From: a virus
Direction: 5' to 3' (one strand)
IMG/VR virus record: IMGVR_UViG_3300042904_000032
Span: 1 to 50,947 of that record
Length of the DNA stretch: 50,947 bases
Shown: in pieces, positions 1-50,947 of the stretch
Numbering within the stretch: the first letter of the stretch is position 1
Layout: each line of letters begins with the position of its first letter
Notes under the pieces: model-generated
What the model was told of the DNA's origin: nothing
The model's input: only the letters and a program-made list of their open reading frames with translations
Databases searched by the model: none
Position numbers and translations under genes: made by a program

Positions 1-127
1 TTTCCCTAACTTTATAGACCTTTTCGTATGGTAAATCAGCTCGAAGGGTGCCGCAAACAAGGAACTTCGACGCCAAGGAGACAACGGATTGGAACTCTTC
101 CAAAGTTTCAATATTGCCCATGTTGAT
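1..127. repeat. Direct terminal repeat (circular assembly overlap), left copy
   Basis: These 127 bases are repeated exactly at the right end of the window (50821-50947). Both copies lie inside one continuous ribonucleotide reductase reading frame, and the gene stays in frame (562 codons including stop) when the ends are merged. A 127-bp overlap equals a common maximal k-mer size of short-read assemblers, so I read it as evidence of a circular or circularly permuted molecule, not as a biological terminal repeat. Confidence 0.93.
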
Positions 128-991
128 AGAGCCAAGATTACAAACGTCAGAGTCATCTTCAGACGTAACTTCTGTACAAGCATTGCGAAGCGTTTCATTT
201 TGTTTATCCCCAAAGTTAAAAGAGAATCCTGGTTCGCCGGTGCTCATTGCTTGGAAACAATTCGCGAGGAAGACATCGTTATATTTTAGACTATATTCCG
301 TAGAGATATCACCAAAAGCACCCACAGTTGTTTTATGGCCTGCGTCTAAAGCAGCATCATCATAATTAACACTGATGTTGGTCATATCAAGGTTAGCTGG
401 GTGATTAAAGTCCTGTTCCTTTAGCCGCCTAACCTCTGGGCTCCAGTTCTTTGCAACTAGGAAATCTTTAATATCCGGATGAGCCCAGTTCAATGAGGCA
501 TAAATGGCGCTTCGCCGGCTGCCTCCCTGCATTACCCCGCGTCCCGCCTCATTAATCATTTGCATTAACGGGAGCGGCCCAGAAGCAGTGCCCCCTGTTT
601 TAGATAGGGGAGCACCTTTGCCACGTAGGACAGAATAATCAATACCAATGCCACCTCCGGTCATGAGACAAGACACAGCGCGTTGCATAACAGCCGCCCA
701 TTCCTCCCGAGTGTCTTCTTCAGCACGAAGTAAGAAGCAGTTATTGAAGTAGCTATGACCTCTACCACTGTACCAGATATACCGGCCCCCAGGCAAAAAT
801 CGGAAAGTTCGGATATACTCTTCTAATTGGGCCAATTCATCTTTAGCCATAAGCGGACGTTCCTTACCCCACCGTGATCCACACACATCCTCAACAATCT
901 CTTTAGCACGGTTTGCCCAAGTTTCACCGGGATACCTCGCATATTTATTATTGAAAATGTTTTGAGCAAATGTGCTTTTAAATTCTGTCAG
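1..991 (-). CDS. Ribonucleotide reductase, class II-like, N-terminal part (runs off left edge)
   Basis: This is the first 330 codons of a catalytic reductase subunit that reduces ribonucleotides to deoxyribonucleotides for phage DNA synthesis. It joins the fragment at the right end of the window across the circular junction (561 aa in total). Visible motifs are the first redox cysteine (NNCFLL), SCLMTGGGIGIDYS, QGGSRRS and the radical-site segment VCNLGSIN. No small subunit gene (NrdB) is present, which fits an adenosylcobalamin-dependent class II enzyme; that assignment is an inference. No ATG/GTG start with a ribosome site exists: the frame is closed by TAA a few codons upstream. A GGAGG lies 5 nt before CTG at 991, and this CTG overlaps the stop of the upstream HNH gene as CTGA. 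TTG at 1003 is possible but lacks a ribosome site. Confidence 0.93.
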   Translation of the reverse strand, partial: MTEFKSTFAQNIFNNKYARYPGETWANRAKEIVEDVCGSRWGKERPLMAKDELAQLEEYIRTFRFLPGGRYIWYSGRGHSYFNNCFLLRAEEDTREEWAAVMQRAVSCLMTGGGIGIDYSVLRGKGAPLSKTGGTASGPLPLMQMINEAGRGVMQGGSRRSAIYASLNWAHPDIKDFLVAKNWSPEVRRLKEQDFNHPANLDMTNISVNYDDAALDAGHKTTVGAFGDISTEYSLKYNDVFLANCFQAMSTGEPGFSFNFGDKQNETLRNACTEVTSEDDSDVCNLGSINMGNIETLEEFQSVVSLASKFLVCGTLRADLPYEKVYKVRE

Positions 992-1374
992 ATATGCCTC
1001 CAAATTTTACGTTTCCAGATATCCAATACATTAGTTTTCGAAATATTAAACATAGCAGCTACAGCACGACTAGAGAATCCCCCCTCTAAATGCCTAATAC
1101 GCAATACCATATCTTCTGTTAATTTACTATTACCGGCTTTTTCACCTTTTGCTTGGCGATTCTTATGTACCATATCGGCCGAGTTTTCTTTATGGGTACC
1201 AATTTTGAGATGATCTGGATTAACACATCTCGGATTATCACAAGTGTGCATAACTACATCACCCGGTTTTGCACCCATCAATACGCGATGGACATAAGCA
1301 ATTTTATTGTCTGCCCAAGTTACAGGATAACCTAAAGAATTGACGGCTTTATTCCAGATAATACAATCAGCCAC
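988..1374 (-). CDS. HNH homing-type endonuclease
   Basis: This 128-aa protein has an HNH_3-type core (HRVLMG, then MHTCDNPRCVNPDHL) followed by a C-terminal helix-turn-helix-like segment (SSRAVAAMFNISKTNVLDIW), the usual layout of phage homing endonucleases. It starts at GTG, overlaps the end of the upstream small gene, and its stop overlaps the proposed CTG start of the reductase. There is no room for an intron, so it is a free-standing nuclease inserted at the 5' edge of the reductase gene. The likely role is spread of its own gene by cutting intron-free or insertion-free relatives (inference). The family assignment is firm; the target site is unknown. Confidence 0.88.
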   Translation of the reverse strand: MADCIIWNKAVNSLGYPVTWADNKIAYVHRVLMGAKPGDVVMHTCDNPRCVNPDHLKIGTHKENSADMVHKNRQAKGEKAGNSKLTEDMVLRIRHLEGGFSSRAVAAMFNISKTNVLDIWKRKIWRHI

Positions 1375-1609
1375 TCTTCCCTTTCTTATTAAATTCTTCT
1401 AGCAACTTATCAATCTTCTCTAGTTTCCTAATAGACTCTTCTAACCCCTGCGACCATTCTGTAACTGTCCATTGCAATTCAATTGACTCTTTCTTAGACA
1501 TATCAGTGTAATAGGGAATAAGGCCTTGCAGCACAAATTCCTTATCTGTCTTTAAATCCCTAAGAAGATGCTCAATGTATTCTTGTAGATAAATTAGGTG
1601 AATGGACAT
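1367..1609 (-). CDS. Small coiled-coil protein of unknown function
   Basis: This 80-aa protein is charged and predicted helical, with a leucine/lysine/glutamate-rich C-terminal half (from about residue 45) that looks like a coiled coil. I do not recognise a family. The start ATG follows directly on the TAA of the upstream 60-aa gene (TAAATG) and its end overlaps the HNH gene by 8 nt, so it sits inside a tightly packed leftward operon. No catalytic motif, membrane segment or cysteine cluster is visible. Confidence 0.7.
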   Translation of the reverse strand: MSIHLIYLQEYIEHLLRDLKTDKEFVLQGLIPYYTDMSKKESIELQWTVTEWSQGLEESIRKLEKIDKLLEEFNKKGKSG

Positions 1610-1792
1610 TTATTCATCCATAGGATCTGGAAGAGAATCTAGAGAATCTAATTCTTTCAAGCCGTCTTCGTACATCTCTTTGGCTTCTCGTTCATTCTGT
1701 AGCCGTTTCCTATAGCGGATGTTCTTACCATTGTTCTGGCTCCACCACAACTTATCGTCATGCGTGGTCTTCTTGTTCTCCGGCTTGGTCAT
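1610..1792 (-). CDS. Small charged protein of unknown function
   Basis: A 60-aa, highly charged protein: basic first half (KKTTHDDKLWW, RYRKRL) and acidic C-terminus (ELDSLDSLPDPMDE). It overlaps the 3' end of the 55-aa gene upstream by 35 nt and is followed at once by the next ATG. No family is recognised. Support comes from gene packing and codon pattern only. Confidence 0.6.
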   Translation of the reverse strand: MTKPENKKTTHDDKLWWSQNNGKNIRYRKRLQNEREAKEMYEDGLKELDSLDSLPDPMDE

Positions 1793-1925
1793 ATAAAAAG
1801 TCTAGTCGTTCCTCAATTTTTTCTAAAAATGCGTCTACTAAATCGTCTGAAGTAATTTCTAAGAGTTCTAGAAGAGTCGTCTCGTCTAGTTTCCTTAAGT
1901 TATGTAGGAGATTGGGTAAGCTCAT
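1758..1925 (-). CDS. Small acidic phage protein (55 aa)
   Basis: The product is 55 aa and acidic, with a core LLELLEITSDDLVDAFLEKI followed by EERLDFLYDQ. That pattern (LLELL, then TSxDLV, then a helix ending in EER) is shared by many small phage proteins I recall, but no function is known to me. The start is an ATG inside the 3' end of the HD-domain gene (26-nt overlap) and the stop lies inside the next gene, which is typical of this operon. No strong Shine-Dalgarno site precedes the ATG, so translational coupling is likely. Confidence 0.68.
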   Translation of the reverse strand: MSLPNLLHNLRKLDETTLLELLEITSDDLVDAFLEKIEERLDFLYDQAGEQEDHA

Positions 1926-2436
1926 GAAACCGATCTAAAAACATTTTCTTTGCGATTTCTGGAGGATAGCCAATAACACTAATCTGATCTTTTGGCCTCT
2001 CCATATAATTCCACATAGTCCAATTATCACCCTTACCAGGCATTAAAGACTTAGCCTCTGTAGATAGCATACACACATCAGCATCTTTAATTGTCTTTGC
2101 TAAAGGATATTCAAAACCAAACTTATTAGCAATGATTTGCATGAGATTATCTTCAATCTTTCCATAGTTTTCTAAATACGGTTTAACTGGACGTGCAATA
2201 TCGGCTAAATAGGCCTCCGATGCATCGTGTAATAGCGCTGCTAATGCATCTTTACGGTCGACGAGCAAGCTACAATAAACACTATGCTCAGCCACTGAAT
2301 AGAATCGTGAGCATTGACCCGTGAATCGACAATTCATACTGAGAGCATGGGCAATATCTTCAATATTAATCATGTCGACAGTGGGATTCATAAATTCAAA
2401 CAATACACCTGTTTTGGTTTCAATCCAATCACTCAT
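1900..2436 (-). CDS. HD-domain phosphohydrolase (YfbR-like 5'-nucleotidase family)
   Basis: This 178-aa protein shows the HD-family metal site: histidine in an R-F-x-G-Q segment, SVAEHS, and ALLHDASEAYLADI, with a distal aspartate in KDADVCML. The layout matches YfbR-like 5'-deoxynucleotidases, which remove phosphate from deoxynucleoside monophosphates. In a phage it would tune nucleotide pools alongside the deaminase and reductase encoded nearby (inference). The start ATG overlaps the TGA of the DUF3310 gene (ATGAGTGA), and the end carries the start of the next small gene. Confidence 0.85.
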   Translation of the reverse strand: MSDWIETKTGVLFEFMNPTVDMINIEDIAHALSMNCRFTGQCSRFYSVAEHSVYCSLLVDRKDALAALLHDASEAYLADIARPVKPYLENYGKIEDNLMQIIANKFGFEYPLAKTIKDADVCMLSTEAKSLMPGKGDNWTMWNYMERPKDQISVIGYPPEIAKKMFLDRFHELTQSPT

Positions 2437-2662
2437 ATGTCTCTTTTAGCACTTCAATTAATTTCTCTAAATAATGAATGGCCTTACCAATCTCTTGTTG
2501 ATTCTCGTCTTTAGTGCCCATTCGCATAATATACTTAAGGGCTCCATGACGATAAACACCAATACGTTGTTCAGGAGTCCAAGTATCCACTACATCCCAT
2601 GGTTCAATACCCATGTCTTTATAATAGGTGCCACCTACCTGCTTAAGATTCGCTTCACTCAT
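2429..2662 (-). CDS. DUF3310 family protein
   Basis: A 77-aa protein with the DUF3310 signature: EPWDVVDTW, then a conserved HGALKYIMRMGTKD block, then GKAIHYLEKLIE. This small family is common in phages and is often annotated as a nucleotide kinase-like or Gp-unknown protein; the biochemical role is not established. It overlaps the HD phosphohydrolase start by 8 nt and the previous 54-aa gene by 8 nt, so the three are surely co-translated. Confidence 0.85.
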   Translation of the reverse strand: MSEANLKQVGGTYYKDMGIEPWDVVDTWTPEQRIGVYRHGALKYIMRMGTKDENQQEIGKAIHYLEKLIEVLKETYE

Positions 2663-2819
2663 CTTCTAAATCTTCAATAGCCTCATGATAAACTACCATC
2701 GCTGCATCATACCATTCCCAGTTATCAACGCCGCCGTCTTCTAAGGCGGCTAATTTTTCTAGTCGGCGTTGCATATCCCGATAAGCTGAGAGCTTAATAG
2801 TAACTAATTCTTCTGTCAT
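2655..2819 (-). CDS. Small acidic protein (54 aa), unknown
   Basis: The ATG at 2819 overlaps the TGA of the phosphoesterase gene (ATGA), and the frame runs 54 codons to a TGA inside the start region of the DUF3310 gene. The protein begins MTEELVTIKLSAYRDM, has a helical RRLEKLAALE segment and an acidic tail (EAIEDLEDE). It resembles the many short helical phage proteins of unknown function. Evidence is the coupled start and stop and uninterrupted packing. Confidence 0.72.
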   Translation of the reverse strand: MTEELVTIKLSAYRDMQRRLEKLAALEDGGVDNWEWYDAAMVVYHEAIEDLEDE

Positions 2820-3580
2820 AAATATTTCTTCTTTAGAAAGTCTAAGCTAATAAACATAGGATCAAACTCACCATCATTAACTTCATGAAGCATGAGAATT
2901 CCTCGCCAATGTTTATTACCTTGAGGCCCCAAATAATCTTCGTCATGCTCGTAACATGAGCCAGCAATGATCGATGTGAGTCGTTTTCCATCTGCACGAT
3001 GGCCGGTGGCTATTTGAAGGCCTTGTTGATGCCCTGCCACACAAGACATGTGCTTCTTTTGAAGCTGTGCTTGAGCCGTTGTACAAGGGCGTCCCAAAAG
3101 ACCGGTAACAAAATAATGGGCGTAGCAAATCCCATCAATAACAACAGGCCGGAGAAAAGGATATACCTCCCAACCGAAAGACTCATATCCAAGATCTGCC
3201 ACACTAATCGTACCATCTAGTTTTGGGTCTCCTTCGATGACCTTGTTGATTCTGTTTTCGTGGTTACCGAGCGTAAGGATCTTACGTGGATTGTATCTTT
3301 CACGATGTCCAATACGTGCTCTACGGTTGTATGCTTCGAGAGGGCCCAACAGCGTGGCCATAGCCTCATGTGTTGCTTCAATGTCAGCTTTGTACCTTCG
3401 ACCTTCAAAACTCTTTTTACCCACATCATAACTTGATAACGATGGGAGATCGGCAAAGTCACCGATGTTGATGAGTGTGTCAGGTTTCTTAGCAACAATA
3501 TAATTACCTATGGCTTCTAGAAATTTAAAATCATCACCGGGTCTGATCTGACAGTCTGGTAGAATTAAATGAGTAGATAT
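2816..3580 (-). CDS. Metallophosphoesterase, calcineurin-like; apparent ATA start
   Basis: The 254-aa protein carries the phage calcineurin-like phosphoesterase motifs in order: LPDCQIRPG (metal motif I, residues 8-16), NIGDFADLPSLSSYD (motif II), LTLGNHENRI (motif III, GNHE), and GH motifs near VAGHQQGL and the C-terminal third. Such enzymes hydrolyse phosphomonoesters or diesters; the phage substrate is unknown. The frame has no ATG, GTG or TTG before GTG at 3424, which would remove motifs I and II. An AGAGGA lies 8 nt before ATA at 3580, and translation from there gives the family's usual N-terminus. The ATA start is therefore inferred, and a sequence error is the main alternative. Confidence 0.85.
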   Translation of the reverse strand: MSTHLILPDCQIRPGDDFKFLEAIGNYIVAKKPDTLINIGDFADLPSLSSYDVGKKSFEGRRYKADIEATHEAMATLLGPLEAYNRRARIGHRERYNPRKILTLGNHENRINKVIEGDPKLDGTISVADLGYESFGWEVYPFLRPVVIDGICYAHYFVTGLLGRPCTTAQAQLQKKHMSCVAGHQQGLQIATGHRADGKRLTSIIAGSCYEHDEDYLGPQGNKHWRGILMLHEVNDGEFDPMFISLDFLKKKYL

Positions 3581-3618
3581 TTTATGTTTCCTCTCAATTT
3601 CTGGACGTAAGGAAGAAA

Positions 3619-3804
3619 TTAGTCATCGAATTCTTCATCTTCATCATCACCAAAAGCAGCTACACCAAAATCAGAAGCAATTCCCATAGCCACGGCCATA
3701 TTCAATCCAAACTGCATTAAGGCTTTTAGCTCCGCTTCACCCAACACAACCACAGCATTTACTTGACCCTCTTCATCATATAGATTTAATTCATTAATTT
3801 TTAT
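3619..3804 (-). CDS. Small acidic-tailed protein (61 aa); apparent ATA start
   Basis: An open frame of 61 codons encodes a protein with a beta-rich start (KINELNLYDEEGQVNAVVVL), a helical middle (AELKALMQFGLNMAVAMG) and a strongly acidic tail (GDDEDEEFDD). No family is recognised. There is no ATG/GTG/TTG before an internal ATG at codon 30. An AGAGGA lies a few bases before ATA at 3804, and that ATA overlaps the TAA stop of the upstream HNH gene (ATAA), mimicking the usual ATGA overlap. ATT two codons later is an alternative start. Confidence 0.65.
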   Translation of the reverse strand: MKINELNLYDEEGQVNAVVVLGEAELKALMQFGLNMAVAMGIASDFGVAAFGDDEDEEFDD

Positions 3805-4163
3805 TTGGTGTTCCTCTTTCTTTTACTTTGTTCTTTACTAGATTTCTCATCATGACATGTGTTGCAAAGGACTTGTAGTCCCTGTTCATCACAAAATAGC
3901 CGACTAATATAATCGTCCCAGGTTGTGAAGCCTTTGTCTGGGTCCACAACAGGTTGAATATGATCGACCTCAATGTTTGTAGAAGTGTATTCCTTCTTAC
4001 AATTTACACATTGATAGTGCTGTGCTAGACGTCCAGATGCTTCGTTGATTTTCTTTTCTGTCTTAGCGGCGTTCTTTACATTGTGTTTAGGAGGCCACCT
4101 GCGAGTGCCTGCCCGTAATACACTAATGATGAAGCCTTTAATTCGAGCCTCAGTCCACTGCAA
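3801..4163 (-). CDS. HNH endonuclease (phage WTEAR...RRWPPK family)
   Basis: A 120-aa protein of a widespread phage HNH family: N-terminal WTEARIKGFIISVLRAG then RRWPPK, a zinc-ribbon-like pair CVNCKKEY, the HNH core VDHIQPVVDP, and a second pair LCNTCHDEK. Members are often found beside replication or terminase genes and act as DNA nickases or double-strand endonucleases; the role here is not known. I chose TTG at 4163 because GGGAG sits 7 nt upstream and homologues begin at this point. A longer frame exists up to 4217 but lies entirely within the exonuclease gene. Confidence 0.86.
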   Translation of the reverse strand: MQWTEARIKGFIISVLRAGTRRWPPKHNVKNAAKTEKKINEASGRLAQHYQCVNCKKEYTSTNIEVDHIQPVVDPDKGFTTWDDYISRLFCDEQGLQVLCNTCHDEKSSKEQSKRKRNTK

Positions 4164-4852
4164 ATGGCATCTCCCAAATCTTTCCCGGTTCCCGCTGTAG
4201 CCATAAGACCTGAGCATTCATTAACATTTCTTCGTCATTCCTATAGAGACTTCGCACATAATCAAACATGTCTTTCTCTTCAGTCATGTCTTGTAATGGT
4301 AGGGCGGCTTTCTTTCCACAGCCCACAACCCCTTTAATTCCGTCTCCATGGTCACCAACAATAAGCTGATGATAGAAATAACGCATAGCTTCTTCAGGAG
4401 TAACAAAGAATTTCTTAGCCTCAGCAACCACCACCCCCAATCTAGTTTGTTCCCATTGATAATGCCATCCGGGAACTTGTTTCATGTCTTTATCTATCGA
4501 GATAATAATAGTGCTTTCGGGAGGAGCTTGGCTCTGGCCTATTGCCAATCCATCATCTGCTTCAGCACCGTCCATAACTACTGTATTAAATTCATGTTGT
4601 AGTCTATGGCGACAGCTTGCAAGCCATTTAGGAATTGGTTTGCTTTTACGATTAAGCTTATATTCAGGAAAAATACCATATCGGAAATTATCTTTTCCAG
4701 ATAAATACCCCTGAACATCAGTTACTTCTGCCTCATCTACTAATCGGTCTACAAATGTGAGACAACGATTTTGAGCAATGTCTTCTAGTTCGTGCTCGGC
4801 AGATGCAGCACATCGATAGGCAACTAAATCAAAAGTCGACGAGTCCAATCAT
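4150..4852 (-). CDS. FEN-type 5'-3' exonuclease with +1 frame break near the start
   Basis: The protein (about 233 aa) matches the 5'-3' exonuclease/flap endonuclease family (compare T7 gp6), which removes RNA primers and flaps and degrades DNA during phage replication. Visible blocks are LVAYRCAASAE, DNFRYGIFPEYKLNRK, a metal cluster DGAEADDGLAI, ISIDKDMKQ, and the helix-hairpin region GDHGDGIKGV. The best start is ATG at 4852, with GAGAGG 7 nt upstream, giving MIGLVDF before TGA at 4831-4829. Skipping one T gives VDFDLVAYR, restoring the conserved motif-I aspartate. Starting at TTG 4848 stays in frame but loses that aspartate. It is either a programmed +1 shift at TTT-TGA, a mutation or a read error. 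Confidence 0.82.
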
Positions 4853-4929
4853 CGTCATACCTCTCTTTCATCCAAATCAACATTTTGGTTATGTTTTATT
4901 AAATTATCTGTCAAAGTCAATTAAACCAA

Positions 4930-5286
4930 TCAAAGAATTAGTTCCTTTGTATCCCCATCATCATCAGAATAGAACGCCCGAACCACACCAACAGATCGTA
5001 GAAGGCTTCGGCAACGAACACAAGGCATAGCACAGCCGATATTCCCACCTTTAGTAAAACGGGTGACGTAGATGGAACTCCCGACCAAATCGGTTTGATG
5101 CCCTCGTTTAAGAAGCTTGAGAACTGCTGCTTCTTCAGCGTGCACAGTAGGTTTTCCCAGCACTTTAGAATAACGAATTTCATTATAACCTGTGGACAAT
5201 ACTCGGTTACCTTTAGTAATTACAGCACCCAGCCTATGTCGCATAAAGGTGCTTTTCTTTGCCTGCTTTTCAGCTAGACGAATCAT
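4930..5286 (-). CDS. Deoxycytidylate/cytidine deaminase-like zinc enzyme
   Basis: A 118-aa protein with the cytidine/deoxycytidylate deaminase zinc site: H49-A-E51 (VHAEEAA) and P88-C89-x-x-C92 (MPCVRC). The catalytic glutamate is E51. The short length and RHRLGAVI, GYNEIRY segments fit phage dCMP-deaminase-like proteins, which feed dUMP to thymidylate synthesis. No thymidylate synthase was seen here, so host enzyme use is implied. It starts at ATG 5286; the upstream gene ends at 5317. An 80-nt gap separates it from the exonuclease. Confidence 0.85.
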   Translation of the reverse strand: MIRLAEKQAKKSTFMRHRLGAVITKGNRVLSTGYNEIRYSKVLGKPTVHAEEAAVLKLLKRGHQTDLVGSSIYVTRFTKGGNIGCAMPCVRCRSLLRSVGVVRAFYSDDDGDTKELIL

Positions 5287-5316
5287 AATCCCCGTGAACA
5301 GCAGCGTTAGCGATGT

Positions 5317-5586
5317 TCATAGCCAATCTTCACGATATTTCTGTTTCAAAGTGATCTTCACACTCCGACCTTCACTACCCCAGCGCTTACGCTGAAAACT
5401 CACAATGTAGCCATAATGCCTTGCCCATGCTACAGCGGCGTCTTCAACTCTCTTTAAAGCCTTGGCATCTAGGGGATGGGTTTCCACCCAGTCCCCTTCA
5501 TTTACCAAATGCTCAGAGAACTTGTAAATGCTGGTGTAATAGCCCTTATTCGCTGGGTCCGGCTTGTTCGGTTTTCTGTGTTCCAA
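5317..5586 (-). CDS. Unknown protein (89 aa)
   Basis: An 89-aa basic protein with many aromatic residues (GYYTSIYKFSEH, WARHYGYIV) and a C-terminal strand-like segment RSVKITLKQKY. No family is recognised. It starts at TTG 5586 and overlaps the 3' end of the SSB-like gene by 41 nt. The location between an SSB-like gene and the deaminase suggests a replication-linked role, but nothing in the sequence proves it. Confidence 0.65.
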   Translation of the reverse strand: MEHRKPNKPDPANKGYYTSIYKFSEHLVNEGDWVETHPLDAKALKRVEDAAVAWARHYGYIVSFQRKRWGSEGRSVKITLKQKYREDWL

Positions 5587-6040
5587 GAACCCAATCCGTA
5601 TATTTAGATGCTAGAGCAATTGCTTCATCAGGGTTAGGGGGAGTCTTAGCACCCACTGAAAGCGTCTGTAGAGCCCGTTCTAGGCTGCTCTGACGGATGA
5701 TATATACCTGTCGTGCTGCACGTTCTTCTGGAGTCTCATAACTACTACGGGCAGGGGCCGCAGAAGAGGCGCCGTTAGATCGTGATGCTTGTTGTGGGGG
5801 GCTGGCAGTGTCACCTGTGCTAATGGCGGTCCAATTCTTAAACTTGTCGTTGGATTCCACCACACTAAAGCTACTACCCTTAGCCATATTCTTGATGGCT
5901 GCAAATGCCTGTGGATTTGAGAAGCTTACCAGCTTCTTTTCTCGGTTATACCCATTAGCGGTGTAGACCACATGGGCAATCTCATAATTACTGTTGCCCT
6001 TTTGTACGGGCTCAATACGAACTTCTTGTAGAATGTACAT
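5546..6040 (-). CDS. Putative single-stranded DNA-binding protein
   Basis: The product is 164 aa: an N-terminal beta-rich domain (residues 1-80, with aromatic and basic positions such as KFKNWTAIS) followed by a low-complexity Ser/Ala/Pro linker and a helical C-terminus ending in an acidic GPSE tail. This layout, and the position in the replication block next to the polymerase, suggest an OB-fold SSB. I cannot see a diagnostic motif, so the function is inferred. ATG 6040 overlaps the stop of the upstream gene (TAATG), which supports this start over GTG 6064. Confidence 0.55.
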   Translation of the reverse strand: MYILQEVRIEPVQKGNSNYEIAHVVYTANGYNREKKLVSFSNPQAFAAIKNMAKGSSFSVVESNDKFKNWTAISTGDTASPPQQASRSNGASSAAPARSSYETPEERAARQVYIIRQSSLERALQTLSVGAKTPPNPDEAIALASKYTDWVLGTQKTEQAGPSE

Positions 6041-6219
6041 TATTCGGAAATCTCCTCGATCCACTTTAGATTTGCTGGGTTAATAAAAGCCTTATTACCG
6101 TTCTCTTTAACCGCAATAATCCATTCTTTGTGATCATATTCAACAACGATCATCTTCTTGTATGACCCATTCATAAATGCAAATAGAAGCGTGCGCTTCT
6201 GATTAAAACTTTGTGCCAT
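6040..6219 (-). CDS. Small unknown protein (59 aa)
   Basis: A 59-aa frame starts with ATG 6219 after a good AAGGAAAT ribosome site and stops as TAATG on the SSB-like gene. The product (MAQSFNQKRTLLFAF, then HKEWIIAVKENGNKAFINPANL) looks like a small beta-sheet domain. No family is recognised. The clean ribosome site and coupling to the next gene are good evidence that it is expressed. Confidence 0.75.
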   Translation of the reverse strand: MAQSFNQKRTLLFAFMNGSYKKMIVVEYDHKEWIIAVKENGNKAFINPANLKWIEEISE

Positions 6220-6227
6220 TATTTCCT

Positions 6228-6380
6228 TTAATCAATTAATTGAAATTCCCAGCCCTTTTGCTGGCAATATTTATAAATCTTTTCTAAGTCCCAATCTTTC
6301 ATATATTTAATAATTGGGGCTATGTTTCCCGTCTCTAGATCAAACGCTGCTACAAAGTGTGGAGCTGTGATGATCACCAT
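6228..6380 (-). CDS. Small unknown protein (50 aa)
   Basis: A 50-aa product beginning MVIITAPHFVAAFD, with a lysine- and aromatic-rich helix (EKIYKYCQQKGWEF). Similar short proteins occur next to family-A polymerases in other podoviruses as far as I recall, but no role is known. I chose ATG 6380 because the longer frame (6416) overlaps the polymerase gene and adds an unlikely N-terminus. It lies 10 nt after the polymerase stop. Confidence 0.65.
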   Translation of the reverse strand: MVIITAPHFVAAFDLETGNIAPIIKYMKDWDLEKIYKYCQQKGWEFQLID

Positions 6381-6390
6381 ACCTATTATT

Positions 6391-7104
6391 TTACACGAAA
6401 ATCTCTTCCATGTCAAGCTTGTTAGGGCCTATTTTTAATTCACACGTCATTGGAAGAGAGAAATCATACCCATAATGTTGCTTACACAAAGCGGGCACCT
6501 TCTCAACCGATGTCTTCATCATCTTAGCCACATCAAGCACATATTCCTCTGGAGAATCAGCCACAAGGCTGTCATGGATGGTCCCTACGAACAGCGCGGG
6601 AATACCAGACATCTTAAGAGATTGATAAAACTCTATACGGGCAAGCTTCACTAGATCTGCTCCGAAGCCCTGTACGGGATAGTTCTTGATGATGGTGAGG
6701 GGCCATCGATAGCCATTCTTTTCAAACGGAAAATATCGTCCTGAAGGAATGACAATTTGCCCTGTACGCATCACTGTCAACAATAAATCATCGTGCCATT
6801 TCTTTAGTCCTTTATATTTCTCATAATATTGATCAATGACTCCTTGCCAGAATTTCTCTGAAGTACTTACCCCCATGAAGTCAGGATCATGTGCAAAGCT
6901 ATAAGCAGATCCTCCATAAATAATTCTGAAGGTAAGCACCTTTGCAACAAGTCTACCGGCCTTCCCTTCACCAAGTTTAAAAGTGTCTCTGTTTACTTCA
7001 TGAAGATCAATCTTTTCTCGAATCTCTTTAGCAAATGTCTGATCCCCTGATAACTCAGCTGCCGTGACGATTTCCAGGGATTTGACGTCAACATTAATCA
7101 GCAT
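6391..7104 (-). CDS. DNA polymerase, family A, C-terminal half (palm/fingers)
   Basis: This 237-aa frame is the catalytic half of a Pol I/T7-type replicative polymerase. It begins just before motif A (VDVKSLEIVTAAE, catalytic D6) and contains the fingers O-helix motif B with exact R-x3-K-x3-F-x3-YG spacing (R51, K55, F59, Y63) and motif C (H177-D178-S179). The exonuclease and thumb regions are on a separate upstream frame, and an HNH gene lies between them. Both halves together (about 630 aa) match the usual length. The two polypeptides must assemble to give an active enzyme, or be joined by some RNA-level event; no intron is visible. ATG 7104 has no clear ribosome site and may rely on coupling. 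Confidence 0.92.
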   Translation of the reverse strand: MLINVDVKSLEIVTAAELSGDQTFAKEIREKIDLHEVNRDTFKLGEGKAGRLVAKVLTFRIIYGGSAYSFAHDPDFMGVSTSEKFWQGVIDQYYEKYKGLKKWHDDLLLTVMRTGQIVIPSGRYFPFEKNGYRWPLTIIKNYPVQGFGADLVKLARIEFYQSLKMSGIPALFVGTIHDSLVADSPEEYVLDVAKMMKTSVEKVPALCKQHYGYDFSLPMTCELKIGPNKLDMEEIFV

Positions 7105-7568
7105 TCTATTTGAGCTAAAACACCTTTGGCAAAGGAAATTAGTTGTTCTGGAGTGGCGTTCCGTTTCATAAAATTCGCTAACGCAGAAATTACTTGAATA
7201 TTTCCCTTAATATATCCCTTGGAATTATCTATACGATCTAGAGATGCATTAGTTGGTTGAAATCCTTGGCCCTGTGTAGTAGTTAGGTCTACGTTTAAAT
7301 ATACACATTTATCTGGAATAGTAATATCAGATAATTCTAGATTAAATTCTAAATTTTTATATTTAGCATTTTTTCTAGCTTGAGCAAACAACTTTCTTTC
7401 AAAGTTATTTTCAATCCAATTACAATTACTTTTAAACCGTTTATCTTTGCATTTTTTAGCAGACTTGCGACTTATTTCATTCTTACGTTCTCGATTGGAT
7501 TCGGCCCAAAATTTCCATTTTTCTTTGTTTTCTTGATAATACTTTTGTCTATATTCTTTACTATTCAT
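7098..7568 (-). CDS. HNH-type endonuclease inserted between polymerase halves
   Basis: A 156-aa basic protein. The N-terminal 60 residues are repeats of lysine, arginine, asparagine and tyrosine (KYYQENKEKWKFWAESNRERK), a DNA-binding style seen in phage homing nucleases. The C-terminal part holds the nuclease-like core ASLDRIDNSKGYIKGNIQVISALAN, typical of HNH variants. It overlaps the polymerase N-half by 8 nt and the C-half by 7 nt. The codon use is much richer in A and T than its neighbours, consistent with recent arrival. Its target is presumably the uninterrupted polymerase gene between the PNLQN motif and motif A. Confidence 0.85.
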   Translation of the reverse strand: MNSKEYRQKYYQENKEKWKFWAESNRERKNEISRKSAKKCKDKRFKSNCNWIENNFERKLFAQARKNAKYKNLEFNLELSDITIPDKCVYLNVDLTTTQGQGFQPTNASLDRIDNSKGYIKGNIQVISALANFMKRNATPEQLISFAKGVLAQIEC

Positions 7569-8745
7569 ATCTAGTTAGTAACAATTTATCTAACTCCTCA
7601 GGGCAATTTTGTAGGTTAGGACGGGATGATGAAAGGCGGCCCGTGCGGGCGACGTTTTGATTATATTGACCATGAATCAGATTGTCTTGCCATCGTAATG
7701 TAGTCATAAGTTTATGCATACTCTCCAACATTTCCACTACCTTAGAGACTTTAGCACGCTTATCAAGGAGGTCGAGTAAATCCTTATCCTCTTTCCTTCG
7801 GCTTTTAAGTTGCTTAAGAGTCGGCTCATTGGTTTCGTAAAAGAGAGTTCCTTTGTATGTAGGTGCCAAGCATTTCTTGACTGTCGTGCCTTCAAGCGGT
7901 TTAAAGCGGAGTGGGAACGAAATCTCTTTTGTATGCCATGAGCGTTTAACGTATGCCTGCCCTTTCTTTTCGCCGGTCTTGTACACCGCGGGTTCTTCTG
8001 TTGCATACGGATAACTACCATTTCCGCCGTAGATGAGAAGAGATAGATCGTCTCCAGAATTCCAATTGAAATAGGCTTTCGCCTCTTCAGGTATAAAAGT
8101 CCAGAGCTTCTGATCGATAACATCTAAATCATCCTTATAACATCTGAGAGCATAATCAGCACCTTCGTAGTCCCATTTAGCCCCGTTCCATTCTGCTTCC
8201 ATGAGAGTCTTCATGTCCTCCCCTTCTAGAAGCACCAGCGACCTTTGCTTCTCATTCAAAGCCTGTTGCTGCAAAGGGAGCACCTCATAAATGGCCTCAA
8301 CATCCCGGATGTTATATGGCTTAAGAATTTCTATTGGAATGTCTGGTGTATCAATCCCCAATTCCCAATATTCTTTTACCTTATCTTCCTTGGGATCTAG
8401 ACCATAACTTTTTAAGGTGTCATCGAGACTTGCATAGGAAAGGGTTTGCCCAGAAAGAATGAATTCTCCTAGCTGTACATCCCAAATGACACAATCAGGC
8501 GGTGGAGTCCAATTTAGAACACGACGAATCCATAGCAAATCAAACTTACAAGCAAAGTTGACAAAACGAGAGCAACGGCTGAGGGCTTGTCGAAGGACAT
8601 CAAGGAAGTCAATGTCTGTGTAATATTTCCAAATAGTTGGTTCATCATCAATCTTTAAAGCATAGGAAACTAGAAAATTCTGGGGATCAAATACATGACC
8701 CTTATTCTTGGTTGTTGTCTCTACATCAAGAATTACTTGTGCCAT
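7561..8745 (-). CDS. DNA polymerase, family A, N-terminal half (3'-5' exonuclease and thumb)
   Basis: The 394-aa product carries the DnaQ-like proofreading exonuclease: motif I LDVETTT, motif II FVNFACKFDLLWIRR, motif III YNIRDVEAIYEV. The thumb region follows, ending with TGRLSSSRPNLQNCPEELD, the conserved block before palm motif A. The frame then stops (LLLTRYE) and the palm continues in a separate gene at 6391-7104 after an HNH gene. The start ATG comes 3 nt after the helicase stop with no strong ribosome site, so it is probably translationally coupled to the helicase. Confidence 0.92.
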   Translation of the reverse strand: MAQVILDVETTTKNKGHVFDPQNFLVSYALKIDDEPTIWKYYTDIDFLDVLRQALSRCSRFVNFACKFDLLWIRRVLNWTPPPDCVIWDVQLGEFILSGQTLSYASLDDTLKSYGLDPKEDKVKEYWELGIDTPDIPIEILKPYNIRDVEAIYEVLPLQQQALNEKQRSLVLLEGEDMKTLMEAEWNGAKWDYEGADYALRCYKDDLDVIDQKLWTFIPEEAKAYFNWNSGDDLSLLIYGGNGSYPYATEEPAVYKTGEKKGQAYVKRSWHTKEISFPLRFKPLEGTTVKKCLAPTYKGTLFYETNEPTLKQLKSRRKEDKDLLDLLDKRAKVSKVVEMLESMHKLMTTLRWQDNLIHGQYNQNVARTGRLSSSRPNLQNCPEELDKLLLTRYE

Positions 8746-8748
8746 TCA

Positions 8749-9987
8749 TCATGCGTAGTCAATGATGTCTTCATATCTTGCCTGTTGTGTGTTAATCAGC
8801 ACTTCAAAATGCCCATGTTTAAGGGCTGGATCAGAGTCAGGATCACCAAACAACTTGTTCTTGCTTATAGCGAGATAACGCACTCGTTCAAGAGTTTGTT
8901 CATGGACCTTTCCAATTCCCAATACCCAATCTGCTTCGGCTTGGACAGCTGTTTTAGCATTGGCAACGTGGCCCATATTAAGGTAACGCACTCCTTCTGC
9001 TGTTCCGTCAGCTTGTGATACTCCAATGGAGGCATGACCTTCTTTAGCAAGTTCTCTAGCCCATTGGAAAATGCTTCCCAATCGTAGGTCTTCTCGGTCG
9101 TTTTGGAATCCTTTAATTTTAGGTAATTGGTCATATACCACAAGAGCAGGTTCCTCTGAGGAAACAAGGTCTTCAACATCGCGCTTGCCGATGTTAGCAG
9201 AATCATATAGCTGCCAATTATCACCCACACTATTAAGGAACTCCCGTTCATAGAACGCCTCATTCCCCATAAGCTGAGTCAAATCACATCCAAAGAAAGC
9301 CTGTAGTACCCGGAGATTTACCTTGTCTCCCTGTTCCTCATTACAGAACCAGATTACAGGTCTGTCTGTTTGTTGCAGGAAATTAGAAACTTCCGAGGCC
9401 AGGAAGGTAGTTTTCCCTGTTTCAGGTCTAGCGAATATGAATCCAAAGTCCCCAGCACGTAAGGATCCAAGGCTCTTGTTGAGGCAATTAAGTCTCCAAC
9501 GTAATCCTTGCGATTTATAGGTGTTGTGAAGAAGATCGCCCAGCTTGTTGGAAACTCGCCGTAATTGTAGGTGATTGGTGGTAGGTTGGTGTAGTTGCTC
9601 ATATAACTTTAAAAGGGTCTCTAGATTGCCTTCTCCCTTACTAAGCTTAAAGGCCTCCTCAGACAGCTTTAAAGCCTCTCTACGCTGCTTTAGCTGCACC
9701 AGGAGTGCTTCGGGCACCCCCTCGCTTAAACCCTCGGTACGTAGTCTCTCAAACAAGCCCTCATACAAGGCCCTGTCACAGGAGGGATATTTATTGAAGA
9801 AGAAAGCAGACAGATCGTTTAGAGAAACGTCTGTAGCAATGTTATTGTGAAGATCTTCTAGAGCTTCATAGAGATAATAGATTTCCTTAGATATGTCTTT
9901 AATGTCTTTAAGACTTACATATTGAAAATAACTATTAAACTTACTTTTCTCTAGAAGACATAAAATTAGAGTTAGTTCTGGATTCAT
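8749..9987 (-). CDS. DnaB-like replicative helicase
   Basis: The 412-aa protein has a DnaB/RecA-type C-terminal ATPase: Walker A ARPETGKTT (K192, T193), Walker B ALVVYDQL (D286), and a downstream GVSQADG segment typical of motif H3. The N-terminal 150 residues are helical and short for DnaB, with a lysine/leucine-rich linker. It should unwind the fork ahead of the split polymerase, using the separate primase encoded upstream. It follows a 150-nt gap that contains a promoter and hairpins, so it may begin its own transcription unit. Confidence 0.9.
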   Translation of the reverse strand: MNPELTLILCLLEKSKFNSYFQYVSLKDIKDISKEIYYLYEALEDLHNNIATDVSLNDLSAFFFNKYPSCDRALYEGLFERLRTEGLSEGVPEALLVQLKQRREALKLSEEAFKLSKGEGNLETLLKLYEQLHQPTTNHLQLRRVSNKLGDLLHNTYKSQGLRWRLNCLNKSLGSLRAGDFGFIFARPETGKTTFLASEVSNFLQQTDRPVIWFCNEEQGDKVNLRVLQAFFGCDLTQLMGNEAFYEREFLNSVGDNWQLYDSANIGKRDVEDLVSSEEPALVVYDQLPKIKGFQNDREDLRLGSIFQWARELAKEGHASIGVSQADGTAEGVRYLNMGHVANAKTAVQAEADWVLGIGKVHEQTLERVRYLAISKNKLFGDPDSDPALKHGHFEVLINTQQARYEDIIDYA

Positions 9988-10037
9988 TTAATCATATAAA
10001 TATATCTTCGTTTAAGAAAGAAAATAAATCCCCCCTC

Positions 10038-10070
10038 CCCCTTACTGTGTTTACCGTTTAAAGTAAGGGG
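10038..10070 (-). other. Strong hairpin in the helicase leader
   Basis: A perfect 9-bp inverted repeat, CCCCTTACT (10038-10046) and AGTAAGGGG (10062-10070), with a 15-nt loop lies between the promoter at 10.1 kb and the helicase start. On the minus strand it is followed by a G-run, not a U-run, so it is not a standard terminator. It could be an RNA processing or translation-control element for the helicase message. Confidence 0.5.
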
Positions 10071-10082
10071 TTTGCATACGCT

Positions 10083-10107
10083 AAAAAAACAAAGAAGCTA
10101 ATAGCTT
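10083..10107 (-). terminator. Possible weak intrinsic terminator
   Basis: On the minus strand AAGCT-ATT-AGCTT (stem of 5) is followed by CTTTG and seven T. The stem is short and AT-rich, so termination would be weak. It lies after the 72-aa membrane protein gene and overlaps the -10 of the promoter proposed at 10103-10131. Confidence 0.4.
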
Positions 10108-10131
10108 AGCAGAATTTGTAACAGCTGTCAA
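10103..10131 (-). promoter_or_regulatory. Putative sigma70 promoter upstream of helicase
   Basis: On the minus strand TTGACA (10131-10126) is separated by 17 nt from TAAGCT (10108-10103). The -35 is perfect and the -10 matches four of six positions. It would drive the helicase, polymerase and downstream genes. Confidence 0.5.
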
Positions 10132-10137
10132 GCTTTT

Positions 10138-10356
10138 TCACGTTTCCATAGGGTTATCACTTAGAGCCCCACAGCCAACTTTGTAGTTGGTGCCTGGAAG
10201 GGTGAGCACCCCACCTTGGTTATAACAGAAGCCAAATACAGCTCGCTCCCCGAATTCCCGGCCCTGAGCATGCCGATGCTCCCCATAGAAATACCCGCCA
10301 ATGATGGGGCTAACACCAATGAGAGCCATAACTACAATTTTAACATACTTGTTCAT
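10138..10356 (-). CDS. Small membrane or exported protein (72 aa)
   Basis: A 72-aa protein with a positively charged start (MNKYVK) and one hydrophobic stretch (residues 7-24, IVVMALIGVSPIIGGYFY), followed by a soluble part with two cysteines (FGFCYNQ, KVGCGAL). The layout fits a membrane-anchored or secreted small protein with a periplasmic domain. No family is recognised. Its start overlaps the end of the primase gene by 4 nt, so it is co-translated with it, yet it has no evident replication role. Confidence 0.7.
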   Translation of the reverse strand: MNKYVKIVVMALIGVSPIIGGYFYGEHRHAQGREFGERAVFGFCYNQGGVLTLPGTNYKVGCGALSDNPMET

Positions 10357-11093
10357 TTCAATACTTCCTTAATTTCATCTAACGACAAAGCCTTGGGGTC
10401 TTTTGTCGTGGTAATAATTTTCACAGGCCTGCCAGTGAGTAATTCCAATCTGGCCGCCTTTTTAAATGATCGACCTTCTTGATCCTTGTCTAACCAAAGA
10501 ACAATAGGGCGATCTGATTTATCCGAGAGATAATATAAATGGGCTGGATGGATTTCAGTGCCGAATAATGGTAGAGCCTCCGTTATTTGACCAACCTTAT
10601 TAGCACTTAACCAGTCTTCAACCAATATTGTTTGTGCTGCTTGATGGGTTTCCCCCACTGGAAAAGCACCTTTGTGAGAATCTCCTCGGGTGAACCATTT
10701 GCTTCCTTCTCCCCGGATGAGTCTTCCGATGGAAAAGGCCATACTTCCCACGGAGGGAATGCAGAAATAGAGTCGCCCTTCTTTTTCAGAATAGCCGCAG
10801 TTTTCTTTCCAGAAGCTATATGGGAGTCCAAATTGGAGGAGCCATTTCCAAGCCTCTGTAGGAACTTCTCTGGACCAGTCAGTAGGTAGGGTACCTGCTT
10901 GGACATTTAAGCGCTCCTGGGGCCGTTTAAGGGCCTTCTCAGGGCCTTCCCAAGGGGCCGCGACATGCAGTCCACAAGCAAAGCAATGTTTTGTACCATT
11001 TTGGAAGTGTTTAAGGTTGTCTCCGGAACTGTCTTGCCCACGATCCCTACACCTCGGACAGGGGGAACAATTCCTCATCATCGTCATCTTCAA
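10353..11093 (-). CDS. DNA primase (Toprim, zinc-binding)
   Basis: The 246-aa product begins with a zinc ribbon (CPRCRDRGQD and then HCFACG), as in T7 gp4A and DnaG. A Toprim domain follows: ILVEDWLSANKVG (catalytic glutamate) and VLWLDKDQEG (metal aspartates). It should make RNA primers for the helicase-polymerase machinery. The helicase is on a separate gene, unlike T7. The N-terminal start is uncertain: ATG 11093 lies within the upstream zinc-finger gene, and an internal ATG (MRNCSPCP) five codons later is equally likely. It overlaps that gene by 47 nt. Confidence 0.88.
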   Translation of the reverse strand: MKMTMMRNCSPCPRCRDRGQDSSGDNLKHFQNGTKHCFACGLHVAAPWEGPEKALKRPQERLNVQAGTLPTDWSREVPTEAWKWLLQFGLPYSFWKENCGYSEKEGRLYFCIPSVGSMAFSIGRLIRGEGSKWFTRGDSHKGAFPVGETHQAAQTILVEDWLSANKVGQITEALPLFGTEIHPAHLYYLSDKSDRPIVLWLDKDQEGRSFKKAARLELLTGRPVKIITTTKDPKALSLDEIKEVLK

Positions 11094-11250
11094 GATAATT
11101 AATACATTTGTCTAGATCAGATCTACCAATGGTAGGAATATTTAATCCAGCCAAACATTTATTACAAGTATCTAGGAATTCTAGAGTTTCCGCGTGGCGG
11201 AGAGTGCTCTCATAATCTGACAGATTCCTGTCACAGCAAATACACCTCAT
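11047..11250 (-). CDS. Small zinc-finger-like protein (67 aa)
   Basis: A 67-aa protein with two CxxC pairs (MRCICC near residues 3-6, and CNKC near residues 30-33), which can bind one zinc ion. The C-terminus is acidic (LEDDDDEELF). Small zinc proteins of this type are common in phages next to replication genes, but the partner is unknown. The start overlaps the previous gene by 4 nt. Confidence 0.72.
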   Translation of the reverse strand: MRCICCDRNLSDYESTLRHAETLEFLDTCNKCLAGLNIPTIGRSDLDKCINYLEDDDDEELFPLSEV

Positions 11251-11441
11251 GAAAGATCCTCGTATTTATCCTTAAGAAGCTCCAACGGCTGCCACCACAG
11301 ACCACCACCGCAACCGCGTACCTGGACATAGGGTTTTCCTAGAAAATATTTAGTAGGTGTTACTAGAAATGCCCCATAATCTAGAAATCGAACATATTTT
11401 ACACCAAATAATTTAGCATTAAGCCACTGAAAAGGATTCAT
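11247..11441 (-). CDS. Small unknown protein (64 aa)
   Basis: A 64-aa basic, aromatic-rich protein (MNPFQWLNAKLFG, then VRFLDYGAFLVTP, and GCGGGLWWQPLE). No family recognised. Both ends overlap the neighbours by 4 nt (ATGA-type junctions), which strongly supports a real gene in the operon. No membrane segment is clear. Confidence 0.68.
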   Translation of the reverse strand: MNPFQWLNAKLFGVKYVRFLDYGAFLVTPTKYFLGKPYVQVRGCGGGLWWQPLELLKDKYEDLS

Positions 11442-11719
11442 TCTACTGCTTTCTTAGTACCAATTACTACAATATTACCTTGATCTTTTGATCGATAATA
11501 ATGATTCTTATTATGTGCTTTAGGGGAAATATAATGGATATCAAATTCCTTGTCGTTCTTTAGCGATTCTAGGAAATTGCTATCCTGCTGAGAAGGATCA
11601 ACTACAAAAATAATAGTATCTCCAATATTATATTTAGATAGTCCTTTATATTCCCAGGCATTCCTACCCCAAGAATATTGCACTACATTATATCGCAACG
11701 CTCCTTCAACGACGGACAT
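11438..11719 (-). CDS. Unknown protein (93 aa)
   Basis: The product has a mixed alpha/beta look, with a C-terminal strand segment GNIVVIGTKKAVE and an internal VVDPSQQDSNF. No family recognised. I chose ATG 11719 because GGAG lies 7 nt before it; a longer frame reaching 11734 lacks a good ribosome site. The start lies within the last codons of the upstream gene. Confidence 0.68.
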   Translation of the reverse strand: MSVVEGALRYNVVQYSWGRNAWEYKGLSKYNIGDTIIFVVDPSQQDSNFLESLKNDKEFDIHYISPKAHNKNHYYRSKDQGNIVVIGTKKAVE

Positions 11720-11960
11720 TAAAATGCTCCGCAAGTTTAATCATTACAGTGAGGGGCCCGTTAGGTGTGCTCACATGAGCAATGTGCACCCCATCTGTAT
11801 TTTCAGTGGGGGTCTTATGAATTCCTCCAATTACACGAATACCCTTATTTACTTTAGGCTGCTTCATTGTTTGTACAAGAGGATCCATCCCACAGCATTG
11901 ACATGGAAAAGAACGTACTGATTTAACGTTCTTATTCACCTTAGGAAGAGTTTTAGACAT
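11706..11960 (-). CDS. Unknown basic protein (84 aa)
   Basis: The 84-aa protein has a lysine-rich N-terminus (MSKTLPKVNKNVKSVRSF), a CQCCG cysteine cluster that could bind metal, and a C-terminal IKLAEHFNVRR. No family recognised. ATG 11960 was chosen over a longer frame (12071) that lies within the previous gene. The junction with the previous gene is an 8-nt overlap. Confidence 0.62.
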   Translation of the reverse strand: MSKTLPKVNKNVKSVRSFPCQCCGMDPLVQTMKQPKVNKGIRVIGGIHKTPTENTDGVHIAHVSTPNGPLTVMIKLAEHFNVRR

Positions 11961-12423
11961 TCTCTTGAGCTGCTTTCCATACTTCTTCGTAACGAGCCTT
12001 ACCAGATCTAGCAAGATCTTTAGGCATTTTCCCATGATGAGCAGCCCAACCGGACTGCGAATACCATTCATCGAAACTAAGTTTCTTCTTAGCCCGATTC
12101 AATGGGGTAAGTTGTCGTTCAGGAATGGTTACTCCCTCTGCTGACGGTTGTGTGTGGGCGGCCTTGGCGAGCAATGCGCGGGCCGATGTCACAACATCGA
12201 GATCCGGCACGCCCCTGGCAACCATGTCCAGGACGGAGCGCAACGCCGTCAGCAATTCCCCCTGCCCTGCCTCTGCGGCAAAAGTAGGCTTTACATTTTC
12301 TACTTGGCGTTGAGCAACCGGAATGCCATAGGCTGCTTGTTTACGTTCAATGTATTCGGACAAGGTCTTGTCCTCACGGATCTGCCCCGCGTCTTTACTC
12401 TTATGAGCAGGTTTATGAAACAT
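11953..12423 (-). CDS. Unknown protein (156 aa)
   Basis: A 156-aa protein with a basic start (MFHKPAHKSKDAGQIRED), a helical alanine-rich middle (LLTALRSVLDMVARGVPDL) and a C-terminal block FDEWYSQSGWAAHHGKMPKDLARSGKARYEEVWKAA. The C-terminal block resembles short aromatic modules seen in other phage proteins, but I cannot name it. ATG 12423 is favoured because the 178-aa version adds residues inside the upstream gene. Codon use in the middle is more GC-rich than the flanks. Confidence 0.65.
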   Translation of the reverse strand: MFHKPAHKSKDAGQIREDKTLSEYIERKQAAYGIPVAQRQVENVKPTFAAEAGQGELLTALRSVLDMVARGVPDLDVVTSARALLAKAAHTQPSAEGVTIPERQLTPLNRAKKKLSFDEWYSQSGWAAHHGKMPKDLARSGKARYEEVWKAAQENV

Positions 12424-12634
12424 TTCCAAACGCCTCAATATCGTCGGTTGGATCATCAAAGAAATACAGCGACTCTGTGTCGACTTCAATTACTGGGGAG
12501 TCATCACCATCACACTGAAAGTAAGGGTAATTTTCCATTGCATCACGCCAAGCTTGCGCCTGTTCACGCGTTTTAAACCTTCGCGCGCGGCAAGTCCCAT
12601 CACCAAGATTATCCATTACTTCATACCATTTCAT
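12413..12634 (-). CDS. Small acidic protein downstream of ATP-grasp gene (73 aa)
   Basis: A 73-aa acidic protein: MKWYEVMDNLGDG, then a RARRFKTREQAQAWRDAM helix, and a very acidic tail (FFDDPTDDIEAFG). Its start overlaps the stop of the ATP-grasp gene (4 nt), so the two are co-translated. A small acidic protein coupled to a RimK-like ligase could be a substrate or carrier, but it could also be unrelated; nothing in the sequence decides. Confidence 0.7.
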   Translation of the reverse strand: MKWYEVMDNLGDGTCRARRFKTREQAQAWRDAMENYPYFQCDGDDSPVIEVDTESLYFFDDPTDDIEAFGNVS

Positions 12635-13335
12635 TGGAAATACTCCTTCAAAGCATTAACATAATTAACCAATGTAGTACCCATAAGACCGGGGCGACTA
12701 TTCACCTCAAGCACATAACACATATTACGTTTCTCGTTATAAATAATATCCACTGCCCCATAGTTGTAATCACAAGCAGCTACCGCTTTGGTCGCCAATT
12801 CCAACATCCCTTCAGGAGGCACCACATCATTCCGAACATATACATAACCATTAACACAATTACGAACACGGGTGTCCCTATCGCCCTCAAAACCACGTTT
12901 CTTTTTCTTCTGTTGTACATCAATTACTTTTCCGTGGAAGACATGGACCCGGTATTCAGCTTTCTTTGGGATGTATTCTGTATAGACAGATGCTCTAGGA
13001 TACTCTGCATCACCTGACTCAAATTCGATAATTCCACGGCCATTTGTGCTATTGATGAGTGCACGGGCGAAGAGTGTTTTTGCATCAAGTTGCTTAGCCT
13101 CTTCGACACTCGTTGCGTACGCAGGAGCGCTGATTTGATTTTCTCGGAATCGTTCATATTGTTCAATCTTGTCCAAAGGATGTTGTGTAACTATAAATGC
13201 CTTATGTTTCCATTGACGTTTCTGTGACCAGCGACGAGAAGAAATCCGAAAAGATTGCATCCCGTCTGATGATAGACCTTGTTGCAAGGCCTTCGCAAAC
13301 TTTGATCCCACTGGATCAACAACAATATATTTCAT
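12631..13335 (-). CDS. ATP-grasp ligase (RimK-like)
   Basis: A 234-aa ATP-grasp enzyme, which activates a carboxylate as acyl phosphate and joins it to an amine. Visible motifs are the EYRVHVFHGKVIDVQQ segment (residues 127-142) with a following lysine/arginine run, AVDIIYN (D195) and VLEVNSRPGL (E210, N212), the metal/ATP ligands of the family. The short N-terminal domain suggests a minimal RimK-type fold. It sits in a seven-gene cluster with two amidoligases and two glutamine amidotransferase-like genes, so the product is likely a peptide-like amide. Its start overlaps the stop of the class-II GATase by one base (TAATG). Confidence 0.9.
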   Translation of the reverse strand: MKYIVVDPVGSKFAKALQQGLSSDGMQSFRISSRRWSQKRQWKHKAFIVTQHPLDKIEQYERFRENQISAPAYATSVEEAKQLDAKTLFARALINSTNGRGIIEFESGDAEYPRASVYTEYIPKKAEYRVHVFHGKVIDVQQKKKKRGFEGDRDTRVRNCVNGYVYVRNDVVPPEGMLELATKAVAACDYNYGAVDIIYNEKRNMCYVLEVNSRPGLMGTTLVNYVNALKEYFQ

Positions 13336-14570
13336 TACGATGCCAAACTTTTACATTCCACTACATCAGTGACTTCCAGCATAGCATGATATTGCTTGGT
13401 GCCAGACAGATAACGGGCCATAAGAATATCCGGCCGTGCTTTAAAGAAATTCGTTGAATAATTCACCATTTCTGTTTCACTTTTGCAATCAACCTTCCAT
13501 ACACATACCAATCCCTGATCCCTATCTCCCTCATCCTCTCCAGTCATATTAGACCAACACAAGATACCCCACACATAATATTCTGTGCAATTAGGGGAAT
13601 CGTACATTGGTTGATAATCCTGTCCTTCAATGAGAATGTGACCTGTAACCAGCTTGTTATATCGATGACGAAGGTGGGGAATTACTGATTCGTCATATAC
13701 CTCCACAAACTTCTCAGGGATGACTCGAAAAAGATCTAGAGGACTCTTTCGCCCGAAATGATGCCTATTGCTAGCTTGTGGAGCAGGTAAAGTGCGTTGA
13801 TGATAATTGCCCCCTAGATAGGATCCCCATTCCGCCCCATCCCAAGCAGCACCTGAATATTTATATTCAATGTCTTGATGATTTTCTTTGTATTTATCTC
13901 CATCCATATTAAAGGAAAGAAGTTGACCCTCTTTCACATCATACGGAGGATTTTTAAATTCCAACCCAGCACGACTACCAGCTAGTGCCAACATATCTTT
14001 CTCAGAGCCTAGCAACACACCTCCGTCTTTAAGGTAACCAATAGCGAGCGGCCGATCTTCATTATGGATGGCATAAATAGTCGATTCTTTTACATTGTAC
14101 CAGACAAATGTAAATGCAGCATTAAGTTTCTTAAGGGCCTCAGAAATAGAGGTAGATTCAGCAATTACATGGGCGCATGCTTCCGTGTCTACTTCCGTAT
14201 CCTTATGCTTTTTATGATCCCCTTTATAGGTACCATTTTGCATAAGAATAATATTGTCATTTACGACAAACGGATGAGCATTCTCATCTGTCTTTGCTCC
14301 GCGGGTGGCAGCCCGATTGTGAGCAAAAGCCCAGCGGCCTTTATGAATCAATTCTGAACGGGAATCTTTCCATTCCTTTGTGCTGAGAAAAGCAAATCCA
14401 GGCATTGCTGCTTTATGCACTTGAATATTTTTCTTATTATCTGCATACATAATCCCCGTTGCATCAAAGCCACGGAGAGTATCCATATAAATAAGTTCTT
14501 CTAGTGCCTGGGCCTCTTTGCTACTAAAACCATTACTATAAGAACTAATAATTCCCACAATTCCACACAT
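13335..14570 (-). CDS. Class-II glutamine amidotransferase (Ntn) protein
   Basis: A 411-aa protein that begins MCGIVGII, with Cys2 as the N-terminal nucleophile exposed after Met removal. Other GATase-II signatures are RGFDATGIMYA, HNRAATRGA, LMQNGTYKG (oxyanion Asn/Gly) and DTEACAHVI. It should hydrolyse glutamine to ammonia, or act as an amidase on a gamma-glutamyl amide. The C-terminal 200 residues are not an asparagine synthase or PRPP domain and I do not recognise them. The phage therefore lacks a synthase domain in this chain; the ammonia or amide acceptor is presumably handled by the neighbouring ligases. Confidence 0.88.
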   Translation of the reverse strand: MCGIVGIISSYSNGFSSKEAQALEELIYMDTLRGFDATGIMYADNKKNIQVHKAAMPGFAFLSTKEWKDSRSELIHKGRWAFAHNRAATRGAKTDENAHPFVVNDNIILMQNGTYKGDHKKHKDTEVDTEACAHVIAESTSISEALKKLNAAFTFVWYNVKESTIYAIHNEDRPLAIGYLKDGGVLLGSEKDMLALAGSRAGLEFKNPPYDVKEGQLLSFNMDGDKYKENHQDIEYKYSGAAWDGAEWGSYLGGNYHQRTLPAPQASNRHHFGRKSPLDLFRVIPEKFVEVYDESVIPHLRHRYNKLVTGHILIEGQDYQPMYDSPNCTEYYVWGILCWSNMTGEDEGDRDQGLVCVWKVDCKSETEMVNYSTNFFKARPDILMARYLSGTKQYHAMLEVTDVVECKSLAS

Positions 14571-14579
14571 ATTTATTCC

Positions 14580-15641
14580 TTATCGACGCCGAGCTGGGCG
14601 AAGCATATTCGGCGGCGGATTATTAACAGCCGGGGGCATTTGAATGTGATGTTGAGGCCATTGGATCGGCGGCCGGTTAGCTAGAGTAGCTGGGCGAGCA
14701 CCCTCCCTCTGAATCTCCGCAAGCGCTTGGTCCACATTAAATTGGGCAGGTTCGGTAAGAGCGTCAAAGAAACCATCATCAATCACTCCGTACGATTCTG
14801 GAGTAACTTTAACATTATCATTGGTAATGGAGTATTTCATATTAATCACTCCATCCTCCATATTAGTACGATAGTTATTCAAATATAGCACCACATGAGC
14901 ATATTCACCAAACACTTGATGTGTAAAGCTATCGTATGCACTGGTTGTATTCAGGTCCATGATGATCGACCTAGTTTCTTCCATTTTATTATTGCGTGCA
15001 TAGGCAGTAAGGCAACCAATGAGATTACACCATTGAACAATCTTGCTTAGATCATTTGTGCCAGCCATATGCCGAAATTCAATGGTCCCCAATTCATAAA
15101 TAGGCAAGAGGTTAAGCGCAGTATATTTCTGCCATTTCTTACCCTTTTGAATTAGATTTCCTTCCAGCACACTATAGGTCAGATTCGTTGCATACCAAGG
15201 AACACAGAAAATATTCTTATCCCGTTCCTCTCCCACCCATTCAAAAAAACAACGTTCAAATACTTGATAAAGCATCAAGATTGTTTTTACTTGATCAGTG
15301 GTCATGTCTTGTACATTCACATGTACATGCACCGAGCAACGTTCAGAATAATTACTCTCTGTAAATTTATTCTTCTTAAAGAATTGATCCAACACGTAGA
15401 CCAATTCCCGCATCCTCATGGGATGAGTGACATATTCTGCGCCATGATTCCGCAAGCTGCCATCTTCATGGTATTCCATCCCTGGAACGCAATGGCTGCG
15501 ATAATCATCGTAGTTACATCCTTCAATCTCCAATTCTACGCCATAAATCAGCGTAGGATCAGTGCCCATTTCAGGCTCAATAAGCAATTTTGTGACTTTA
15601 TAAGGTTCTACAGGAACCAAACCCAAATCATTACACAACAT
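14580..15641 (-). CDS. Amidoligase (PF12224-type COOH-NH2 ligase)
   Basis: A 353-aa glutamine synthetase/glutamate-cysteine ligase-like amidoligase. Motifs: YGVELEIEGCN (metal Glu residues), EYHEDGSLRN, SVHVHVNV, and TIEFRHM. Members are predicted to form amide bonds between a carboxylate and an amine using ATP. The last 40 residues are a proline/arginine-rich low-complexity tail, perhaps for partner binding. I chose ATG 15641, with GAGGTG 4 nt upstream and a start inside the previous gene; a longer in-frame version to 15725 gives an unlikely N-terminus. It lies 9 nt upstream of the GATase-II gene, inside the peptide-ligase cluster. Confidence 0.88.
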   Translation of the reverse strand: MLCNDLGLVPVEPYKVTKLLIEPEMGTDPTLIYGVELEIEGCNYDDYRSHCVPGMEYHEDGSLRNHGAEYVTHPMRMRELVYVLDQFFKKNKFTESNYSERCSVHVHVNVQDMTTDQVKTILMLYQVFERCFFEWVGEERDKNIFCVPWYATNLTYSVLEGNLIQKGKKWQKYTALNLLPIYELGTIEFRHMAGTNDLSKIVQWCNLIGCLTAYARNNKMEETRSIIMDLNTTSAYDSFTHQVFGEYAHVVLYLNNYRTNMEDGVINMKYSITNDNVKVTPESYGVIDDGFFDALTEPAQFNVDQALAEIQREGARPATLANRPPIQWPQHHIQMPPAVNNPPPNMLRPARRR

Positions 15642-16206
15642 ATTGCACCTCAAACGCCGTACCTGATCGCGCAACAGCGTCACGTAGCTCTTGATTAAAC
15701 AGTTTATTAGTGACAGTAATCGCATTTTTATTACGGGTACCTACCACACGGTCATACATATATACATCTTTCTTATTCATTGCAAAATGCTTTGAAAGCA
15801 CCACAATATTTTGATCTTTAGCCGTTAGATTTGAGCAAATATCTCTGACATTCTCAAAGGTCACGTCTTGCGCACGCATGCGATCAGTGAGTTTGACAAT
15901 TTGAGTATTTGCATTACTGATACCACGAGCAAATTGCCGCTGAGGAATACGGGAAACATAGTATGCACCACCATCAGATGATGTATACCAGCCCCGTTCC
16001 AATTGGGTAAATTCCCAAGACACCCCTTTATCAATAGCGGCGGTATAACTATAACCCGCTTCAGTATCAAATCTCACATACTCATCCCGCACTTGAGCAA
16101 TCTTAACTAGTTGTTTTTCCCCAACCTCAGGGATATACCAAGCGAAACAGTGGAGATAGCGTTGTTGAAAGTCTCGCCGGTTATCAGTAGTAAATGTGTC
16201 TTTCAT
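15631..16206 (-). CDS. Unknown protein within the ligase cluster (191 aa)
   Basis: A 191-aa protein of mixed strands and helices (FAWYIPEVGEKQLVKIAQV, then RFDTEAGYSYTAAI, and a helical basic middle). No family recognised. It overlaps the type-2 ligase gene by 4 nt and the amidoligase gene by 11 nt, so it is locked between the two ligases and is most likely part of the same pathway (inference): a carrier, a scaffold or a divergent enzyme. No cysteine pair or transmembrane segment is evident. Confidence 0.72.
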   Translation of the reverse strand: MKDTFTTDNRRDFQQRYLHCFAWYIPEVGEKQLVKIAQVRDEYVRFDTEAGYSYTAAIDKGVSWEFTQLERGWYTSSDGGAYYVSRIPQRQFARGISNANTQIVKLTDRMRAQDVTFENVRDICSNLTAKDQNIVVLSKHFAMNKKDVYMYDRVVGTRNKNAITVTNKLFNQELRDAVARSGTAFEVQYVV

Positions 16207-16988
16207 TCCAGAATGGGTACATTATAAGTATTTACCAACATATAAGCCACATCCTTATTATTCTTGTTAATCGCATTGAACAGTGGCTCGCGCAACTTAT
16301 CAATATCAAAATCAGTGTCAAGCATTTGGAGAGCAAGGGTGGTGTTATCCCACACCCATGATCGTCTTTGTTCGTTAAACACCCAGAAATTACTCAGCAC
16401 CCGATATTCCAGGCCATAAGGCTTATATCGCACAGCGCCCATCTTCCCATAGAGTTGTTTACGAAGGTCACCGTCATCCATAAGAGTGGACGGGGCTCCA
16501 AGGAATAGATCCAATAGTTTACCCAAACGATTAGCTTGATCAACATCCTTAATGGGATAGCCAATGTGCACATGTCCCCCGCAAGACCGCAAAGACTTGT
16601 CCTTCGCATTGGGCCTCGGGTTAGGCTTATTGGTCCACACATTGAAATCCGGATCGCAGCCAAACATCTTAGCTGCTGGGCTGTCTAGTTCTTTTGCGTC
16701 AAAGCTACTCGCGGACAATCCAGACAACCGCAATCCATACATTTCAAACACTTGATCAGCGAGGAATGCCACAGTGTTACCAATACTTGCGACAAATTGT
16801 TCCCGATGATCTGCGGGAGGAATATTAAATTCAATGGCTACATTGTCCTCTTGCACCGCATAACCATCACCCAAAGGCAACGGCAGGGGATGCTCTTTAC
16901 TACCACCAATAAGGCCCACCGCGCTCTTAAGAGCACCGGCAGCATCCATCAGAAAAATTTCAGGGTCACAACCAAGAGTAAATTTCAC
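16203..16988 (-). CDS. COOH-NH2 ligase, type 2 (PF14395-like)
   Basis: A 261-aa protein of the phage amidoligase type-2 family, a second glutamine-synthetase-fold ligase. Motifs: LGCDPEIFL at the N-terminus, EDNVAIEFNIPPADH, SCGGHVHIGY and LEYRVLSNFWV. It is distinct from the PF12224 protein encoded downstream, so the cluster has two non-identical ligases of this fold plus an ATP-grasp ligase: capacity for at least three ATP-driven amide bonds. It lies 2 nt from the 220-aa unknown gene and overlaps the 191-aa gene by 4 nt. Confidence 0.88.
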   Translation of the reverse strand: MKFTLGCDPEIFLMDAAGALKSAVGLIGGSKEHPLPLPLGDGYAVQEDNVAIEFNIPPADHREQFVASIGNTVAFLADQVFEMYGLRLSGLSASSFDAKELDSPAAKMFGCDPDFNVWTNKPNPRPNAKDKSLRSCGGHVHIGYPIKDVDQANRLGKLLDLFLGAPSTLMDDGDLRKQLYGKMGAVRYKPYGLEYRVLSNFWVFNEQRRSWVWDNTTLALQMLDTDFDIDKLREPLFNAINKNNKDVAYMLVNTYNVPILE

Positions 16989-16990
16989 AA

Positions 16991-17653
16991 TTAATTCCTT
17001 TTAAACAATGTGAAAGTCAGGAGAGGATGGTCTGGGTCATACACATAATTATTATTAATAAATGATTGTGTATATACTAGTTCAGAATTAACATCAAACT
17101 CATTAATGACACTAATAGCATCTTCTAATTGTTCATTAGTATAGATATAACAAACATATCCAGTTGTATTTTTATAAAGTGTTTCATAACGAGTTACTAA
17201 TTCTTTATATCGTCGAATATAGTCTGGTACATCGTACCATTTTGAGGCCCCACTTTCACGGTCTTGCCACATTTTCAGGCCGGCACGGGCTTTGATGAGT
17301 CCCTCAATATAAACTGAGTGATAGGGACCATCTGACTGTTTCATAAAGCGGCGGCTTGAAAGGGGGGCATCCACAGGATCGCCCCAATCATCCTTTTCGA
17401 GCCATTCCTCAGCTACAGTTACTAGCCGTTTAATATGGAAAAACAATTTCCCGTGCTCTACCACATCAATTTTATATTCTTCCTCATCCAAAACTACATG
17501 CTTAACCTTGTCAACGAACAGAGTAAGGCCGAATAAAGACGTTTTAAAATCATCAATATCGACCGCTTGATATGCCCCACAACAGGCTGAAAGATACCCA
17601 TATTCATTATAATAACCACCGAGTCCATCGGCAGCGTCTTGAAAATATCTCAC
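16991..17653 (-). CDS. Unknown protein within the ligase cluster (220 aa)
   Basis: A 220-aa protein with a cysteine pair near the N-terminus (LSACCGAY), a central basic and aromatic helix region (DYIRRYKELVTRYETLY) and many aromatic residues at the C-terminal end. No family recognised. It overlaps the class-I GATase-like gene by 4 nt, and the second ligase follows within 2 nt. Its conserved position in the cluster, if seen in other phages, would support a role in the pathway. Confidence 0.72.
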   Translation of the reverse strand: MRYFQDAADGLGGYYNEYGYLSACCGAYQAVDIDDFKTSLFGLTLFVDKVKHVVLDEEEYKIDVVEHGKLFFHIKRLVTVAEEWLEKDDWGDPVDAPLSSRRFMKQSDGPYHSVYIEGLIKARAGLKMWQDRESGASKWYDVPDYIRRYKELVTRYETLYKNTTGYVCYIYTNEQLEDAISVINEFDVNSELVYTQSFINNNYVYDPDHPLLTFTLFKRN

Positions 17654-18282
17654 AGATTAAACCTTTCCTTAAACACTTTCCGAACCCATTGATTACTGGG
17701 TTCATCAGAGTCCAGATATTCTGGATGCCATTGCACACCAAATCCATTCAGATCGGGATAAAGCACCGCCTCAGGCTCACACGGGACCTGCACCGGAATG
17801 TCAACATCAAGATAATGTCGACTCAAGGGGCGCGTGGATTGGGCAATGATTTCGTGATTTGTATCCCATGGTGCTTGCATTTGATGGTGCAAAGAATTTA
17901 CTTCAAATTGATATCCATCACTATCCTCTACCAAATGATCCGCGCCGGCATGATTAGTGACGTCCTGAATCAAATAGCCCCCTGCCGCAGCACATAGCAT
18001 TTGTGCTCCACGACAAATGCCGAAGATGATCACGCCCTTTTCCTTAGCGCCATGCAAACAAGCCCATTCAATGGCGTCTCGCCTGGACGGCCAGGAGCTT
18101 GCCCCTGACGCGGATGATCGACCCTTGTTATACAGGCTGGGGCTAATGTCAGAGCCCCCATGAATAATCAAAATCCCGGGCTCATCAATCGCATTAGGGG
18201 AATCAATTACACAACATTCCCAATCAGGAAAGAAGGCATTCAGGGGATGGAAATGGTTATAGAGTACTGAATATAGCTTCAT
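17650..18282 (-). CDS. Class-I GATase-like gamma-glutamyl hydrolase (peptidase C26 type)
   Basis: A 210-aa protein of the class-I glutamine amidotransferase fold: nucleophile elbow IFGICRGAQML with Cys90, and catalytic dyad VQWHPEY with His186 and Glu188. HGGSDISPSLY early on resembles PuuD/gamma-glutamyl hydrolases (C26), which cleave gamma-glutamyl amide bonds. It is the first gene of the ligase cluster in transcription order. It could remove a glutamyl protecting group or recycle the product of the neighbouring ligases (inference). A 17-nt gap separates it from the upstream gene. Confidence 0.88.
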   Translation of the reverse strand: MKLYSVLYNHFHPLNAFFPDWECCVIDSPNAIDEPGILIIHGGSDISPSLYNKGRSSASGASSWPSRRDAIEWACLHGAKEKGVIIFGICRGAQMLCAAAGGYLIQDVTNHAGADHLVEDSDGYQFEVNSLHHQMQAPWDTNHEIIAQSTRPLSRHYLDVDIPVQVPCEPEAVLYPDLNGFGVQWHPEYLDSDEPSNQWVRKVFKERFNL

Positions 18283-18299
18283 TACATTCCAGCTATGGG

Positions 18300-18557
18300 T
18301 TAAATTTCTACCGTGATAGTTTTAATTAGTTCGAACCCGGTGCACGGGGTGCACATGGTGGATGTGCATAACCTTTGATCACTCTTGTGCCTATAAATAT
18401 AAATCGTCAGGAGTTCGGGTTTGACACGATAGGACTGATTGCACCAGTCCCAGCGGGGGTTGTGTACCTCTTTCCATCTATTATCATGAACACATACTTC
18501 AATATGCTTCCCATCAACATGAGCTTGCATTACCTTAATCATTTCTTCAGTGATCAT
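18300..18557 (-). CDS. Unknown protein (85 aa)
   Basis: The product begins MITEEMIKVMQAHVDGK and has a WDWCNQSYRVKPELL block, a pattern (aromatic plus YRxKP) found in many phage hypothetical proteins; a similar RIKP block recurs in the 109-aa gene at 20.6 kb. ATG 18557 overlaps the stop of the 60-aa gene (GTATGA), which favours it over the start four codons upstream. Function unknown. Confidence 0.68.
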   Translation of the reverse strand: MITEEMIKVMQAHVDGKHIEVCVHDNRWKEVHNPRWDWCNQSYRVKPELLTIYIYRHKSDQRLCTSTMCTPCTGFELIKTITVEI

Positions 18558-18736
18558 ACAATATCCCATTCATAGAGTGCTTCGAAAGCAAGTTGTGAAT
18601 AATCACCATTCACTGGGCCAAAGAATTTTTCTTCGGATTTAACATCAGAAAGAAAGTTTCCAATGACCTCTTCAACTAGCCCATATGGTCCAGCCTTCAG
18701 TCTAATAAATCCCAAGGCTTCCTCGTAAGTCATCAT
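18554..18736 (-). CDS. Small acidic unknown protein (60 aa)
   Basis: A 60-aa acidic protein (MMTYEEALGFIRLKAG, ending ALYEWDIV), mostly helical. Starts 2 nt after the next upstream gene's end and overlaps the 85-aa gene by 4 nt. No family recognised. Confidence 0.66.
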   Translation of the reverse strand: MMTYEEALGFIRLKAGPYGLVEEVIGNFLSDVKSEEKFFGPVNGDYSQLAFEALYEWDIV

Positions 18737-18738
18737 AA

Positions 18739-19023
18739 TTAGGCGGGGAGCACACCCTTTTCACTCACACTGAAACTAACCGGATCAGTGGATTTAGCTA
18801 CTTGTCCTCCAGTAATTTCTCCGGAGACAAACTTCACATTAGGCCATCGCTTTGCGAAATGCACCAAGTCACCATCACGATGCTTTGCATTAGCATAAAA
18901 CACCACAGCGGGCGGGTTATTACCGCGCAGATCATGCTCACGGGCAGTATAACCCTGGTAATTGATTGCATATGCAGTGGCTCGCTCGTCTTCGTAATAG
19001 GGAGCCAAGAAAAATCTATTCAC
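18739..19023 (-). CDS. Unknown protein (94 aa)
   Basis: A 94-aa protein with AVVFYANAKHRDGDLVHFAKRW, then VKFVSGEI, suggesting an alpha/beta fold, perhaps a truncated nucleotide-binding or sugar-binding domain. I cannot assign it. It overlaps the preceding gene by 8 nt. No membrane segment. Confidence 0.65.
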   Translation of the reverse strand: MNRFFLAPYYEDERATAYAINYQGYTAREHDLRGNNPPAVVFYANAKHRDGDLVHFAKRWPNVKFVSGEITGGQVAKSTDPVSFSVSEKGVLPA

Positions 19024-19300
19024 GATAAGGTCCTTTCAATTGAAACGGATTACAAATAATTTCGCCTTCATTATCGATATTAACCACAATAAATAACGGT
19101 CGCATATTCTTCCAAACACAATCCTCATATTTAGTATTGATAATTGTGACTGTGCCGTATCGATGAGTGCCTTTAATACGCACCCGGTGGCCGACCTGAA
19201 ACCTACATGTGTTTAATGCCCGATAAAAAGCCTTTTCTTTAATTGAACTGGGATTTGAAGAAGGCGATACAGTCTTTGACGTGATTTTGTATGACCACAT
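19016..19300 (-). CDS. KOW/SH3-like small protein (start uncertain)
   Basis: The core FQVGHRVRIKGTHRYGTVTI followed by PLFIVVNIDNEGEI looks like a small beta-barrel (KOW or SH3-like) that could bind nucleic acid or protein. The long form from ATG 19300 (94 aa) overlaps the 3' end of the upstream gene by 62 nt. An alternative start is ATT overlapping that gene's TAA (ATTAA), similar to other non-standard starts in this genome, giving about 74 aa. I list the longer form because it has an ATG. Confidence 0.58.
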   Translation of the reverse strand: MWSYKITSKTVSPSSNPSSIKEKAFYRALNTCRFQVGHRVRIKGTHRYGTVTIINTKYEDCVWKNMRPLFIVVNIDNEGEIICNPFQLKGPYRE

Positions 19301-19688
19301 TATTTTCAGCCCAATTCATCTCCTCTTCTGTGAATGCCCGGAATACTGCCTCCGATTCATACGAACATGGATATTCACGCTTATAGTCCGGTGTAATGTC
19401 AAGACATAGGATGTATTTTGGCTTCCCATCATATGAATAAGCCAGGGCTTCAAGGGAGGGTTGGTGCCCAACAACCAATTTAAAAGATGCAGCACCTTGT
19501 TTAGTTGCGTCTTTATTGTGATTAGAAATTATCAACCAACCAATAGCTATTCGTTCCTCTCGGCGAAGCCATGCCTCATAAGCATCTTGATCAGCAAAAG
19601 AGATCTGTTTTGATTCCTCTTTAGTACAGACGTTGATGTTATTAATCGTGAATTTTGGCTTATCAATCCAAATCTTTTTCGACCACAC
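19239..19688 (-). CDS. Unknown protein (149 aa)
   Basis: A 149-aa protein, basic at the N-terminus (MWSKKIWIDKPKFT), with aromatic and acidic patches (DAYEAWLRREERIAIGWLII, EEEMNWAENN). No family recognised; no obvious active site. It is preceded by a 27-nt gap and may have its own ribosome site. Function unknown. Confidence 0.65.
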   Translation of the reverse strand: MWSKKIWIDKPKFTINNINVCTKEESKQISFADQDAYEAWLRREERIAIGWLIISNHNKDATKQGAASFKLVVGHQPSLEALAYSYDGKPKYILCLDITPDYKREYPCSYESEAVFRAFTEEEMNWAENNVVIQNHVKDCIAFFKSQFN

Positions 19689-19715
19689 AGAGTTACTCCA
19701 AAAGGATGAAACGCT

Positions 19716-20045
19716 TCACAGGAAATTCCTCAGCAAATACATGTATCGCTGTGCCACAACACGCGGGGCAGGGTGACTAAGCCAAGGGGCAACCTTATGA
19801 TCGACCTCTGCAATCCACATAGGGAGATTGCGTTTTTGGGTGTACTCAGGTTCAGCAACCATTGCTATGACTCGCCCTGCGGTTTTATTAAACTCATCCT
19901 TGGGAGAGCATAGGGCTACCTGAACACGACAACGAGTTGGGTCATTGTCAACAGGGGATACATAAACAGTGGCACCACGAGGATGCTTGCTATTCATCTT
20001 GCCGGGAGGATGGGGATTGATGTGTACAAAGAAAGGCTTAAACAT
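19716..20045 (-). CDS. Unknown protein (109 aa)
   Basis: A 109-aa basic protein rich in proline and histidine (HINPHPPGKMNSKHPRG), with a VYVSPVDNDPTRCRVQVAL strand-rich centre and a C-terminal RVVAQRYMYLLRNFL helix. No family recognised. It starts inside the last codons of the 34-aa membrane gene. Confidence 0.65.
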   Translation of the reverse strand: MFKPFFVHINPHPPGKMNSKHPRGATVYVSPVDNDPTRCRVQVALCSPKDEFNKTAGRVIAMVAEPEYTQKRNLPMWIAEVDHKVAPWLSHPAPRVVAQRYMYLLRNFL

Positions 20046-20142
20046 GATTATTCCAAATTTTCATAAGAACATAGGCGCCGCCTACAAATGCACCAACCAT
20101 TACGATGATGAGTAGGCAAAGAGATAGAACAATTTCAAACAT
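20038..20142 (-). CDS. Single-span membrane peptide (34 aa)
   Basis: ATG 20142 opens a 34-codon frame: a membrane helix (LSLCLLIIVMVGAFVGGAYV, residues 6-25) followed by a short basic, amphipathic end (LMKIWNNHV). It overlaps the 67-aa gene by 8 nt and the 109-aa gene by 8 nt, the same coupling as its neighbours, which supports expression. Such peptides may affect the host membrane or superinfection; unknown here. Confidence 0.7.
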   Translation of the reverse strand: MFEIVLSLCLLIIVMVGAFVGGAYVLMKIWNNHV

Positions 20143-20338
20143 TTTGATAGTGTTGCTTAGGTTTGAAATTGGTTTGAAGACGGGATAGGGTCTCTTTATT
20201 CAACGCATATCCGTCCACATATTGAAAGAAACAAGCACCCCCACGATTTTCAGTGATGGCTACTCGGGTCCAATTATCCCATCCCTGTTCGCTGGCAAAC
20301 AGGTCATAGATACGTCCAAAAGCGTGAACAACTTTCAT
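20135..20338 (-). CDS. Unknown protein (67 aa)
   Basis: A 67-aa protein starting MKVVHAFGRIYDLFASE, with a central tryptophan/threonine segment (WDNWTRVAITENRGG) and aromatic FFQYVDGY. No family recognised. ATG 20338 overlaps a preceding TGA (ATGA) belonging to the possible small cysteine-rich frame upstream. Confidence 0.66.
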   Translation of the reverse strand: MKVVHAFGRIYDLFASEQGWDNWTRVAITENRGGACFFQYVDGYALNKETLSRLQTNFKPKQHYQNV

Positions 20339-20559
20339 TTAATTTCCTTTTCAAAGATGATGAATTGCCGTCGACAACAGGTAAGACAGTACCGATGTCG
20401 ACTATTTACCCATTTCCCTTGAATCCAATCGCTGGTGTTGCAGCGGCTTAGATTGAGGAATGTCTGTCGGTTGAGGAATACAAATAGCTTGTAGATTGCC
20501 TCTTTGCTTTGTTGCTTCTTTTCCAGCAGCCAAACAATCATCTTGAGTTTTAAATCCAT
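20335..20559 (-). CDS. Possible cysteine-rich small frame (doubtful start)
   Basis: The last 25 codons of this frame, after the 69-aa exported gene ends, encode a cysteine/arginine-rich peptide (RYCLTCCRRQF) that ends in TGA overlapping the next ATG, as real genes here do. The rest of the frame overlaps the exported gene. No ATG/GTG/TTG exists in the non-overlapping part. It may be a short zinc peptide with an unusual start, or chance. Confidence 0.3.
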   Translation of the reverse strand: MDLKLKMIVWLLEKKQQSKEAIYKLFVFLNRQTFLNLSRCNTSDWIQGKWVNSRHRYCLTCCRRQFIIFEKEIK

Positions 20560-20611
20560 GGATAGAGGTCAGTGCTGTGGTGCTCAAAAGCAATACTAGG
20601 ATGTAGGTCAT
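20402..20611 (-). CDS. Small exported protein with signal peptide (69 aa)
   Basis: ATG 20611 gives MTYILVLLLSTTALTSIHGF, a signal-peptide-like start with a hydrophobic core (residues 3-13). The mature part has two cysteines (DDCLAAGKEA, and LQAICIPQ) that could form one disulphide, and a Gln/Pro-rich tail. It is probably periplasmic. The start overlaps the stop of the 109-aa gene (ATGA). The longer frame to 20638 adds a charged N-terminus and is less likely. No family recognised. Confidence 0.7.
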   Translation of the reverse strand: MTYILVLLLSTTALTSIHGFKTQDDCLAAGKEATKQRGNLQAICIPQPTDIPQSKPLQHQRLDSREMGK

Positions 20612-20937
20612 TCTTGATCTTCTGGAATTGGAAGCCAATCAGTAATCCAATGGATTTGATTTGATTGGGCGAGTTCATCAATACGAACAGCTTGCCTATC
20701 CAAATTCTTGGTGAGGTTGCGCTGAACAATATGAACTGAGCGCTCCTTTCCGTAGCGATAGAGCCGATATTCGGCTACCGGGGGTTTAATTCGATAACGG
20801 GCCTGGCCTTCGTTGAAGTTGCACCGGTCGTCAAAATCAACCCATCCAGCGACAGCCCCGTGATAGAATTGGAGCACACCACCTTCCGCGACTTTGCTTA
20901 GCAAAGGAGCAATCCAATGTGCATCATTAAGTTTCAT
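20608..20937 (-). CDS. Unknown protein (109 aa)
   Basis: A 109-aa protein with segments GVLQFYHGAVAGWVDFDDR and ARYRIKPPVAEYRLYRYG, a pattern seen in other phage unknowns (compare WDWCNQSYRVKP at 18.4 kb). Mixed charge, no membrane span. The start overlaps the Trp-rich peptide's TGA (ATGA). Function unknown. Confidence 0.68.
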   Translation of the reverse strand: MKLNDAHWIAPLLSKVAEGGVLQFYHGAVAGWVDFDDRCNFNEGQARYRIKPPVAEYRLYRYGKERSVHIVQRNLTKNLDRQAVRIDELAQSNQIHWITDWLPIPEDQE

Positions 20938-21089
20938 TTTTCAATCCTTTCGGGGAAACGATACATCTCCCACCAGTTGGTATACCATAAGCGTTCCACA
21001 TATTCGAGCCAGACAATATATCCATTAACTTCAACGGGATACCATGCAAACCATCTATACCATCCTGTTAGCCGTTTCTTCCATTTCAT
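20934..21089 (-). CDS. Tryptophan-rich small protein (51 aa)
   Basis: ATG 21089 opens a 51-codon frame rich in tryptophan and other aromatic residues (MKWKKRLTGWYRWFAWYPVE, then WLEYVERLWYTNWWEMY). Such aromatic, basic peptides are common in phage early regions and may bind membrane or protein. The end overlaps the next gene by 4 nt (TGA inside ATGAAAC) and the start overlaps the 85-aa gene by 4 nt. Confidence 0.72.
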   Translation of the reverse strand: MKWKKRLTGWYRWFAWYPVEVNGYIVWLEYVERLWYTNWWEMYRFPERIEK

Positions 21090-21343
21090 AGCAGTTTCCC
21101 AAGCAGGGTATGTAGACCTCTCAGGTGGGTGTCATGGGTTGGGAAATCTCCGTTGCCAATGCGCTGGGCGCAGTGTGCGAGCAGTTCGTCAATACTCCAA
21201 TGTTCAAGGGGACGGGTTTCCAACTCACGTACACGACTCTGAGCCACCGCGAGCTGTTTGTCGCAGCGAGCTAGTTCATCGGCTGCAGCCCTATGCAGGG
21301 TGAGACTAGGCGCCATTGTCAACAGGGCGTCACGGATGTTCAT
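21086..21343 (-). CDS. Unknown helical protein (85 aa)
   Basis: Starts at ATG 21343, which has AGGGAG 7 nt upstream. The product is helical: DELARCDKQLAVAQSRVRELE is coiled-coil-like, followed by an HWSIDELLAHCAQRIG segment. A longer version starting at ATG 21388 also has a ribosome site (AAGGA), so the N-terminus is uncertain by 15 codons. Function unknown. Confidence 0.66.
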   Translation of the reverse strand: MNIRDALLTMAPSLTLHRAAADELARCDKQLAVAQSRVRELETRPLEHWSIDELLAHCAQRIGNGDFPTHDTHLRGLHTLLGKLL

Positions 21344-21362
21344 ACCGGTGCTCCCTAACCAA

Positions 21363-21557
21363 TTAGGTCGCTGCTGAAGGTCGATCATTTCGTTCCTTCT
21401 TAGCAAAGGTTCGCATGTCTTGGGTACCAAGCTGAGTGTGCATGGCACGGTCTGCAATGGCACGTGCAACCCAATGCTTGGAGCTGGGTCCACCCGACTT
21501 AGCACATGCATTAACAAACGCTTCACCGATAGAGGTAACAACACGAGTAGTCTTCAT
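21363..21557 (-). CDS. Small unknown protein (64 aa)
   Basis: A 64-aa basic protein (MKTTRVVTSIGEAFVNACAK, then HWVARAIADRAMHTQLG). Mostly helical, no recognised family. It starts 3 nt after the 76-aa gene ends and lies upstream of the 85-aa gene. Confidence 0.62.
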   Translation of the reverse strand: MKTTRVVTSIGEAFVNACAKSGGPSSKHWVARAIADRAMHTQLGTQDMRTFAKKERNDRPSAAT

Positions 21558-21560
21558 GAT

Positions 21561-21791
21561 TTAAATTCCAACAGGGTTAATGGGCCGATAGGCCGCAAGT
21601 GGCCGGTAGGCCACAATAGTGTAAGGACCGTTGTCATACCAATCATCCGGCCGATAACGGCCTACTTGGCTATGCAGACTATTTGCATAACGCACTTCAA
21701 CCGGATAGGTTTTAGGTGGATTAATGATTGTGTCTGTGAATTTGGTGAGGGTACCCGTTCGCACCCAGCCAAAGCCTTCAGAGAAATTCAT
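21561..21791 (-). CDS. Unknown tyrosine/proline-rich protein (76 aa)
   Basis: A 76-aa protein with many tyrosines and prolines (YRPDDWYDNGPY, then VAYRPLAAYRPINP), including a short internal repeat AYRP. The ribosome site GGAGGCGAAG precedes ATG 21791. No family recognised; it could be a small structural or binding protein. Confidence 0.66.
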   Translation of the reverse strand: MNFSEGFGWVRTGTLTKFTDTIINPPKTYPVEVRYANSLHSQVGRYRPDDWYDNGPYTIVAYRPLAAYRPINPVGI

Positions 21792-21803
21792 CTTCGCCTC
21801 CGC

Positions 21804-22394
21804 TCACGATTGGACCTGTTCCACATAAGCATTGACAAAAGCCTGAATCTTTTCAGCGTCTTCGCTGGTGTCCGAATTCTTGGCGAGCCATTTAACAAGC
21901 TTCACCATGAACGGGTCGGGTTTGCGGCCACGGGCCTCAGATTCCTTGAACCCACGTGCAACCTGCACAACAAGGTCAATGGAAAGATTCTCAGGGTCCT
22001 TCACCTTGAAATGATCCACCAAAGTCTCGTAGTCCATCCCGGACGTGAGAGCCTTAGCAATGGTGGTGAGTTGGGAAATCCTGACCGTTGCGGTGGCTAC
22101 AGCCCTACCCAGCACCTTCTTATCAATATCGGTGAGTTCCAAGAGTTCAGCAGTCTTCTGCTTGCGCCATGCCTTAAATGCATCAAGGAAGGCTTGCCGG
22201 GCTTCAATAGTCATCGTGAACATACGGTGACACATTTGATTCCAGCTTGTTTGATGCGTCATGCAGAGAGCAATGGCCTCTTGACACATCATGTTCCCAG
22301 CCACACGGTCGTCATACGGCACCGTTTGAACGGGAGAGGATTGCGCGGGAGTCATACCACCTTCAGCGATGTCGGCCATAGTAGTTTGCAGCAT
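21804..22394 (-). CDS. Unknown early protein (196 aa)
   Basis: The largest of the early unknowns (196 aa). It has several helical blocks (RMFTMTIEARQAFLDAF, then TDIDKKVLGRAVATATVRI, and MVKLVKWLAKNSDT) and is methionine-rich near the N-terminus. A good ribosome site (GGAGATAG) precedes ATG 22394. It is the first gene after the 670-bp leader that holds a boxA-like site and a promoter, so it may be a regulator or a host-takeover protein, but this is position-based inference only. Confidence 0.7.
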   Translation of the reverse strand: MLQTTMADIAEGGMTPAQSSPVQTVPYDDRVAGNMMCQEAIALCMTHQTSWNQMCHRMFTMTIEARQAFLDAFKAWRKQKTAELLELTDIDKKVLGRAVATATVRISQLTTIAKALTSGMDYETLVDHFKVKDPENLSIDLVVQVARGFKESEARGRKPDPFMVKLVKWLAKNSDTSEDAEKIQAFVNAYVEQVQS

Positions 22395-22721
22395 TTTCTA
22401 TCTCCAAGGGTTAAAAGAACAAACTAGAGCATTCCGATTTAAATGCTCTATGTTGCCCTCTTACGAGAGCCTTGATGGGAAGGCTTGCGAATCTCCCGAT
22501 TGGCAAGGGACGGATGAATAGCGTTACGAACGTTAATTCTGCTAATCAGCCAGTTTTACATGGTGGCGGTTTCTGTAGACGGGTTTCGAAGCGCCTTCTC
22601 CCGAAGACTTTTCCCTGTCATCACGCTTGTGCGTGCCCTGCCATGTCGCAGAAGCAGCTAGCTAGCTGCCGTGGCCCCTGTAGGCACTTTGTCACGGTGC
22701 CCAGGGTTTGCGAGCATTAAT

Positions 22722-22733
22722 TGTTAAAGAGGG
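22722..22733 (-). promoter_or_regulatory. boxA-like antitermination element
   Basis: On the minus strand CCCTCTTTAACA matches bacterial boxA (consensus TGCTCTTTAACA, bound by NusB/NusE in rRNA leaders and lambdoid nut sites) at ten of twelve positions. It lies between the proposed promoter at 22.87 kb and the first long early gene. No boxB-like hairpin was confirmed beside it. Confidence 0.45.
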
Positions 22734-22852
22734 GCCTAGTCCTTCGCGTCCTAGCGCTGTGATGCCTATCGCACCAGCCGTGAAGCAAATGATCGACCTG
22801 TTGTTGCGCGATTAACATCCTGTAATACACCTATTGACAAAGGGGATATTTT

Positions 22853-22880
22853 ATTGTAGGCCTTTCGGTAAGCCTTACAA
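22853..22880 (-). promoter_or_regulatory. Putative sigma70 promoter for the early operon
   Basis: On the minus strand TTGTAA (22880-22875), a 16-nt spacer, then TACAAT (22858-22853): four and five matches to the consensus hexamers. It would drive transcription leftward through the boxA-like site into the 196-aa gene and the operon. Confidence 0.45.
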
Positions 22881-22993
22881 AGCCTTGAAAATCGTGCATA
22901 GTTCACATTTTTTCCTCTTGACAAACTAGGGGCCATGATGTAGGGATGGGCATTTTACAAAAAGATTCACATAAAACATTTGGTTACATTAGG

Positions 22994-23031
22994 AATAAAA
23001 AAAGAGGCCAGCCCCCGCTAAGGAACTGGCC
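22994..23031 (-). terminator. Intrinsic terminator after the 84-aa early gene
   Basis: Minus strand: GGCCAG, a 14-nt loop, CTGGCC, then TC and seven T. A clear rho-independent terminator 30 nt after the 84-aa gene's stop. Confidence 0.82.
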
Positions 23032-23061
23032 CCAAAGGCTTGACGCCCAGGGAGGGAAGCG

Positions 23062-23316
23062 TCAGGCCGCTTGCGGCTGCTTCATGGTGTTGATGAGGTG
23101 TTCGACCACTACCAGCTTGGCTTCCACGGCCGAGACAGCTTGCTGTTCCTTTCCGTCGAGCAGCACCTTGTATTCACCAGGGCGAACCTTACTGAAGCGG
23201 GCTTCGTGGTCACCCAGGGTGTAGGGAGTGTTGGCTTGGATCATGGACAGCACAGTGGCTGACGACAGGTTGCCAGCGGCAACGGCTTGCAGGGCGGTGT
23301 TCAGGATCGGATGCAT
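23062..23316 (-). CDS. Small early protein (84 aa)
   Basis: An 84-aa protein with alanine-rich helices (LNTALQAVAAGNLSSATVLS) and a beta segment (RFSKVRPGEYKVLLDGKEQQ) plus a C-terminal helix (AKLVVVEHLINTM). The ribosome site AGGAG lies 6 nt before ATG 23316. It is bounded by terminators on both sides, so it forms its own small transcription unit or is read by antitermination. No family recognised. Confidence 0.72.
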   Translation of the reverse strand: MHPILNTALQAVAAGNLSSATVLSMIQANTPYTLGDHEARFSKVRPGEYKVLLDGKEQQAVSAVEAKLVVVEHLINTMKQPQAA

Positions 23317-23440
23317 CGCTATCTCCTACGGAGCTAGCTCGCCCTATGCACGTTAGGGGGCTAGCAGGGTTGTGGCCGATCACATGATCAACCTAAGAAC
23401 AGAGAGGCAACCTACGTGCCAGCTTCACGTTGTTGTTACA

Positions 23441-23468
23441 CAAAAGAGAAAGCCGCCCGAAGGCGGCC
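23441..23468 (-). terminator. Intrinsic terminator after the 41-aa early gene
   Basis: Minus strand: GCCGCC-TTCG-GGCGGC (stem of 6, loop TTCG) followed by TTTCTCTTTTG. A typical rho-independent terminator 25 nt after the stop of the 41-aa gene. Confidence 0.85.
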
Positions 23469-23492
23469 TGTTTCTGGAACGCAGTGAAGAAA

Positions 23493-23618
23493 CTAGCCAA
23501 CCCAGAGTATCCACCTGTCATGGGTGTTGTCCCAGATATAGAAGAAGTCATTGACGATGCAATAGCTCACATCACGCAGGATGCAATTGGCCGCAAGGGC
23601 CGCGAACTTATAAGCCAC
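23493..23618 (-). CDS. Small early peptide (41 aa)
   Basis: GTG 23618 preceded by CAGGAG (spacing 7) opens a 41-codon frame with aromatic and cysteine residues (MAYKFAALAANCILRDV, then FFYIWDNTHDRWILW). It may be membrane-associated or bind a host protein. The ribosome site and the terminator right after it support a real small early gene. Confidence 0.7.
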   Translation of the reverse strand: MAYKFAALAANCILRDVSYCIVNDFFYIWDNTHDRWILWVG

Positions 23619-23761
23619 GGTGTTTCTCCTGTCAGAGGAAGAGTGATCTAGAACGCATTAGAAAGCTCATAGAGCGCTTTCTGGGGGCTAGGTAAGGGGG
23701 TGGTAGCTTGGGACATAAATAATCGATTGTAGAGGGTTTTAGAGGCCTTCTAGGCCATGTG

Positions 23762-23908
23762 TCAGAAATGGTTGAGGGTGAGGAACGAGTAGGCCAGGTG
23801 CCGTTGGCGTTGGAATCTCACCGGGTCAGCATTCAGCAGCTCATTCACAGCTTCGGTCACAGTGAGCATACCAGCTTGATAGGCCTTACCGATTTCGTTG
23901 AGGGACAT
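23762..23908 (-). CDS. Small early peptide (48 aa)
   Basis: ATG 23908 with GGAG 6 nt upstream opens a 48-codon frame: MSLNEIGKAYQAGMLTVTEA, then a helix and a basic aromatic end. This is the first small gene after the early leader in the transcription direction. No family recognised. Confidence 0.7.
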   Translation of the reverse strand: MSLNEIGKAYQAGMLTVTEAVNELLNADPVRFQRQRHLAYSFLTLNHF

Positions 23909-24067
23909 GATGCGCTCCGGTTGGTTGATGGGTGTATTTAAGCACCCTAAGCTCGGCTTGTCTATTTAATTTTATTAAAAGAGGGGATGAAGATCATAGG
24001 TTTTAACTATGTTTATAGGAGCTGAGCCACTAGGGACTATAAAACAGACAGCCAATCTGTTTATATT

Positions 24068-24093
24068 GATGTCTTTATCATTTGATAAACATC
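24068..24093. repeat. Imperfect inverted repeat (possible operator or hairpin)
   Basis: Left arm GATGTCTTTATCA and right arm TGATAAACATC pair over 11 bases with a two-base bulge and a TT loop. It lies in the early leader near AT-rich direct repeats; a regulator site is possible. Confidence 0.5.
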
Positions 24094-24109
24094 ATCCCAT
24101 TACCCACAT

Positions 24110-24130
24110 TATAATACCAATATAATACCA
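24110..24130. repeat. Tandem direct repeat TATAATACCA (2 copies)
   Basis: TATAATACCA occurs at 24110-24119 and again at 24121-24130, with an 11-nt period, one turn of DNA. It may be a binding site or a -10-like element. Confidence 0.5.
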
Positions 24131-24316
24131 CTTATACCTAGGTAAAGACTCTTTACAGATAGACGACAATGAGACGTTATGTCAAATGGATTAACTCAGA
24201 GGGGGTGGGGAGGGGAAAACTCTGTGGATGGAGAGGGAGGGTAATGCTATTTCTAACATTGCTGCATATTTTTATAAACAAGGGCTGTCTTTCTTCCCTT
24301 GTTGCTCCAGAAAGAG

Positions 24317-24341
24317 ATAAAGAAAAAGGACCCGTAGGTCC
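24317..24341 (-). terminator. Intrinsic terminator in the early leader
   Basis: Minus strand: GGACC-TACG-GGTCC followed by TTTTTCTTT. It lies about 210 nt downstream of the early promoter start and before any early gene. Confidence 0.75.
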
Positions 24342-24447
24342 CTGTTCGTCTAACCGACTCACACCTGCTTTAGCAGGCATATATTTAACTTTAGATAAAT
24401 ATAATCTATGCAACGAAGAAAAATAAAACAAAGCCCCCTTACCCCCA

Positions 24448-24480
24448 CAGTACTTACATGTTACTGGGGTGGATTTACGT
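24448..24480 (-). other. Hairpin downstream of the early promoter, possible attenuator
   Basis: The arms CAGTA/TACTG, extended by ACCCC/GGGGT with a small bulge, form a hairpin whose loop is about 9 nt. On the minus strand it is followed by a G-rich patch and then TTTGTTTTATTTTT. It could be an attenuator or terminator very close to the promoter. Confidence 0.4.
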
Positions 24481-24549
24481 GTCAGTGGTAGTCTCAGTGT
24501 TCAGGAAGAACGGACGTTCCGCACGAAAGAAAATAAAAAGAAGGCCTCT

Positions 24550-24578
24550 ATTATACCAAATAATCGGGGTGTTGTCAA
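24550..24578 (-). promoter_or_regulatory. Consensus sigma70 promoter, leftward (early genes)
   Basis: On the minus strand TTGACA (24578-24573), a 17-nt spacer and TATAAT (24555-24550) match the E. coli consensus perfectly. The expected start is near 24543. Confidence 0.88.
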
Positions 24579-24636
24579 GTTTTTATAAAAATATTTATTA
24601 AAAAGAGTTATTTTTAAGGGAAATCCCCTAAAAGCA

Positions 24637-24665
24637 TTGACAAACGGTTAAAAATGTGCTATAAT
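24637..24665 (+). promoter_or_regulatory. Consensus sigma70 promoter, rightward (terminase and structural genes)
   Basis: TTGACA (24637-24642), 17-nt spacer, TATAAT (24660-24665): perfect consensus. The expected start is near 24672, 21 nt before the small terminase start codon. It lies about 60 bp from the leftward promoter. Confidence 0.9.
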
Positions 24666-24692
24666 CGTGTACATAAAATAAAGGAGCGTGTT

Positions 24693-25193
24693 TTGTATTC
24701 AGATGAGGTTCGTCAACAAGCTGTAACTCTCTATGCTTCCTGGGGAAGCGGGTATAAAGTGTCCAATGCCCTTGGAGTAGATCGTTCTACCATCAAGAAA
24801 TGGATGCGGGAGCCTTGGTGGGAGGAAAAACTCCGGGAACTAAAAACTGAACAACGGGCTGTTCTTACAGAAAAATTAGATAATGTCATTGATAAGTCCT
24901 TGGAAGTTACTCTCGATAGGCTCACCAATGGGGAAAAGGTTTTAAACAATAAAACTGGGGAATTGGTCACTAAGCCGGTAGCTCTACGTGATGCAGCTGC
25001 TGTAGCAAATGGTCTTTTACAACGGAAATCGATCTTGGAAAAGCAGGATCTTGAGGAAACTGTCACCAACATCCCTATGAAAGAAACCTTGGCTATGCTG
25101 GCCACTGAGTTTGCTAAATGGGCTAGAAATCAAACAGGGAAACAAGAAGCCATTGATGTCGAAGTTATTAATGTGACTTCTGAGGAGAATTAA
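24693..25193 (+). CDS. Terminase small subunit-like (DNA-binding, HTH)
   Basis: A 166-aa protein starting with a helix-turn-helix: VRQQAVTLYASWGSGYKVSNALGVDRSTIKKWM, a typical terS or transposase-like DNA-binding fold, followed by long helices (ELKTEQRAVLTEKLDNVIDK) that could form the oligomer core, and an acidic C-terminus (EAIDVEVINVTSEEN). It should bind packaging sites and present DNA to the large subunit. I chose TTG 24693 because AAGGAG lies just upstream. A longer frame starts at ATG 24654, inside the -10 of the promoter, and cannot be translated from that transcript. Confidence 0.8.
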   Translation: MYSDEVRQQAVTLYASWGSGYKVSNALGVDRSTIKKWMREPWWEEKLRELKTEQRAVLTEKLDNVIDKSLEVTLDRLTNGEKVLNNKTGELVTKPVALRDAAAVANGLLQRKSILEKQDLEETVTNIPMKETLAMLATEFAKWARNQTGKQEAIDVEVINVTSEEN

Positions 25194-25496
25194 TTGCCCT
25201 ACATGAAGAATGGAAAACGCGATTATAAGCGTGAAGTAGAGAAATACACCAGTAAGCCTGAAGTTAAAAAGAAACGTGCGGAGCAGAATGCTGCTCGCCG
25301 GGAAATGGAAAAAGCCGGTAAGGTACATAAAGGTGATGGGAAAGATGTAGACCATCGCACTCCGCTGTCTAAGGGAGGCACTAATGATAACTCGAATCTT
25401 AGAGTGGTGCCTAGGTCTAGTAATAGGTCTTTTTCTCGTAATTCTGATGGCAGTCTTAAGTCTCAAACCAGTCGAAAAGAACGGAAGAAAAAATAA
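25194..25496 (+). CDS. HNH-like small protein between terS and holin
   Basis: A 100-aa very basic protein. The core KDVDHRTPLSKGGTNDNSNL followed by RVVPRSSNRSF is an HNH-like signature (DH, then N), a type often seen in phages near packaging genes. HNH proteins beside terminases are known to assist cutting and packaging in some phages (established for HK97 gp74). Start TTG 25194 overlaps the terS stop region, with GAGGAG 6 nt upstream; ATG 25203 is an alternative. Confidence 0.75.
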   Translation: MPYMKNGKRDYKREVEKYTSKPEVKKKRAEQNAARREMEKAGKVHKGDGKDVDHRTPLSKGGTNDNSNLRVVPRSSNRSFSRNSDGSLKSQTSRKERKKK

Positions 25497-25868
25497 ATGG
25501 CACTCCTAGAAACCGCTTTAGCTACTTCCCTTATTCCTGCTGGTATTGATCTCATTAAGGGCCTCTTTGGGGGTATTGCCAGGAAATGGGGAGGTCTTAG
25601 TGTTGATGACGAAATTAAACTCAGCAATGCTCAAGTTGGAAAACTCCAAGCATTGGCAGCATTGGATAACCCTGGTGGGACTCCTAGCCAATGGGTCGTT
25701 AATCTACGTGCTAGCTTCCGTTATATTGCCGCTGCCGTATGTATCTTGGGTGGCACTGCTTTGTTTTTTGTGCATCCTGCACTTGGCGAGCTAGCTGCTC
25801 AACTAGTGTGCATCCCTTTTAGTTTCATCTTTGGGGAACGGATGTATCTTTCAATTAAAGGTAAATAG
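25497..25868 (+). CDS. Holin-like membrane protein
   Basis: A 123-aa protein with hydrophobic segments near the N-terminus (residues 3-27) and two C-terminal spans (IAAAVCILGGTALFFVH, then LAAQLVCIPFSFIFG), separated by a charged part (VDDEIKLSNAQVGKLQAL) and a PSQWVVNLRASFRYI segment. This resembles the GTA/3TM holin family, which puts holes in the inner membrane at lysis. Its position between terS and terL is unusual, as the endolysin is 23 kb away. Confidence 0.68.
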   Translation: MALLETALATSLIPAGIDLIKGLFGGIARKWGGLSVDDEIKLSNAQVGKLQALAALDNPGGTPSQWVVNLRASFRYIAAAVCILGGTALFFVHPALGELAAQLVCIPFSFIFGERMYLSIKGK

Positions 25869-25902
25869 TTTCTGCGGGACACCTCCCGCTCCAAATTAAA
25901 GC

Positions 25903-27396
25903 ATGCTTACAGCACAAGTTATTCAGGGGTTTAGTGCCTCATTATTGCAGCGGAATTTTGATGGGGCAGTTGAAAGCCCCTCTTGTCATTTGGAATGGTG
26001 GGAACTATTCACTAGCAAATACCCACAAGTGGCCATCTCAGCTCCCCGTGGACATGCTAAAAGCACCGCCTGCACTCTGACATATTTACTGGCATGTATG
26101 GTGTTTCGGGAACGCAGTTATGCTTTACTAATCTCGGACACTGTAAGCCAAGCATCTCAGTTCCTTAATGATATTAAGCAAGAACTAACCACAAACGAGA
26201 GACTTATGTCTCTCTTTAAAATTAAAGGTCTTCTTAAAGATACGGAAGACGATGTTATTGTAGAATGCACGGATGGTTACCAGTTCCGAATCACTGCTAG
26301 AGGCTCTGAGCAAAAGCTTCGTGGTTTGAAATGGAACAATAAACGTCCTGACCTTATTGTCTGTGATGATCTGGAAAATGATGAAATTGTAATGAATCCA
26401 GACAGACGAGTGAAGTTTAAGAGATGGTTTTATGGTGCATTAATTCCTTGTAAATCTGTCCACGGTATTATTAGAATTGTAGGTACTATTCTTCATGAAG
26501 ATAGTTTACTTAACAATTTAATGCCTCAGGAATATGATAAGTGGACTAGAAAGAGTGCATTAAAGACTTGGAGTGAGAAGAAAGGTTCATGGATTTCTTA
26601 TAAATATCGGGCCCATAGTGACGATTTTACTTCGATCTTATGGCCTACTCGATATACGAAACAATGGTTCGTTGAAAAACGGGATGATTTCTTTGAGCGG
26701 GGCCTACCTGATGTTTATAGCCAGGAATTCTTAAATGAGCCCATCGATGAAAGCATCGCTTTTTTCAAGAAAGCTGACTTCCATCATCTTACGAAAGACG
26801 ATAAAGACCGTACCGTTAACTACTATATTACCGGCGATTTGGCTATTTCGGAGAAAGAGACGGCTGATTATTCAGTGTTTGTTATTGCTGGAGTTGATGA
26901 AAATAAACAAATCCAGATCCGAAATGTAATCAGAGAGCGTATGGATGGTAGAGAGATTGTAGATACTATTATTACTCTTCAAAAGATTTATAAGCCAGAA
27001 CTCATCGGACTGGAAGAAATGCAGGTATCTAAGGCCATTGGGCCTTTCTTACGAGAAGAAATGCATAAGACCGGTGTCTATCCTAGTATGATGATGCTAA
27101 AACATCAGGGAAAGGACAAGATGGCTAGAGCACGCTCCATTCAGGCCCGTATGCGGGCAGGAGGTGTGAAGTTTGATAAGTCCGGGGATTGGTATAGTAT
27201 TTTAGAAGATGAACTAACTAAATTTCCTCGTGCTACGAGGGATGACCAAGTAGATGCATTTGCATATTTAGGTATGATGCTAGACAGCTTGGTAGAAGCT
27301 CCCACACAGCAAGAACAGGAAGAGGAAGACTATTTAGATGAACTTAGAGAATCTGGACATGAAGCCGCAGGACGTAGCCAATACACCGGCTACTAA
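25903..27396 (+). CDS. Terminase large subunit
   Basis: A 497-aa DNA-packaging motor. ATPase: Walker A APRGHAKST (residues 47-55), Walker B DLIVCDDLE (D155, D156, E158), and the coupling motif VGTILHEDS. Nuclease (RNase H-like): ITGDLAISEKETADYS (D312), LIGLEEMQ, and the C-terminal RDDQVDAFAYLG (D447, D448, D451). Length and order are typical of podovirus terL. It cuts and pumps the concatemer into the head through the portal. The start is ATG 25903 after a 34-nt gap. It overlaps the portal gene by 59 nt. Confidence 0.95.
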   Translation: MLTAQVIQGFSASLLQRNFDGAVESPSCHLEWWELFTSKYPQVAISAPRGHAKSTACTLTYLLACMVFRERSYALLISDTVSQASQFLNDIKQELTTNERLMSLFKIKGLLKDTEDDVIVECTDGYQFRITARGSEQKLRGLKWNNKRPDLIVCDDLENDEIVMNPDRRVKFKRWFYGALIPCKSVHGIIRIVGTILHEDSLLNNLMPQEYDKWTRKSALKTWSEKKGSWISYKYRAHSDDFTSILWPTRYTKQWFVEKRDDFFERGLPDVYSQEFLNEPIDESIAFFKKADFHHLTKDDKDRTVNYYITGDLAISEKETADYSVFVIAGVDENKQIQIRNVIRERMDGREIVDTIITLQKIYKPELIGLEEMQVSKAIGPFLREEMHKTGVYPSMMMLKHQGKDKMARARSIQARMRAGGVKFDKSGDWYSILEDELTKFPRATRDDQVDAFAYLGMMLDSLVEAPTQQEQEEEDYLDELRESGHEAAGRSQYTGY

Positions 27397-29422
27397 TGAT
27401 ACAAGCTATCTGACTAAGAATTATGCTGAAGATCTAGACGACGACAAATTGACTGAAATCGGTCAAGCATGTAAGCGTGGGTTTGATGTTGATTTGGAAA
27501 GTCGAGAAGAGTGGGAAGACTCTTTGGAAGATTGGTTAAAGCTCGCGAAGCAAACTCGAGAGTCAAAGACCTACCCCTGGCCAGATGCTTCTAATGTTAA
27601 ATACCCGTTACTTACCACGGCCGCTATGCAATTTGCGGCCCGGGCTTATCCAAGCTTGGTACCAGCTAATGGTCAACTAGTTAAAAGTCAGGTTATCGGA
27701 AAAGACCCGGACGGGGCTAAGTATGAAAAAGGTCAGCGTATTGCTGACTACATGTCTTATCAAATCCTCCATGAAATGACAGGATGGGAAGAAGACATGG
27801 ACAAGATGTTAATGATGCTCCCCGTTGTTGGATGCATCTTTAAAAAGACTTGGTACGACAAGGGCGACGATATGGTGAAGAGTAAATTTATTCTTCCCAA
27901 GAATTTCGTTGTAAATTATTGGACTACTTGTCTTGAAGAATCAGAGCGTACAAGTGAACTAATTGATATTAGTCCTCGCCTCTTAAAAGAAAAACAGAAT
28001 TTAGGTATTTACCGAGACATTGATCTTGGTTCCCCAATGCCTTTTGATGCAGATATTAGTGGCTATACCTCAGCAGATGAGACTCTTCCATATACTCTTG
28101 TAGAGCAACACACATTCCTAGATCTTGATGATGACGGTTATCGTGAGCCCTACATCGTAACATTTGATGCTTATAACGGCACAGTGCTATCTATCTATCG
28201 GAGACACACAATTGATGATGTCATTCTCAAAGACGATGGTAAATCTGTGGCAAAGATTAAGCCAACTCAAATGTATACCAAATTTGGATTTGTTCCTAAT
28301 CCTGATGGTGGGTTCTATGATATTGGGTTTGGTACTTTACTTGGCCCACTTAATGAGTCAGTTAACACTCTAATTAATCAGCTCATTGATTCTGGCACTA
28401 TTAACAACCTTAATGGTGGCTTCATTGGTAAAGGCCTAAAAATTAAGATGGGAGATAGCACCTTCCGTCCAGGCGAATGGAAACCAGTAAATGCCACCGG
28501 CGATGATCTACGTAAGCAGATTGTTCCTCTTCCTGCGAAAGACCCCTCTTCCGTTCTTTTCCAGCTTATGGGGACTTTAATTACCAGTGGAAAAGAGCTT
28601 GCCAGTGTGGCTGAAATCTTTACTGGAAAGATGCCAGGACAGAATACTCCGGCCACAACTACAATGGCTACTGTCGAACAGGGTATGAAGGTTTTTACGG
28701 CAGTATATAAACGTATCTTCCGCTCATTAGGCGAGGAATTTAAGAAGGTATTCCAACTTAATAAAACTTATCTAGATCCAAATAAATATGTGGCTGTGTT
28801 AGATGACACAGTGGGCCCGGACGATTTTGATAACCAAAGTTATGATATTTGCCCCGGTGCTGATCCTTCAGCAATAAGTCAAAGTGAGAAGTTAATGAAG
28901 GCACAAGGTCTTCTAGAACTACTTCCTTTAATTCCTGGGATGCTTGATCCAATTAAAGTGTATTCTCGTGTATTAGAAGCACAAGAACAGCCTAATTGGC
29001 AAGAATTGTTTACTCCAGAAGTACAGAATACAGGAGCCTTACCTCCTCCTTCACCTGATCCTAAACTTATGGCCATTCAAGCGAAGGTCGAAAGTGATCA
29101 GAAGAAGACGGCTCTGGATTTACAAGCTAAGCAGATGGAAATGGAACTCGCTGGCCGAGATCGTGTTCTCCAAATGCAAATGAAACAACAAGAGCACGCG
29201 CAGAAGATGGAACATCAAGCGCAAAGTGCCCAAGTGAAGGCAGCCAGCGACATTGCTATGTCTAATGTCTATTCTGCCACAGAACGTGCTAAAGGTCAAC
29301 AGCAACTAGTGCAGAAAGACCAACAGCACCATCAGAAAATGACCCAAGTTAAGGAGAGTCAGAAATTATCTCAGAACAAGAACTCCACGAGTGGAGACAA
29401 GACAAAGTCACAAAAGAAGTAA
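27338..29422 (+). CDS. Portal protein
   Basis: A 694-aa head-tail connector of the short-tailed phage type (dodecamer in homologues). Features include the acidic N-terminus, WPDASNVKYPLLTTAAMQFAARAYP, a central NTLINQLIDSGTINNLNGG region that is characteristic of P22/phiEco32-style portals, and a Q/K-rich C-terminal coiled coil (QAKQMEMELAGRDRVLQMQM) that may extend into the head. It follows terL with a 59-nt overlap. The start could be ATG 27338 or 27359; the ribosome site favours the former. Confidence 0.9.
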   Translation: MNLENLDMKPQDVANTPATNDTSYLTKNYAEDLDDDKLTEIGQACKRGFDVDLESREEWEDSLEDWLKLAKQTRESKTYPWPDASNVKYPLLTTAAMQFAARAYPSLVPANGQLVKSQVIGKDPDGAKYEKGQRIADYMSYQILHEMTGWEEDMDKMLMMLPVVGCIFKKTWYDKGDDMVKSKFILPKNFVVNYWTTCLEESERTSELIDISPRLLKEKQNLGIYRDIDLGSPMPFDADISGYTSADETLPYTLVEQHTFLDLDDDGYREPYIVTFDAYNGTVLSIYRRHTIDDVILKDDGKSVAKIKPTQMYTKFGFVPNPDGGFYDIGFGTLLGPLNESVNTLINQLIDSGTINNLNGGFIGKGLKIKMGDSTFRPGEWKPVNATGDDLRKQIVPLPAKDPSSVLFQLMGTLITSGKELASVAEIFTGKMPGQNTPATTTMATVEQGMKVFTAVYKRIFRSLGEEFKKVFQLNKTYLDPNKYVAVLDDTVGPDDFDNQSYDICPGADPSAISQSEKLMKAQGLLELLPLIPGMLDPIKVYSRVLEAQEQPNWQELFTPEVQNTGALPPPSPDPKLMAIQAKVESDQKKTALDLQAKQMEMELAGRDRVLQMQMKQQEHAQKMEHQAQSAQVKAASDIAMSNVYSATERAKGQQQLVQKDQQHHQKMTQVKESQKLSQNKNSTSGDKTKSQKK

Positions 29423-29565
29423 AAGAGGCCCTTTTAATTGATATCCAAGAAAAACTACGAGAAGTTTTATATTGGGATAATGAAAAGCTAAAGTGGCATC
29501 AAGGATATATTCAAGCAATTAATGAAATTGTCGAGGAATATTTTCATATTAAGGAGAAACAGTGA
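29365..29565 (+). CDS. Small helical protein (66 aa); apparent ATT start
   Basis: A 66-codon frame overlaps the portal 3' end and contains no ATG, GTG or TTG at all. TTAAGGAGA, a near-perfect ribosome site, lies 7 nt before ATT 29365. The product (MISEQELHEWRQDKVTKEVK, then helices WDNEKLKWHQGYIQAINEI) resembles short helical proteins encoded in other phages near the portal. Its stop overlaps the GroES-like gene's GTG start (GTGA), so it is coupled. An ATT start is the simplest explanation. Confidence 0.68.
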   Translation: MISEQELHEWRQDKVTKEVKEALLIDIQEKLREVLYWDNEKLKWHQGYIQAINEIVEEYFHIKEKQ

Positions 29566-29906
29566 TTGAGGTAGTTGGATGTAGAATCCTAATTAAACCC
29601 TATAAGATTGAAGAAGCTGATGATGTCTTTGCTAGTGCTAAGCAGAATAAGATTATTATTCCTGAATTCACAGAACGCAAAGAACAGACTAAAATTGATC
29701 AGGGTACAATTTTAATGATGGGACCTACTTGTAATGTAGATTATGTAGGTACTGCAAAAGTAGGTGATGTGATTGCCTACGCTAAATTTGGCGGCAAGTT
29801 TATCGAAGATCCTGAAGATGGGGTAACCTATCTAGTGATTAATGATGAAGATCTTGTAGCTATTTTACACAAAAAGAAAGAGGTAGTGAATGTCGGAAGC
29901 GACTGA
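29562..29906 (+). CDS. GroES-like co-chaperonin
   Basis: A 114-aa protein with the Cpn10 fold signatures: VGCRILIKPYKIEE at the start, a loop segment (IIIPEFTERKEQTKIDQGTIL) at the mobile-loop position, and GPTCNVDYVGTAKVGDVIAYAKFGGKFI and LVINDEDLVAIL at the end. It should cap host GroEL and help fold the capsid, as T4 gp31 does (established for T4). It starts at GTG 29562 right after the 66-aa gene, in the block of head genes. Confidence 0.85.
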   Translation: MIEVVGCRILIKPYKIEEADDVFASAKQNKIIIPEFTERKEQTKIDQGTILMMGPTCNVDYVGTAKVGDVIAYAKFGGKFIEDPEDGVTYLVINDEDLVAILHKKKEVVNVGSD

Positions 29907-30678
29907 TGGCGTTAATACAGAACAAGTAGAGCAGCAGCCAGAATACACAGCGATTGAACAGAAGGCCATGGAACTTGGCTGGCGCCCAAAAGCTGAGTTT
30001 GAAGGTGGTGAAGAAGACTTTATTGAAGCTAAAGAATTTGTTCGGCGACAACCCCTCTTCGAAAAGATTTCCCAGCAAAGTCGTGAGATCAAGGAAGTTC
30101 GGAAGGCTCTAGAAGCCCTTAAAACCCACTATACGACGGTTAAAGAGACGGAGTATACCCGAGCCCTCAACCAACTTAAAGAAGCCCGTAAAACGGCGAT
30201 TTCTGAGGGTGATGGTGAACGGTTTGATGCTCTTGATCAGGAAATCAAAACTGTTGAAGGACAGGTAGAAGCAATTAAAGAGGCAAAAGAACAGCCTCTT
30301 GTCCAGGACACTCAAGTCCATCCTGAATTCCAGGCTTGGCTAAACCAGAACAAATGGTTTACTGAGACTAAGTATATGAGGGATTGGGCAGAGGAATACG
30401 GACAACATCTCCACGCGCGTGGCGCATCACCTTCTGAAGTGCTCAAGCAGGTATCGCAAGCGGTGAAGAAAGAATTCCCTCATAAGTTTACTAATCCTAA
30501 TAAACAAACTGCCCCAAATGTAGAAAGCGGGGGTAAGTCTAGCGGAAGCTCCACTAAGAAGTTTAGTGAAGGTGATCTGTCAGAACAGGAAGTAAAAATT
30601 ATGAATACCCTCGTTAGGCAGGGTGTGATGACTAAAGAGAAATACTTGGCAGACCTTTTGGCTGTTAAGAAATCTTAA
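29890..30678 (+). CDS. Scaffolding protein
   Basis: A 262-aa highly charged, helical protein just before the capsid genes. It has acidic N-terminal parts (EQVEQQPEYTAIEQKAMELGW), a long coiled-coil middle (REIKEVRKALEALKTHYTTV, and QLKEARKTAISEGDGERFDALDQ), a Pro/Gly/Ser linker and a basic C-terminal helix (EKYLADLLAVKKS) that could bind the coat protein. Composition, length and order match podovirus scaffolds. Confidence 0.82.
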   Translation: MSEATDGVNTEQVEQQPEYTAIEQKAMELGWRPKAEFEGGEEDFIEAKEFVRRQPLFEKISQQSREIKEVRKALEALKTHYTTVKETEYTRALNQLKEARKTAISEGDGERFDALDQEIKTVEGQVEAIKEAKEQPLVQDTQVHPEFQAWLNQNKWFTETKYMRDWAEEYGQHLHARGASPSEVLKQVSQAVKKEFPHKFTNPNKQTAPNVESGGKSSGSSTKKFSEGDLSEQEVKIMNTLVRQGVMTKEKYLADLLAVKKS

Positions 30679-30687
30679 GGAGCAACT

Positions 30688-31104
30688 ATGAGCAGACAAG
30701 CAAACTCACCGACGCCAGAGCGTCCCAAGCGGGTCCCCCTAAGCGGTCGTAACCGACTAGCAATTCGGGATAAGGACCCCAATTATGTCTATCGATATGT
30801 TAATGCTAATCTAGAGAATGATCCTGACCGTATAGAACGGATGAAGGAAGCGGGTTATGAAATTGTACCCCGTGCAGCTTCTGGTAAGCTAGGTGACGAT
30901 CGTGTGGACAATGCCTCTTCAATGGGTTCGGCAGCAGAGATCTCTGTGGGTCAAGGTACTAAGGCAATCCTTATGCGTCAGCGTAAGGAGTTTTATGACC
31001 AAGATCAGGCTACAAAGCAAGCAGAAATTGATGCTATTGAAAGAACAATGAAGAGAGAGTCCAAATCTGATTACGGTACTCTTGAAGTCGTAAACCCTCG
31101 ATAA
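30688..31104 (+). CDS. Conserved head-region protein (138 aa)
   Basis: A 138-aa basic protein (MSRQANSPTPERPKRVPLSG), with a middle segment IRDKDPNYVYRYVNANLENDPDRIERM and a helical C-terminal part. Similar proteins lie between scaffold and capsid in other podoviruses, as far as I recall, without known function. The ribosome site AAGGAGC precedes ATG. May assist capsid assembly. Confidence 0.72.
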   Translation: MSRQANSPTPERPKRVPLSGRNRLAIRDKDPNYVYRYVNANLENDPDRIERMKEAGYEIVPRAASGKLGDDRVDNASSMGSAAEISVGQGTKAILMRQRKEFYDQDQATKQAEIDAIERTMKRESKSDYGTLEVVNPR

Positions 31105-31153
31105 AGGGAAAATGATTTGGGCCTCTCAATCTTAACTAGAAAGGATAGGCCCT

Positions 31154-31783
31154 ATGGCTAATACTTCGAAAATTCGGGGTTTCATTCCTGTTAAACACAT
31201 GAATGGTTCCCCCTATAACGGTCAATGCAACACTTACGTAGCTCTTGCTGCAGATGGTACTGCTTTGTTCGTTGGTGATCCCGTTAAACTAAGTGGTTCT
31301 GCCCACACTTCTGGCGTAGCATCAATTGCGAAAGCGACTGCTGGTGCTGCTGTTGTAGGTGTTGTGGTTGGTTTCGTTAACACTAAGTTTGACCCAATTA
31401 CAGGTGCGATGACTGCGGGCTCAGTATCTCTTGATACTCCTCAATATCGTCCTGCTTCCACTCTACAATATGTTTTGGTAGCCGACGCTCCAGATCTTAT
31501 TTATGAGGTGGAAGCTGTTACTGGCTCAAATTCAGCCTATTCATTTGCTGTAGCAGATGTGGGTCTGAATGCTGATCTAGCTACTGTTGCAGGCTCTACG
31601 ACTACAGGTGCTTCCGCGGCTGCTTTGGACATGTCCACTGCTGCTACTACGGCTACTCTGCAGTTTAAGATCTTGGGTTCTGTATTGCGCCCAGATAATG
31701 AACCAACCGGTAACTCTACCAAGGTGCTTGTTAAGATTAACAATGCCACCATGGGTAATGGTACTGGCGCAACTGGTCAATAA
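31154..31783 (+). CDS. Head decoration or structural protein (209 aa)
   Basis: A 209-aa protein rich in Ala, Gly, Thr and Val with a beta-rich pattern (VKHMNGSPYNGQCNTYVAL, then KLSGSAHTSGVASIAKA and VGVVVGFV). It lies just upstream of the capsid gene and resembles phage structural or decoration proteins rather than enzymes. The ribosome site AAAGGAT precedes ATG 31154. Function inferred from position and composition. Confidence 0.72.
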   Translation: MANTSKIRGFIPVKHMNGSPYNGQCNTYVALAADGTALFVGDPVKLSGSAHTSGVASIAKATAGAAVVGVVVGFVNTKFDPITGAMTAGSVSLDTPQYRPASTLQYVLVADAPDLIYEVEAVTGSNSAYSFAVADVGLNADLATVAGSTTTGASAAALDMSTAATTATLQFKILGSVLRPDNEPTGNSTKVLVKINNATMGNGTGATGQ

Positions 31784-31793
31784 GGAGTAATCT

Positions 31794-32729
31794 ATGTCTA
31801 CTGGTATTATTACTACTTCCAGCTTTGCCAAGGCCCTATGGCCTGGTGTAAATGCTTGGTATGGTGATGCATATTCGCAATATCCCGTTGAATGGGATAA
31901 ACTGTTTGAGAAACATACTTCACGCCGTGCGTTTGAAGAAGATGTTGGTACTAGCCATTTCGGGCTAGCAGGTGTAAAAACTGAAGGTGGTGCTATTTCC
32001 TATGATAGCTCACGTCAGGGCTTCACCTCACGATACAACCATGTGACTTATGCCCTTGGTTTTATCATTACCCGGGAAATGGTTGATGATGATCTATATG
32101 ACGTCATCGGTAAGCAGAAGGCTTCCTCACTGGCGTTCTCAATGCGTCAGACAAAGGAAATCATCGCAGCCAACGTTTACAATCGTGCGTTCAATACTTC
32201 CTATACTGGTGGTGACGGTGCAACTCTAATTGCCTCAGCAGGTGGTGGTGGCTCAGCTACTGCTCCTAATGTGGCAGGCGGCACTTATACCAATGGTGTG
32301 GCTACTGCTGCTGACTTGTCAGAAGCTGCCCTTGAACAGGCATGTATTGATATTGCCGGCTTTACTAACGATCGTGGTCTAAAGATTGCTGTCCGTCCCC
32401 AATCGCTCATTATTCCTAAGGAACTAATGTTCGAGGCACAGCGTATCCTTAAGACTGAAGGTCGTGTTGGTACTGATCTAAATGATCTGAATGCCATCAA
32501 GACTTTGGGTATGATTCCTCAAATCATTGTTAACCATTATCTCACGGATACGGATGCCTGGTTCATCAAGACCGATGTGAAGAATGGTCTGAAGCACTTC
32601 GAACGTCGTGCGGATGAGTTTAACATGGATTCAGACTTCGACACTGAAAATGCTAAGTATAAGGCTTCTGCGCGTTATAGCTTTGGCTGGACAGATCGTC
32701 GTGCTCTGTATGGTTCACCCGGCGCCTAA
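31794..32729 (+). CDS. Major capsid protein
   Basis: A 311-aa protein with the HK97-fold type of capsid sequence: N-terminal arm, FEKHTSRRAFEEDVG, ALGFIITREMVDDDLYDVIGKQKASSLAFSMRQTKE (spine helix), then a long loop with ASAGGGGSATAPN (residues 146-158), and a C-terminal beta domain (RVGTDLNDLNAIKTLGMIPQIIVNHYL). A strong terminator directly after the gene implies high expression relative to downstream genes. Order (scaffold, capsid) supports this. Confidence 0.9.
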   Translation: MSTGIITTSSFAKALWPGVNAWYGDAYSQYPVEWDKLFEKHTSRRAFEEDVGTSHFGLAGVKTEGGAISYDSSRQGFTSRYNHVTYALGFIITREMVDDDLYDVIGKQKASSLAFSMRQTKEIIAANVYNRAFNTSYTGGDGATLIASAGGGGSATAPNVAGGTYTNGVATAADLSEAALEQACIDIAGFTNDRGLKIAVRPQSLIIPKELMFEAQRILKTEGRVGTDLNDLNAIKTLGMIPQIIVNHYLTDTDAWFIKTDVKNGLKHFERRADEFNMDSDFDTENAKYKASARYSFGWTDRRALYGSPGA

Positions 32730-32738
32730 TGTTTAACC

Positions 32739-32760
32739 GGGGTCCTTCGGGACCCCTTTT
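32739..32760 (+). terminator. Intrinsic terminator after the capsid gene
   Basis: GGGGTCC-TTCG-GGACCCC followed by TTTT. A 7-bp GC-rich stem with a UUCG tetraloop, typical of strong terminators. Downstream genes are therefore expressed by read-through. Confidence 0.9.
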
Positions 32761-32771
32761 AAGGAGAAACT

Positions 32772-33200
32772 ATGGCAGCTCGTCCATTAGAAACAGTTAG
32801 TAATACAACTCCACCTAGAGTGGAGATTTATAGCAAAACCGTGCGGATTGCCCGTACAGACACCACTGCATTCAATGCTTTTGTCCTACCTAAGGGGGCA
32901 GTTATTGCTGGCTCTTATGTGATGGGTACAGTAGCCTCAGATGCAGCAACTACAGCCACTGTTAGTGTTGGTAGTAACCCTGGCACCACAAATGAATGTG
33001 TTGCCGCTTTTAGTGTAAAGACTAACGGCTTGGGATTCTTTGCGACAGGTGCCACAGGTGGTACTAGTGTTGGTTCCCAACTAACTGCAGATACATTAAT
33101 GAAAGCAGTCTACGCAGAAACTGGTACAGCGTCCACTACTGGTGGTCCTTGGCTAGTGAAAGTAGATTACTACTTCCCACAACCAGGCAACAGCTGGTAA
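32772..33200 (+). CDS. Structural protein, beta-rich (142 aa)
   Basis: A 142-aa protein of Ala/Thr/Val/Gly-rich strands (FVLPKGAVIAGSYVMGTVAS, then TATVSVGSNPGTTNECVAAF) resembling small phage capsid-associated or head-tail proteins. The ribosome site AAGGAG precedes ATG. Flanked by terminators on both sides. Confidence 0.72.
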   Translation: MAARPLETVSNTTPPRVEIYSKTVRIARTDTTAFNAFVLPKGAVIAGSYVMGTVASDAATTATVSVGSNPGTTNECVAAFSVKTNGLGFFATGATGGTSVGSQLTADTLMKAVYAETGTASTTGGPWLVKVDYYFPQPGNSW

Positions 33201-33206
33201 TCTTTT

Positions 33207-33231
33207 GGAGGGGCTTGTCCCCTCCTCTTTT
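33207..33231 (+). terminator. Intrinsic terminator between two structural genes
   Basis: GGAGGGG-CTTGT-CCCCTCC followed by TCTTTT. A 7-bp GC-rich stem. Second step-down element in the structural operon. Confidence 0.82.
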
Positions 33232-33242
33232 AGGAGCTAATC

Positions 33243-33554
33243 ATGGGCACATACGTACAACAAGTTCCAGTTAAATTTAAAAGCAACACAGTGGTAGTAG
33301 GCACTCCAGTATATGTAGATGTACAGAGTTACCCCTTCCCTCTCACTGTAACAGCGATTCCAGGCGGTGGCGGTACGCTTGCCGTTGCATATAGCACAAC
33401 TCCCAATGCAGCCGGTACTACAGGTACAGCTACGTGGATTGATTGGCCATCAGGTGCTGTAGCAGCCACAACTTCAGACAGCCTCTTATCTCCTGTCTCT
33501 GCATTACGATTTACTGCGACCACAGCAGATGGTGTGGCAGAATTAAATGGCTAA
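33243..33554 (+). CDS. Structural protein, beta-rich (103 aa)
   Basis: A 103-aa protein with strands (VVVGTPVYVDVQ, then LTVTAIPGGGGTLAVAYST) and the pattern of small phage head or tail proteins. It overlaps the next gene by 8 nt. The ribosome site AGGAG precedes ATG 33243. Confidence 0.7.
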   Translation: MGTYVQQVPVKFKSNTVVVGTPVYVDVQSYPFPLTVTAIPGGGGTLAVAYSTTPNAAGTTGTATWIDWPSGAVAATTSDSLLSPVSALRFTATTADGVAELNG

Positions 33555-36500
33555 CTATCTCTGGAAAAGCCAGAGGAATTATTCTGGTATTTGGAGAGGG
33601 AGTGTATGGAATGTGTCCCCAACCGGTACACGGTTGTCGCTGGACGGTCCCACAATCTTAGATCCAGATGGTAATCCTATTCACCTAAGAGGTACTAACC
33701 AAGGTACCTGGGGTGAGAACTACTCAATTGATGCCCCAGCTATTGCTAGCTATGGGGCTACTGTCGTCCGTATTTTGATTCGTTGGGAAGGTGATTATGA
33801 AGCAGGTATTGACTGCTCTAGTGAAAACCCAGCGGACGATTATATTGATCCCGCCCACTTTCTCCAATTCATGGAAGAAATTGATTGGCTCATTGCCCAA
33901 GGTATTTGGGTTATTGTCGCTTTTGATAGTGACTTTGGGGCAGCCAACCGGGGTCTAGGTGGTGCCGATTGGAATTTCTTTGACAGCACACCAGAGGGTC
34001 TCCAATACCGTGCCCGTTTTAAGCAGGGCTGGAGAAAGATTGAGCGTGCTATTCGTGGGAAAAACTACATTGCTGCTTTGGAACTTCTTCCTGAGCCAAT
34101 GCCTACAGGCGATAGTTCTGCCTATGTGGATGAATTAATTGATTTCTATGAAGAAATCGCAGATGACCTCATTAACCAGGGATGCACCACTCCTTTCCTA
34201 GTAGGTCCCCGTGATAGCTATAACGCCCTCTACATCGACGAGATTTTGATGCCGGGGCGTTCAGACATGATCTACACGATTGATCATCTGAATAATAAGA
34301 CAGAGAATGAAGACACCATGGTGACATGGATGGAAGGGCTTGCCGCATTCCGTGATACTAACAATGTGCCCGTGCTAATTAACCAGCTAGGCCGTAATAG
34401 TTCCGATGACGAAGGTAATGCCACGACCACTGAAAACCTTGGCTTAACGGCCCTATGTGGGGCTTTGTCATGTGCTAATGCACATGGCATCCATTATACT
34501 CATTGGCAATATCACCAAAATACTGGTAATGCTGGTGCGTATGCTCTTTGGTATAAAACGGTATATCCTGGTGATGGCCCATATAACTGGACACCTAAAA
34601 CCAACGAAATTGCAGCATTTACTTTCCATATGAATCAGACAGGCGCTTCTTTGGAAGCAGCCGCCATTGCTGCTGCCACAGCAGCTAATGCAGAACTATG
34701 GTATGTTAAAAGCGATTTCTCAAATGTTTGGCAAACTAATGATACCAGCACACCAGTAACAGCCGTAGGCCAAACTATTGGCCGTCTGGCTCCTGTGGTG
34801 GGTACTCGTGTGTGGTCTCAATCATCTGCCACATTACGACCCCTCTTAGCTGAAGGTGTGAATGATTATCATATGGTATTTGATGGTACCGATGATACTA
34901 TGCAATTGGATGCTACTTATTTTGCTGACGGAGATGACACCTTTGTAATTTGTGCGGGTAGGGCTGCACCTGCTGCTGCAAACCGTGTGATGTTTCACAC
35001 AGGCAACTCCAGTGCCAACGTACGTTATCCTTATCTAGCTGTAAATGCCACCGACGTAGTAACCGCTGCTTGGCGTGGTGACGATACTACTTTACGGAAT
35101 ACAGACACAACAACATTATGTGATGACCGTGCGATTGTGGCTACCGCGTGGAAGTCTGGTGCTACTAAAAAGAATTTCCTACAAGGTGTTCAGGAAGGCA
35201 CAACAAACAGTGATGCTGTCGGTTCTATTGCATCTATCACACGTACTCGGCTTGGTGCCTCTACAACAGGATCTAACCCCTTTAATGGTCCCATTGCACT
35301 AGTCTGTATTTCTAAGACAATGACAGATGAGCAACGCCGGGCCATTGCTCGTTGGGGAGCATGGTTAGTTGGTGCTCCATTCCGTGGAGCTATTCCCCAG
35401 GAAACTGAGACCTGGGGAAGTGAAGAACTTCTTTCAGTGAATATGGGCCCCAATTACGACTTTAGCACACGAGTATTTATTAATGTGCTTCATAGTGGTC
35501 GTGCATGGTGTCCTGACTCTAATGGCGGTGGTTATGGATATGAAAACGTAACACTAAAAACTGTCGGAGAAAAGGGATATCCAGCAACTGGTGAAACAGC
35601 CACAATGGTGTTTCTGTCTGACCTTACAGACTACGACGCAGGGGATTATCTATTTGAGTGTTCTGGTGACTTGTCTAGTAAGATTACTAATATGGGCACA
35701 GGATCATGGTTCTCTGGTCCCACATACAGTGCTATTACTAATAAGACCACAGGAACATGGCGTATTGCCACAGGGCAAGATGGTACCGGCATCCTCGCAC
35801 TAAAGTTTACTAATGTGCCAGCGGATTTTGGTGCCTTGAAATTTAACGCCCCAGGGTATGCATTGGCTACTACCGATGTATTCCGATCAGATGCCCTCAC
35901 TCACTTTGCCCCATTTAAGACTCTCCGTTTCATGGATTGGTTAGAAACAAACGGCAGTGAAACCGATTGGGCAGAGGCTGGGAATCAAGACACTGATTGG
36001 GCAACAGCCCGGGCTTCTAAATGGGATGATGCTTTCTGGTATAAGCACTCTCTAAAGGCATGCTTCGACTTCTTCTTTGCGAATGATTCTAATATCATTT
36101 GGACGAATATTCCAGCAAAAGCCACTGATGCCTATATTAGTTCTTATGTAGCTGAAGGCGCTGTACGTTTGGCCGCTGATAAGACTTGGTGGATTGAATT
36201 TGGCAATGAACTTTGGAATAACACACTAGGTCAATCCACTGCCTACATGGATATGCGAACAGGTGGATTTACGGCTGCTAAGGTTAAGGCCGGCGACGAT
36301 TTCACAAGCATTAGTCGTACTAGTAATGTAGTCACAGCCGTATTTGACACAGCACACAATCTTACTAATGGTGCGAGTGTATATGTAAAACATAAAGATG
36401 ATATATTTACCGCAGGAACTGAAGTAATTACCGTGGTTAATGCCACAACAATTACATGGGCGGATGTGGGAGCAGATAATGCGTCTATTTCTCATGCTGA

Positions 36501-37611
36501 TGATGACACCTATATTATTGGTGACACCAGCCACATGTTAGCGGCAAACCTCTCTGACTATAATCAGCCAGAGCCCAACACTACAGCTAACTATATCCGA
36601 ATCCGGTATGCTCTAACACGTGCTAGGGAGATTTGGGAAGCTGTAGATGCATTAGGTGAGACTGCTCGCATTAAGGTTCTGCTAGGTACCCAGGGGGATA
36701 ATACCTTTAATTATGTACCTTGTTTAGTATGGGCTAAAGAGCAATATGGGGATTTGAATTGGCTGTATGCTATGCCCCCCGCCACTTATGCTGAACCTGC
36801 AAACCCAGCCGGCATTGCTAGTGAGGATGATGTCTTTACTCAGTTAGATACTGATATGACAGACATTATGGAGAAGATGTTACGTTGGAATAATCTAATG
36901 ACTACATTAGGCATGCACAGTGTTTCTTATGAATGTGGCCCACACACTCATTGGAACGGGGGTAATGCCGCTGCAACGCCGTTTATTCTAGCAGCACACT
37001 TAGACAGTCGTATGGGTGATCGTGTAATCGATTGGCATCAAAGTTGGGTTAATCGTGGTGGACAGCAATTCTGCTGGTTCCATGGAGGCATTACAGAGGC
37101 CGCCGCCGATCCTAATTCTACTTGGCCAGTGACTTATGGTGATTTCACTGATGATGCGACTTCAGAGAAATATCAAGCTTTCGTAACTCTTGAAAATACT
37201 TCTGTACTTCCCGTAGAGGAGTCTGGGGTAAACTTTGGGACTATTCGATATATTGATGTTTTACCTGATTCAGGTGCATTACTCGCTCAAGTATCTAACT
37301 GGCTAGTGATTGATCCTGCTGAGGCAACATTTGATATCACTATTAATGTAGCTGTAGAAACTGCTGGCAACTATACCTTAGCAATTGATGCCGCACGCCA
37401 CACAGATGCTGCGGTTGCTTATGAGGCGTTTGTTGATGGTGCCTCTGTGAGTGCGGGTAATTTACCCTCTGTTAACGTATTTACTACTGCTCCAAGTGAA
37501 GCATTTAGCACTACCGTATCATTAAGTGCAGGAATTCACACTGTTAAATTCCATGTCGACAATGCAAGTCGGGCCGATTGGGTAGGTTTATATCGTGTTC
37601 GTTTAACTTAA
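33547..37611 (+). CDS. Giant tail protein with two glycoside-hydrolase-like domains
   Basis: A 1354-aa virion protein. Residues about 30-345 look like a GH5-type barrel: LDPDGNPIHLRGTNQGTW, LELLPEPM (E183 at the acid/base position) and INQLGRN at the nucleophile position, where the usual glutamate is Gln280. Residues 440-615 resemble a LamG/concanavalin-like module (MVFDGTDDTMQLD). A second barrel follows, with FGNELWNN (E888) and SYECGPHTHW (E1129) as likely catalytic acids, interrupted by a beta insertion near residues 915-1000. The C-terminal 110 residues look like a carbohydrate-binding beta domain. It probably binds or degrades a host surface polysaccharide. It replaces a classical tail-fibre at this position. 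Confidence 0.82.
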   Translation: MANYLWKSQRNYSGIWRGSVWNVSPTGTRLSLDGPTILDPDGNPIHLRGTNQGTWGENYSIDAPAIASYGATVVRILIRWEGDYEAGIDCSSENPADDYIDPAHFLQFMEEIDWLIAQGIWVIVAFDSDFGAANRGLGGADWNFFDSTPEGLQYRARFKQGWRKIERAIRGKNYIAALELLPEPMPTGDSSAYVDELIDFYEEIADDLINQGCTTPFLVGPRDSYNALYIDEILMPGRSDMIYTIDHLNNKTENEDTMVTWMEGLAAFRDTNNVPVLINQLGRNSSDDEGNATTTENLGLTALCGALSCANAHGIHYTHWQYHQNTGNAGAYALWYKTVYPGDGPYNWTPKTNEIAAFTFHMNQTGASLEAAAIAAATAANAELWYVKSDFSNVWQTNDTSTPVTAVGQTIGRLAPVVGTRVWSQSSATLRPLLAEGVNDYHMVFDGTDDTMQLDATYFADGDDTFVICAGRAAPAAANRVMFHTGNSSANVRYPYLAVNATDVVTAAWRGDDTTLRNTDTTTLCDDRAIVATAWKSGATKKNFLQGVQEGTTNSDAVGSIASITRTRLGASTTGSNPFNGPIALVCISKTMTDEQRRAIARWGAWLVGAPFRGAIPQETETWGSEELLSVNMGPNYDFSTRVFINVLHSGRAWCPDSNGGGYGYENVTLKTVGEKGYPATGETATMVFLSDLTDYDAGDYLFECSGDLSSKITNMGTGSWFSGPTYSAITNKTTGTWRIATGQDGTGILALKFTNVPADFGALKFNAPGYALATTDVFRSDALTHFAPFKTLRFMDWLETNGSETDWAEAGNQDTDWATARASKWDDAFWYKHSLKACFDFFFANDSNIIWTNIPAKATDAYISSYVAEGAVRLAADKTWWIEFGNELWNNTLGQSTAYMDMRTGGFTAAKVKAGDDFTSISRTSNVVTAVFDTAHNLTNGASVYVKHKDDIFTAGTEVITVVNATTITWADVGADNASISHADDDTYIIGDTSHMLAANLSDYNQPEPNTTANYIRIRYALTRAREIWEAVDALGETARIKVLLGTQGDNTFNYVPCLVWAKEQYGDLNWLYAMPPATYAEPANPAGIASEDDVFTQLDTDMTDIMEKMLRWNNLMTTLGMHSVSYECGPHTHWNGGNAAATPFILAAHLDSRMGDRVIDWHQSWVNRGGQQFCWFHGGITEAAADPNSTWPVTYGDFTDDATSEKYQAFVTLENTSVLPVEESGVNFGTIRYIDVLPDSGALLAQVSNWLVIDPAEATFDITINVAVETAGNYTLAIDAARHTDAAVAYEAFVDGASVSAGNLPSVNVFTTAPSEAFSTTVSLSAGIHTVKFHVDNASRADWVGLYRVRLT

Positions 37612-37620
37612 AAGAATATT

Positions 37621-37857
37621 ATGGAATTAGAGATTTTTAAATGGATAGTTATGACTTTAGGTGGGATTGTGGTATGGTTTATGCGTAAAACAATTAGTGA
37701 TACTCAAGAAGATATCCAAAAGATGAAGGCAGAGATGGATTCTATGAAGCAGAAATATCTTCATAAAGATGACTTCAAAGAATTCAAAGCTGATTTATGG
37801 AATATGTTTAATGAAATTAAACAGGATATTAGAGAAATCAAAAACTCAAATGGTTAA
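37621..37857 (+). CDS. Membrane-anchored coiled-coil protein (78 aa)
   Basis: A 78-aa protein: an N-terminal membrane helix (IFKWIVMTLGGIVVWFM, residues 5-21) followed by a long coiled coil (DIQKMKAEMDSMKQKYLH, then FNEIKQDIREIK). This layout is frequent in phage lysis or tail accessory proteins and holin-like genes. Role unknown; it lies between tail genes, not next to the endolysin. Confidence 0.7.
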   Translation: MELEIFKWIVMTLGGIVVWFMRKTISDTQEDIQKMKAEMDSMKQKYLHKDDFKEFKADLWNMFNEIKQDIREIKNSNG

Positions 37858-37862
37858 AGTAG

Positions 37863-38204
37863 ATGGCGACTAAAGGAAAATGGCCCGGGGAATGGAAAGT
37901 CATATGTGACGTATGTGGCTTTGAATTTCCTTCGGGCTCTGTTAGGAAACGCTGGGATGGCTTAATTGTCTGTGACGATGATTGGGAATCCCGCCATCCG
38001 CAAACACTTTATAATTACAAACATCATACCTCTGTTCCAGACCCAATTAGAGCAGAACCTCCAGATGTATTTGTGCATGTATGTACAATTATCTCTGCTA
38101 GTGGTTATGCTGGTCTGGCAACAGCAGGGTGTGCTCAAGCAGGAAATACCCAATTCTCCTATAGCTTTTTATTGGACTTCTTTTTAAATGGACATGAATC
38201 ATGA
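37863..38204 (+). CDS. Zinc-ribbon structural protein (113 aa)
   Basis: A 113-aa protein with a zinc ribbon half (VICDVCGFEF, then GLIVCDDDWESRHPQTL) and a C-terminal Ala/Gly/Leu-rich part. This CDVCG...CDDDWExRHPQ motif occurs in phage proteins near tail genes. Cysteines 15, 18 and about 39 could bind metal. Role unknown; it overlaps the gp4-like gene by 4 nt. Confidence 0.75.
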   Translation: MATKGKWPGEWKVICDVCGFEFPSGSVRKRWDGLIVCDDDWESRHPQTLYNYKHHTSVPDPIRAEPPDVFVHVCTIISASGYAGLATAGCAQAGNTQFSYSFLLDFFLNGHES

Positions 38205-38899
38205 CAACAAGTGGTAATACCATTTATCAACTTACACGAAATGAAATCCTTGAGGCAGCTATTGGAGCTTTAGGTGTTTTAGCAGAAGGACAAGCCCCGA
38301 GTTCAGACGACTATACAGTGGGGGCTAAATTACTTGGTACCACTATTGCCCGATTTCGAACATTTGGAATGCCTTTATGGGCTAGGATGAGTTATACATG
38401 GACCCCTACAACTAGTTCTTATACTATTGGGGATGGTCAAACTCTAGATACCCCATATCCTCTGCATTTGCTACAGGCATATCGGACAAATTCTAGTGGA
38501 ACTAAGATTAATATTGATATTGAATCTGATTATAATTATAACACTTTTCCCAGTAATTCTGGGGGGCAGATTCCTTATAAAATTAGTTACACTCCGAAAG
38601 TAAATCTTGGGACCATTAAATTATGGCCTACAGATTTATCAACAAATACAGAAACATTAACTATTGTTTATACCCGTCCTTTTGAATACTTTGATAGTAG
38701 TACCCATACCATGGATTTGCCGGAAGAATGGTATGACGCTGTAATTTATGATGTGGCTGTTAAACTTGCTCCCCGTTTTGGTGTTCCTATCCCTGATAGG
38801 CAAGAACTTAAAAAAGAAGCTAAAGTTTATTTAGATCAAGCAATGGAATTTAATTTTGAGGATGCTAGTTTCTTCGTAACTCCCCAAAGAAATCAATAA
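38201..38899 (+). CDS. Head-tail adaptor, P22 gp4-like
   Basis: A 232-aa protein beginning with a helical domain (TRNEILEAAIGALGVLAEGQAP, SSDDYTVGAKLLGTTIARFR), a beta barrel part and a C-terminal helix pair (LPEEWYDAVIYDVAVKLAPRFG, then ELKKEAKVYLDQAM). This matches tail accessory factor gp4 of P22-like phages, which extends the portal and joins the tail. It lies directly before the gp10-like gene, the usual order. ATG overlaps its neighbours. Confidence 0.85.
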   Translation: MTTSGNTIYQLTRNEILEAAIGALGVLAEGQAPSSDDYTVGAKLLGTTIARFRTFGMPLWARMSYTWTPTTSSYTIGDGQTLDTPYPLHLLQAYRTNSSGTKINIDIESDYNYNTFPSNSGGQIPYKISYTPKVNLGTIKLWPTDLSTNTETLTIVYTRPFEYFDSSTHTMDLPEEWYDAVIYDVAVKLAPRFGVPIPDRQELKKEAKVYLDQAMEFNFEDASFFVTPQRNQ

Positions 38900-40365
38900 T
38901 GCCGTACTCTAAAACTCCCGAACAAAGTACATATACAACTAAGCGTATTCCTTTAGCGAAGGAGATTAACACTCGTCTTGGCACAACAGCTGTAAAAGAT
39001 GAGGATTTTTTAAACTGCTATATTGAATTAGTTAAGAAACGCTCTGTAGAGGATTCTCGAACCTATGTCACTAAGCGCGCTGGTGCTGAGAGTTTGGTAG
39101 ATAGTCAACAAGCAGCCGCCGTACGTGGTATGCATTATTGGACTGATCGTGGGAAAGTATTATATGCCGTAGGAAATGATATCTATGTGCTTACTCTCTC
39201 TTCCGGTGCAGTGGCCACTATTGCTAATCCGTTTGGAACTACTACAGGTAAAGTTGGCTTTTGTGAATATTTATATGACACAGGTAATGAGCTGATCGTT
39301 GCGACAGATGGTACTACTCTTATTACTATTGATAATGCAAATGCTGTTGTAACTTGTGCTGATGCGGATTTACCAGCACCCCATGTTCCTACGCCAATTT
39401 TTCTTGATGGTTATTTATTCTTAATTAAAACGAATACTAGCGATATTTATAATAGTGATTTAAATGATCCAATGGCCTGGACACCTGGTAATTTAATTAG
39501 TGCAGAAATTGAGGGTGATTGGTTACAAGAACAAGTTAAAATCAATAACTATCTTGTTGTATTTGGTAAAAATACTATTGAATATTTCTGGGATGCAGCA
39601 GTTGAAACAGGTAGCCCTTTACAACGAAATGACAGTGTGGTTAAGCATATTGGCTATATTGGTGGTTTAGCTCGTCATGGTAGATATGTATTTATGGTGG
39701 GTTCTGAGGCACATGGACAATTAGAGGTATATCAATTAGAAGATTTAAAAGTGACTCCCGTAGGTTCTCCCGTTATCAGTCGATATTTAAATAATAGTGG
39801 AGCTACTTTTACTTCAATGCGGGGAAATGTGGTCTCTATTTCTGGTTATAATTTTTATGTTTTATATGCCGGTGATTTAACATATGTGTATGATATTGAG
39901 AATAAATTATGGACTCGCTGGGCATTTCAAGCTGATGATAATTTTCCGATTACTTACGCTGTAAATGTAAAAAAGACCGCAGATTACTATCCAGTATTTG
40001 CTCTTGATCAGGAAACTTCTGAATTGTACAACTTTTCAGACGCTGTCGCTCAAGACGATGGTACAAATTACACAATGTCAGTGGTTACAGAGCCTGTGGA
40101 TTTTGATAGTTTAAATCGAAAAAATATGCATAGGTTAGTCGTCATCGCTGATAGGCCGGATGATACAGCTGAAATAGATGTACAATGGTCCGATGATGAT
40201 TACCAAACGTACACCACAGCACGGACTGTGGATTTAGATCAAAGTTTACCAAGTTTAACCCGTTTAGGTAGTTTTAGACGTCGCGCGTTTAAGTTGTCTT
40301 ATACTGGAGACCAACCTGTTCGACTCCAAGAATTAGAAGTAGATATTAATAGAGGGAATTCTTAA
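38899..40365 (+). CDS. Tail hub protein, P22 gp10-like (DNA stabilisation)
   Basis: A 488-aa beta-propeller-like protein (RGMHYWTDRGKVLYAVGNDIYV, then FGKNTIEYFWDAAVETGSP, and IGGLARHGRYVFMVGSE) similar to packaged-DNA stabilisation protein gp10, which forms the tail hub that closes the head. It follows the gp4-like gene by a TAATG junction. The strong conservation of short repeated blades supports a propeller fold. Confidence 0.85.
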   Translation: MPYSKTPEQSTYTTKRIPLAKEINTRLGTTAVKDEDFLNCYIELVKKRSVEDSRTYVTKRAGAESLVDSQQAAAVRGMHYWTDRGKVLYAVGNDIYVLTLSSGAVATIANPFGTTTGKVGFCEYLYDTGNELIVATDGTTLITIDNANAVVTCADADLPAPHVPTPIFLDGYLFLIKTNTSDIYNSDLNDPMAWTPGNLISAEIEGDWLQEQVKINNYLVVFGKNTIEYFWDAAVETGSPLQRNDSVVKHIGYIGGLARHGRYVFMVGSEAHGQLEVYQLEDLKVTPVGSPVISRYLNNSGATFTSMRGNVVSISGYNFYVLYAGDLTYVYDIENKLWTRWAFQADDNFPITYAVNVKKTADYYPVFALDQETSELYNFSDAVAQDDGTNYTMSVVTEPVDFDSLNRKNMHRLVVIADRPDDTAEIDVQWSDDDYQTYTTARTVDLDQSLPSLTRLGSFRRRAFKLSYTGDQPVRLQELEVDINRGNS

Positions 40366-42347
40366 TGGCTAATACAACTTTCACGTCCGGAACAGTAATT
40401 ACTCCAGAATGGGCTAATGAAGTTAATGACGGGATCTTTTATAGGAATAAATCTTTTCGTGAGTTAGGTGCCGTGGGTGATGGTGTTACTAATGACACCA
40501 CTACAATTCAGGCTATTTTGGATGCCCATCCTGGGGAAATCATTGATGGTGAGGGTCGTACCTACGCCTGTAATGCAGCTATTGTTATTACTGATGATAA
40601 TACCGTGATTCAAAATGCCACCTTTGATTTCAGTACTATGCCCGTGTCTGTGGGTAGTAGCAAATGTTTTGAGATTACTGGGACTCTAGGCACACCCGTG
40701 GCCTTGACGGCTGACACAGAGGAAGGCACCGCTGTTGTGGCTGTAGGTACTACCGCAAGCTTTTCCGTAGATGGCCTAGTGTTCCTCAAATCTACTACAG
40801 TTTGGGACACGTCTACAAACACTACGCATGGTCATTATGCACGTGTTAAGTCAATTGATTCTGCTACACAACTCACACTCCATACTAAAAGTTTACTGGA
40901 TTTCACTACAGCAGCATCGGCCACTATTGCCCCAGTTACTCCTATTCGTAACATTCGATTTAATAATGTAAAAGTTATTGGATCACAATCAAATACTCAA
41001 GTAGGTATTTATATTGCTTATGGTGAAAATGCTTTATTTGATGGGGTACAAATTACTTCAGTAGATTACACTGGTATTGGTTTATATCGTGCATATGCGT
41101 CTATGGTGGTAAATAGTACAGTCAGATTTGCCCGGGATGTAGATAATGCATATGGGGTGGCTGTTTGGGGCGGCTGCATGCATACGACAATTGATAATTT
41201 AATTGGTGAAGATTGTCGACATGCGGTGACTATTGGTGATAATGATGGTTTAAATTGCTTTACCTTAGTTCAAGGAAGTCATGCAATTGGGGCTAAAGAC
41301 TCTGGTTTTGATAGCCATGCTGCATCAATTGGTACTCATTTTATAAATAATATTGTAGAAATGAGTGAGACATTTGTACCGGGAAGTAGTCATGAAGGGA
41401 TGATTATTCAAGGTGCTCATGCTAAATTTGTAGGAAATATCATTAAAGGTGTGTTAAACAACGGTATCCATTATCAGCCTCTAATTCCATCTACTTATGA
41501 TAATGATGTATTAATTGCGGATAATACTATTATTTTAGATGATACAGGTAATGGTTCTGCGGTGGCCGGTATTTATGCGGATATTGAAGCCTCTGATGGA
41601 GGTAATATTGATAGTTTGATTATTCGTAATAATAGTATTCGAGGAGCAGCATCAAATCCAGACGGTTCCCGTACTATTCGTGTTGCTATCAATCGAGCAA
41701 ATAGACAAATTAAAAATGTAATTATTGACGGGAATATAGCAGTTTCATCCGCTACCTTAGAGTCTTTAATTTTCCGTGCTTTTGGTGCATCATCTGTATT
41801 TACAAATATTACTATTACTAATAATCAATTAAAATCTACAACTGATCGTGTATTACGTATTTTAGCAGACGGCGCTTCTTCTACTGTAAGTAATGTTGTA
41901 ATGGCAAATAATCTTCTTGATGGGGGTACTACTGCGGGATTCCAGTGCTCAGGAACAATTACCAATCTTAAAGAACGTGGGACACTGTTTGTGAACGCCA
42001 CTGCGAAATATGATATTACTAGCGACCTCACAAATTATGCGTTTGATACCCGAGATAATGCACCCGTCACTGTGGCTGCCGCTACCTATACAGTGTTACC
42101 CAGTGATGAGGAGATTACAGTGGATAACGCTGGAACTTGTACGGTCACTTTACCTAATGCCACAACTTGTGCCGGTCGCGTATTAGGATTCCGCACAATT
42201 CAAGCTCAAAGTGTAATTAGTGCTTCTTCAAATGTTGTACCCCGCGCTGGCGGGGCAGCAGGAACAGCTATTGTACCAAACACTGATGGTGCGTGGACTA
42301 TGATTAAAAGCGATGGTACTAATTGGCAAATTATTCGGAGTAGTTAA
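40365..42347 (+). CDS. Tailspike with pectate-lyase-type beta-helix
   Basis: A 660-aa protein. The N-terminal TSGTVITPEWANEVND is a short anchor seen in podovirus spikes, followed by FRELGAVGDGVTNDTTTIQAIL, the entry strand of pectate-lyase_3 right-handed helices, and many repeats of asparagine/isoleucine-rich coils (NIRFNNVKVIG, IIRNNSIRG, VIIDGNIAV). The C-terminal part (VTVAAATYTVLPSDEEITVD, then GTCTVTLPNATTCAG) is a separate beta trimerisation-like domain. It probably binds or cleaves the O-antigen or capsule. Starts on ATG 40365, overlapping the stop of gp10. Confidence 0.88.
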   Translation: MANTTFTSGTVITPEWANEVNDGIFYRNKSFRELGAVGDGVTNDTTTIQAILDAHPGEIIDGEGRTYACNAAIVITDDNTVIQNATFDFSTMPVSVGSSKCFEITGTLGTPVALTADTEEGTAVVAVGTTASFSVDGLVFLKSTTVWDTSTNTTHGHYARVKSIDSATQLTLHTKSLLDFTTAASATIAPVTPIRNIRFNNVKVIGSQSNTQVGIYIAYGENALFDGVQITSVDYTGIGLYRAYASMVVNSTVRFARDVDNAYGVAVWGGCMHTTIDNLIGEDCRHAVTIGDNDGLNCFTLVQGSHAIGAKDSGFDSHAASIGTHFINNIVEMSETFVPGSSHEGMIIQGAHAKFVGNIIKGVLNNGIHYQPLIPSTYDNDVLIADNTIILDDTGNGSAVAGIYADIEASDGGNIDSLIIRNNSIRGAASNPDGSRTIRVAINRANRQIKNVIIDGNIAVSSATLESLIFRAFGASSVFTNITITNNQLKSTTDRVLRILADGASSTVSNVVMANNLLDGGTTAGFQCSGTITNLKERGTLFVNATAKYDITSDLTNYAFDTRDNAPVTVAAATYTVLPSDEEITVDNAGTCTVTLPNATTCAGRVLGFRTIQAQSVISASSNVVPRAGGAAGTAIVPNTDGAWTMIKSDGTNWQIIRSS

Positions 42348-42988
42348 TGGTTAAGCTTCCACCATATCCAATTGGTGTTCCTCCTGGTCATTCATATATT
42401 AATGATTGGTATGAGCGGCTTAGATTACTTCTTAATGATTTACCAGCAAATATTGAGCACAATGATTTACAAGGTATTCAAGGGGGTTCAAGTGGTGATT
42501 ATTATCATCTAACTAACACTGAAAGAACAGATCTAACGGATGGTGGAGATAGTGCGGGCCATTATCATGCCGCCGATAGAGCAAGAGCAAATCATACTGG
42601 CACTCAAACCATGGCTACTATTAGTGATTTACCAGTATTGGCCAGTGGTACCTATACACCTACATTAACTAATATTGCTAATCTAGATGCATCCACAGCT
42701 TATCAAGCCCAATATTTAAGGGTGGGTAGTGTTGTTACAGTGAGTGGACGTGTTGATATTGATCCTACTACAACGGCGACATCCACACAATTAGGAATAT
42801 CTTTACCTGTTGCAAGTAATCTAACCAATATTGAAGACCTTGCAGGGACGGCAGCTGCCACAGCCATTGCTAATCAATGTGCTGCAGTGGTAGCAGATAC
42901 AGCAAATAACTATGCCCGTATGCAATGGATTGCTGGGGATACAACAAATAGAGCAATGTACTATACTTTTACTTATGAGGTCATCTAA
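42347..42988 (+). CDS. Tail fibre-like protein (213 aa)
   Basis: A 213-aa protein with collagen-free fibre-like repeats: GDYYHLTNTERTDL, then GHYHAADRARANHTGTQTMATISDLP, motifs widespread in phage tail fibres. The C-terminal half is beta-rich (VVTVSGRVDIDPTTTATST) and resembles a fibre tip or a receptor-binding domain. It is encoded right after the tailspike with TAATG coupling. Confidence 0.82.
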   Translation: MVKLPPYPIGVPPGHSYINDWYERLRLLLNDLPANIEHNDLQGIQGGSSGDYYHLTNTERTDLTDGGDSAGHYHAADRARANHTGTQTMATISDLPVLASGTYTPTLTNIANLDASTAYQAQYLRVGSVVTVSGRVDIDPTTTATSTQLGISLPVASNLTNIEDLAGTAAATAIANQCAAVVADTANNYARMQWIAGDTTNRAMYYTFTYEVI

Positions 42989-44256
42989 TGAGTCTTAAAA
43001 ATCAAGCAAAGAAAGTCCAGAAAGCTGGCCATAAGAACACACCGCAGGACTCAGTGCTTGCTCACATTAACCCAGACGAGGCTCGACTATTAAAAGCTTT
43101 GGGAGGCTCTGGCAGGAAAGATCCTAAAACTGGTCTACGCCATTTTGATGGTTGGGGTGGGGACGGAGGCGGTGGAGATGCTGGTGCAGGCGGGAGTGGG
43201 GATGGTGGTAATTCAGGATCTTCCGGCTGGGGCGGTGAGCCCGGTGGTGACCGTGGGGATGGCGGCATTGGTATGGGTGACGGATACGGGGGTGACGCGG
43301 GCAGTTATGGAGATAGTCTCTCTTTTGAGGGCTCATTCACACCAGACAACTCCTTTACCTCCGGTGAAGGTGCAATGGGTATGGGAGACTTTAATAGTTC
43401 CTTTGGTGACTATGGTGCTGCACATGGAGATATTAACACATATGGTGAATCCCCTGAAGGCCCAGGTAACAGTGATTTCTTCTCCCGTCTTGCACGTTTT
43501 ACAAAGAACTTAGCCGTTAATAAGGCCATTGGCGCTGTGACACAATCTAATCCAGTGTTAGGTATGATGGCTCCTATGGCGATGACTGCGATCAATGCCC
43601 ATAATCAAACACCTGTCGGACAACAGGTGGCTGGTTCCATTGCACAGGCCATGCTAGGGCCTTTGGGAGCTATTCCAGGTATTGCTAATATGTTTGGTGC
43701 AAACATTCCGTCTATTGGTCAGTCTATTGGACAAGCCAATTTAGATTATAAGGGCGAAGCCCCTGGTACCACAGGATTGTCTGGTCAAAATCAAGGTCAA
43801 GGGCAGGGTGGTACTAGTATGTTTGATTCCGTATTAAACGGAGCTGCTACAGGTTATGGACTCTATAATATGTATAAAGCCGGTCAGCAGAATAATGATC
43901 AGGCAAATAGTCTTGCTAATATGTTCTCCCAGAATAGTCCTTATGCCACTCAACTCCGCCAGCAACTTGCCCGCCGTGACGCTGCCGCTGGTCGGCGTAG
44001 TCAATATGGACCACGCGAAGTAGAACTACAGGCAAAGCTTGCTCAGATGGCTGGACAAATGGCCCCACATCAAATGGCCGCTAGAAATGCTGGTAATCAG
44101 AATATGATGCAAATGTTAGGTATGCTCACCAGTGCTAATAAGATGGGTGTGTTTGATCCAGTGAAGAATTATTTAGGTGGAATGTTCTCTAGTAATAGTA
44201 CCCCTGAATATACTTCTTCTGGTGACACTTATGATGCGTATGATTTTGGAGGTTAA
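42988..44256 (+). CDS. Glycine-rich internal virion protein (422 aa)
   Basis: A 422-aa protein: an N-terminal basic part, then a long glycine/aspartate/serine-rich segment (residues 50-160) with DGGGGDAGAGGSGDGGN type low complexity, a hydrophobic part (NKAIGAVTQSNPVLGMMAPMAMTAIN), and a glutamine-rich helical C-terminus (LAQMAGQMAPHQMAARN). This architecture is typical of ejection or internal core proteins of podoviruses that cross the host membrane on DNA entry. Specific role unknown. Confidence 0.72.
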   Translation: MSLKNQAKKVQKAGHKNTPQDSVLAHINPDEARLLKALGGSGRKDPKTGLRHFDGWGGDGGGGDAGAGGSGDGGNSGSSGWGGEPGGDRGDGGIGMGDGYGGDAGSYGDSLSFEGSFTPDNSFTSGEGAMGMGDFNSSFGDYGAAHGDINTYGESPEGPGNSDFFSRLARFTKNLAVNKAIGAVTQSNPVLGMMAPMAMTAINAHNQTPVGQQVAGSIAQAMLGPLGAIPGIANMFGANIPSIGQSIGQANLDYKGEAPGTTGLSGQNQGQGQGGTSMFDSVLNGAATGYGLYNMYKAGQQNNDQANSLANMFSQNSPYATQLRQQLARRDAAAGRRSQYGPREVELQAKLAQMAGQMAPHQMAARNAGNQNMMQMLGMLTSANKMGVFDPVKNYLGGMFSSNSTPEYTSSGDTYDAYDFGG

Positions 44257-44258
44257 TC

Positions 44259-45206
44259 GTGGCTAATCTAGCAACAATGTTCCCACAAGTGGATATGAAT
44301 CAATTGGGTCCAGTGGGCGGAATGATGCTTGGAGACATGTTTAATATTGCAAAACAAAATAATAATATTAATCAACAATCAGCATTAGCGTCAGAACAGC
44401 GGAATCAGGAAATGCATCCCTTGGATATGGGCTTTAAACAAGCTCAAACTGGGTATCAAGATGCTCTTTCTAGGAATACTAATGCTCAGGCAGATAAGTC
44501 TATTTGGGACCTAGAACAAGACAAGCGTCTTGCTGAACCTAAATATCAATCTGAATTAGCTAAGCTACAGGCCTCTACTTCTGAGGCGGAGGTTAAGCAA
44601 GCTCATGCAAAAATTGAGCAGCAACTCATGTCTAAAGATCCCACTATCCGGAAACAGGCTGAGGGTATGTACAAGGCTACGGGGGATATGCTTAAACTCT
44701 ATGAAAAAGCCCGCTTAGAAAAAGATCAGGCTGTAACTGTGGCTGGGATGAACGCTGCTGCGGCTAAAGACCGTGCTTCTAATGCGGCTGCTCCTAGACT
44801 TCCACGTACAAATCAAGAAGGTTTGCAATATTGGATGTGGCAAGCAGCTAATACTACTGATCCAGCAGAGCAACAATATGCTGTGGCTATGGCTGAGCAG
44901 ATTAAACGTATTATGATGGAAACAAGCAATGCTCGTGCCCCCCAATATGTTGTGCCTGGAAGTCAGAATTTACAAGTAAATCCCAATGCTCCAGGAACTA
45001 ATACACCAATTACAGTGCCTCAGAAACCAGGGGTAACCCTTCCTCAAGATGGTGCTACAGCGGGTAGACCTGCTCGCCAGGAGGCAGCTAATAAGCCCCA
45101 GGCCCGATCAGGTTATGTAGTAGTTTATAAGAATGGAAAGCCAGTAGGTCAAGTACCACAAGGACAAGCAGAGTTAGCTAAGAAACAAGGATATACGTTA
45201 GAATAA
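44259..45206 (+). CDS. Internal virion protein (315 aa)
   Basis: A 315-aa glutamine/alanine/lysine-rich helical protein (QSALASEQRNQEMHPLDMGF, and ELAKLQASTSEAEVKQAHAKI), ending in a short beta tail (GYVVVYKNGKPVGQVPQGQAEL). It starts at GTG 44259 two bases after the previous gene and is followed by the 1259-aa protein, the usual three-gene ejection-protein set. Confidence 0.7.
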   Translation: MANLATMFPQVDMNQLGPVGGMMLGDMFNIAKQNNNINQQSALASEQRNQEMHPLDMGFKQAQTGYQDALSRNTNAQADKSIWDLEQDKRLAEPKYQSELAKLQASTSEAEVKQAHAKIEQQLMSKDPTIRKQAEGMYKATGDMLKLYEKARLEKDQAVTVAGMNAAAAKDRASNAAAPRLPRTNQEGLQYWMWQAANTTDPAEQQYAVAMAEQIKRIMMETSNARAPQYVVPGSQNLQVNPNAPGTNTPITVPQKPGVTLPQDGATAGRPARQEAANKPQARSGYVVVYKNGKPVGQVPQGQAELAKKQGYTLE

Positions 45207-45207
45207 A

Positions 45208-48200
45208 ATGGACAAACTTCAATTAGAGCCATTAGACATTGAGCCCCTAGACACTGGGGCTCTTTCCATTATTCCATTAGACGAGGAGAAAGAGAAAGCT
45301 TCGATTGGTGAGAATATCTACTCATCTTTTGCTGATGTCGGTAATACGGTCGACAAGGCTTGGTCCGGGCTAGCCGGCGCTTTAGCTGGTATGTTTGATC
45401 AAGATGAAGCCGATGATATTTACAAGAATCTACAAGACCGTGTAAAAACTCGTCAGCAAATGTCCAATCCCCAGAATAAAGAACGTTCTTTTAGTGGGAA
45501 GGTGGGAGGTGCTCTAGCCACTCTCCCAATGCAGATGCTGTCTTTCCCTCTTTCTCCGTTTGAAACTGGTCAAACAATGATTGATAAAGGGGAAACTCTC
45601 CCACGTGCTTTAGCTGGTACAGGTATTGATACAGTTGGTAATATGGTGGGAGTTGCTCTCCCTGGGAATGTGGGTAAAACTCTTCCAGGAAAGATTGCCT
45701 CAGGAGCAGCTATTAATGCTGCCCAAGATACAGCTGTACGAGCCGGGATCTCCAGCATGGCACAAAATCCAGCTACACAAGAAGCTCTTGGGCCTTCCCT
45801 GGAATCTGCTGCTATTTCTGGCCTTATTGGTGGAGGTTTAGGGGCCTTAGGGGGCCGTTCTACCCCCGATGAATACTCCCCTACACAGAGACCTGTAGAA
45901 ACGCCTGTAGAGCCTTCTAGGCCCCTTCCTGGGCCTACGGAACAGCTCCCTCTCCTAGACCTAGAGAACCAGGGCTTAATGGCCAATCCTTATGGGGCTA
46001 ACATAGGGGATTGGAGAATAGATGAGAATGGTGTGCCTGTTCGCATTGATCTGTCTATGGATCTACAAAATGTGCAGGAACCCTTACAAATGCATTTATG
46101 GGGAGATGAAGCTCAACCTCGTATTGATCCTATTGGGCAAGCTGCCACTTTAGCTGATGGTATTAGGCAGTTTGAAGAACAACCAATGCAAGGAGGCATT
46201 CCTCTAACGCAGGCCATCGATATGATGCCACCTGGTGAAGCCAGAACTACTGGTTTAAATATGCTCCGTCATATGGTGGAACCTAGCGGCGAGCTTCAGG
46301 GAGCTATTGCAGAGGCTAATAGGGCGGCTGGATCCGCTAGATTACCTTCTATGGGAACCTGGAATGGGGAAGTTAAACAAGACTCTCCGGCTACGCCCAT
46401 TGCACCAGAAACGATCCTAGCCAAAACTGAACGTGCCCAAAAGGCTTCAGCTATTGGCCTGGAAAACACCCCGTATCATCGGGTGGCTACACGTGAAGAA
46501 GCTTTAGCTGGTGTAAATAAGTCCACTGATATGTCAGCTATGGGAGCCAGTAACTTCCGTTCTGGGACTGAAGCGGTTGTACGGACCAATGTAAAGAATA
46601 AACCCTTAAACTATGTACGTAATGTTTTTCAAGAAGGTAGGAATGCTGCTGAGCGTCTGAGTAAGGAGTATATCACAGCCCCTAAGACTGGGCTGGTCGC
46701 TACTATTAAAGCCCTTTCTCCACAAGAGAAGGCGGATTTAGCGGGAGTCTTAAAAGATCTTTCAGATAGGCAATTAGAATTCACTCCGGAATTGGCCCAA
46801 CAATTACATCTAACTCCTAAGCAAATTGCTGCTGCTGAAGCGGCCTATAAGGCCCTGGAAGCACGTTATGTGTCTGCCTCAGATGCAATGATGTCTATGG
46901 GGTTTGAGCCATTTAAGCCACGCAAGGGGTACATGCCCGCTATGTTTGACGGGGCTTATCTGTCGTTCATTGGTAAGTATGACAAAGATGGTAAGTTTAT
47001 TACCACGGGTATTGCTCAATCTGACACTGCGTGGGGTTTAAAGAAAGCTGTAGAGAAATATAAATCTCTGGGTCCGGATTATCAAGTAGAACTCAAGCAG
47101 CCAAAACGCCAGCTTAAAGAGGGGACTATTCAAGGTAAGTCTTATAATGGTTTTAATGATCTTGTTGCGCGGCTAGCAGAGATTGATCCTAAATTTGCAG
47201 ACGCTAAGAAGATTGTAGACCAGCATACTGCTGATCAAGTTAAAGCACTCTATCGATATGACGTACATGAACTCAAAAAGAACAATGTGAAAGGCTCCCT
47301 TGGTGATCGACCCTGGCTCTCTAAGAGAGAGAATGCTGATCAATTCTTTGATGCAATCATTGATTATGCTGAGCAAGGCTATCGCTATGACAGCATGCAG
47401 AAGCCTTTGAATGAACTTGGTGCTCTAGTATCTGATCCTAAGATGAATGCAGATATGCCTAACACTGTGACATATCTAAATAAATATAAGGATCATATTA
47501 CTGGTCATGGGCTCAATGCTGTGGGTGCTTTGAGCAATTCTATTGTAAATAAGGTGAGTATGGGATTCTCTCCTAGACTTCCCACCAAGGCTGTGCAGGC
47601 TCTGGCTAATGTGTCATCTAGTCTGATGATGGGTTTCTTTAACATTGGCTTTGCCGGCATGCAGCTTACCCAATATCTAACATCAGGTGTACCCGAAGCT
47701 ATGGCTATTAGAGCTAGTTTAGGACTGGAACCAGAAGCTGTATCTAAGACTATGGCTCTCACAGGCCCTTACACCGCTCTTATGGCACTTGGTAAAAGAG
47801 ATCTTGTGCCCCCTCATTTAGCACACGCGTACGATTGGGCACATAAGAATGGGATGTTTGATTATTCGGAAGCGGAACTTGCTCATGAAGTGAACAAGTC
47901 AAAAGGACGTATTGTAGCGGGGAAGATTATCAATGCTCCAATCATCTACAGCGAGAAGATGACGCGACCCCCATTATTTATGGCCTTCGTTGATATGTTC
48001 AACAAAGCCGGATATAAGGGAGAAGATGCCTTATTGCGGGCACAGGAAGCAACTGATTATGCAATGGTGAATTACCATGCAGATGAGCGGCCTGGAATCT
48101 ATCAGGCCATGGGAAGTGTGGGACAAATGCTAGGTGCTCTAACTACCTATAAGCATAATTTCATTGAGCAACAAACAAGTCGTATTATTAATGCTAAACA

Positions 48201-48987
48201 ACACCCAGCGGCCTTAGCCGCCACATTGGGAATGGTGTTTGGGTTGTATGGTATTGCTGGTATGGCAGGCTATCAGGAACTAAGCCAAATCTCAGAGGAA
48301 TTGCTAGGTAAGTCCATCCGTGAGCTTATCATGGAAGATCCTACCAAATCTAATGCCCTGCTTGATGGTGTGGCTAGTTGGTACAGCGGTATTGACATTC
48401 AAAGTCGACTAAGCCAATCCAGCATGTTTCCCGATAGTCCCCTGTCTGCTGCACCTCACGTAGCTAATACTGCTCGTATCTTAGGAGCTGCCGTTGAGGC
48501 GGGTAAGAATCGGGATGAGGCGTCTTGGAACAAGTTAGCCTCAGCAGCTATGCCCACATCAGCACGTCATATCTTTGAAGATACTATGTTAACTGATGAG
48601 CAAGGTAATGTCCGGGATTTCACTGGTAAGCTAAAGACTGAGCAACCACGCAATGAAGCAGAACGCACGGTAAAGAGAGTCACCGGTATGGCGCCCTTAC
48701 GGGAACGTATTGATCGGGACACTCTCTGGACCCAAAGACAACGGAGTATGGATAACCAACAAAAGATGAAAGATCTTTCTAAGCAATTTGAAGCCGCTAT
48801 TGTTCTTGGCGGGGATGTTAATAAACTGGTGCAGGAATATGCTACTTTAGGTGGAGATCCTCAACAACTCTTAAGCCGCATCCCTGAGATTATTCAACAA
48901 GCTAACATGACCCCAAAGCAAAGAGCCCAAGGTGTTCCCTCAGGCTCTCTACAAAGTTTACAACGGTTTAATGAATACAACCCATGA
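45208..48987 (+). CDS. Large internal (ejection) virion protein (1259 aa)
   Basis: The largest late internal protein. The N-terminus is acidic with LxPLD repeats (QLEPLDIEPLDTGALSIIPLD). It holds Ala/Gly-rich hydrophobic segments (ATLPMQMLSFPLSP, LTQYLTSGVPEAMAIR, LAATLGMVFGLYGIAGMAG) and long helices. No lysozyme or transglycosylase motif was seen, although such activities occur in comparable proteins. It probably forms the channel for DNA ejection (inference from location between internal proteins and endolysin). Confidence 0.72.
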   Translation: MDKLQLEPLDIEPLDTGALSIIPLDEEKEKASIGENIYSSFADVGNTVDKAWSGLAGALAGMFDQDEADDIYKNLQDRVKTRQQMSNPQNKERSFSGKVGGALATLPMQMLSFPLSPFETGQTMIDKGETLPRALAGTGIDTVGNMVGVALPGNVGKTLPGKIASGAAINAAQDTAVRAGISSMAQNPATQEALGPSLESAAISGLIGGGLGALGGRSTPDEYSPTQRPVETPVEPSRPLPGPTEQLPLLDLENQGLMANPYGANIGDWRIDENGVPVRIDLSMDLQNVQEPLQMHLWGDEAQPRIDPIGQAATLADGIRQFEEQPMQGGIPLTQAIDMMPPGEARTTGLNMLRHMVEPSGELQGAIAEANRAAGSARLPSMGTWNGEVKQDSPATPIAPETILAKTERAQKASAIGLENTPYHRVATREEALAGVNKSTDMSAMGASNFRSGTEAVVRTNVKNKPLNYVRNVFQEGRNAAERLSKEYITAPKTGLVATIKALSPQEKADLAGVLKDLSDRQLEFTPELAQQLHLTPKQIAAAEAAYKALEARYVSASDAMMSMGFEPFKPRKGYMPAMFDGAYLSFIGKYDKDGKFITTGIAQSDTAWGLKKAVEKYKSLGPDYQVELKQPKRQLKEGTIQGKSYNGFNDLVARLAEIDPKFADAKKIVDQHTADQVKALYRYDVHELKKNNVKGSLGDRPWLSKRENADQFFDAIIDYAEQGYRYDSMQKPLNELGALVSDPKMNADMPNTVTYLNKYKDHITGHGLNAVGALSNSIVNKVSMGFSPRLPTKAVQALANVSSSLMMGFFNIGFAGMQLTQYLTSGVPEAMAIRASLGLEPEAVSKTMALTGPYTALMALGKRDLVPPHLAHAYDWAHKNGMFDYSEAELAHEVNKSKGRIVAGKIINAPIIYSEKMTRPPLFMAFVDMFNKAGYKGEDALLRAQEATDYAMVNYHADERPGIYQAMGSVGQMLGALTTYKHNFIEQQTSRIINAKQHPAALAATLGMVFGLYGIAGMAGYQELSQISEELLGKSIRELIMEDPTKSNALLDGVASWYSGIDIQSRLSQSSMFPDSPLSAAPHVANTARILGAAVEAGKNRDEASWNKLASAAMPTSARHIFEDTMLTDEQGNVRDFTGKLKTEQPRNEAERTVKRVTGMAPLRERIDRDTLWTQRQRSMDNQQKMKDLSKQFEAAIVLGGDVNKLVQEYATLGGDPQQLLSRIPEIIQQANMTPKQRAQGVPSGSLQSLQRFNEYNP

Positions 48988-49532
48988 TTACTCTAAAGCA
49001 ACTTCAGCATGTTTATAAGGAAGCACCTCTCGCGAGATTGCAGACATTTCTGCCATTGCTGATTGAAACAATGACTCAATATGAAATAAACACTCCCCAA
49101 CGGATGAGAATGTTCCTTGCTCAGATAGGGCATGAATCTGGGCAGTTGTGTTATACTGAAGAGTTAGCGAGTGGTAGCGATTATGAGGGCCGGAAGGATC
49201 TTGGAAATGATGTTCCAGGTGACGGTGTACGCTACAAGGGAAGGGGTTTAATCCAATTAACTGGGCGAACGAACTATCAACTAGCGAGTATGGGTCTGGA
49301 TATTGATTTGGTTGATAAGCCAGAAACCCTATCTCAACCGCAATACGCGGCCCTGTCGGCTGGTTGGTTTTGGAAAAATAATAACTTAAATACATTATGT
49401 GACTCCGGACAGTTTAAAGAACTGTCCTATAGAATTAATGGTAGGAAAAAGAAGGTTAACGGGGTTATGCCTGATCCAAATGGTTATGCAGATAGGTACA
49501 AACTCTATCAGCGAGCTTGCGAAGTCATTTAG
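48984..49532 (+). CDS. Endolysin, GH19 chitinase-like
   Basis: A 182-aa protein of the GH19 family used by phages as peptidoglycan lysozyme. Motifs: FLAQIGHESGQLCYTEEL (E51 as proton donor, E59 or E60 second acid) and GRGLIQLTGRTNYQLAS, WFWKNNNLNTL and YRINGRKKKVNG. No signal peptide is visible, so a holin is required. It is the last gene of the rightward block, just before the bidirectional terminator. It overlaps the previous gene's stop by 4 nt. Confidence 0.93.
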   Translation: MITLKQLQHVYKEAPLARLQTFLPLLIETMTQYEINTPQRMRMFLAQIGHESGQLCYTEELASGSDYEGRKDLGNDVPGDGVRYKGRGLIQLTGRTNYQLASMGLDIDLVDKPETLSQPQYAALSAGWFWKNNNLNTLCDSGQFKELSYRINGRKKKVNGVMPDPNGYADRYKLYQRACEVI

Positions 49533-49552
49533 CACTATCGTTCGCTAAATGT

Positions 49553-49578
49553 AAAAGAGGGCCATTGGCCCTCTTTTT
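49553..49578. terminator. Bidirectional intrinsic terminator at the convergence point
   Basis: AAAAGAGGGCC-ATT-GGCCCTCTTTTT is nearly palindromic: a 7-bp GC stem (57-63 and 67-73 of this block) with A-tract upstream and T-tract downstream, so it can stop transcripts from both sides. It separates endolysin from the leftward Ntn hydrolase gene. A second inverted repeat (ATTTAGC/GCTAAAT) lies just before it. Confidence 0.88.
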
Positions 49579-50029
49579 ATTTGACAGTGTATTCCTTAGT
49601 ACCATGCCCTGTGAAAGGATCATGTTTACTAGCTAATACCACCGCCTCTTTAGGGGTTTTACCAGCAGCCATAGCACCAAGAGCAATGTGACATCCTGAT
49701 CCAATAGCATAATCTGGTTGATCCACTACAAGCCAATCTTTTAAATTTCTACTGGTAAGTAGCTTATCCTTTGTAAGCATTAAGAATTCTGTGCCCTTAA
49801 TGTTAGGAAGTTTACCTCCAGTAGACAACCATCCCCAAGCAGAGGAAATTCCGTCTGCGTCTCCACAAGCACCAATAACTGCTTCCTCTACACCAAAGAG
49901 TTCCTTAGCTACTTCTTTGTTAATTTCATAACATTTGGTGGCACCTTTAAATTTAAGCCCATTGCTATGTGAGAATTGTCTGTCACATACAATGGTGTGC
50001 GTCCTTAAGCTAGCTGCAATAGTCGTCAC
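49577..50029 (-). CDS. Proteasome beta-like Ntn hydrolase (HslV-type)
   Basis: A 150-aa protein whose start MTTIAASLR puts threonine at the mature N-terminus, as in proteasome beta and HslV. Other signatures: TIVCDRQFS (Asp), GATKCYEI (Lys at the catalytic position), EEAVIGACGDADG and AIGSGCHIALGAMAAGK. It should be a threonine-type peptidase or a relative. No ATPase partner (HslU-like) is encoded, so the unfoldase is host-derived or not needed. Similar Ntn proteins occur in other phages, with unknown role. It starts at GTG 50029 overlapping the small upstream gene by 4 nt. Confidence 0.78.
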   Translation of the reverse strand: MTTIAASLRTHTIVCDRQFSHSNGLKFKGATKCYEINKEVAKELFGVEEAVIGACGDADGISSAWGWLSTGGKLPNIKGTEFLMLTKDKLLTSRNLKDWLVVDQPDYAIGSGCHIALGAMAAGKTPKEAVVLASKHDPFTGHGTKEYTVK

Positions 50030-50136
50030 TTAATGGCCTTTTTATCTTGATATGCCTCATAAAAGGGTTTCATATCTTGCCTTAACTTTTGTTCTAGAGC
50101 CTTAGCTAATTCTGGATACCATTCTTTAGATCCCAC
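50026..50136 (-). CDS. Small protein after the reductase (36 aa)
   Basis: GTG 50136, with an AAGGGGG ribosome-site-like run 5 nt before it, begins 36 codons (MGSKEWYPELAKALEQKLRQ, then a helical basic end) and overlaps the reductase stop by 11 nt. Its own stop overlaps the Ntn hydrolase start. A longer frame up to 50430 in the same phase overlaps the reductase and looks spurious. Confidence 0.55.
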   Translation of the reverse strand: MGSKEWYPELAKALEQKLRQDMKPFYEAYQDKKAIK

Positions 50137-50947
50137 AGCTTCCCCCTTTTCCGCTAATTTCACATACGTCGTTTTCTTCGTAGACGACGCCTTTGTGTTT
50201 GAGGGCTTCGTCGTAGGAACATTCTGTGATGGGTTGACCTCCTCTAGAACCATCTGGATAGGCGGTAAAGCCCCGAAGCCTTGGAGCATACTTTGCAAGC
50301 GTTTCTGCAAACTTTCCAACAACTGATTCATTGTTATCTTTCGAGCCCCAAGCAGGTAAGTTGATTGTACTGGAAATTGACATGTCAACGTAATCTTGTA
50401 CGTCTGCTTGGAATTTAATTCGTTGCTCATAATTATGACTTAGCTTGTAAGCGGTGTCGATGTTCTCTGGAGAAAGCCCGTATTGGCGAATGAGTTGATC
50501 TGCTGTGCTGTCAACAACATATTCATACTTCCATTTAGTGCCGTCAGTAAGGTAGCGGCGCTTGTAGGCCACTGCAAAGAGAGGTTCAATACCGGTAGTA
50601 GTGCCAGCGAGGATGCCAATGGTGCCTGTTGGTGCAATTGCGCGATACGCAACTGGTTTAGATATGTAAAAACGCTCGCAATGATCATTTGCCGATTTTT
50701 CTGATTCTGATTCATATACTTTTAACCATTCATGTAATTCTGGAGTTACTTCGTATCCGTAGCCCCGTTTGAGGAGCCATTCGTGCATGCCCATAAGTCC
50801 GAGGCCAAGGCGCCGATTCTTTTCCCTAACTTTATAGACCTTTTCGTATGGTAAATCAGCTCGAAGGGTGCCGCAAACAAGGAACTTCGACGCCAAGGAG
50901 ACAACGGATTGGAACTCTTCCAAAGTTTCAATATTGCCCATGTTGAT
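50126..50947 (-). CDS. Ribonucleotide reductase, class II-like, C-terminal part (runs off right edge)
   Basis: The C-terminal part of the reductase that begins at the left edge. Visible are NLGSINMGNIETLEEF continuing from the left fragment, RRLGLGLMGMHEWL, IAPTGTIGILAGTTTGIEPLFAVAYKRRY (the conserved phosphate-binding and substrate loop), SISSTINLPAW and the redox tail CEISGKGGSCGI (C-x6-C at the very end, used to receive reducing equivalents from thioredoxin or glutaredoxin). Length of the joined protein is 561 aa, short relative to bacterial NrdJ but usual for phages. Confidence 0.93.
   Translation of the reverse strand: MNMGNIETLEEFQSVVSLASKFLVCGTLRADLPYEKVYKVREKNRRLGLGLMGMHEWLLKRGYGYEVTPELHEWLKVYESESEKSANDHCERFYISKPVAYRAIAPTGTIGILAGTTTGIEPLFAVAYKRRYLTDGTKWKYEYVVDSTADQLIRQYGLSPENIDTAYKLSHNYEQRIKFQADVQDYVDMSISSTINLPAWGSKDNNESVVGKFAETLAKYAPRLRGFTAYPDGSRGGQPITECSYDEALKHKGVVYEENDVCEISGKGGSCGI
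50821..50947. repeat. Direct terminal repeat (circular assembly overlap), right copy
   Basis: Identical to positions 1-127. See the left copy: the repeat lies in the reductase gene and marks the overlap of a circular contig. Confidence 0.93.

Follow-up and report, generated by a model that had tools for sequence, protein, structure and literature searches.

Natural ribosomal bypassing next to a homing endonuclease has been known in phages from hardly any gene other than gene 60 of T4. According to the passages of a 2016 review that deal with this case, the homing endonuclease gene mobA lies beside a split essential gene and the break has been proposed to protect against the nuclease (PMC5009743). 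The same passages state that no natural in-frame stop-hop was known, that the existence of shorter matched-codon counterparts had been assumed for a long time and that 'shifty stops' and 'stop-hops' of synthetic origin go back to Weiss et al. 1987. Homing endonuclease insertions that split phage genes, such as Aeh1 nrdA/mobE, are described in part of PMC2988022. A precedent for tRNA-Phe at a +1 shift site is provided by prfB (RF2), as the section concerned of PMC12421855 includes 21 genomes with TTTTTGA. The literature searches brought up no phage exonuclease for which recoding has been described.

The locus described here is carried by a 50,947-base virus record, analysed over its whole length (hereafter the window), of a phage related to Methylophilales phage MEP401 (Zobellviridae). 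It is best read as the scar of a homing cassette whose nuclease needs a +1 shift at a shifty stop, a reading to which about an even chance (roughly 0.5) can be given.

Duplicated N-terminus and frame break of the exonuclease gene

The window and MEP401 share the gene order primase, helicase, split polymerase, exonuclease and calcineurin-like gene. Upstream of the exonuclease lies a dCMP/cytidine deaminase gene (4930–5286, minus strand; PF00383, E 6e-15). The 3′ end of the exonuclease gene is overlapped by an HNH endonuclease gene (3801–4217, minus strand; PF01844), which is not counted within the insert described below because the MEP401 exonuclease is likewise overlapped at its 3′ end by an endonuclease gene (MEP401_gp18). 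A tRNA scan of the window gave no tRNA.

Several other genes of the window have unusual structures. The family A polymerase (6391–8745, minus strand) consists of two ORFs with a third one (7098–7568), presumably HNH-like, in between; the polymerase of MEP401 is similarly split. We also take a small ORF (988–1374, minus strand, MADCIIWNKAV...) to resemble an HNH homing endonuclease. The left end (32–715) has a ribonucleotide reductase-like match and the right-end ORF (50126–50947) is presumably the other part of that gene, which suggests that the record is cut inside it or circularly permuted. The calcineurin-like phosphoesterase gene (2816–3580, minus strand; 59–60% identity to MEP401 gp20) has no ATG, GTG or TTG at its start, where ATA 3580 aligns near Met; in some relatives this gene seemingly starts with ATT (L021, L025, L035) or CTG (L020). 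ATT also seems to be the start codon of the exonuclease in L019 (3424) and L020 (3015).

As originally predicted, ATG 4852 on the minus strand follows a good ribosome site (AAAGAGAGG, 4860–4868, minus strand; a Shine-Dalgarno (SD) sequence with 7 nt spacing) and reads M I G L V D F before a TGA; a second in-frame ATG is found at 4858. The +1 frame resumes at GAT 4830 as DLVAYRCAASAE... and is open to the stop at 4150. A +1 break at a shift-prone UUU-UGA (4829–4834, minus strand) within motif I of a FEN-type nuclease, the core of that prediction, is real as sequence. At this candidate site, the P-site tRNA on UUU would re-pair on UUU one base on, and reading would resume at GAU 4830. A start at TTG 4848 (232-aa ORF, reading MDSSTFDLVAYR) avoids the shift, and it gives a protein that lacks the motif I Asp. 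The loss, also foreseen, is borne out by the family profile, which aligns this first Asp with the D of the Taq polymerase stretch starting at residue 16 (LVDG).

The prediction had overlooked a native copy of the N-terminus at TTG 4933. This copy 1 (4904–4933, minus strand) reads TTG ATT GGT TTA ATT GAC TTT GAC AGA TAA, that is MIGLIDFDR followed by a stop (TAA 4906–4904), has an SD-like AAAGGA 9 nt upstream and lies 81 nt upstream of ATG 4852 in the same frame. The deaminase TGA (4932–4930) overlaps TTG 4933 (TTGA overlap). As the end of a similar deaminase-like ORF overlaps the exonuclease ATG in L005 in the same way (ATGA overlap), TTG 4933 is taken as the native start of the exonuclease. 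The D-F-D of copy 1 is a natural variant, since L167 has GAC TTT GAC in a plain frame.

Comparison of copy 1 and copy 2 with the exonuclease body delimits an insert of about 82 nt (4829–4910, minus strand), whose register is ambiguous by the repeat TTTGA and which is absent in L005 and L002. It splits the D-F-D codons of the D-x-D metal motif and carries the second SD, an ATG and a partly recoded N-terminus. This copy 2 (4829–4858, minus strand) starts at ATG 4858 or 4852 and reads MTMIGLVDF before the TGA (4831–4829); over six codons, it has three identical, two synonymous and one conservative codon relative to copy 1. The frame break is located at the 3′ junction of the insert. The DNA around this junction gave one weak phage match, MEP402, and that around the junction of L057, a broken locus described below, gave no phage match. 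A 21-codon open frame within the insert was not accepted as evidence, its length being expected by chance; its TGA overlaps ATG 4858, as endonuclease stops overlap an ATG in L039 and L186.

Translation might also begin at the native TTG 4933, with the ribosome skipping the insert or with excision of the insert from the RNA. If the insert is treated as a gap, copy 1 and the body share one frame, with identical UUU and synonymous GAC/GAU codons on both sides. This is nevertheless very improbable, as the second SD, the ATG and the recoded copy would be left unexplained and as sliding at T4 gene 60 declines once a gap is longer than 56 nt, according to the relevant part of PMC11194080, a length that the insert surpasses. 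Moreover, no Rfam family matched the window at the gathering threshold. In L039, L057 and L027, Rfam found only an abiF RNA (RF03085; L057:2290–2326) near the exonuclease, and a permissive scan of the L039 insert gave only a chance-level snoRNA. A group I intron is unsupported, as the scans of the window and of these three loci contained none.

A one-base sequencing or assembly error in the T run would turn copy 2 into a plain replacement start. The broken and the plain version are one base apart, the N-terminus encoded by copy 2 is normal in other respects and plain restarts linked to an endonuclease exist (L196, L197 and L198, see below). Against this, the run of four T is short, and a comparison of the window with 2,349 open frames from relatives, blind within a few codons of gene ends, detected no other frame break in the 31.4 kb of coding sequence covered by homologues. 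An error would, in addition, have had to strike precisely where the one insert detected meets the body, which makes this explanation improbable.

Motif I breaks in related exonuclease genes

Exonuclease matches were obtained in 258 of 285 loci. Removal of those with no recognisable motif or with less than 200 nt upstream and of sequence duplicates left 176 distinct loci, window included. In 167 of them the frame is plain, whereas nine, including the window, have a stop or a shift in motif I. The apparent breaks of L032 and L200 were judged to be artefacts of the pattern and removed by hand. Genome contigs account for 39 further distinct loci within this count, none of which is broken. The comparison of exonuclease starts comprises 67 rows, two of them mis-registered (L089 and L091); L186–L188 derive from an endonuclease search and L189–L206 were hand-picked, partly on a suspected endonuclease or a missing N-terminus. 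Searches of IMG/VR for the exact window junction and, with a degenerate motif I pattern, for the same TTTTGA break gave no match. Relatives with a plain frame, which the original prediction had named as evidence against itself, are found (167 of 176 loci), and related stops or shifts affect the same motif in eight other loci, several of the phages concerned being only distant relatives.

The breaks of these eight loci take various forms: +1 at TTT C in L054, CTT TGA C CTA CGT in L199 (Vibrio phage Phriendly), GAC GCT TAG CT GAT in L186, GAC TCC TAG CT GAY in L039 and L057, CTT TAG CTT in L047, CTG TGA CTA in L191 (PQ867848) and CTT TAA CTT in L201 (Vibrio phage 177E37-1, OX241560). With resume codons picked by the length of plain homologues, they are read as shifts or hops of +1 (window and L054), +1 or +7 (L199) and +5 (L186, L039 and L057) and as +6 stop-hops (L047, L191 and L201); for the in-frame cases, plain readthrough of the stop, which adds two residues, is another possibility. 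Take-off and landing codons are identical in four broken genes (UUU in the window, GCU in L186 as GCU-UA-GCU, CUU in L047 and L201), synonymous in three (UUU/UUC in L054, CUU/CUA in L199, CUG/CUA in L191) and unmatched in the module shared by L039 and L057 (UCC/GCU). Judging from these sequences, ribosomes may slip or hop at the breaks. The broken loci also expose annotations in which the nuclease starts downstream of the stop, so that the active-site motif is omitted (GenBank records of L191, L199 and L201). Other irregularities of exonuclease genes are an in-frame HNH-AP2-like block within the body of L057 (3066–4271) and an exonuclease in two pieces about 400 nt apart in L027 (2858–3948).

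The exonuclease body of the window (4150–4830, minus strand) is intact over 225 codons and is assigned to the FEN-type 5′-3′ exonucleases by the Pfam family 5_3_exonuc_N (PF02739, 36.1 bits for a cut-off of 34.3). The shifted product would have the acidic metal ligands D8, E99, D101, D102, D122, D124, D169 and D172. The insertion could nonetheless have inactivated the gene, the body of this dead allele being intact because the event is recent or because the phage manages without the enzyme or receives help in trans. The PF02739 match is the only one in the window, which fits either loss or need. Conservation makes such a dead allele rather unlikely: when aligned with 93 representatives, the window body departs from the family at one of 36 conserved columns and agrees with it at the other 35, two departures being typical (range 0–6); L039 and L057 deviate at 2 of 37 and 3 of 27. 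Despite its stop, L201 differs from the plain L204 by eight synonymous changes and one nonsynonymous change in 258 codons. Similarly, L039 and its close plain relative L038 have seven and six lineage-specific changes, and their bodies differ by 26, 15 and 82 nucleotides at codon positions 1, 2 and 3.

Homing-type endonuclease genes beside the breaks

A homing-type endonuclease gene is located immediately upstream of the exonuclease in six of the nine broken loci and in eight of the 167 plain ones; such genes were recognised by similarity to nine reference ORFs from the compared loci (three families) and called homing endonucleases from families and annotations alone. Breaks affect 6/14 loci with such a neighbour, a proportion biased by the choice of L186–L206 by endonuclease search or by hand, and 3/162 loci without it (p 6e-6, a significance inflated by relatedness and by the hand-picked loci). 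Among loci from those IMG/VR scans that had not been selected by endonuclease, two of four with the neighbour are broken versus two of 111 without (p 0.005). The gene that ends at or near the exonuclease start is of Endo VII or HNH type in L039, L186, L047, L191, L199 and L201. Among phage nucleases of the Endo VII type, homing is established for the F-CphI family, according to the part of PMC6083498 devoted to them. Six of the eight other broken loci have this neighbour, whereas the 260 nt upstream in the window gave no match to the three endonuclease families tested.

Two loci illustrate how endonuclease and break are associated. In L201, the clearest case, a NUMOD4-HNH ORF has the native start of the exonuclease fused to it (MKAPIDAEVW...) and is followed by a recoded start, CTT-TAA-CTT and the body. 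Six of the nine codons of the recoded start are synonymous to those of the plain relative L204 and one is changed, and the body has 96–97% nucleotide identity with those of the plain L203–L205. The L039 locus consists successively of a native 5′ copy, an Endo VII homing-type ORF, an SD with an ATG, a recoded VLID and TCC-TAG-CT-GAC. Its layout matches that of the window, which has the native remnant, the restart and the break and in which the endonuclease is absent. The break is not obligatory, since eight of the 14 endonuclease-linked exonucleases are plain and since L196, L197 and L198, whose HNH ORF also begins with a copy of the exonuclease N-terminus, restart in a plain frame.

A 54-nt module of L039 and L057 (SD, hairpin with the ATG, stop) is 83% identical between the two loci, while their nucleases have about 40% identity over the best stretch. 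It looks horizontally moved. Further copies were sought and only these two contigs have it, the matches in four other contigs being due to chance.

As the endonuclease is absent upstream, a cassette origin is proposed for the window by analogy: it would once have held a homing endonuclease. The scar reading can be detailed as follows. An insertion of the homing-endonuclease type would have hit the motif I codons and cut off the native TTG 4933 start within the D-F-D codons. The insert would have supplied a new ribosome site, an ATG and a partly synonymously recoded N-terminus, one base out of register with the body. Full-length nuclease would then be obtained by a +1 shift at UUU-UGA, where tRNA-Phe would re-pair from UUU to UUU. 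The changed N-terminal DNA may shield the exonuclease gene against endonuclease attack, a role that has also been suggested for the bypass in T4 gene 60.

A broader proposal is more tentative and somewhat doubtful. Short ribosomal hop or slip sites in the motif I codons of phage exonucleases might have arisen several times and spread with homing endonuclease cassettes of three families. They would be miniature counterparts of the gene 60 bypass of T4, in which the altered DNA and the inserted stop confer immunity to the endonuclease and translation across the break still yields the protein. For two of the candidates, L199 (Phriendly, V. natriegens) and L201 (177E37-1), the phage record names a host or an isolate, which makes the recoding question directly testable.

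Search for recoding signals and comparison with known systems

RNA structure prediction shows nothing that stands out downstream of the window site (z between −1.0 and 0.6). The 5′ hairpin is weak, and a strong hairpin is not claimed for the window because 30 of 109 plain starts are as stable. By contrast, a strong hairpin ends exactly at the first Asp codon in L039, L057 and L186, where only 2, 0 and 0 of 109 plain starts, respectively, are as stable; that of L047 is not strong (22 of 109). A U at position +4 favours termination, according to part of PMC5289835. Termination at UGAU is efficient and the search for a stimulator was negative, so that any shift in the window may be of low efficiency; both observations are points in favour of the dead allele.

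The original prediction also likened the layout to prfB and envisaged that nuclease production, if the shift is programmed, would depend on RF2. What stands is the slippery TTT directly before an in-frame TGA (4834–4829): as in prfB, a pyrimidine shift codon precedes UGA near the 5′ end. The remainder differs. No internal SD-like sequence is found 3 nt upstream of the slippery site (the window reads GGACTCGTCGAC), in agreement with a remark of the prediction itself; U, not C, follows UGA; and the predominance of plain loci shows that the site is not conserved. A prfB-type element was rejected, as three of the four tested features fail, conservation among them, and RF2-dependent production is unsupported on the same grounds. 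A programmed +1 frameshift sensing RF2 is consequently the least probable of the readings considered here, in spite of the short leader before UUU-UGA, of the prfB variants with tRNA-Phe mentioned above and of the literal heptamer CTTTGAC carried by L199. The better context for the window is an insertion that duplicates the N-terminus, with related breaks in eight other loci, six of them beside a homing-type endonuclease.

The window has in common with T4 gene 60 and mobA a stop beside the take-off codon and a matched landing codon (UUU-UGA, landing on UUU, resuming at GAU). It differs in that the gap is 50 nt in T4 gene 60, while in the copy 2 reading a +1 shift skips one base, far from a long gap. 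Furthermore, the gene is a different one, the endonuclease is absent, the N-terminus is duplicated and partly recoded, and the fused product is a predicted one. With Aeh1 nrdA/mobE, the present loci share the insertion of a homing endonuclease in a critical part of a replication gene, but the N-terminal fragment is tiny here and is re-supplied by the insert. Finally, the matched codons around the stop recall the synthetic shifty stops and stop-hops. Here, the candidate sites are in natural phage genes, and these loci provide concrete candidates for natural stop-hops.

Follow-up and report, generated by a model that had tools for sequence, protein, structure and literature searches.

What do seven adjoining phage genes, five of them coding for ligases or amidase-type enzymes, make together, and do the two anonymous proteins encoded between them belong to the same machinery? 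This question is raised by the viral record IMGVR_UViG_3300042904_000032, whose whole stretch of 50,947 nucleotides was analysed and is referred to here as the window.

Organization and Genomic Context of the Cluster

An earlier note on this DNA had described a leftward run of seven genes between positions 12631 and 18282. All seven ORFs were confirmed, co-directional and on the minus strand, with neighbours that either overlap or lie no more than 9 bp apart; the start of the amidoligase had to be corrected (see below). The genes for the C26-type protein and for a 220-aa protein overlap by 4 bp, the latter is separated from the type-2 ligase gene by 2 bp, and the type-2 ligase gene overlaps by 4 bp that of the 191-aa protein (hereinafter X191). 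The X191 and amidoligase genes also overlap, and the amidoligase/GATase and GATase/ATP-grasp junctions consist of a 9 bp gap and a 1 bp overlap, respectively.

Beside the cassette, downstream and on the same strand, there are replication genes, i.e., a primase-like gene (10353-11093), a DnaB-like helicase gene (8749-9987), and polymerase pieces. Upstream, the same run includes a small minus-strand protein (18739..19023) with the conserved C-terminal tail ...SEKGVLPA; most of the close relatives have a similar tail in the ORF located where C26 begins or close to that point, and the protein is, on these sequence grounds, a possible accessory of the cassette. No cassette protein has a hydrophobic segment (the top 19-residue Kyte-Doolittle mean is 1.52), a signal peptide or a membrane segment; therefore, they work in the cytoplasm. 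Probing phages with the window at the DNA level, as well as the defence-system, Rfam, and tRNA searches, did not retrieve any match, and promoter-like sites are more numerous in shuffled sequence than in the window.

The Cassette in Other Phages

The window almost certainly carries a complete copy of a known phage amide-ligase cassette, published as the "peptidoglycan modification" cassette (Iyer 2009; Hardies 2013; PMC5498523): it harbors a PF14395 type-2 ligase together with a PF12224 amidoligase, a class-II GATase, and an ATP-grasp, all co-directional, and its gamma-glutamyl-cleaving partner is a C26 protein with its triad, the gamma-glutamyl cyclotransferase (GGCT) being absent from the window. 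GGCT does not define the cassette, since the scanned stretch of PA11, a published carrier (PMC5498523), contains C26 but not GGCT. The novelty that the earlier note attached to the cassette does not stand, as the seven-gene set is already in the literature, accompanied by a peptidoglycan/superinfection hypothesis (PMC5498523, PMC6256558, PMC11945000); in all the papers found, including PMC5498523, modification of the peptidoglycan is a hypothesis. In phage HP1 the cassette genes are expressed immediately (PMC7082346).

The cassette is carried by over 300 sequenced phages and found at no fewer than 567 IMG/VR places. The search for conserved synteny in other phages revealed the four core enzymes together in all 61 well-covered related loci, so that the gene grouping is not due to chance; in these loci, 669 of the 670 assigned genes share the strand of the type-2 ligase. 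This, together with the co-occurrence, implies that the four core enzymes form one pathway.

According to the type-2 ligase, the closest annotated phages are Alcaligenes phage vB_Af_QDWS535 (OK172329, 41.6% identity) and Caudoviricetes sp. MW202697 (43.4%), which share the gene order of the window, C26-(slot)-ligase-X191-amidoligase-GATaseII-ATP-grasp, and differ from it in their slot proteins and, as for vB_Af_QDWS535, in an additional GGCT upstream of C26. The link to phiEco32-like phages drawn from the first reading proved correct: the ligase-X191-amidoligase-GATaseII-ATP-grasp block is shared by phiEco32-like, Grimontviridae, LUZ24-like, and PA11 cassettes (ECBP2, Salmonella 7-11, UFV-P2, and PA11), with GATaseII ahead of the ligase in PA11. 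ECBP2, 7-11, and UFV-P2 differ in that they are without a recognisable C26 and have, upstream of the ligase, proteins of about 280-400 aa with a C-[FYW]-G motif. The seven-gene cassette of phiRIO-1/PSA-HP1 (Hardies 2013; PMC5498523) is likewise located among DNA replication genes and includes a gamma-glutamyl-type amidoligase, a second amidoligase, an ATP-grasp, and a glutamine amidotransferase; moreover, the phiRIO-1 protein R4JGU0 matches the X191 model (E 3e-5). RIO-1-like cassettes, however, carry GGCT where the window has C26, and their sequences are divergent from those of the window. Lastly, architecture B (crAss-like cr108_1, Cellulophaga phi14:2, and cyanophage Lbo-JY46) shares the four core enzymes and differs in having no X191, a longer amidoligase (470-660 aa), and, often, the order GRASP-(C26)-ligase-GATaseII-amidoligase.

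The Three Ligases and the Class-II Glutamine Amidotransferase

The five enzyme identities proposed from the open reading frames were borne out by Pfam and PHROG matches and by the active-site residues, which the alignments with relatives show to be retained in the ligases. The PHROG matches to the cassette enzymes are much stronger than the Pfam ones.

The phiEco32-like COOH-NH2 ligase type 2 (16203..16988, 261 aa, GTG start) matches PF14395 (COOH-NH2_lig) above the cut-off (3e-10) and phrog_3815 (COOH.NH2 ligase, 1.8e-74). It keeps D8, E10, D48, E53, H139, H141, R176, R187, E194, and R196, each at least 99% conserved among 115 relatives, and is predicted to be a glutamine synthetase/GCS-like ATP-dependent amide ligase. 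It is almost exclusive to phages, with just 15 MAG contigs among 84,980 prokaryote genomes. Among the phage matches listed, the named hosts are diderms, a restriction that may merely mirror phage lineage. For this protein and the ATP-grasp, the sequence search of the PDB gave no useful relatives.

The second COOH-NH2 ligase, an Amidoligase_2 (PF12224; 14580..15725, 381 aa as open frame), matches its Pfam family at 9.2e-8 and phrog_7469 at 7.3e-41, and keeps E64, E66, H133, H135, E216, and R218, which are conserved across an alignment of 110 relatives. Starting from the first ATG (15725), the gene would overlap that of X191 by 95 bp; an alternative ATG at 15641 reduces the overlap to 11 bp and gives a protein of 353 aa. 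A clear Shine-Dalgarno sequence is absent at both positions, and 15641 may be the true start.

The class-II (Ntn) glutamine amidotransferase (13335..14570, 411 aa) is composed of an N-terminal GlmS/PurF-like glutaminase and, C-terminal to it, an extension of some 170 aa; it matches GATase_6 (8.7e-13) and, in the PDB, the GlmS glutaminase (1.2e-3), and retains C2, R86, H99, N112-G113, and D128. The ATP-grasp ligase (12631..13335, 234 aa) matches Pfam RimK just above the cut-off (2e-4) and phrog_2599 ("S6 glutaminyl transferase") at 2.7e-46, with K56, E127, R129, D196, E210, and N212 retained. Its score is below the cut-off of the RimK alpha-L-glutamate ligase subfamily (TIGR00768; 24.0 vs 143.4 bits), and on these sequence matches the protein is classed as RimK-like and not assigned as RimK.

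The C26 Protein and Its Alternation with GGCT

The protein with a C26-type class-I glutamine amidotransferase fold (17650..18282, 210 aa) matches Peptidase_C26 (9.7e-20) and, in the PDB, Lin1909 (3.9e-12) and PuuD (2e-6). Its triad, C90, H186, and E188 (class-I GATase Cys-His-Glu), is invariant across 88 relatives. It is predicted to be a gamma-glutamyl hydrolase-like relative of PuuD and Lin1909, falling under the PuuD equivalog cut-off (31 vs 266 bits); a gamma-glutamyl-CDP-amidate hydrolase was rejected (36 vs 250 bits). PuuD, among the nearest solved relatives, is a gamma-glutamyl-GABA hydrolase.

C26 and GGCT are unrelated enzymes, both cleaving gamma-glutamyl amides. In the X191-bearing architecture they were never found together (C26 only in 38 loci, GGCT only in 6, neither in 2), which suggests that they serve one shared step and points to gamma-glutamyl chemistry. 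The alternation corresponds to just two to four independent evolutionary changes, which counts against its weight. The two enzymes do coexist in 10 loci of architecture B and in Alcaligenes phage QDWS535, where GGCT lies outside the strict block.

X191 and the Variable-Slot Protein

The tblastn search of phages with the 220-aa and 191-aa proteins gave no match, and their homologues were found with profiles built from synteny. Homologues of both co-occur with the ligases, and the suggestion that the two proteins are real components was upheld, strongly for the 191-aa one and more weakly for the 220-aa one, for which motif and position are the only grounds.

X191 (15631..16206, 191 aa) is a conserved component of the cassette, not an orphan, and is reported here as such for the first time. 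Its profile matches 90 of 116 loci, and it directly follows the type-2 ligase, often overlapping its gene, in 46 of the 61 well-covered loci, i.e., wherever it occurs among them. A seed taken independently from Salmonella phage 7-11 matched 37 phage records; for Aeromonas (11), Proteus (8), Salmonella (7), and Cronobacter (6), the numbers equal those of the type-2 ligase. The AF2 model, built on an alignment restricted to rows of the window and of IMG/VR loci, has a pLDDT of 95.4 and a pTM of 0.87; model and sequence depict a beta-rich protein with SH3/Tudor-like small barrels and an RxPxRQWxRG loop. The sequence search of the PDB found no relatives, and X191 is probably a non-catalytic subunit for binding or scaffolding, since its model resembles only SH3/Tudor-like barrels and function-unnamed phage proteins, including those of RIO-1, CW02, and Vp_R1. 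A fusion of X191 into the long architecture-B amidoligase was rejected (hhalign probability 0.1%).

The 220-aa protein (16991..17653, GTG start) occupies a variable, fast-changing slot; among the proteins encoded there, a C-[CFYW]-[GA] motif is over-represented. Alignments and phmmer matches to four related loci (L022, L025, L116, and L026) revealed an N-terminal module with a CCGA motif and a C-terminal module ending in N.NY....L..F.FK, which are separate ORFs in some relatives. Family searches with this protein gave no match, its AF2 model is poor (pLDDT 55), and the fold search from that model gave nothing usable.

Possible Function of the Cassette

The logic of assembling and trimming amide bonds put forward in the earlier note agrees with the enzyme content: three ATP-dependent carboxylate-amine ligases (GS-like type 2, PF12224, and ATP-grasp) with intact active sites, a GATase, and C26. 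The note's statement on the product also stands, as neither product nor substrate is demonstrated in the literature found. The product is likely a gamma-glutamyl or other amide. Early in infection, the ligases would convert carboxylates into acyl-phosphates and couple them to amines, the GATase would provide ammonia or act on glutamine or a gamma-glutamyl substrate, and C26, replaced by GGCT in other cassettes, would strip a gamma-glutamyl group, X191 probably binding or positioning the substrate or the ligases. The net effect would be the assembly and trimming of gamma-glutamyl amides. The most likely target would be the gamma-glutamyl/DAP peptide of cytoplasmic peptidoglycan precursors, so that the wall of the infected cell would be altered, for instance against superinfecting phages. 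The peptidoglycan target, taken by itself, is put forward with some reserve; as a whole, an apparently intact cassette that assembles and trims gamma-glutamyl amides in the cytoplasm, most plausibly on peptidoglycan precursors, is our tentative best explanation. Gamma-glutamyl chemistry is also compatible with soluble metabolites or proteins. According to a variant idea, the peptide changes create endolysin targets (PMC11945000); it finds no support in the window, whose endolysin is of the GH19 type and cuts glycan.

A soluble, glutathione-like gamma-glutamyl peptide or small metabolite, used in signalling, redox protection or anti-host-defence, is possible but rather doubtful. A GCS-like ligase would be followed by a glutathione-synthetase-like ATP-grasp, with trimming by the gamma-glutamyl hydrolase or cyclotransferase; the folds do parallel gamma-Glu-Cys ligase, glutathione synthetase, and GGCT/C26, some of the relatives carry the annotation gamma-glutamylcysteine ligase-like or glutathione synthase, and all the enzymes look cytoplasmic. 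Nevertheless, a di- or tripeptide needs fewer than three ligases and a GATase, many hosts already make glutathione, and no such metabolite has been reported.

Protein modification, in which the RimK-like ATP-grasp and the amidoligases would attach amino acids to a protein of the host or the phage, with X191 and the slot proteins as adaptors or substrates, is unlikely. This would agree with the PHROG name of the ATP-grasp, with the predicted action of phage R2K ATP-grasp ligases on host proteins (PMC4431377), with the likeness of X191 to SH3/Tudor binding barrels, and with the motifs or tails common to several small proteins of the run; yet the ATP-grasp is far under the RimK cut-off of TIGR00768, no target protein is conserved, and the C26/GGCT trimming is poorly explained. 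More improbable still is a phage-exclusive peptide- or protein-tagging system, and not wall modification, in which the CxG-motif slot proteins (e.g., the 220-aa one) and the SEKGVLPA-tail protein would be carriers or substrates on which the three ligases assemble an amide-linked group, and X191, as the adaptor, would deliver them.

An auxiliary nitrogen-metabolism set, favouring the use of ammonia or glutamine by host or phage as claimed for ZRK32, is very improbable: the ZRK32 record contains the same type-2 ligase, and a phage with these gene types promoted growth with added NH4+/NO3-, but the genes themselves were untested in that work (PMC10945688). Ammonia assimilation, moreover, needs neither three dedicated ligases nor an X191 subunit, and the type-2 ligase is nearly phage-exclusive. 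Hardly any credit goes to DNA or nucleotide hypermodification, in spite of the adjoining primase, helicase, and polymerase genes and of the use of amino acids by some phages to modify bases, as no base-modifying starter enzyme is seen among the cassette genes and early expression accounts for their position before the replication genes.

Significance of the Cassette

Besides X191 as a component, what is new here is the C-[CFYW]-[GA] motif of the 220-aa slot, the near phage-exclusivity of the type-2 ligase, and the lack of joint finds of C26 and GGCT in the X191-bearing architecture. The cassette takes up 5-8 kb in phages whose hosts include Pseudomonas, E. coli, Bacteroidota, and cyanobacteria. 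Bacterial genomes hardly ever carry it, and its function has been a computational guess since 2009. Its recurrent parts (four enzymes and X191 in the main architecture), together with the alternating C26/GGCT, narrow the question to gamma-glutamyl/amide products, and these defined parts supply clear deletion targets in laboratory phages, e.g., LUZ24 or phiEco32 relatives.

Organization and Enzymes of the Cassette

In the window, a single IMG/VR viral record of 50,947 bases, the seven ORFs that the earlier note had read as one run are all present on the minus strand at the positions given there (12631–18282), and Pfam and PHROGs searches confirmed the five enzymes that it had named, i.e., a C26 peptidase, a COOH-NH2 ligase type 2 (type-2 ligase), an Amidoligase_2, a class-II GATase, and a RimK-like ATP-grasp ligase. 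The genes are joined by overlaps of 1–4 bp or by gaps of at most 9 bp, except for the longer overlap between the amidoligase gene and the one coding for the 191-aa protein (X191). In this case, the ATG at 15725 would give an overlap of 95 bp; an alternative start at 15641 is plausible, and no clear ribosome-binding site was found at either position. Hydrophobic segments are absent from all seven proteins, which places the reactions of the cassette in the cytoplasm.

Active-site residues were read from profile alignments, with 88–115 relatives per enzyme. Missing residues in the ligase active sites, which according to the earlier note would refute its reading of the cluster, were looked for in these alignments; the conserved residues are kept in C26 (C90/H186/E188), the type-2 ligase (D8, E10, D48, E53, H139, H141, R176, R187, E194, and R196), the amidoligase (E64, E66, H133, H135, E216, and R218), the GATase (C2, R86, H99, N112, G113, and D128), and the ATP-grasp ligase (K56, E127, R129, D196, E210, and N212). 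We take them to be catalytic from GS-like ligases, Ntn amidotransferases, and ATP-grasp enzymes in general. A few conserved columns that do not look catalytic deviate in the window, e.g., GATase H111 (Q) and ATP-grasp G37 (S).

Phylogenetic Distribution and Synteny

The cassette belongs to an already known phage gene set. Probing 50,697 phage records by tblastn retrieved the type-2 ligase from 312, the amidoligase from 326, the GATase from 316, and the ATP-grasp ligase from 311 of them; the same block occurs in annotated phages of Pseudomonas, Escherichia, Salmonella, Proteus, Alcaligenes, Citrobacter, Klebsiella, Rhizobium, Aeromonas, Pantoea, and a cyanobacterium, as well as in crAss-like phages. 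The type-2 ligase profile gave at least 567 confirmed places in IMG/VR and 15 loci among 84,980 prokaryotic species, all on metagenome-assembled contigs; this near absence from prokaryotic genomes implies that the ligase is close to phage-exclusive.

For the synteny analysis, 116 sequences (from the IMG/VR, prokaryote, and a third small search, plus annotated phages) were scanned with one HMM per gene. The four core enzymes were found in 61/61 loci with enough flank, a figure that for the type-2 ligase follows by construction, the loci having been selected by it, and for the other genes does not. C26 was found in 51, X191 in 46, and GGCT (gamma-glutamyl cyclotransferase) in 16 of these 61 loci; over all loci, 669 of the 670 assigned genes share the ligase strand.

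A second gene order, architecture B, is found in crAss-like phages (L014, a human gut phage, and L195, a Cellulophaga phage) and others (L053, L058, L059, L061, L065, L076, L079, L083, L094, L095, L113, and L115). It lacks X191, its order is often GGCT-GRASP-(C26)-ligase-GATaseII-amidoligase (GRASP being the ATP-grasp ligase), and its amidoligase is 470–660 aa long. The idea that this longer amidoligase contains X191 was rejected on comparison.

The X191 Protein

The pairwise similarity of X191 to phage sequences was too low for tblastn. The protein does align with its positional counterparts in other phages; they share a conserved RxPxRQWxRG loop and, downstream of it, Y...(I/V)G. It directly follows the type-2 ligase in 46/46 well-covered loci having X191, at a median distance of −1 bp (n = 90 loci). 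Used as an independent seed, X191 of Salmonella phage 7-11 matched 37 phage records; in four genera, it was found in as many records as the ligase (11 from Aeromonas, 8 from Proteus, 7 from Salmonella, and 6 from Cronobacter).

The AlphaFold2 model of X191 (pLDDT 95.4, pTM 0.87) retrieved no confident match from the PDB, only short SH3/Tudor/KOW-like barrels, and 11 matches below 1e-3 from the viral library, none with a named function. Their sources include RIO-1 and CW02, which PMC5498523 counts among the cassette phages, and Vp_R1, also matched by the 7-11 seed. We infer that X191 is a non-catalytic binding or scaffold subunit; its recognition as a conserved cassette component is new here. 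One homologue, of 545 aa (L078:10710–12347), has N- and C-terminal extensions, overlaps the ligase frame, and is matched in two pieces far apart.

The 220-aa Protein and the CxG Slot Family

The 220-aa protein, lying in the slot between C26 and the type-2 ligase, had no family match and no phage match, and its AlphaFold2 model is poor (pLDDT 55). Related proteins occupy the slot in close relatives (L022, L025, and L116), with an E-value of about 1e-6 in a small local set for L022 and by alignment for L116. Two modules, one with the CCGA motif and a C-terminal one with N.NY, seem to be fused in it; in other phages, they are separate ORFs.

The motif C-[CFYW]-[GA] is enriched in the 3 kb preceding the ligase, where 71/341 ORFs contain it vs. 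82/983 elsewhere (Fisher p 4e-9, an optimistic value, the motif having been picked after looking and many ORFs being related). Shuffling would give 14.6 instead of 71, and control motifs were not enriched. In several phages that lack C26, proteins of about 280–400 aa with a CFG, CYG, or CFA motif are encoded there, upstream of the ligase. The definition of this CxG slot family is new here.

CCG was present in 61/1951 unassigned ORFs on the ligase strand vs. 9/1393 on the other. Many further small CCG proteins at other places in the early regions (L019:4873, L020:14829, L046:8133, L060:4715, L085:8910, L096:8914, L107:5660, and others) apparently form a fast-evolving family; none of those tested had a database match.

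Other Genes of the Window

Upstream of C26, a small ORF (18739–19023, minus strand) without any family match has a divergent body and a conserved C-terminal tail (SEKGVLPA in the window; consensus roughly [ST]x[KRN]Gx[LIM]P), seen in most close relatives (L020, L022, L027, L030, L031, L116, L121, and L126). Of three minus-strand ORFs (6391–7104, 7098–7568, and 7561–8745), two match consecutive stretches of one DNA polymerase profile (673–986 and 1008–1235 of phrog_17), and an HNH/endonuclease VII-like ORF sits between these two; the polymerase is probably split by a homing endonuclease. Close to the right end, an HslV-family peptidase (49577–50029, minus strand; phrog_1040, 2.4e-26) adjoins a ribonucleotide reductase piece (50126–50941).

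Possible Role of the Cassette

The cassette has been named a seven-gene peptidoglycan modification cassette, and a superinfection block has been hypothesised (PMC5498523, PMC6256558, PMC11945000, PMC10580990); in phage HP1, its genes are expressed immediately (PMC7082346). No experimentally shown product was found in the literature on the cassette. A role in nitrogen metabolism was proposed for the same gene types in a study that did not test the genes (PMC10945688). The record of the ZRK32 phage (OP650935.1, L194), reported to promote nitrogen use by its host, harbors the type-2 ligase (40% identity), so that its "AMGs" are probably this cassette.

C26 and GGCT have unrelated folds, each cleaving gamma-glutamyl amides. 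Among the cassettes with X191, 38 loci have only C26, six only GGCT, two neither, and none both. This alternation, together with the common cleavage, points to one gamma-glutamyl step shared by C26- and GGCT-bearing cassettes; it is suggestive only, because in the ligase tree it corresponds to just 2–4 independent changes. Ten loci of architecture B do carry both enzymes, as does Alcaligenes phage QDWS535, which failed the flank filter and is outside the count.

The hosts among the sampled ligase matches are diderms, which is compatible with a gamma-D-Glu/DAP peptidoglycan target but also with phage lineage. Nothing here supports the variant in which the cassette would introduce into the peptide special sites for endolysin cleavage, since the endolysin of the window is of the GH19 type.

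The question posed by the cassette becomes easier to test with X191 defined as a conserved component, with the slot family of CxG proteins, and with the observations that C26 and GGCT alternate and that the type-2 ligase is nearly confined to phages.

Follow-up and report, generated by a model that had tools for sequence, protein, structure and literature searches.

A conserved small phage gene probably initiates at AUU or AUC within the portal reading frame

The window analysed here is the whole of a 50,947-base virus record. Between its portal and GroES-like genes lies a 66-codon frame, for which a first-pass annotation had pointed to the absence of any ATG, GTG or TTG codon (hereafter NTG) and to a strong ribosome site before an ATT; both observations were verified at 29365-29565, with zero such codons across the entire frame. 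The features of this region are:

27338..29422, + strand: portal gene (PHROG 1216), which shares 58 nt with the small gene in a different frame
29350-29352, + strand: TAA that interrupts the small gene's frame shortly before the ATT
29351-29356, + strand: AAGGAG Shine-Dalgarno sequence, 8 nt 5′ of the ATT and spelled by the portal codons Lys-Glu
29365..29565, + strand: small gene, 66 codons plus TGA, with a proposed AUU start; its family is conserved between portal and GroES
29365-29367, + strand: proposed start codon ATT, followed by A (ATTA)
29392-29394, + strand: invariant Trp codon of the small gene (Trp in 216/216 homologues)
29562..29906, + strand: GroES-like gene (PF00166) with a GTG start, used as a control for ordinary initiation

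The small gene lies in frame -1 relative to the portal gene, whose codon at 29366-29368 is TTA; with ATGA in place of ATTA this codon would be a stop. The sequence TTAAGGAGA at 29349-29357 ends 7 nt from the ATT; at the other end of the gene, the terminator is TGA at 29563-29565 and meets the start of the GroES-like gene at 29562.

Direct searches with the 66-residue protein alone found zero relatives, and relatives were gathered via the portal instead: five portal scans of viral contigs and a phage collection gave 335 loci, or 336 sequences including the window piece. A copy of the window (L001) was removed before counting, as were 2 of the 336 sequences that had no portal open reading frame ending in a stop. 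A profile search for the small protein (E ≤ 1e-3) found 326 of the 334 portal-bearing sequences to carry it between the portal and GroES genes; of the eight in which it was missed at this threshold, two end 31 nt past the portal and one is the distant phage L085. Merging identical regions reduced the 326 sequences to 216 distinct ones, in every one of which a single Trp is invariant. Three additional metagenome-assembled loci from a scan of genome contigs, kept outside all counts, carry TTG (L417), ATG (L418) and an ATC candidate with no NTG before the Trp (L419).

Past the portal stop, dN/dS is about 0.14 in homologues with an AUH start (10 pairs, all below 1) and 0.15 in those with an NTG start (659 pairs, all below 1). 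Judged by these sequence comparisons, the small frame is a real, conserved phage gene under purifying selection; conservation in relatives, on which the first-pass annotation had made its proposal depend, extends to both the frame and its AUC/AUU start, which are kept across a large clade. Its product resembled nothing familiar: there were zero Pfam matches for three family members, no PHROGs family was matched at E ≤ 0.01 by more than 2 of 92 members, none convincingly (best E = 1.8e-4, to phrog_5541, whose function is not given there), a PDB profile search with the family reached a best E of 0.16, which is unconvincing, and Foldseek with the predicted fold gave zero matches at E ≤ 0.001. From 130 representatives, 95 entered one alignment (A1) and 92 another (A2); AlphaFold2, given 92 sequences, predicted three helices with a mean pLDDT of 89.5. 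Going by gene order, the protein may have a role in head assembly.

The missing start codon of the window is shared by much of the family. In 80 of the 216 homologues the stretch from the in-frame stop upstream to the invariant Trp contains no ATG, GTG or TTG, and all 80 have an AUH codon 5-10 nt behind a Shine-Dalgarno core (ATC in 43, ATT in 36, ATA in 1). These members are diverse: when the family is clustered at 70% protein identity, 69 of the 130 clusters are AUH. The distance from start to Trp is similar in the two classes (median 9 codons for AUH, 10 for NTG), and the Shine-Dalgarno sequence is slightly stronger at AUH than at NTG starts; mRNA structure showed no marked class difference either around the start (mean z -0.24 vs 0.15) or downstream of it (-1.02 vs -0.81; mononucleotide shuffles). 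Some NTG codon occurs in 66 of the 80 AUH frames, always downstream of the Trp; the other 14, the window among them, have none anywhere in the open frame. We infer from this pattern that the family's small gene would initiate at AUU, AUC or, more generally, AUH, with formyl-Met. The cultured Alcaligenes phage vB_Af_QDWS535 (L082, OK172329.1) has a homologue at 3313-3531, with AAAGGAG followed after 7 nt by ATC at 3325; its record carries no annotated gene in the portal-GroES gap. Annotated starts can also differ from the likelier one: the homologue at 4914-5138 of MW202785.1 (L084) is annotated with a start that lies 60 nt beyond a GTGA overlapping the portal stop, and this GTGA is the likelier start.

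Lack of an NTG start goes with overlap of the portal gene. Of the 72 loci in which the Trp precedes the portal stop, 71 have no NTG start (the exception is L245); of the other 144, only 9 have no NTG before the Trp, and in four of those nine (L018, L035, L038 and L082) the start is still inside the portal gene. In every one of the 71 overlapped loci the small frame is shifted by -1 from that of the portal. Synonymous shuffles that held the portal protein fixed, which take no account of relatedness or of the second reading frame, gave 8.0 expected loci with a Shine-Dalgarno and AUH pair against 74 of 75 observed, and 17.8 expected with a strong Shine-Dalgarno sequence against 57 of 75 observed. 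In the same shuffles the absence of NTG was expected in 75.0 loci and observed in 75 of 75; it is unsurprising near the start, since it follows from the amino-acid sequence of the portal: in a frame -1 overlap an NTG is barred, as it would put TGN (stop, Cys or Trp) into the portal gene. ATAA or ATAG at the start would likewise put a stop into the portal gene, whereas ATC and ATT fit, and the 75 overlapped loci use only ATTA (34), ATCG (23), ATCA (17) and ATCT (1); the single ATA among the 80 starts fits a locus with no portal overlap (L061). The AUH start is probably kept because a standard start would truncate the portal protein.

Relatives with standard starts show a related arrangement. 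Among the 78 NTG relatives outside the outgroup clade, 30 join the portal stop to the start codon in an exact NTGA and 63 use the same frame (-1); within the outgroup clade all three frames are used (24, 18 and 16 of 58). A fixed position of the portal stop relative to the Trp is shared by 47 of the 80 AUH loci, and in these it is a TAA within a conserved V/I/L-T/S codon pair, mostly GTAAC. With NTGA geometry, a single substitution can therefore both lengthen the portal and leave an AUC or AUU start. In the history that we propose, the ancestral small gene would have begun at an NTGA in which its start codon overlapped the portal stop; a substitution in the base common to both (from ATGA to either ATCA or ATTA) would have removed that stop, extended the portal to the next one and turned AUG into AUC or AUU, a change whose occurrence is deduced from the present-day arrangements. 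A strong ribosome site is maintained and would direct ribosomes to initiate internally, within the portal frame, and the likely outcome would be weak expression that is sensitive to IF3 and not coupled to termination of the portal.

Portal trees bear on the direction of change. FastTree, run on 210 portals with the last 110 residues removed (6 of 216 with short portal pieces being excluded), gave 5 start-state changes, and IQ-TREE on 86 representatives gave 3. When the latter (86 representatives plus L085) was rooted with a distant Pelagibacter phage, its early-diverging lineages were NTG and AUH arose within a clade with SH-aLRT 96. An NTG group of 23 rows and L238 are nested inside the AUH clade, the group with low support (3), in a branching order that differs from FastTree and under a long root branch; support at some key nodes is 3 to 63. 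The outgroups have standard starts, and AUH would have had one or a few origins, with later reversion. On the sequence evidence as a whole, we put at roughly four in five the probability that this is a conserved phage gene translated from AUU (mostly AUC/AUU in relatives) by Shine-Dalgarno-directed internal initiation within the portal gene, with a history in an NTGA overlap.

Other readings of the AUH codon were weighed against this one. Ribosomes might slip by -1 from the portal into the small frame, aided by the Shine-Dalgarno-like site, so that a portal fusion is made and AUH is read only as Ile. The frame relationship in all 71 overlapped loci is the one this needs, Shine-Dalgarno-like sites can stimulate -1 shifts (PMC4066793, which also describes tetramer and heptamer shift motifs), and A_AAA directly precedes AUH in 34 of 75 loci. 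A census of the 75 overlaps nevertheless found no conserved slippery motif: the canonical X_XXY_YYZ heptamer occurs in only 2 of the 75 shiftable regions, and 7, including that of the cultured phage, have no Z_ZZN tetramer whatever. An in-frame stop lies 0-15 nt before AUH in 38 of 75 loci, close relatives start independently at an NTG in the corresponding position, and a shift from the portal is impossible in five loci with no overlap, yet AUH stands behind a Shine-Dalgarno sequence there too. Frameshifting as the common mechanism is unsupported by the census and we consider it unlikely, although a frameshift product may be made in addition where A_AAA precedes the start. We give almost no credence to a further idea, that translation does not begin at the 5′ end of the frame and that the frame is a relic or yields a shorter product from a downstream NTG: 66 of the 80 AUH frames do hold some NTG, but the shorter product would drop the Trp found in every homologue, the window and 13 other frames offer no such codon, and the dN/dS of 0.14 and the excess of Shine-Dalgarno and AUH pairs (74/75 against 8.0) also count against it.

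The first-pass annotation had instead taken the ATT as one sign among several of relaxed start selection in the phage or its host, possibly through altered IF3 or a phage factor; such relaxation would make AUH generally usable. For two more genes in the window the best candidate start is indeed ATA, and in one relative it is CTG. The GroES-like gene, however, has a standard start in every locus with a match, all 80 AUH loci included (190 of 195 matched loci by script, the other 5 by eye from printed codons; 21 of 216 loci had no match), no IF3 domain (PF00707) was found within the window, AUH is spread over very diverse phages and tracks the portal overlap, and the ATA cases are not conserved in relatives. 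Initiation at AUU behind a strong site is supported by conservation and by the Shine-Dalgarno sequence, but general relaxation as its main cause appears very unlikely. The two further genes have no usable standard start, but their relatives mostly keep one. In homologues of 3619-3822(-) the start is ATG in 5 of 6 matched loci, the sixth being the window (75 of 81 loci had no match); for 2816-3622(-) a standard start is nearby in 76 of 81 loci, far upstream in 3 and absent in 2, the window and a locus with CTG (L338). The ATA cases are lineage-specific, and the window lineage may have some tolerance of AUH. As to the genes themselves, 3619-3822(-) is a small frame with an acidic tail and no standard start near its N terminus, whose candidate ATA (3804-3802) follows AGAGG and is merged with the upstream gene's TAA into an ATAA, again an entanglement of stop and start; 2816-3622(-) encodes a metallophosphoesterase (PHROG 221) with a candidate ATA at 3580-3578 and its first standard start 66 codons in, and its 76% identical homologue in L338 has the CTG behind AAGGAGG.

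Initiation at AUU or AUC behind a strong ribosome site has partial parallels. The start of infC, the IF3 gene, is ATT in E. coli and ATC in Streptomyces (PMC5472188); it shares a conserved non-NTG, AUH start with the small gene, but the latter starts inside another reading frame, while infC is bacterial and autoregulated by its own product. Streptomyces sigR, which was misannotated, starts at GTC in 32 of 34 species and at GTT in two, with a strong Shine-Dalgarno sequence, and its repression by IF3 has been shown (PMC5472188); the strong site and conserved near-cognate start are alike, but GTC and GTT are not AUH. The same source describes AUH starts in bacteria as weak and discriminated against by IF3, and PMC2268962 likewise describes inhibition of non-canonical starts by IF3. 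In Yersinia pestis, AUU with a ribosome site is the mutation-proven start of a small protein, RcsD-Hpt, within a longer gene (PMC10191623). That is a single case after a frameshift mutation, whereas the small gene represents a family-wide state. In IS911, orfB has an AUU start behind GGAG, in a frame -1 overlap with orfA, and the element also carries a slippery motif and makes a fusion. The AUU start in frame -1 inside an upstream gene is common to both, but the slippery motif is absent as a conserved feature in the small-gene family. Ordinary NTGA overlaps have the same -1 geometry; in the small AUH gene the shared base would have changed and the stop is gone. Searches of open-access literature for AUC/AUU-starting phage genes and for overlap-driven change of start turned up no description that we recognised as this case; a paper on phage SPP1 (PMC6316719) offers only a codon table.

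A switch from AUG to AUU is recorded for 1 of 61,358 ancestral AUG starts across 36 genome triplets (PMC5622118). Though such switches are very rare, a family across dozens of divergent phage lineages appears to live with AUC or AUU, with a visible path into that state, by loss of the stop in an NTGA overlap, and out of it again. The family would offer a natural experiment in overlap geometry dictating the choice of start codon, and represents a class of genes missed by gene finders that are bound to start codons. The cultured phage carries the gene and makes these proposals testable.

Five loci keep AUH with no portal overlap, so overlap alone does not explain it. In L061 and L074 the portal stop precedes the small-gene start, in L162 another small frame is inserted between portal and small gene, and L237 and L247 complete the set. 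The loss of overlap may be recent in these loci; one substitution would restore AUG in such overlap-free lineages, yet AUH stays, hinting at a regulatory role. We tentatively raise the possibility, which we hold to be less probable than not, that a weak, IF3-gated start has also been retained over deep divergence, beyond the portal constraint, to keep a head-assembly protein at a dose that needs to be low or timed. Between portal and small gene, L237 (4621-4980) and L247 (4932-5357) have frames that look HNH-like by eye, and in both the small gene retains ATC behind AAGGAG.
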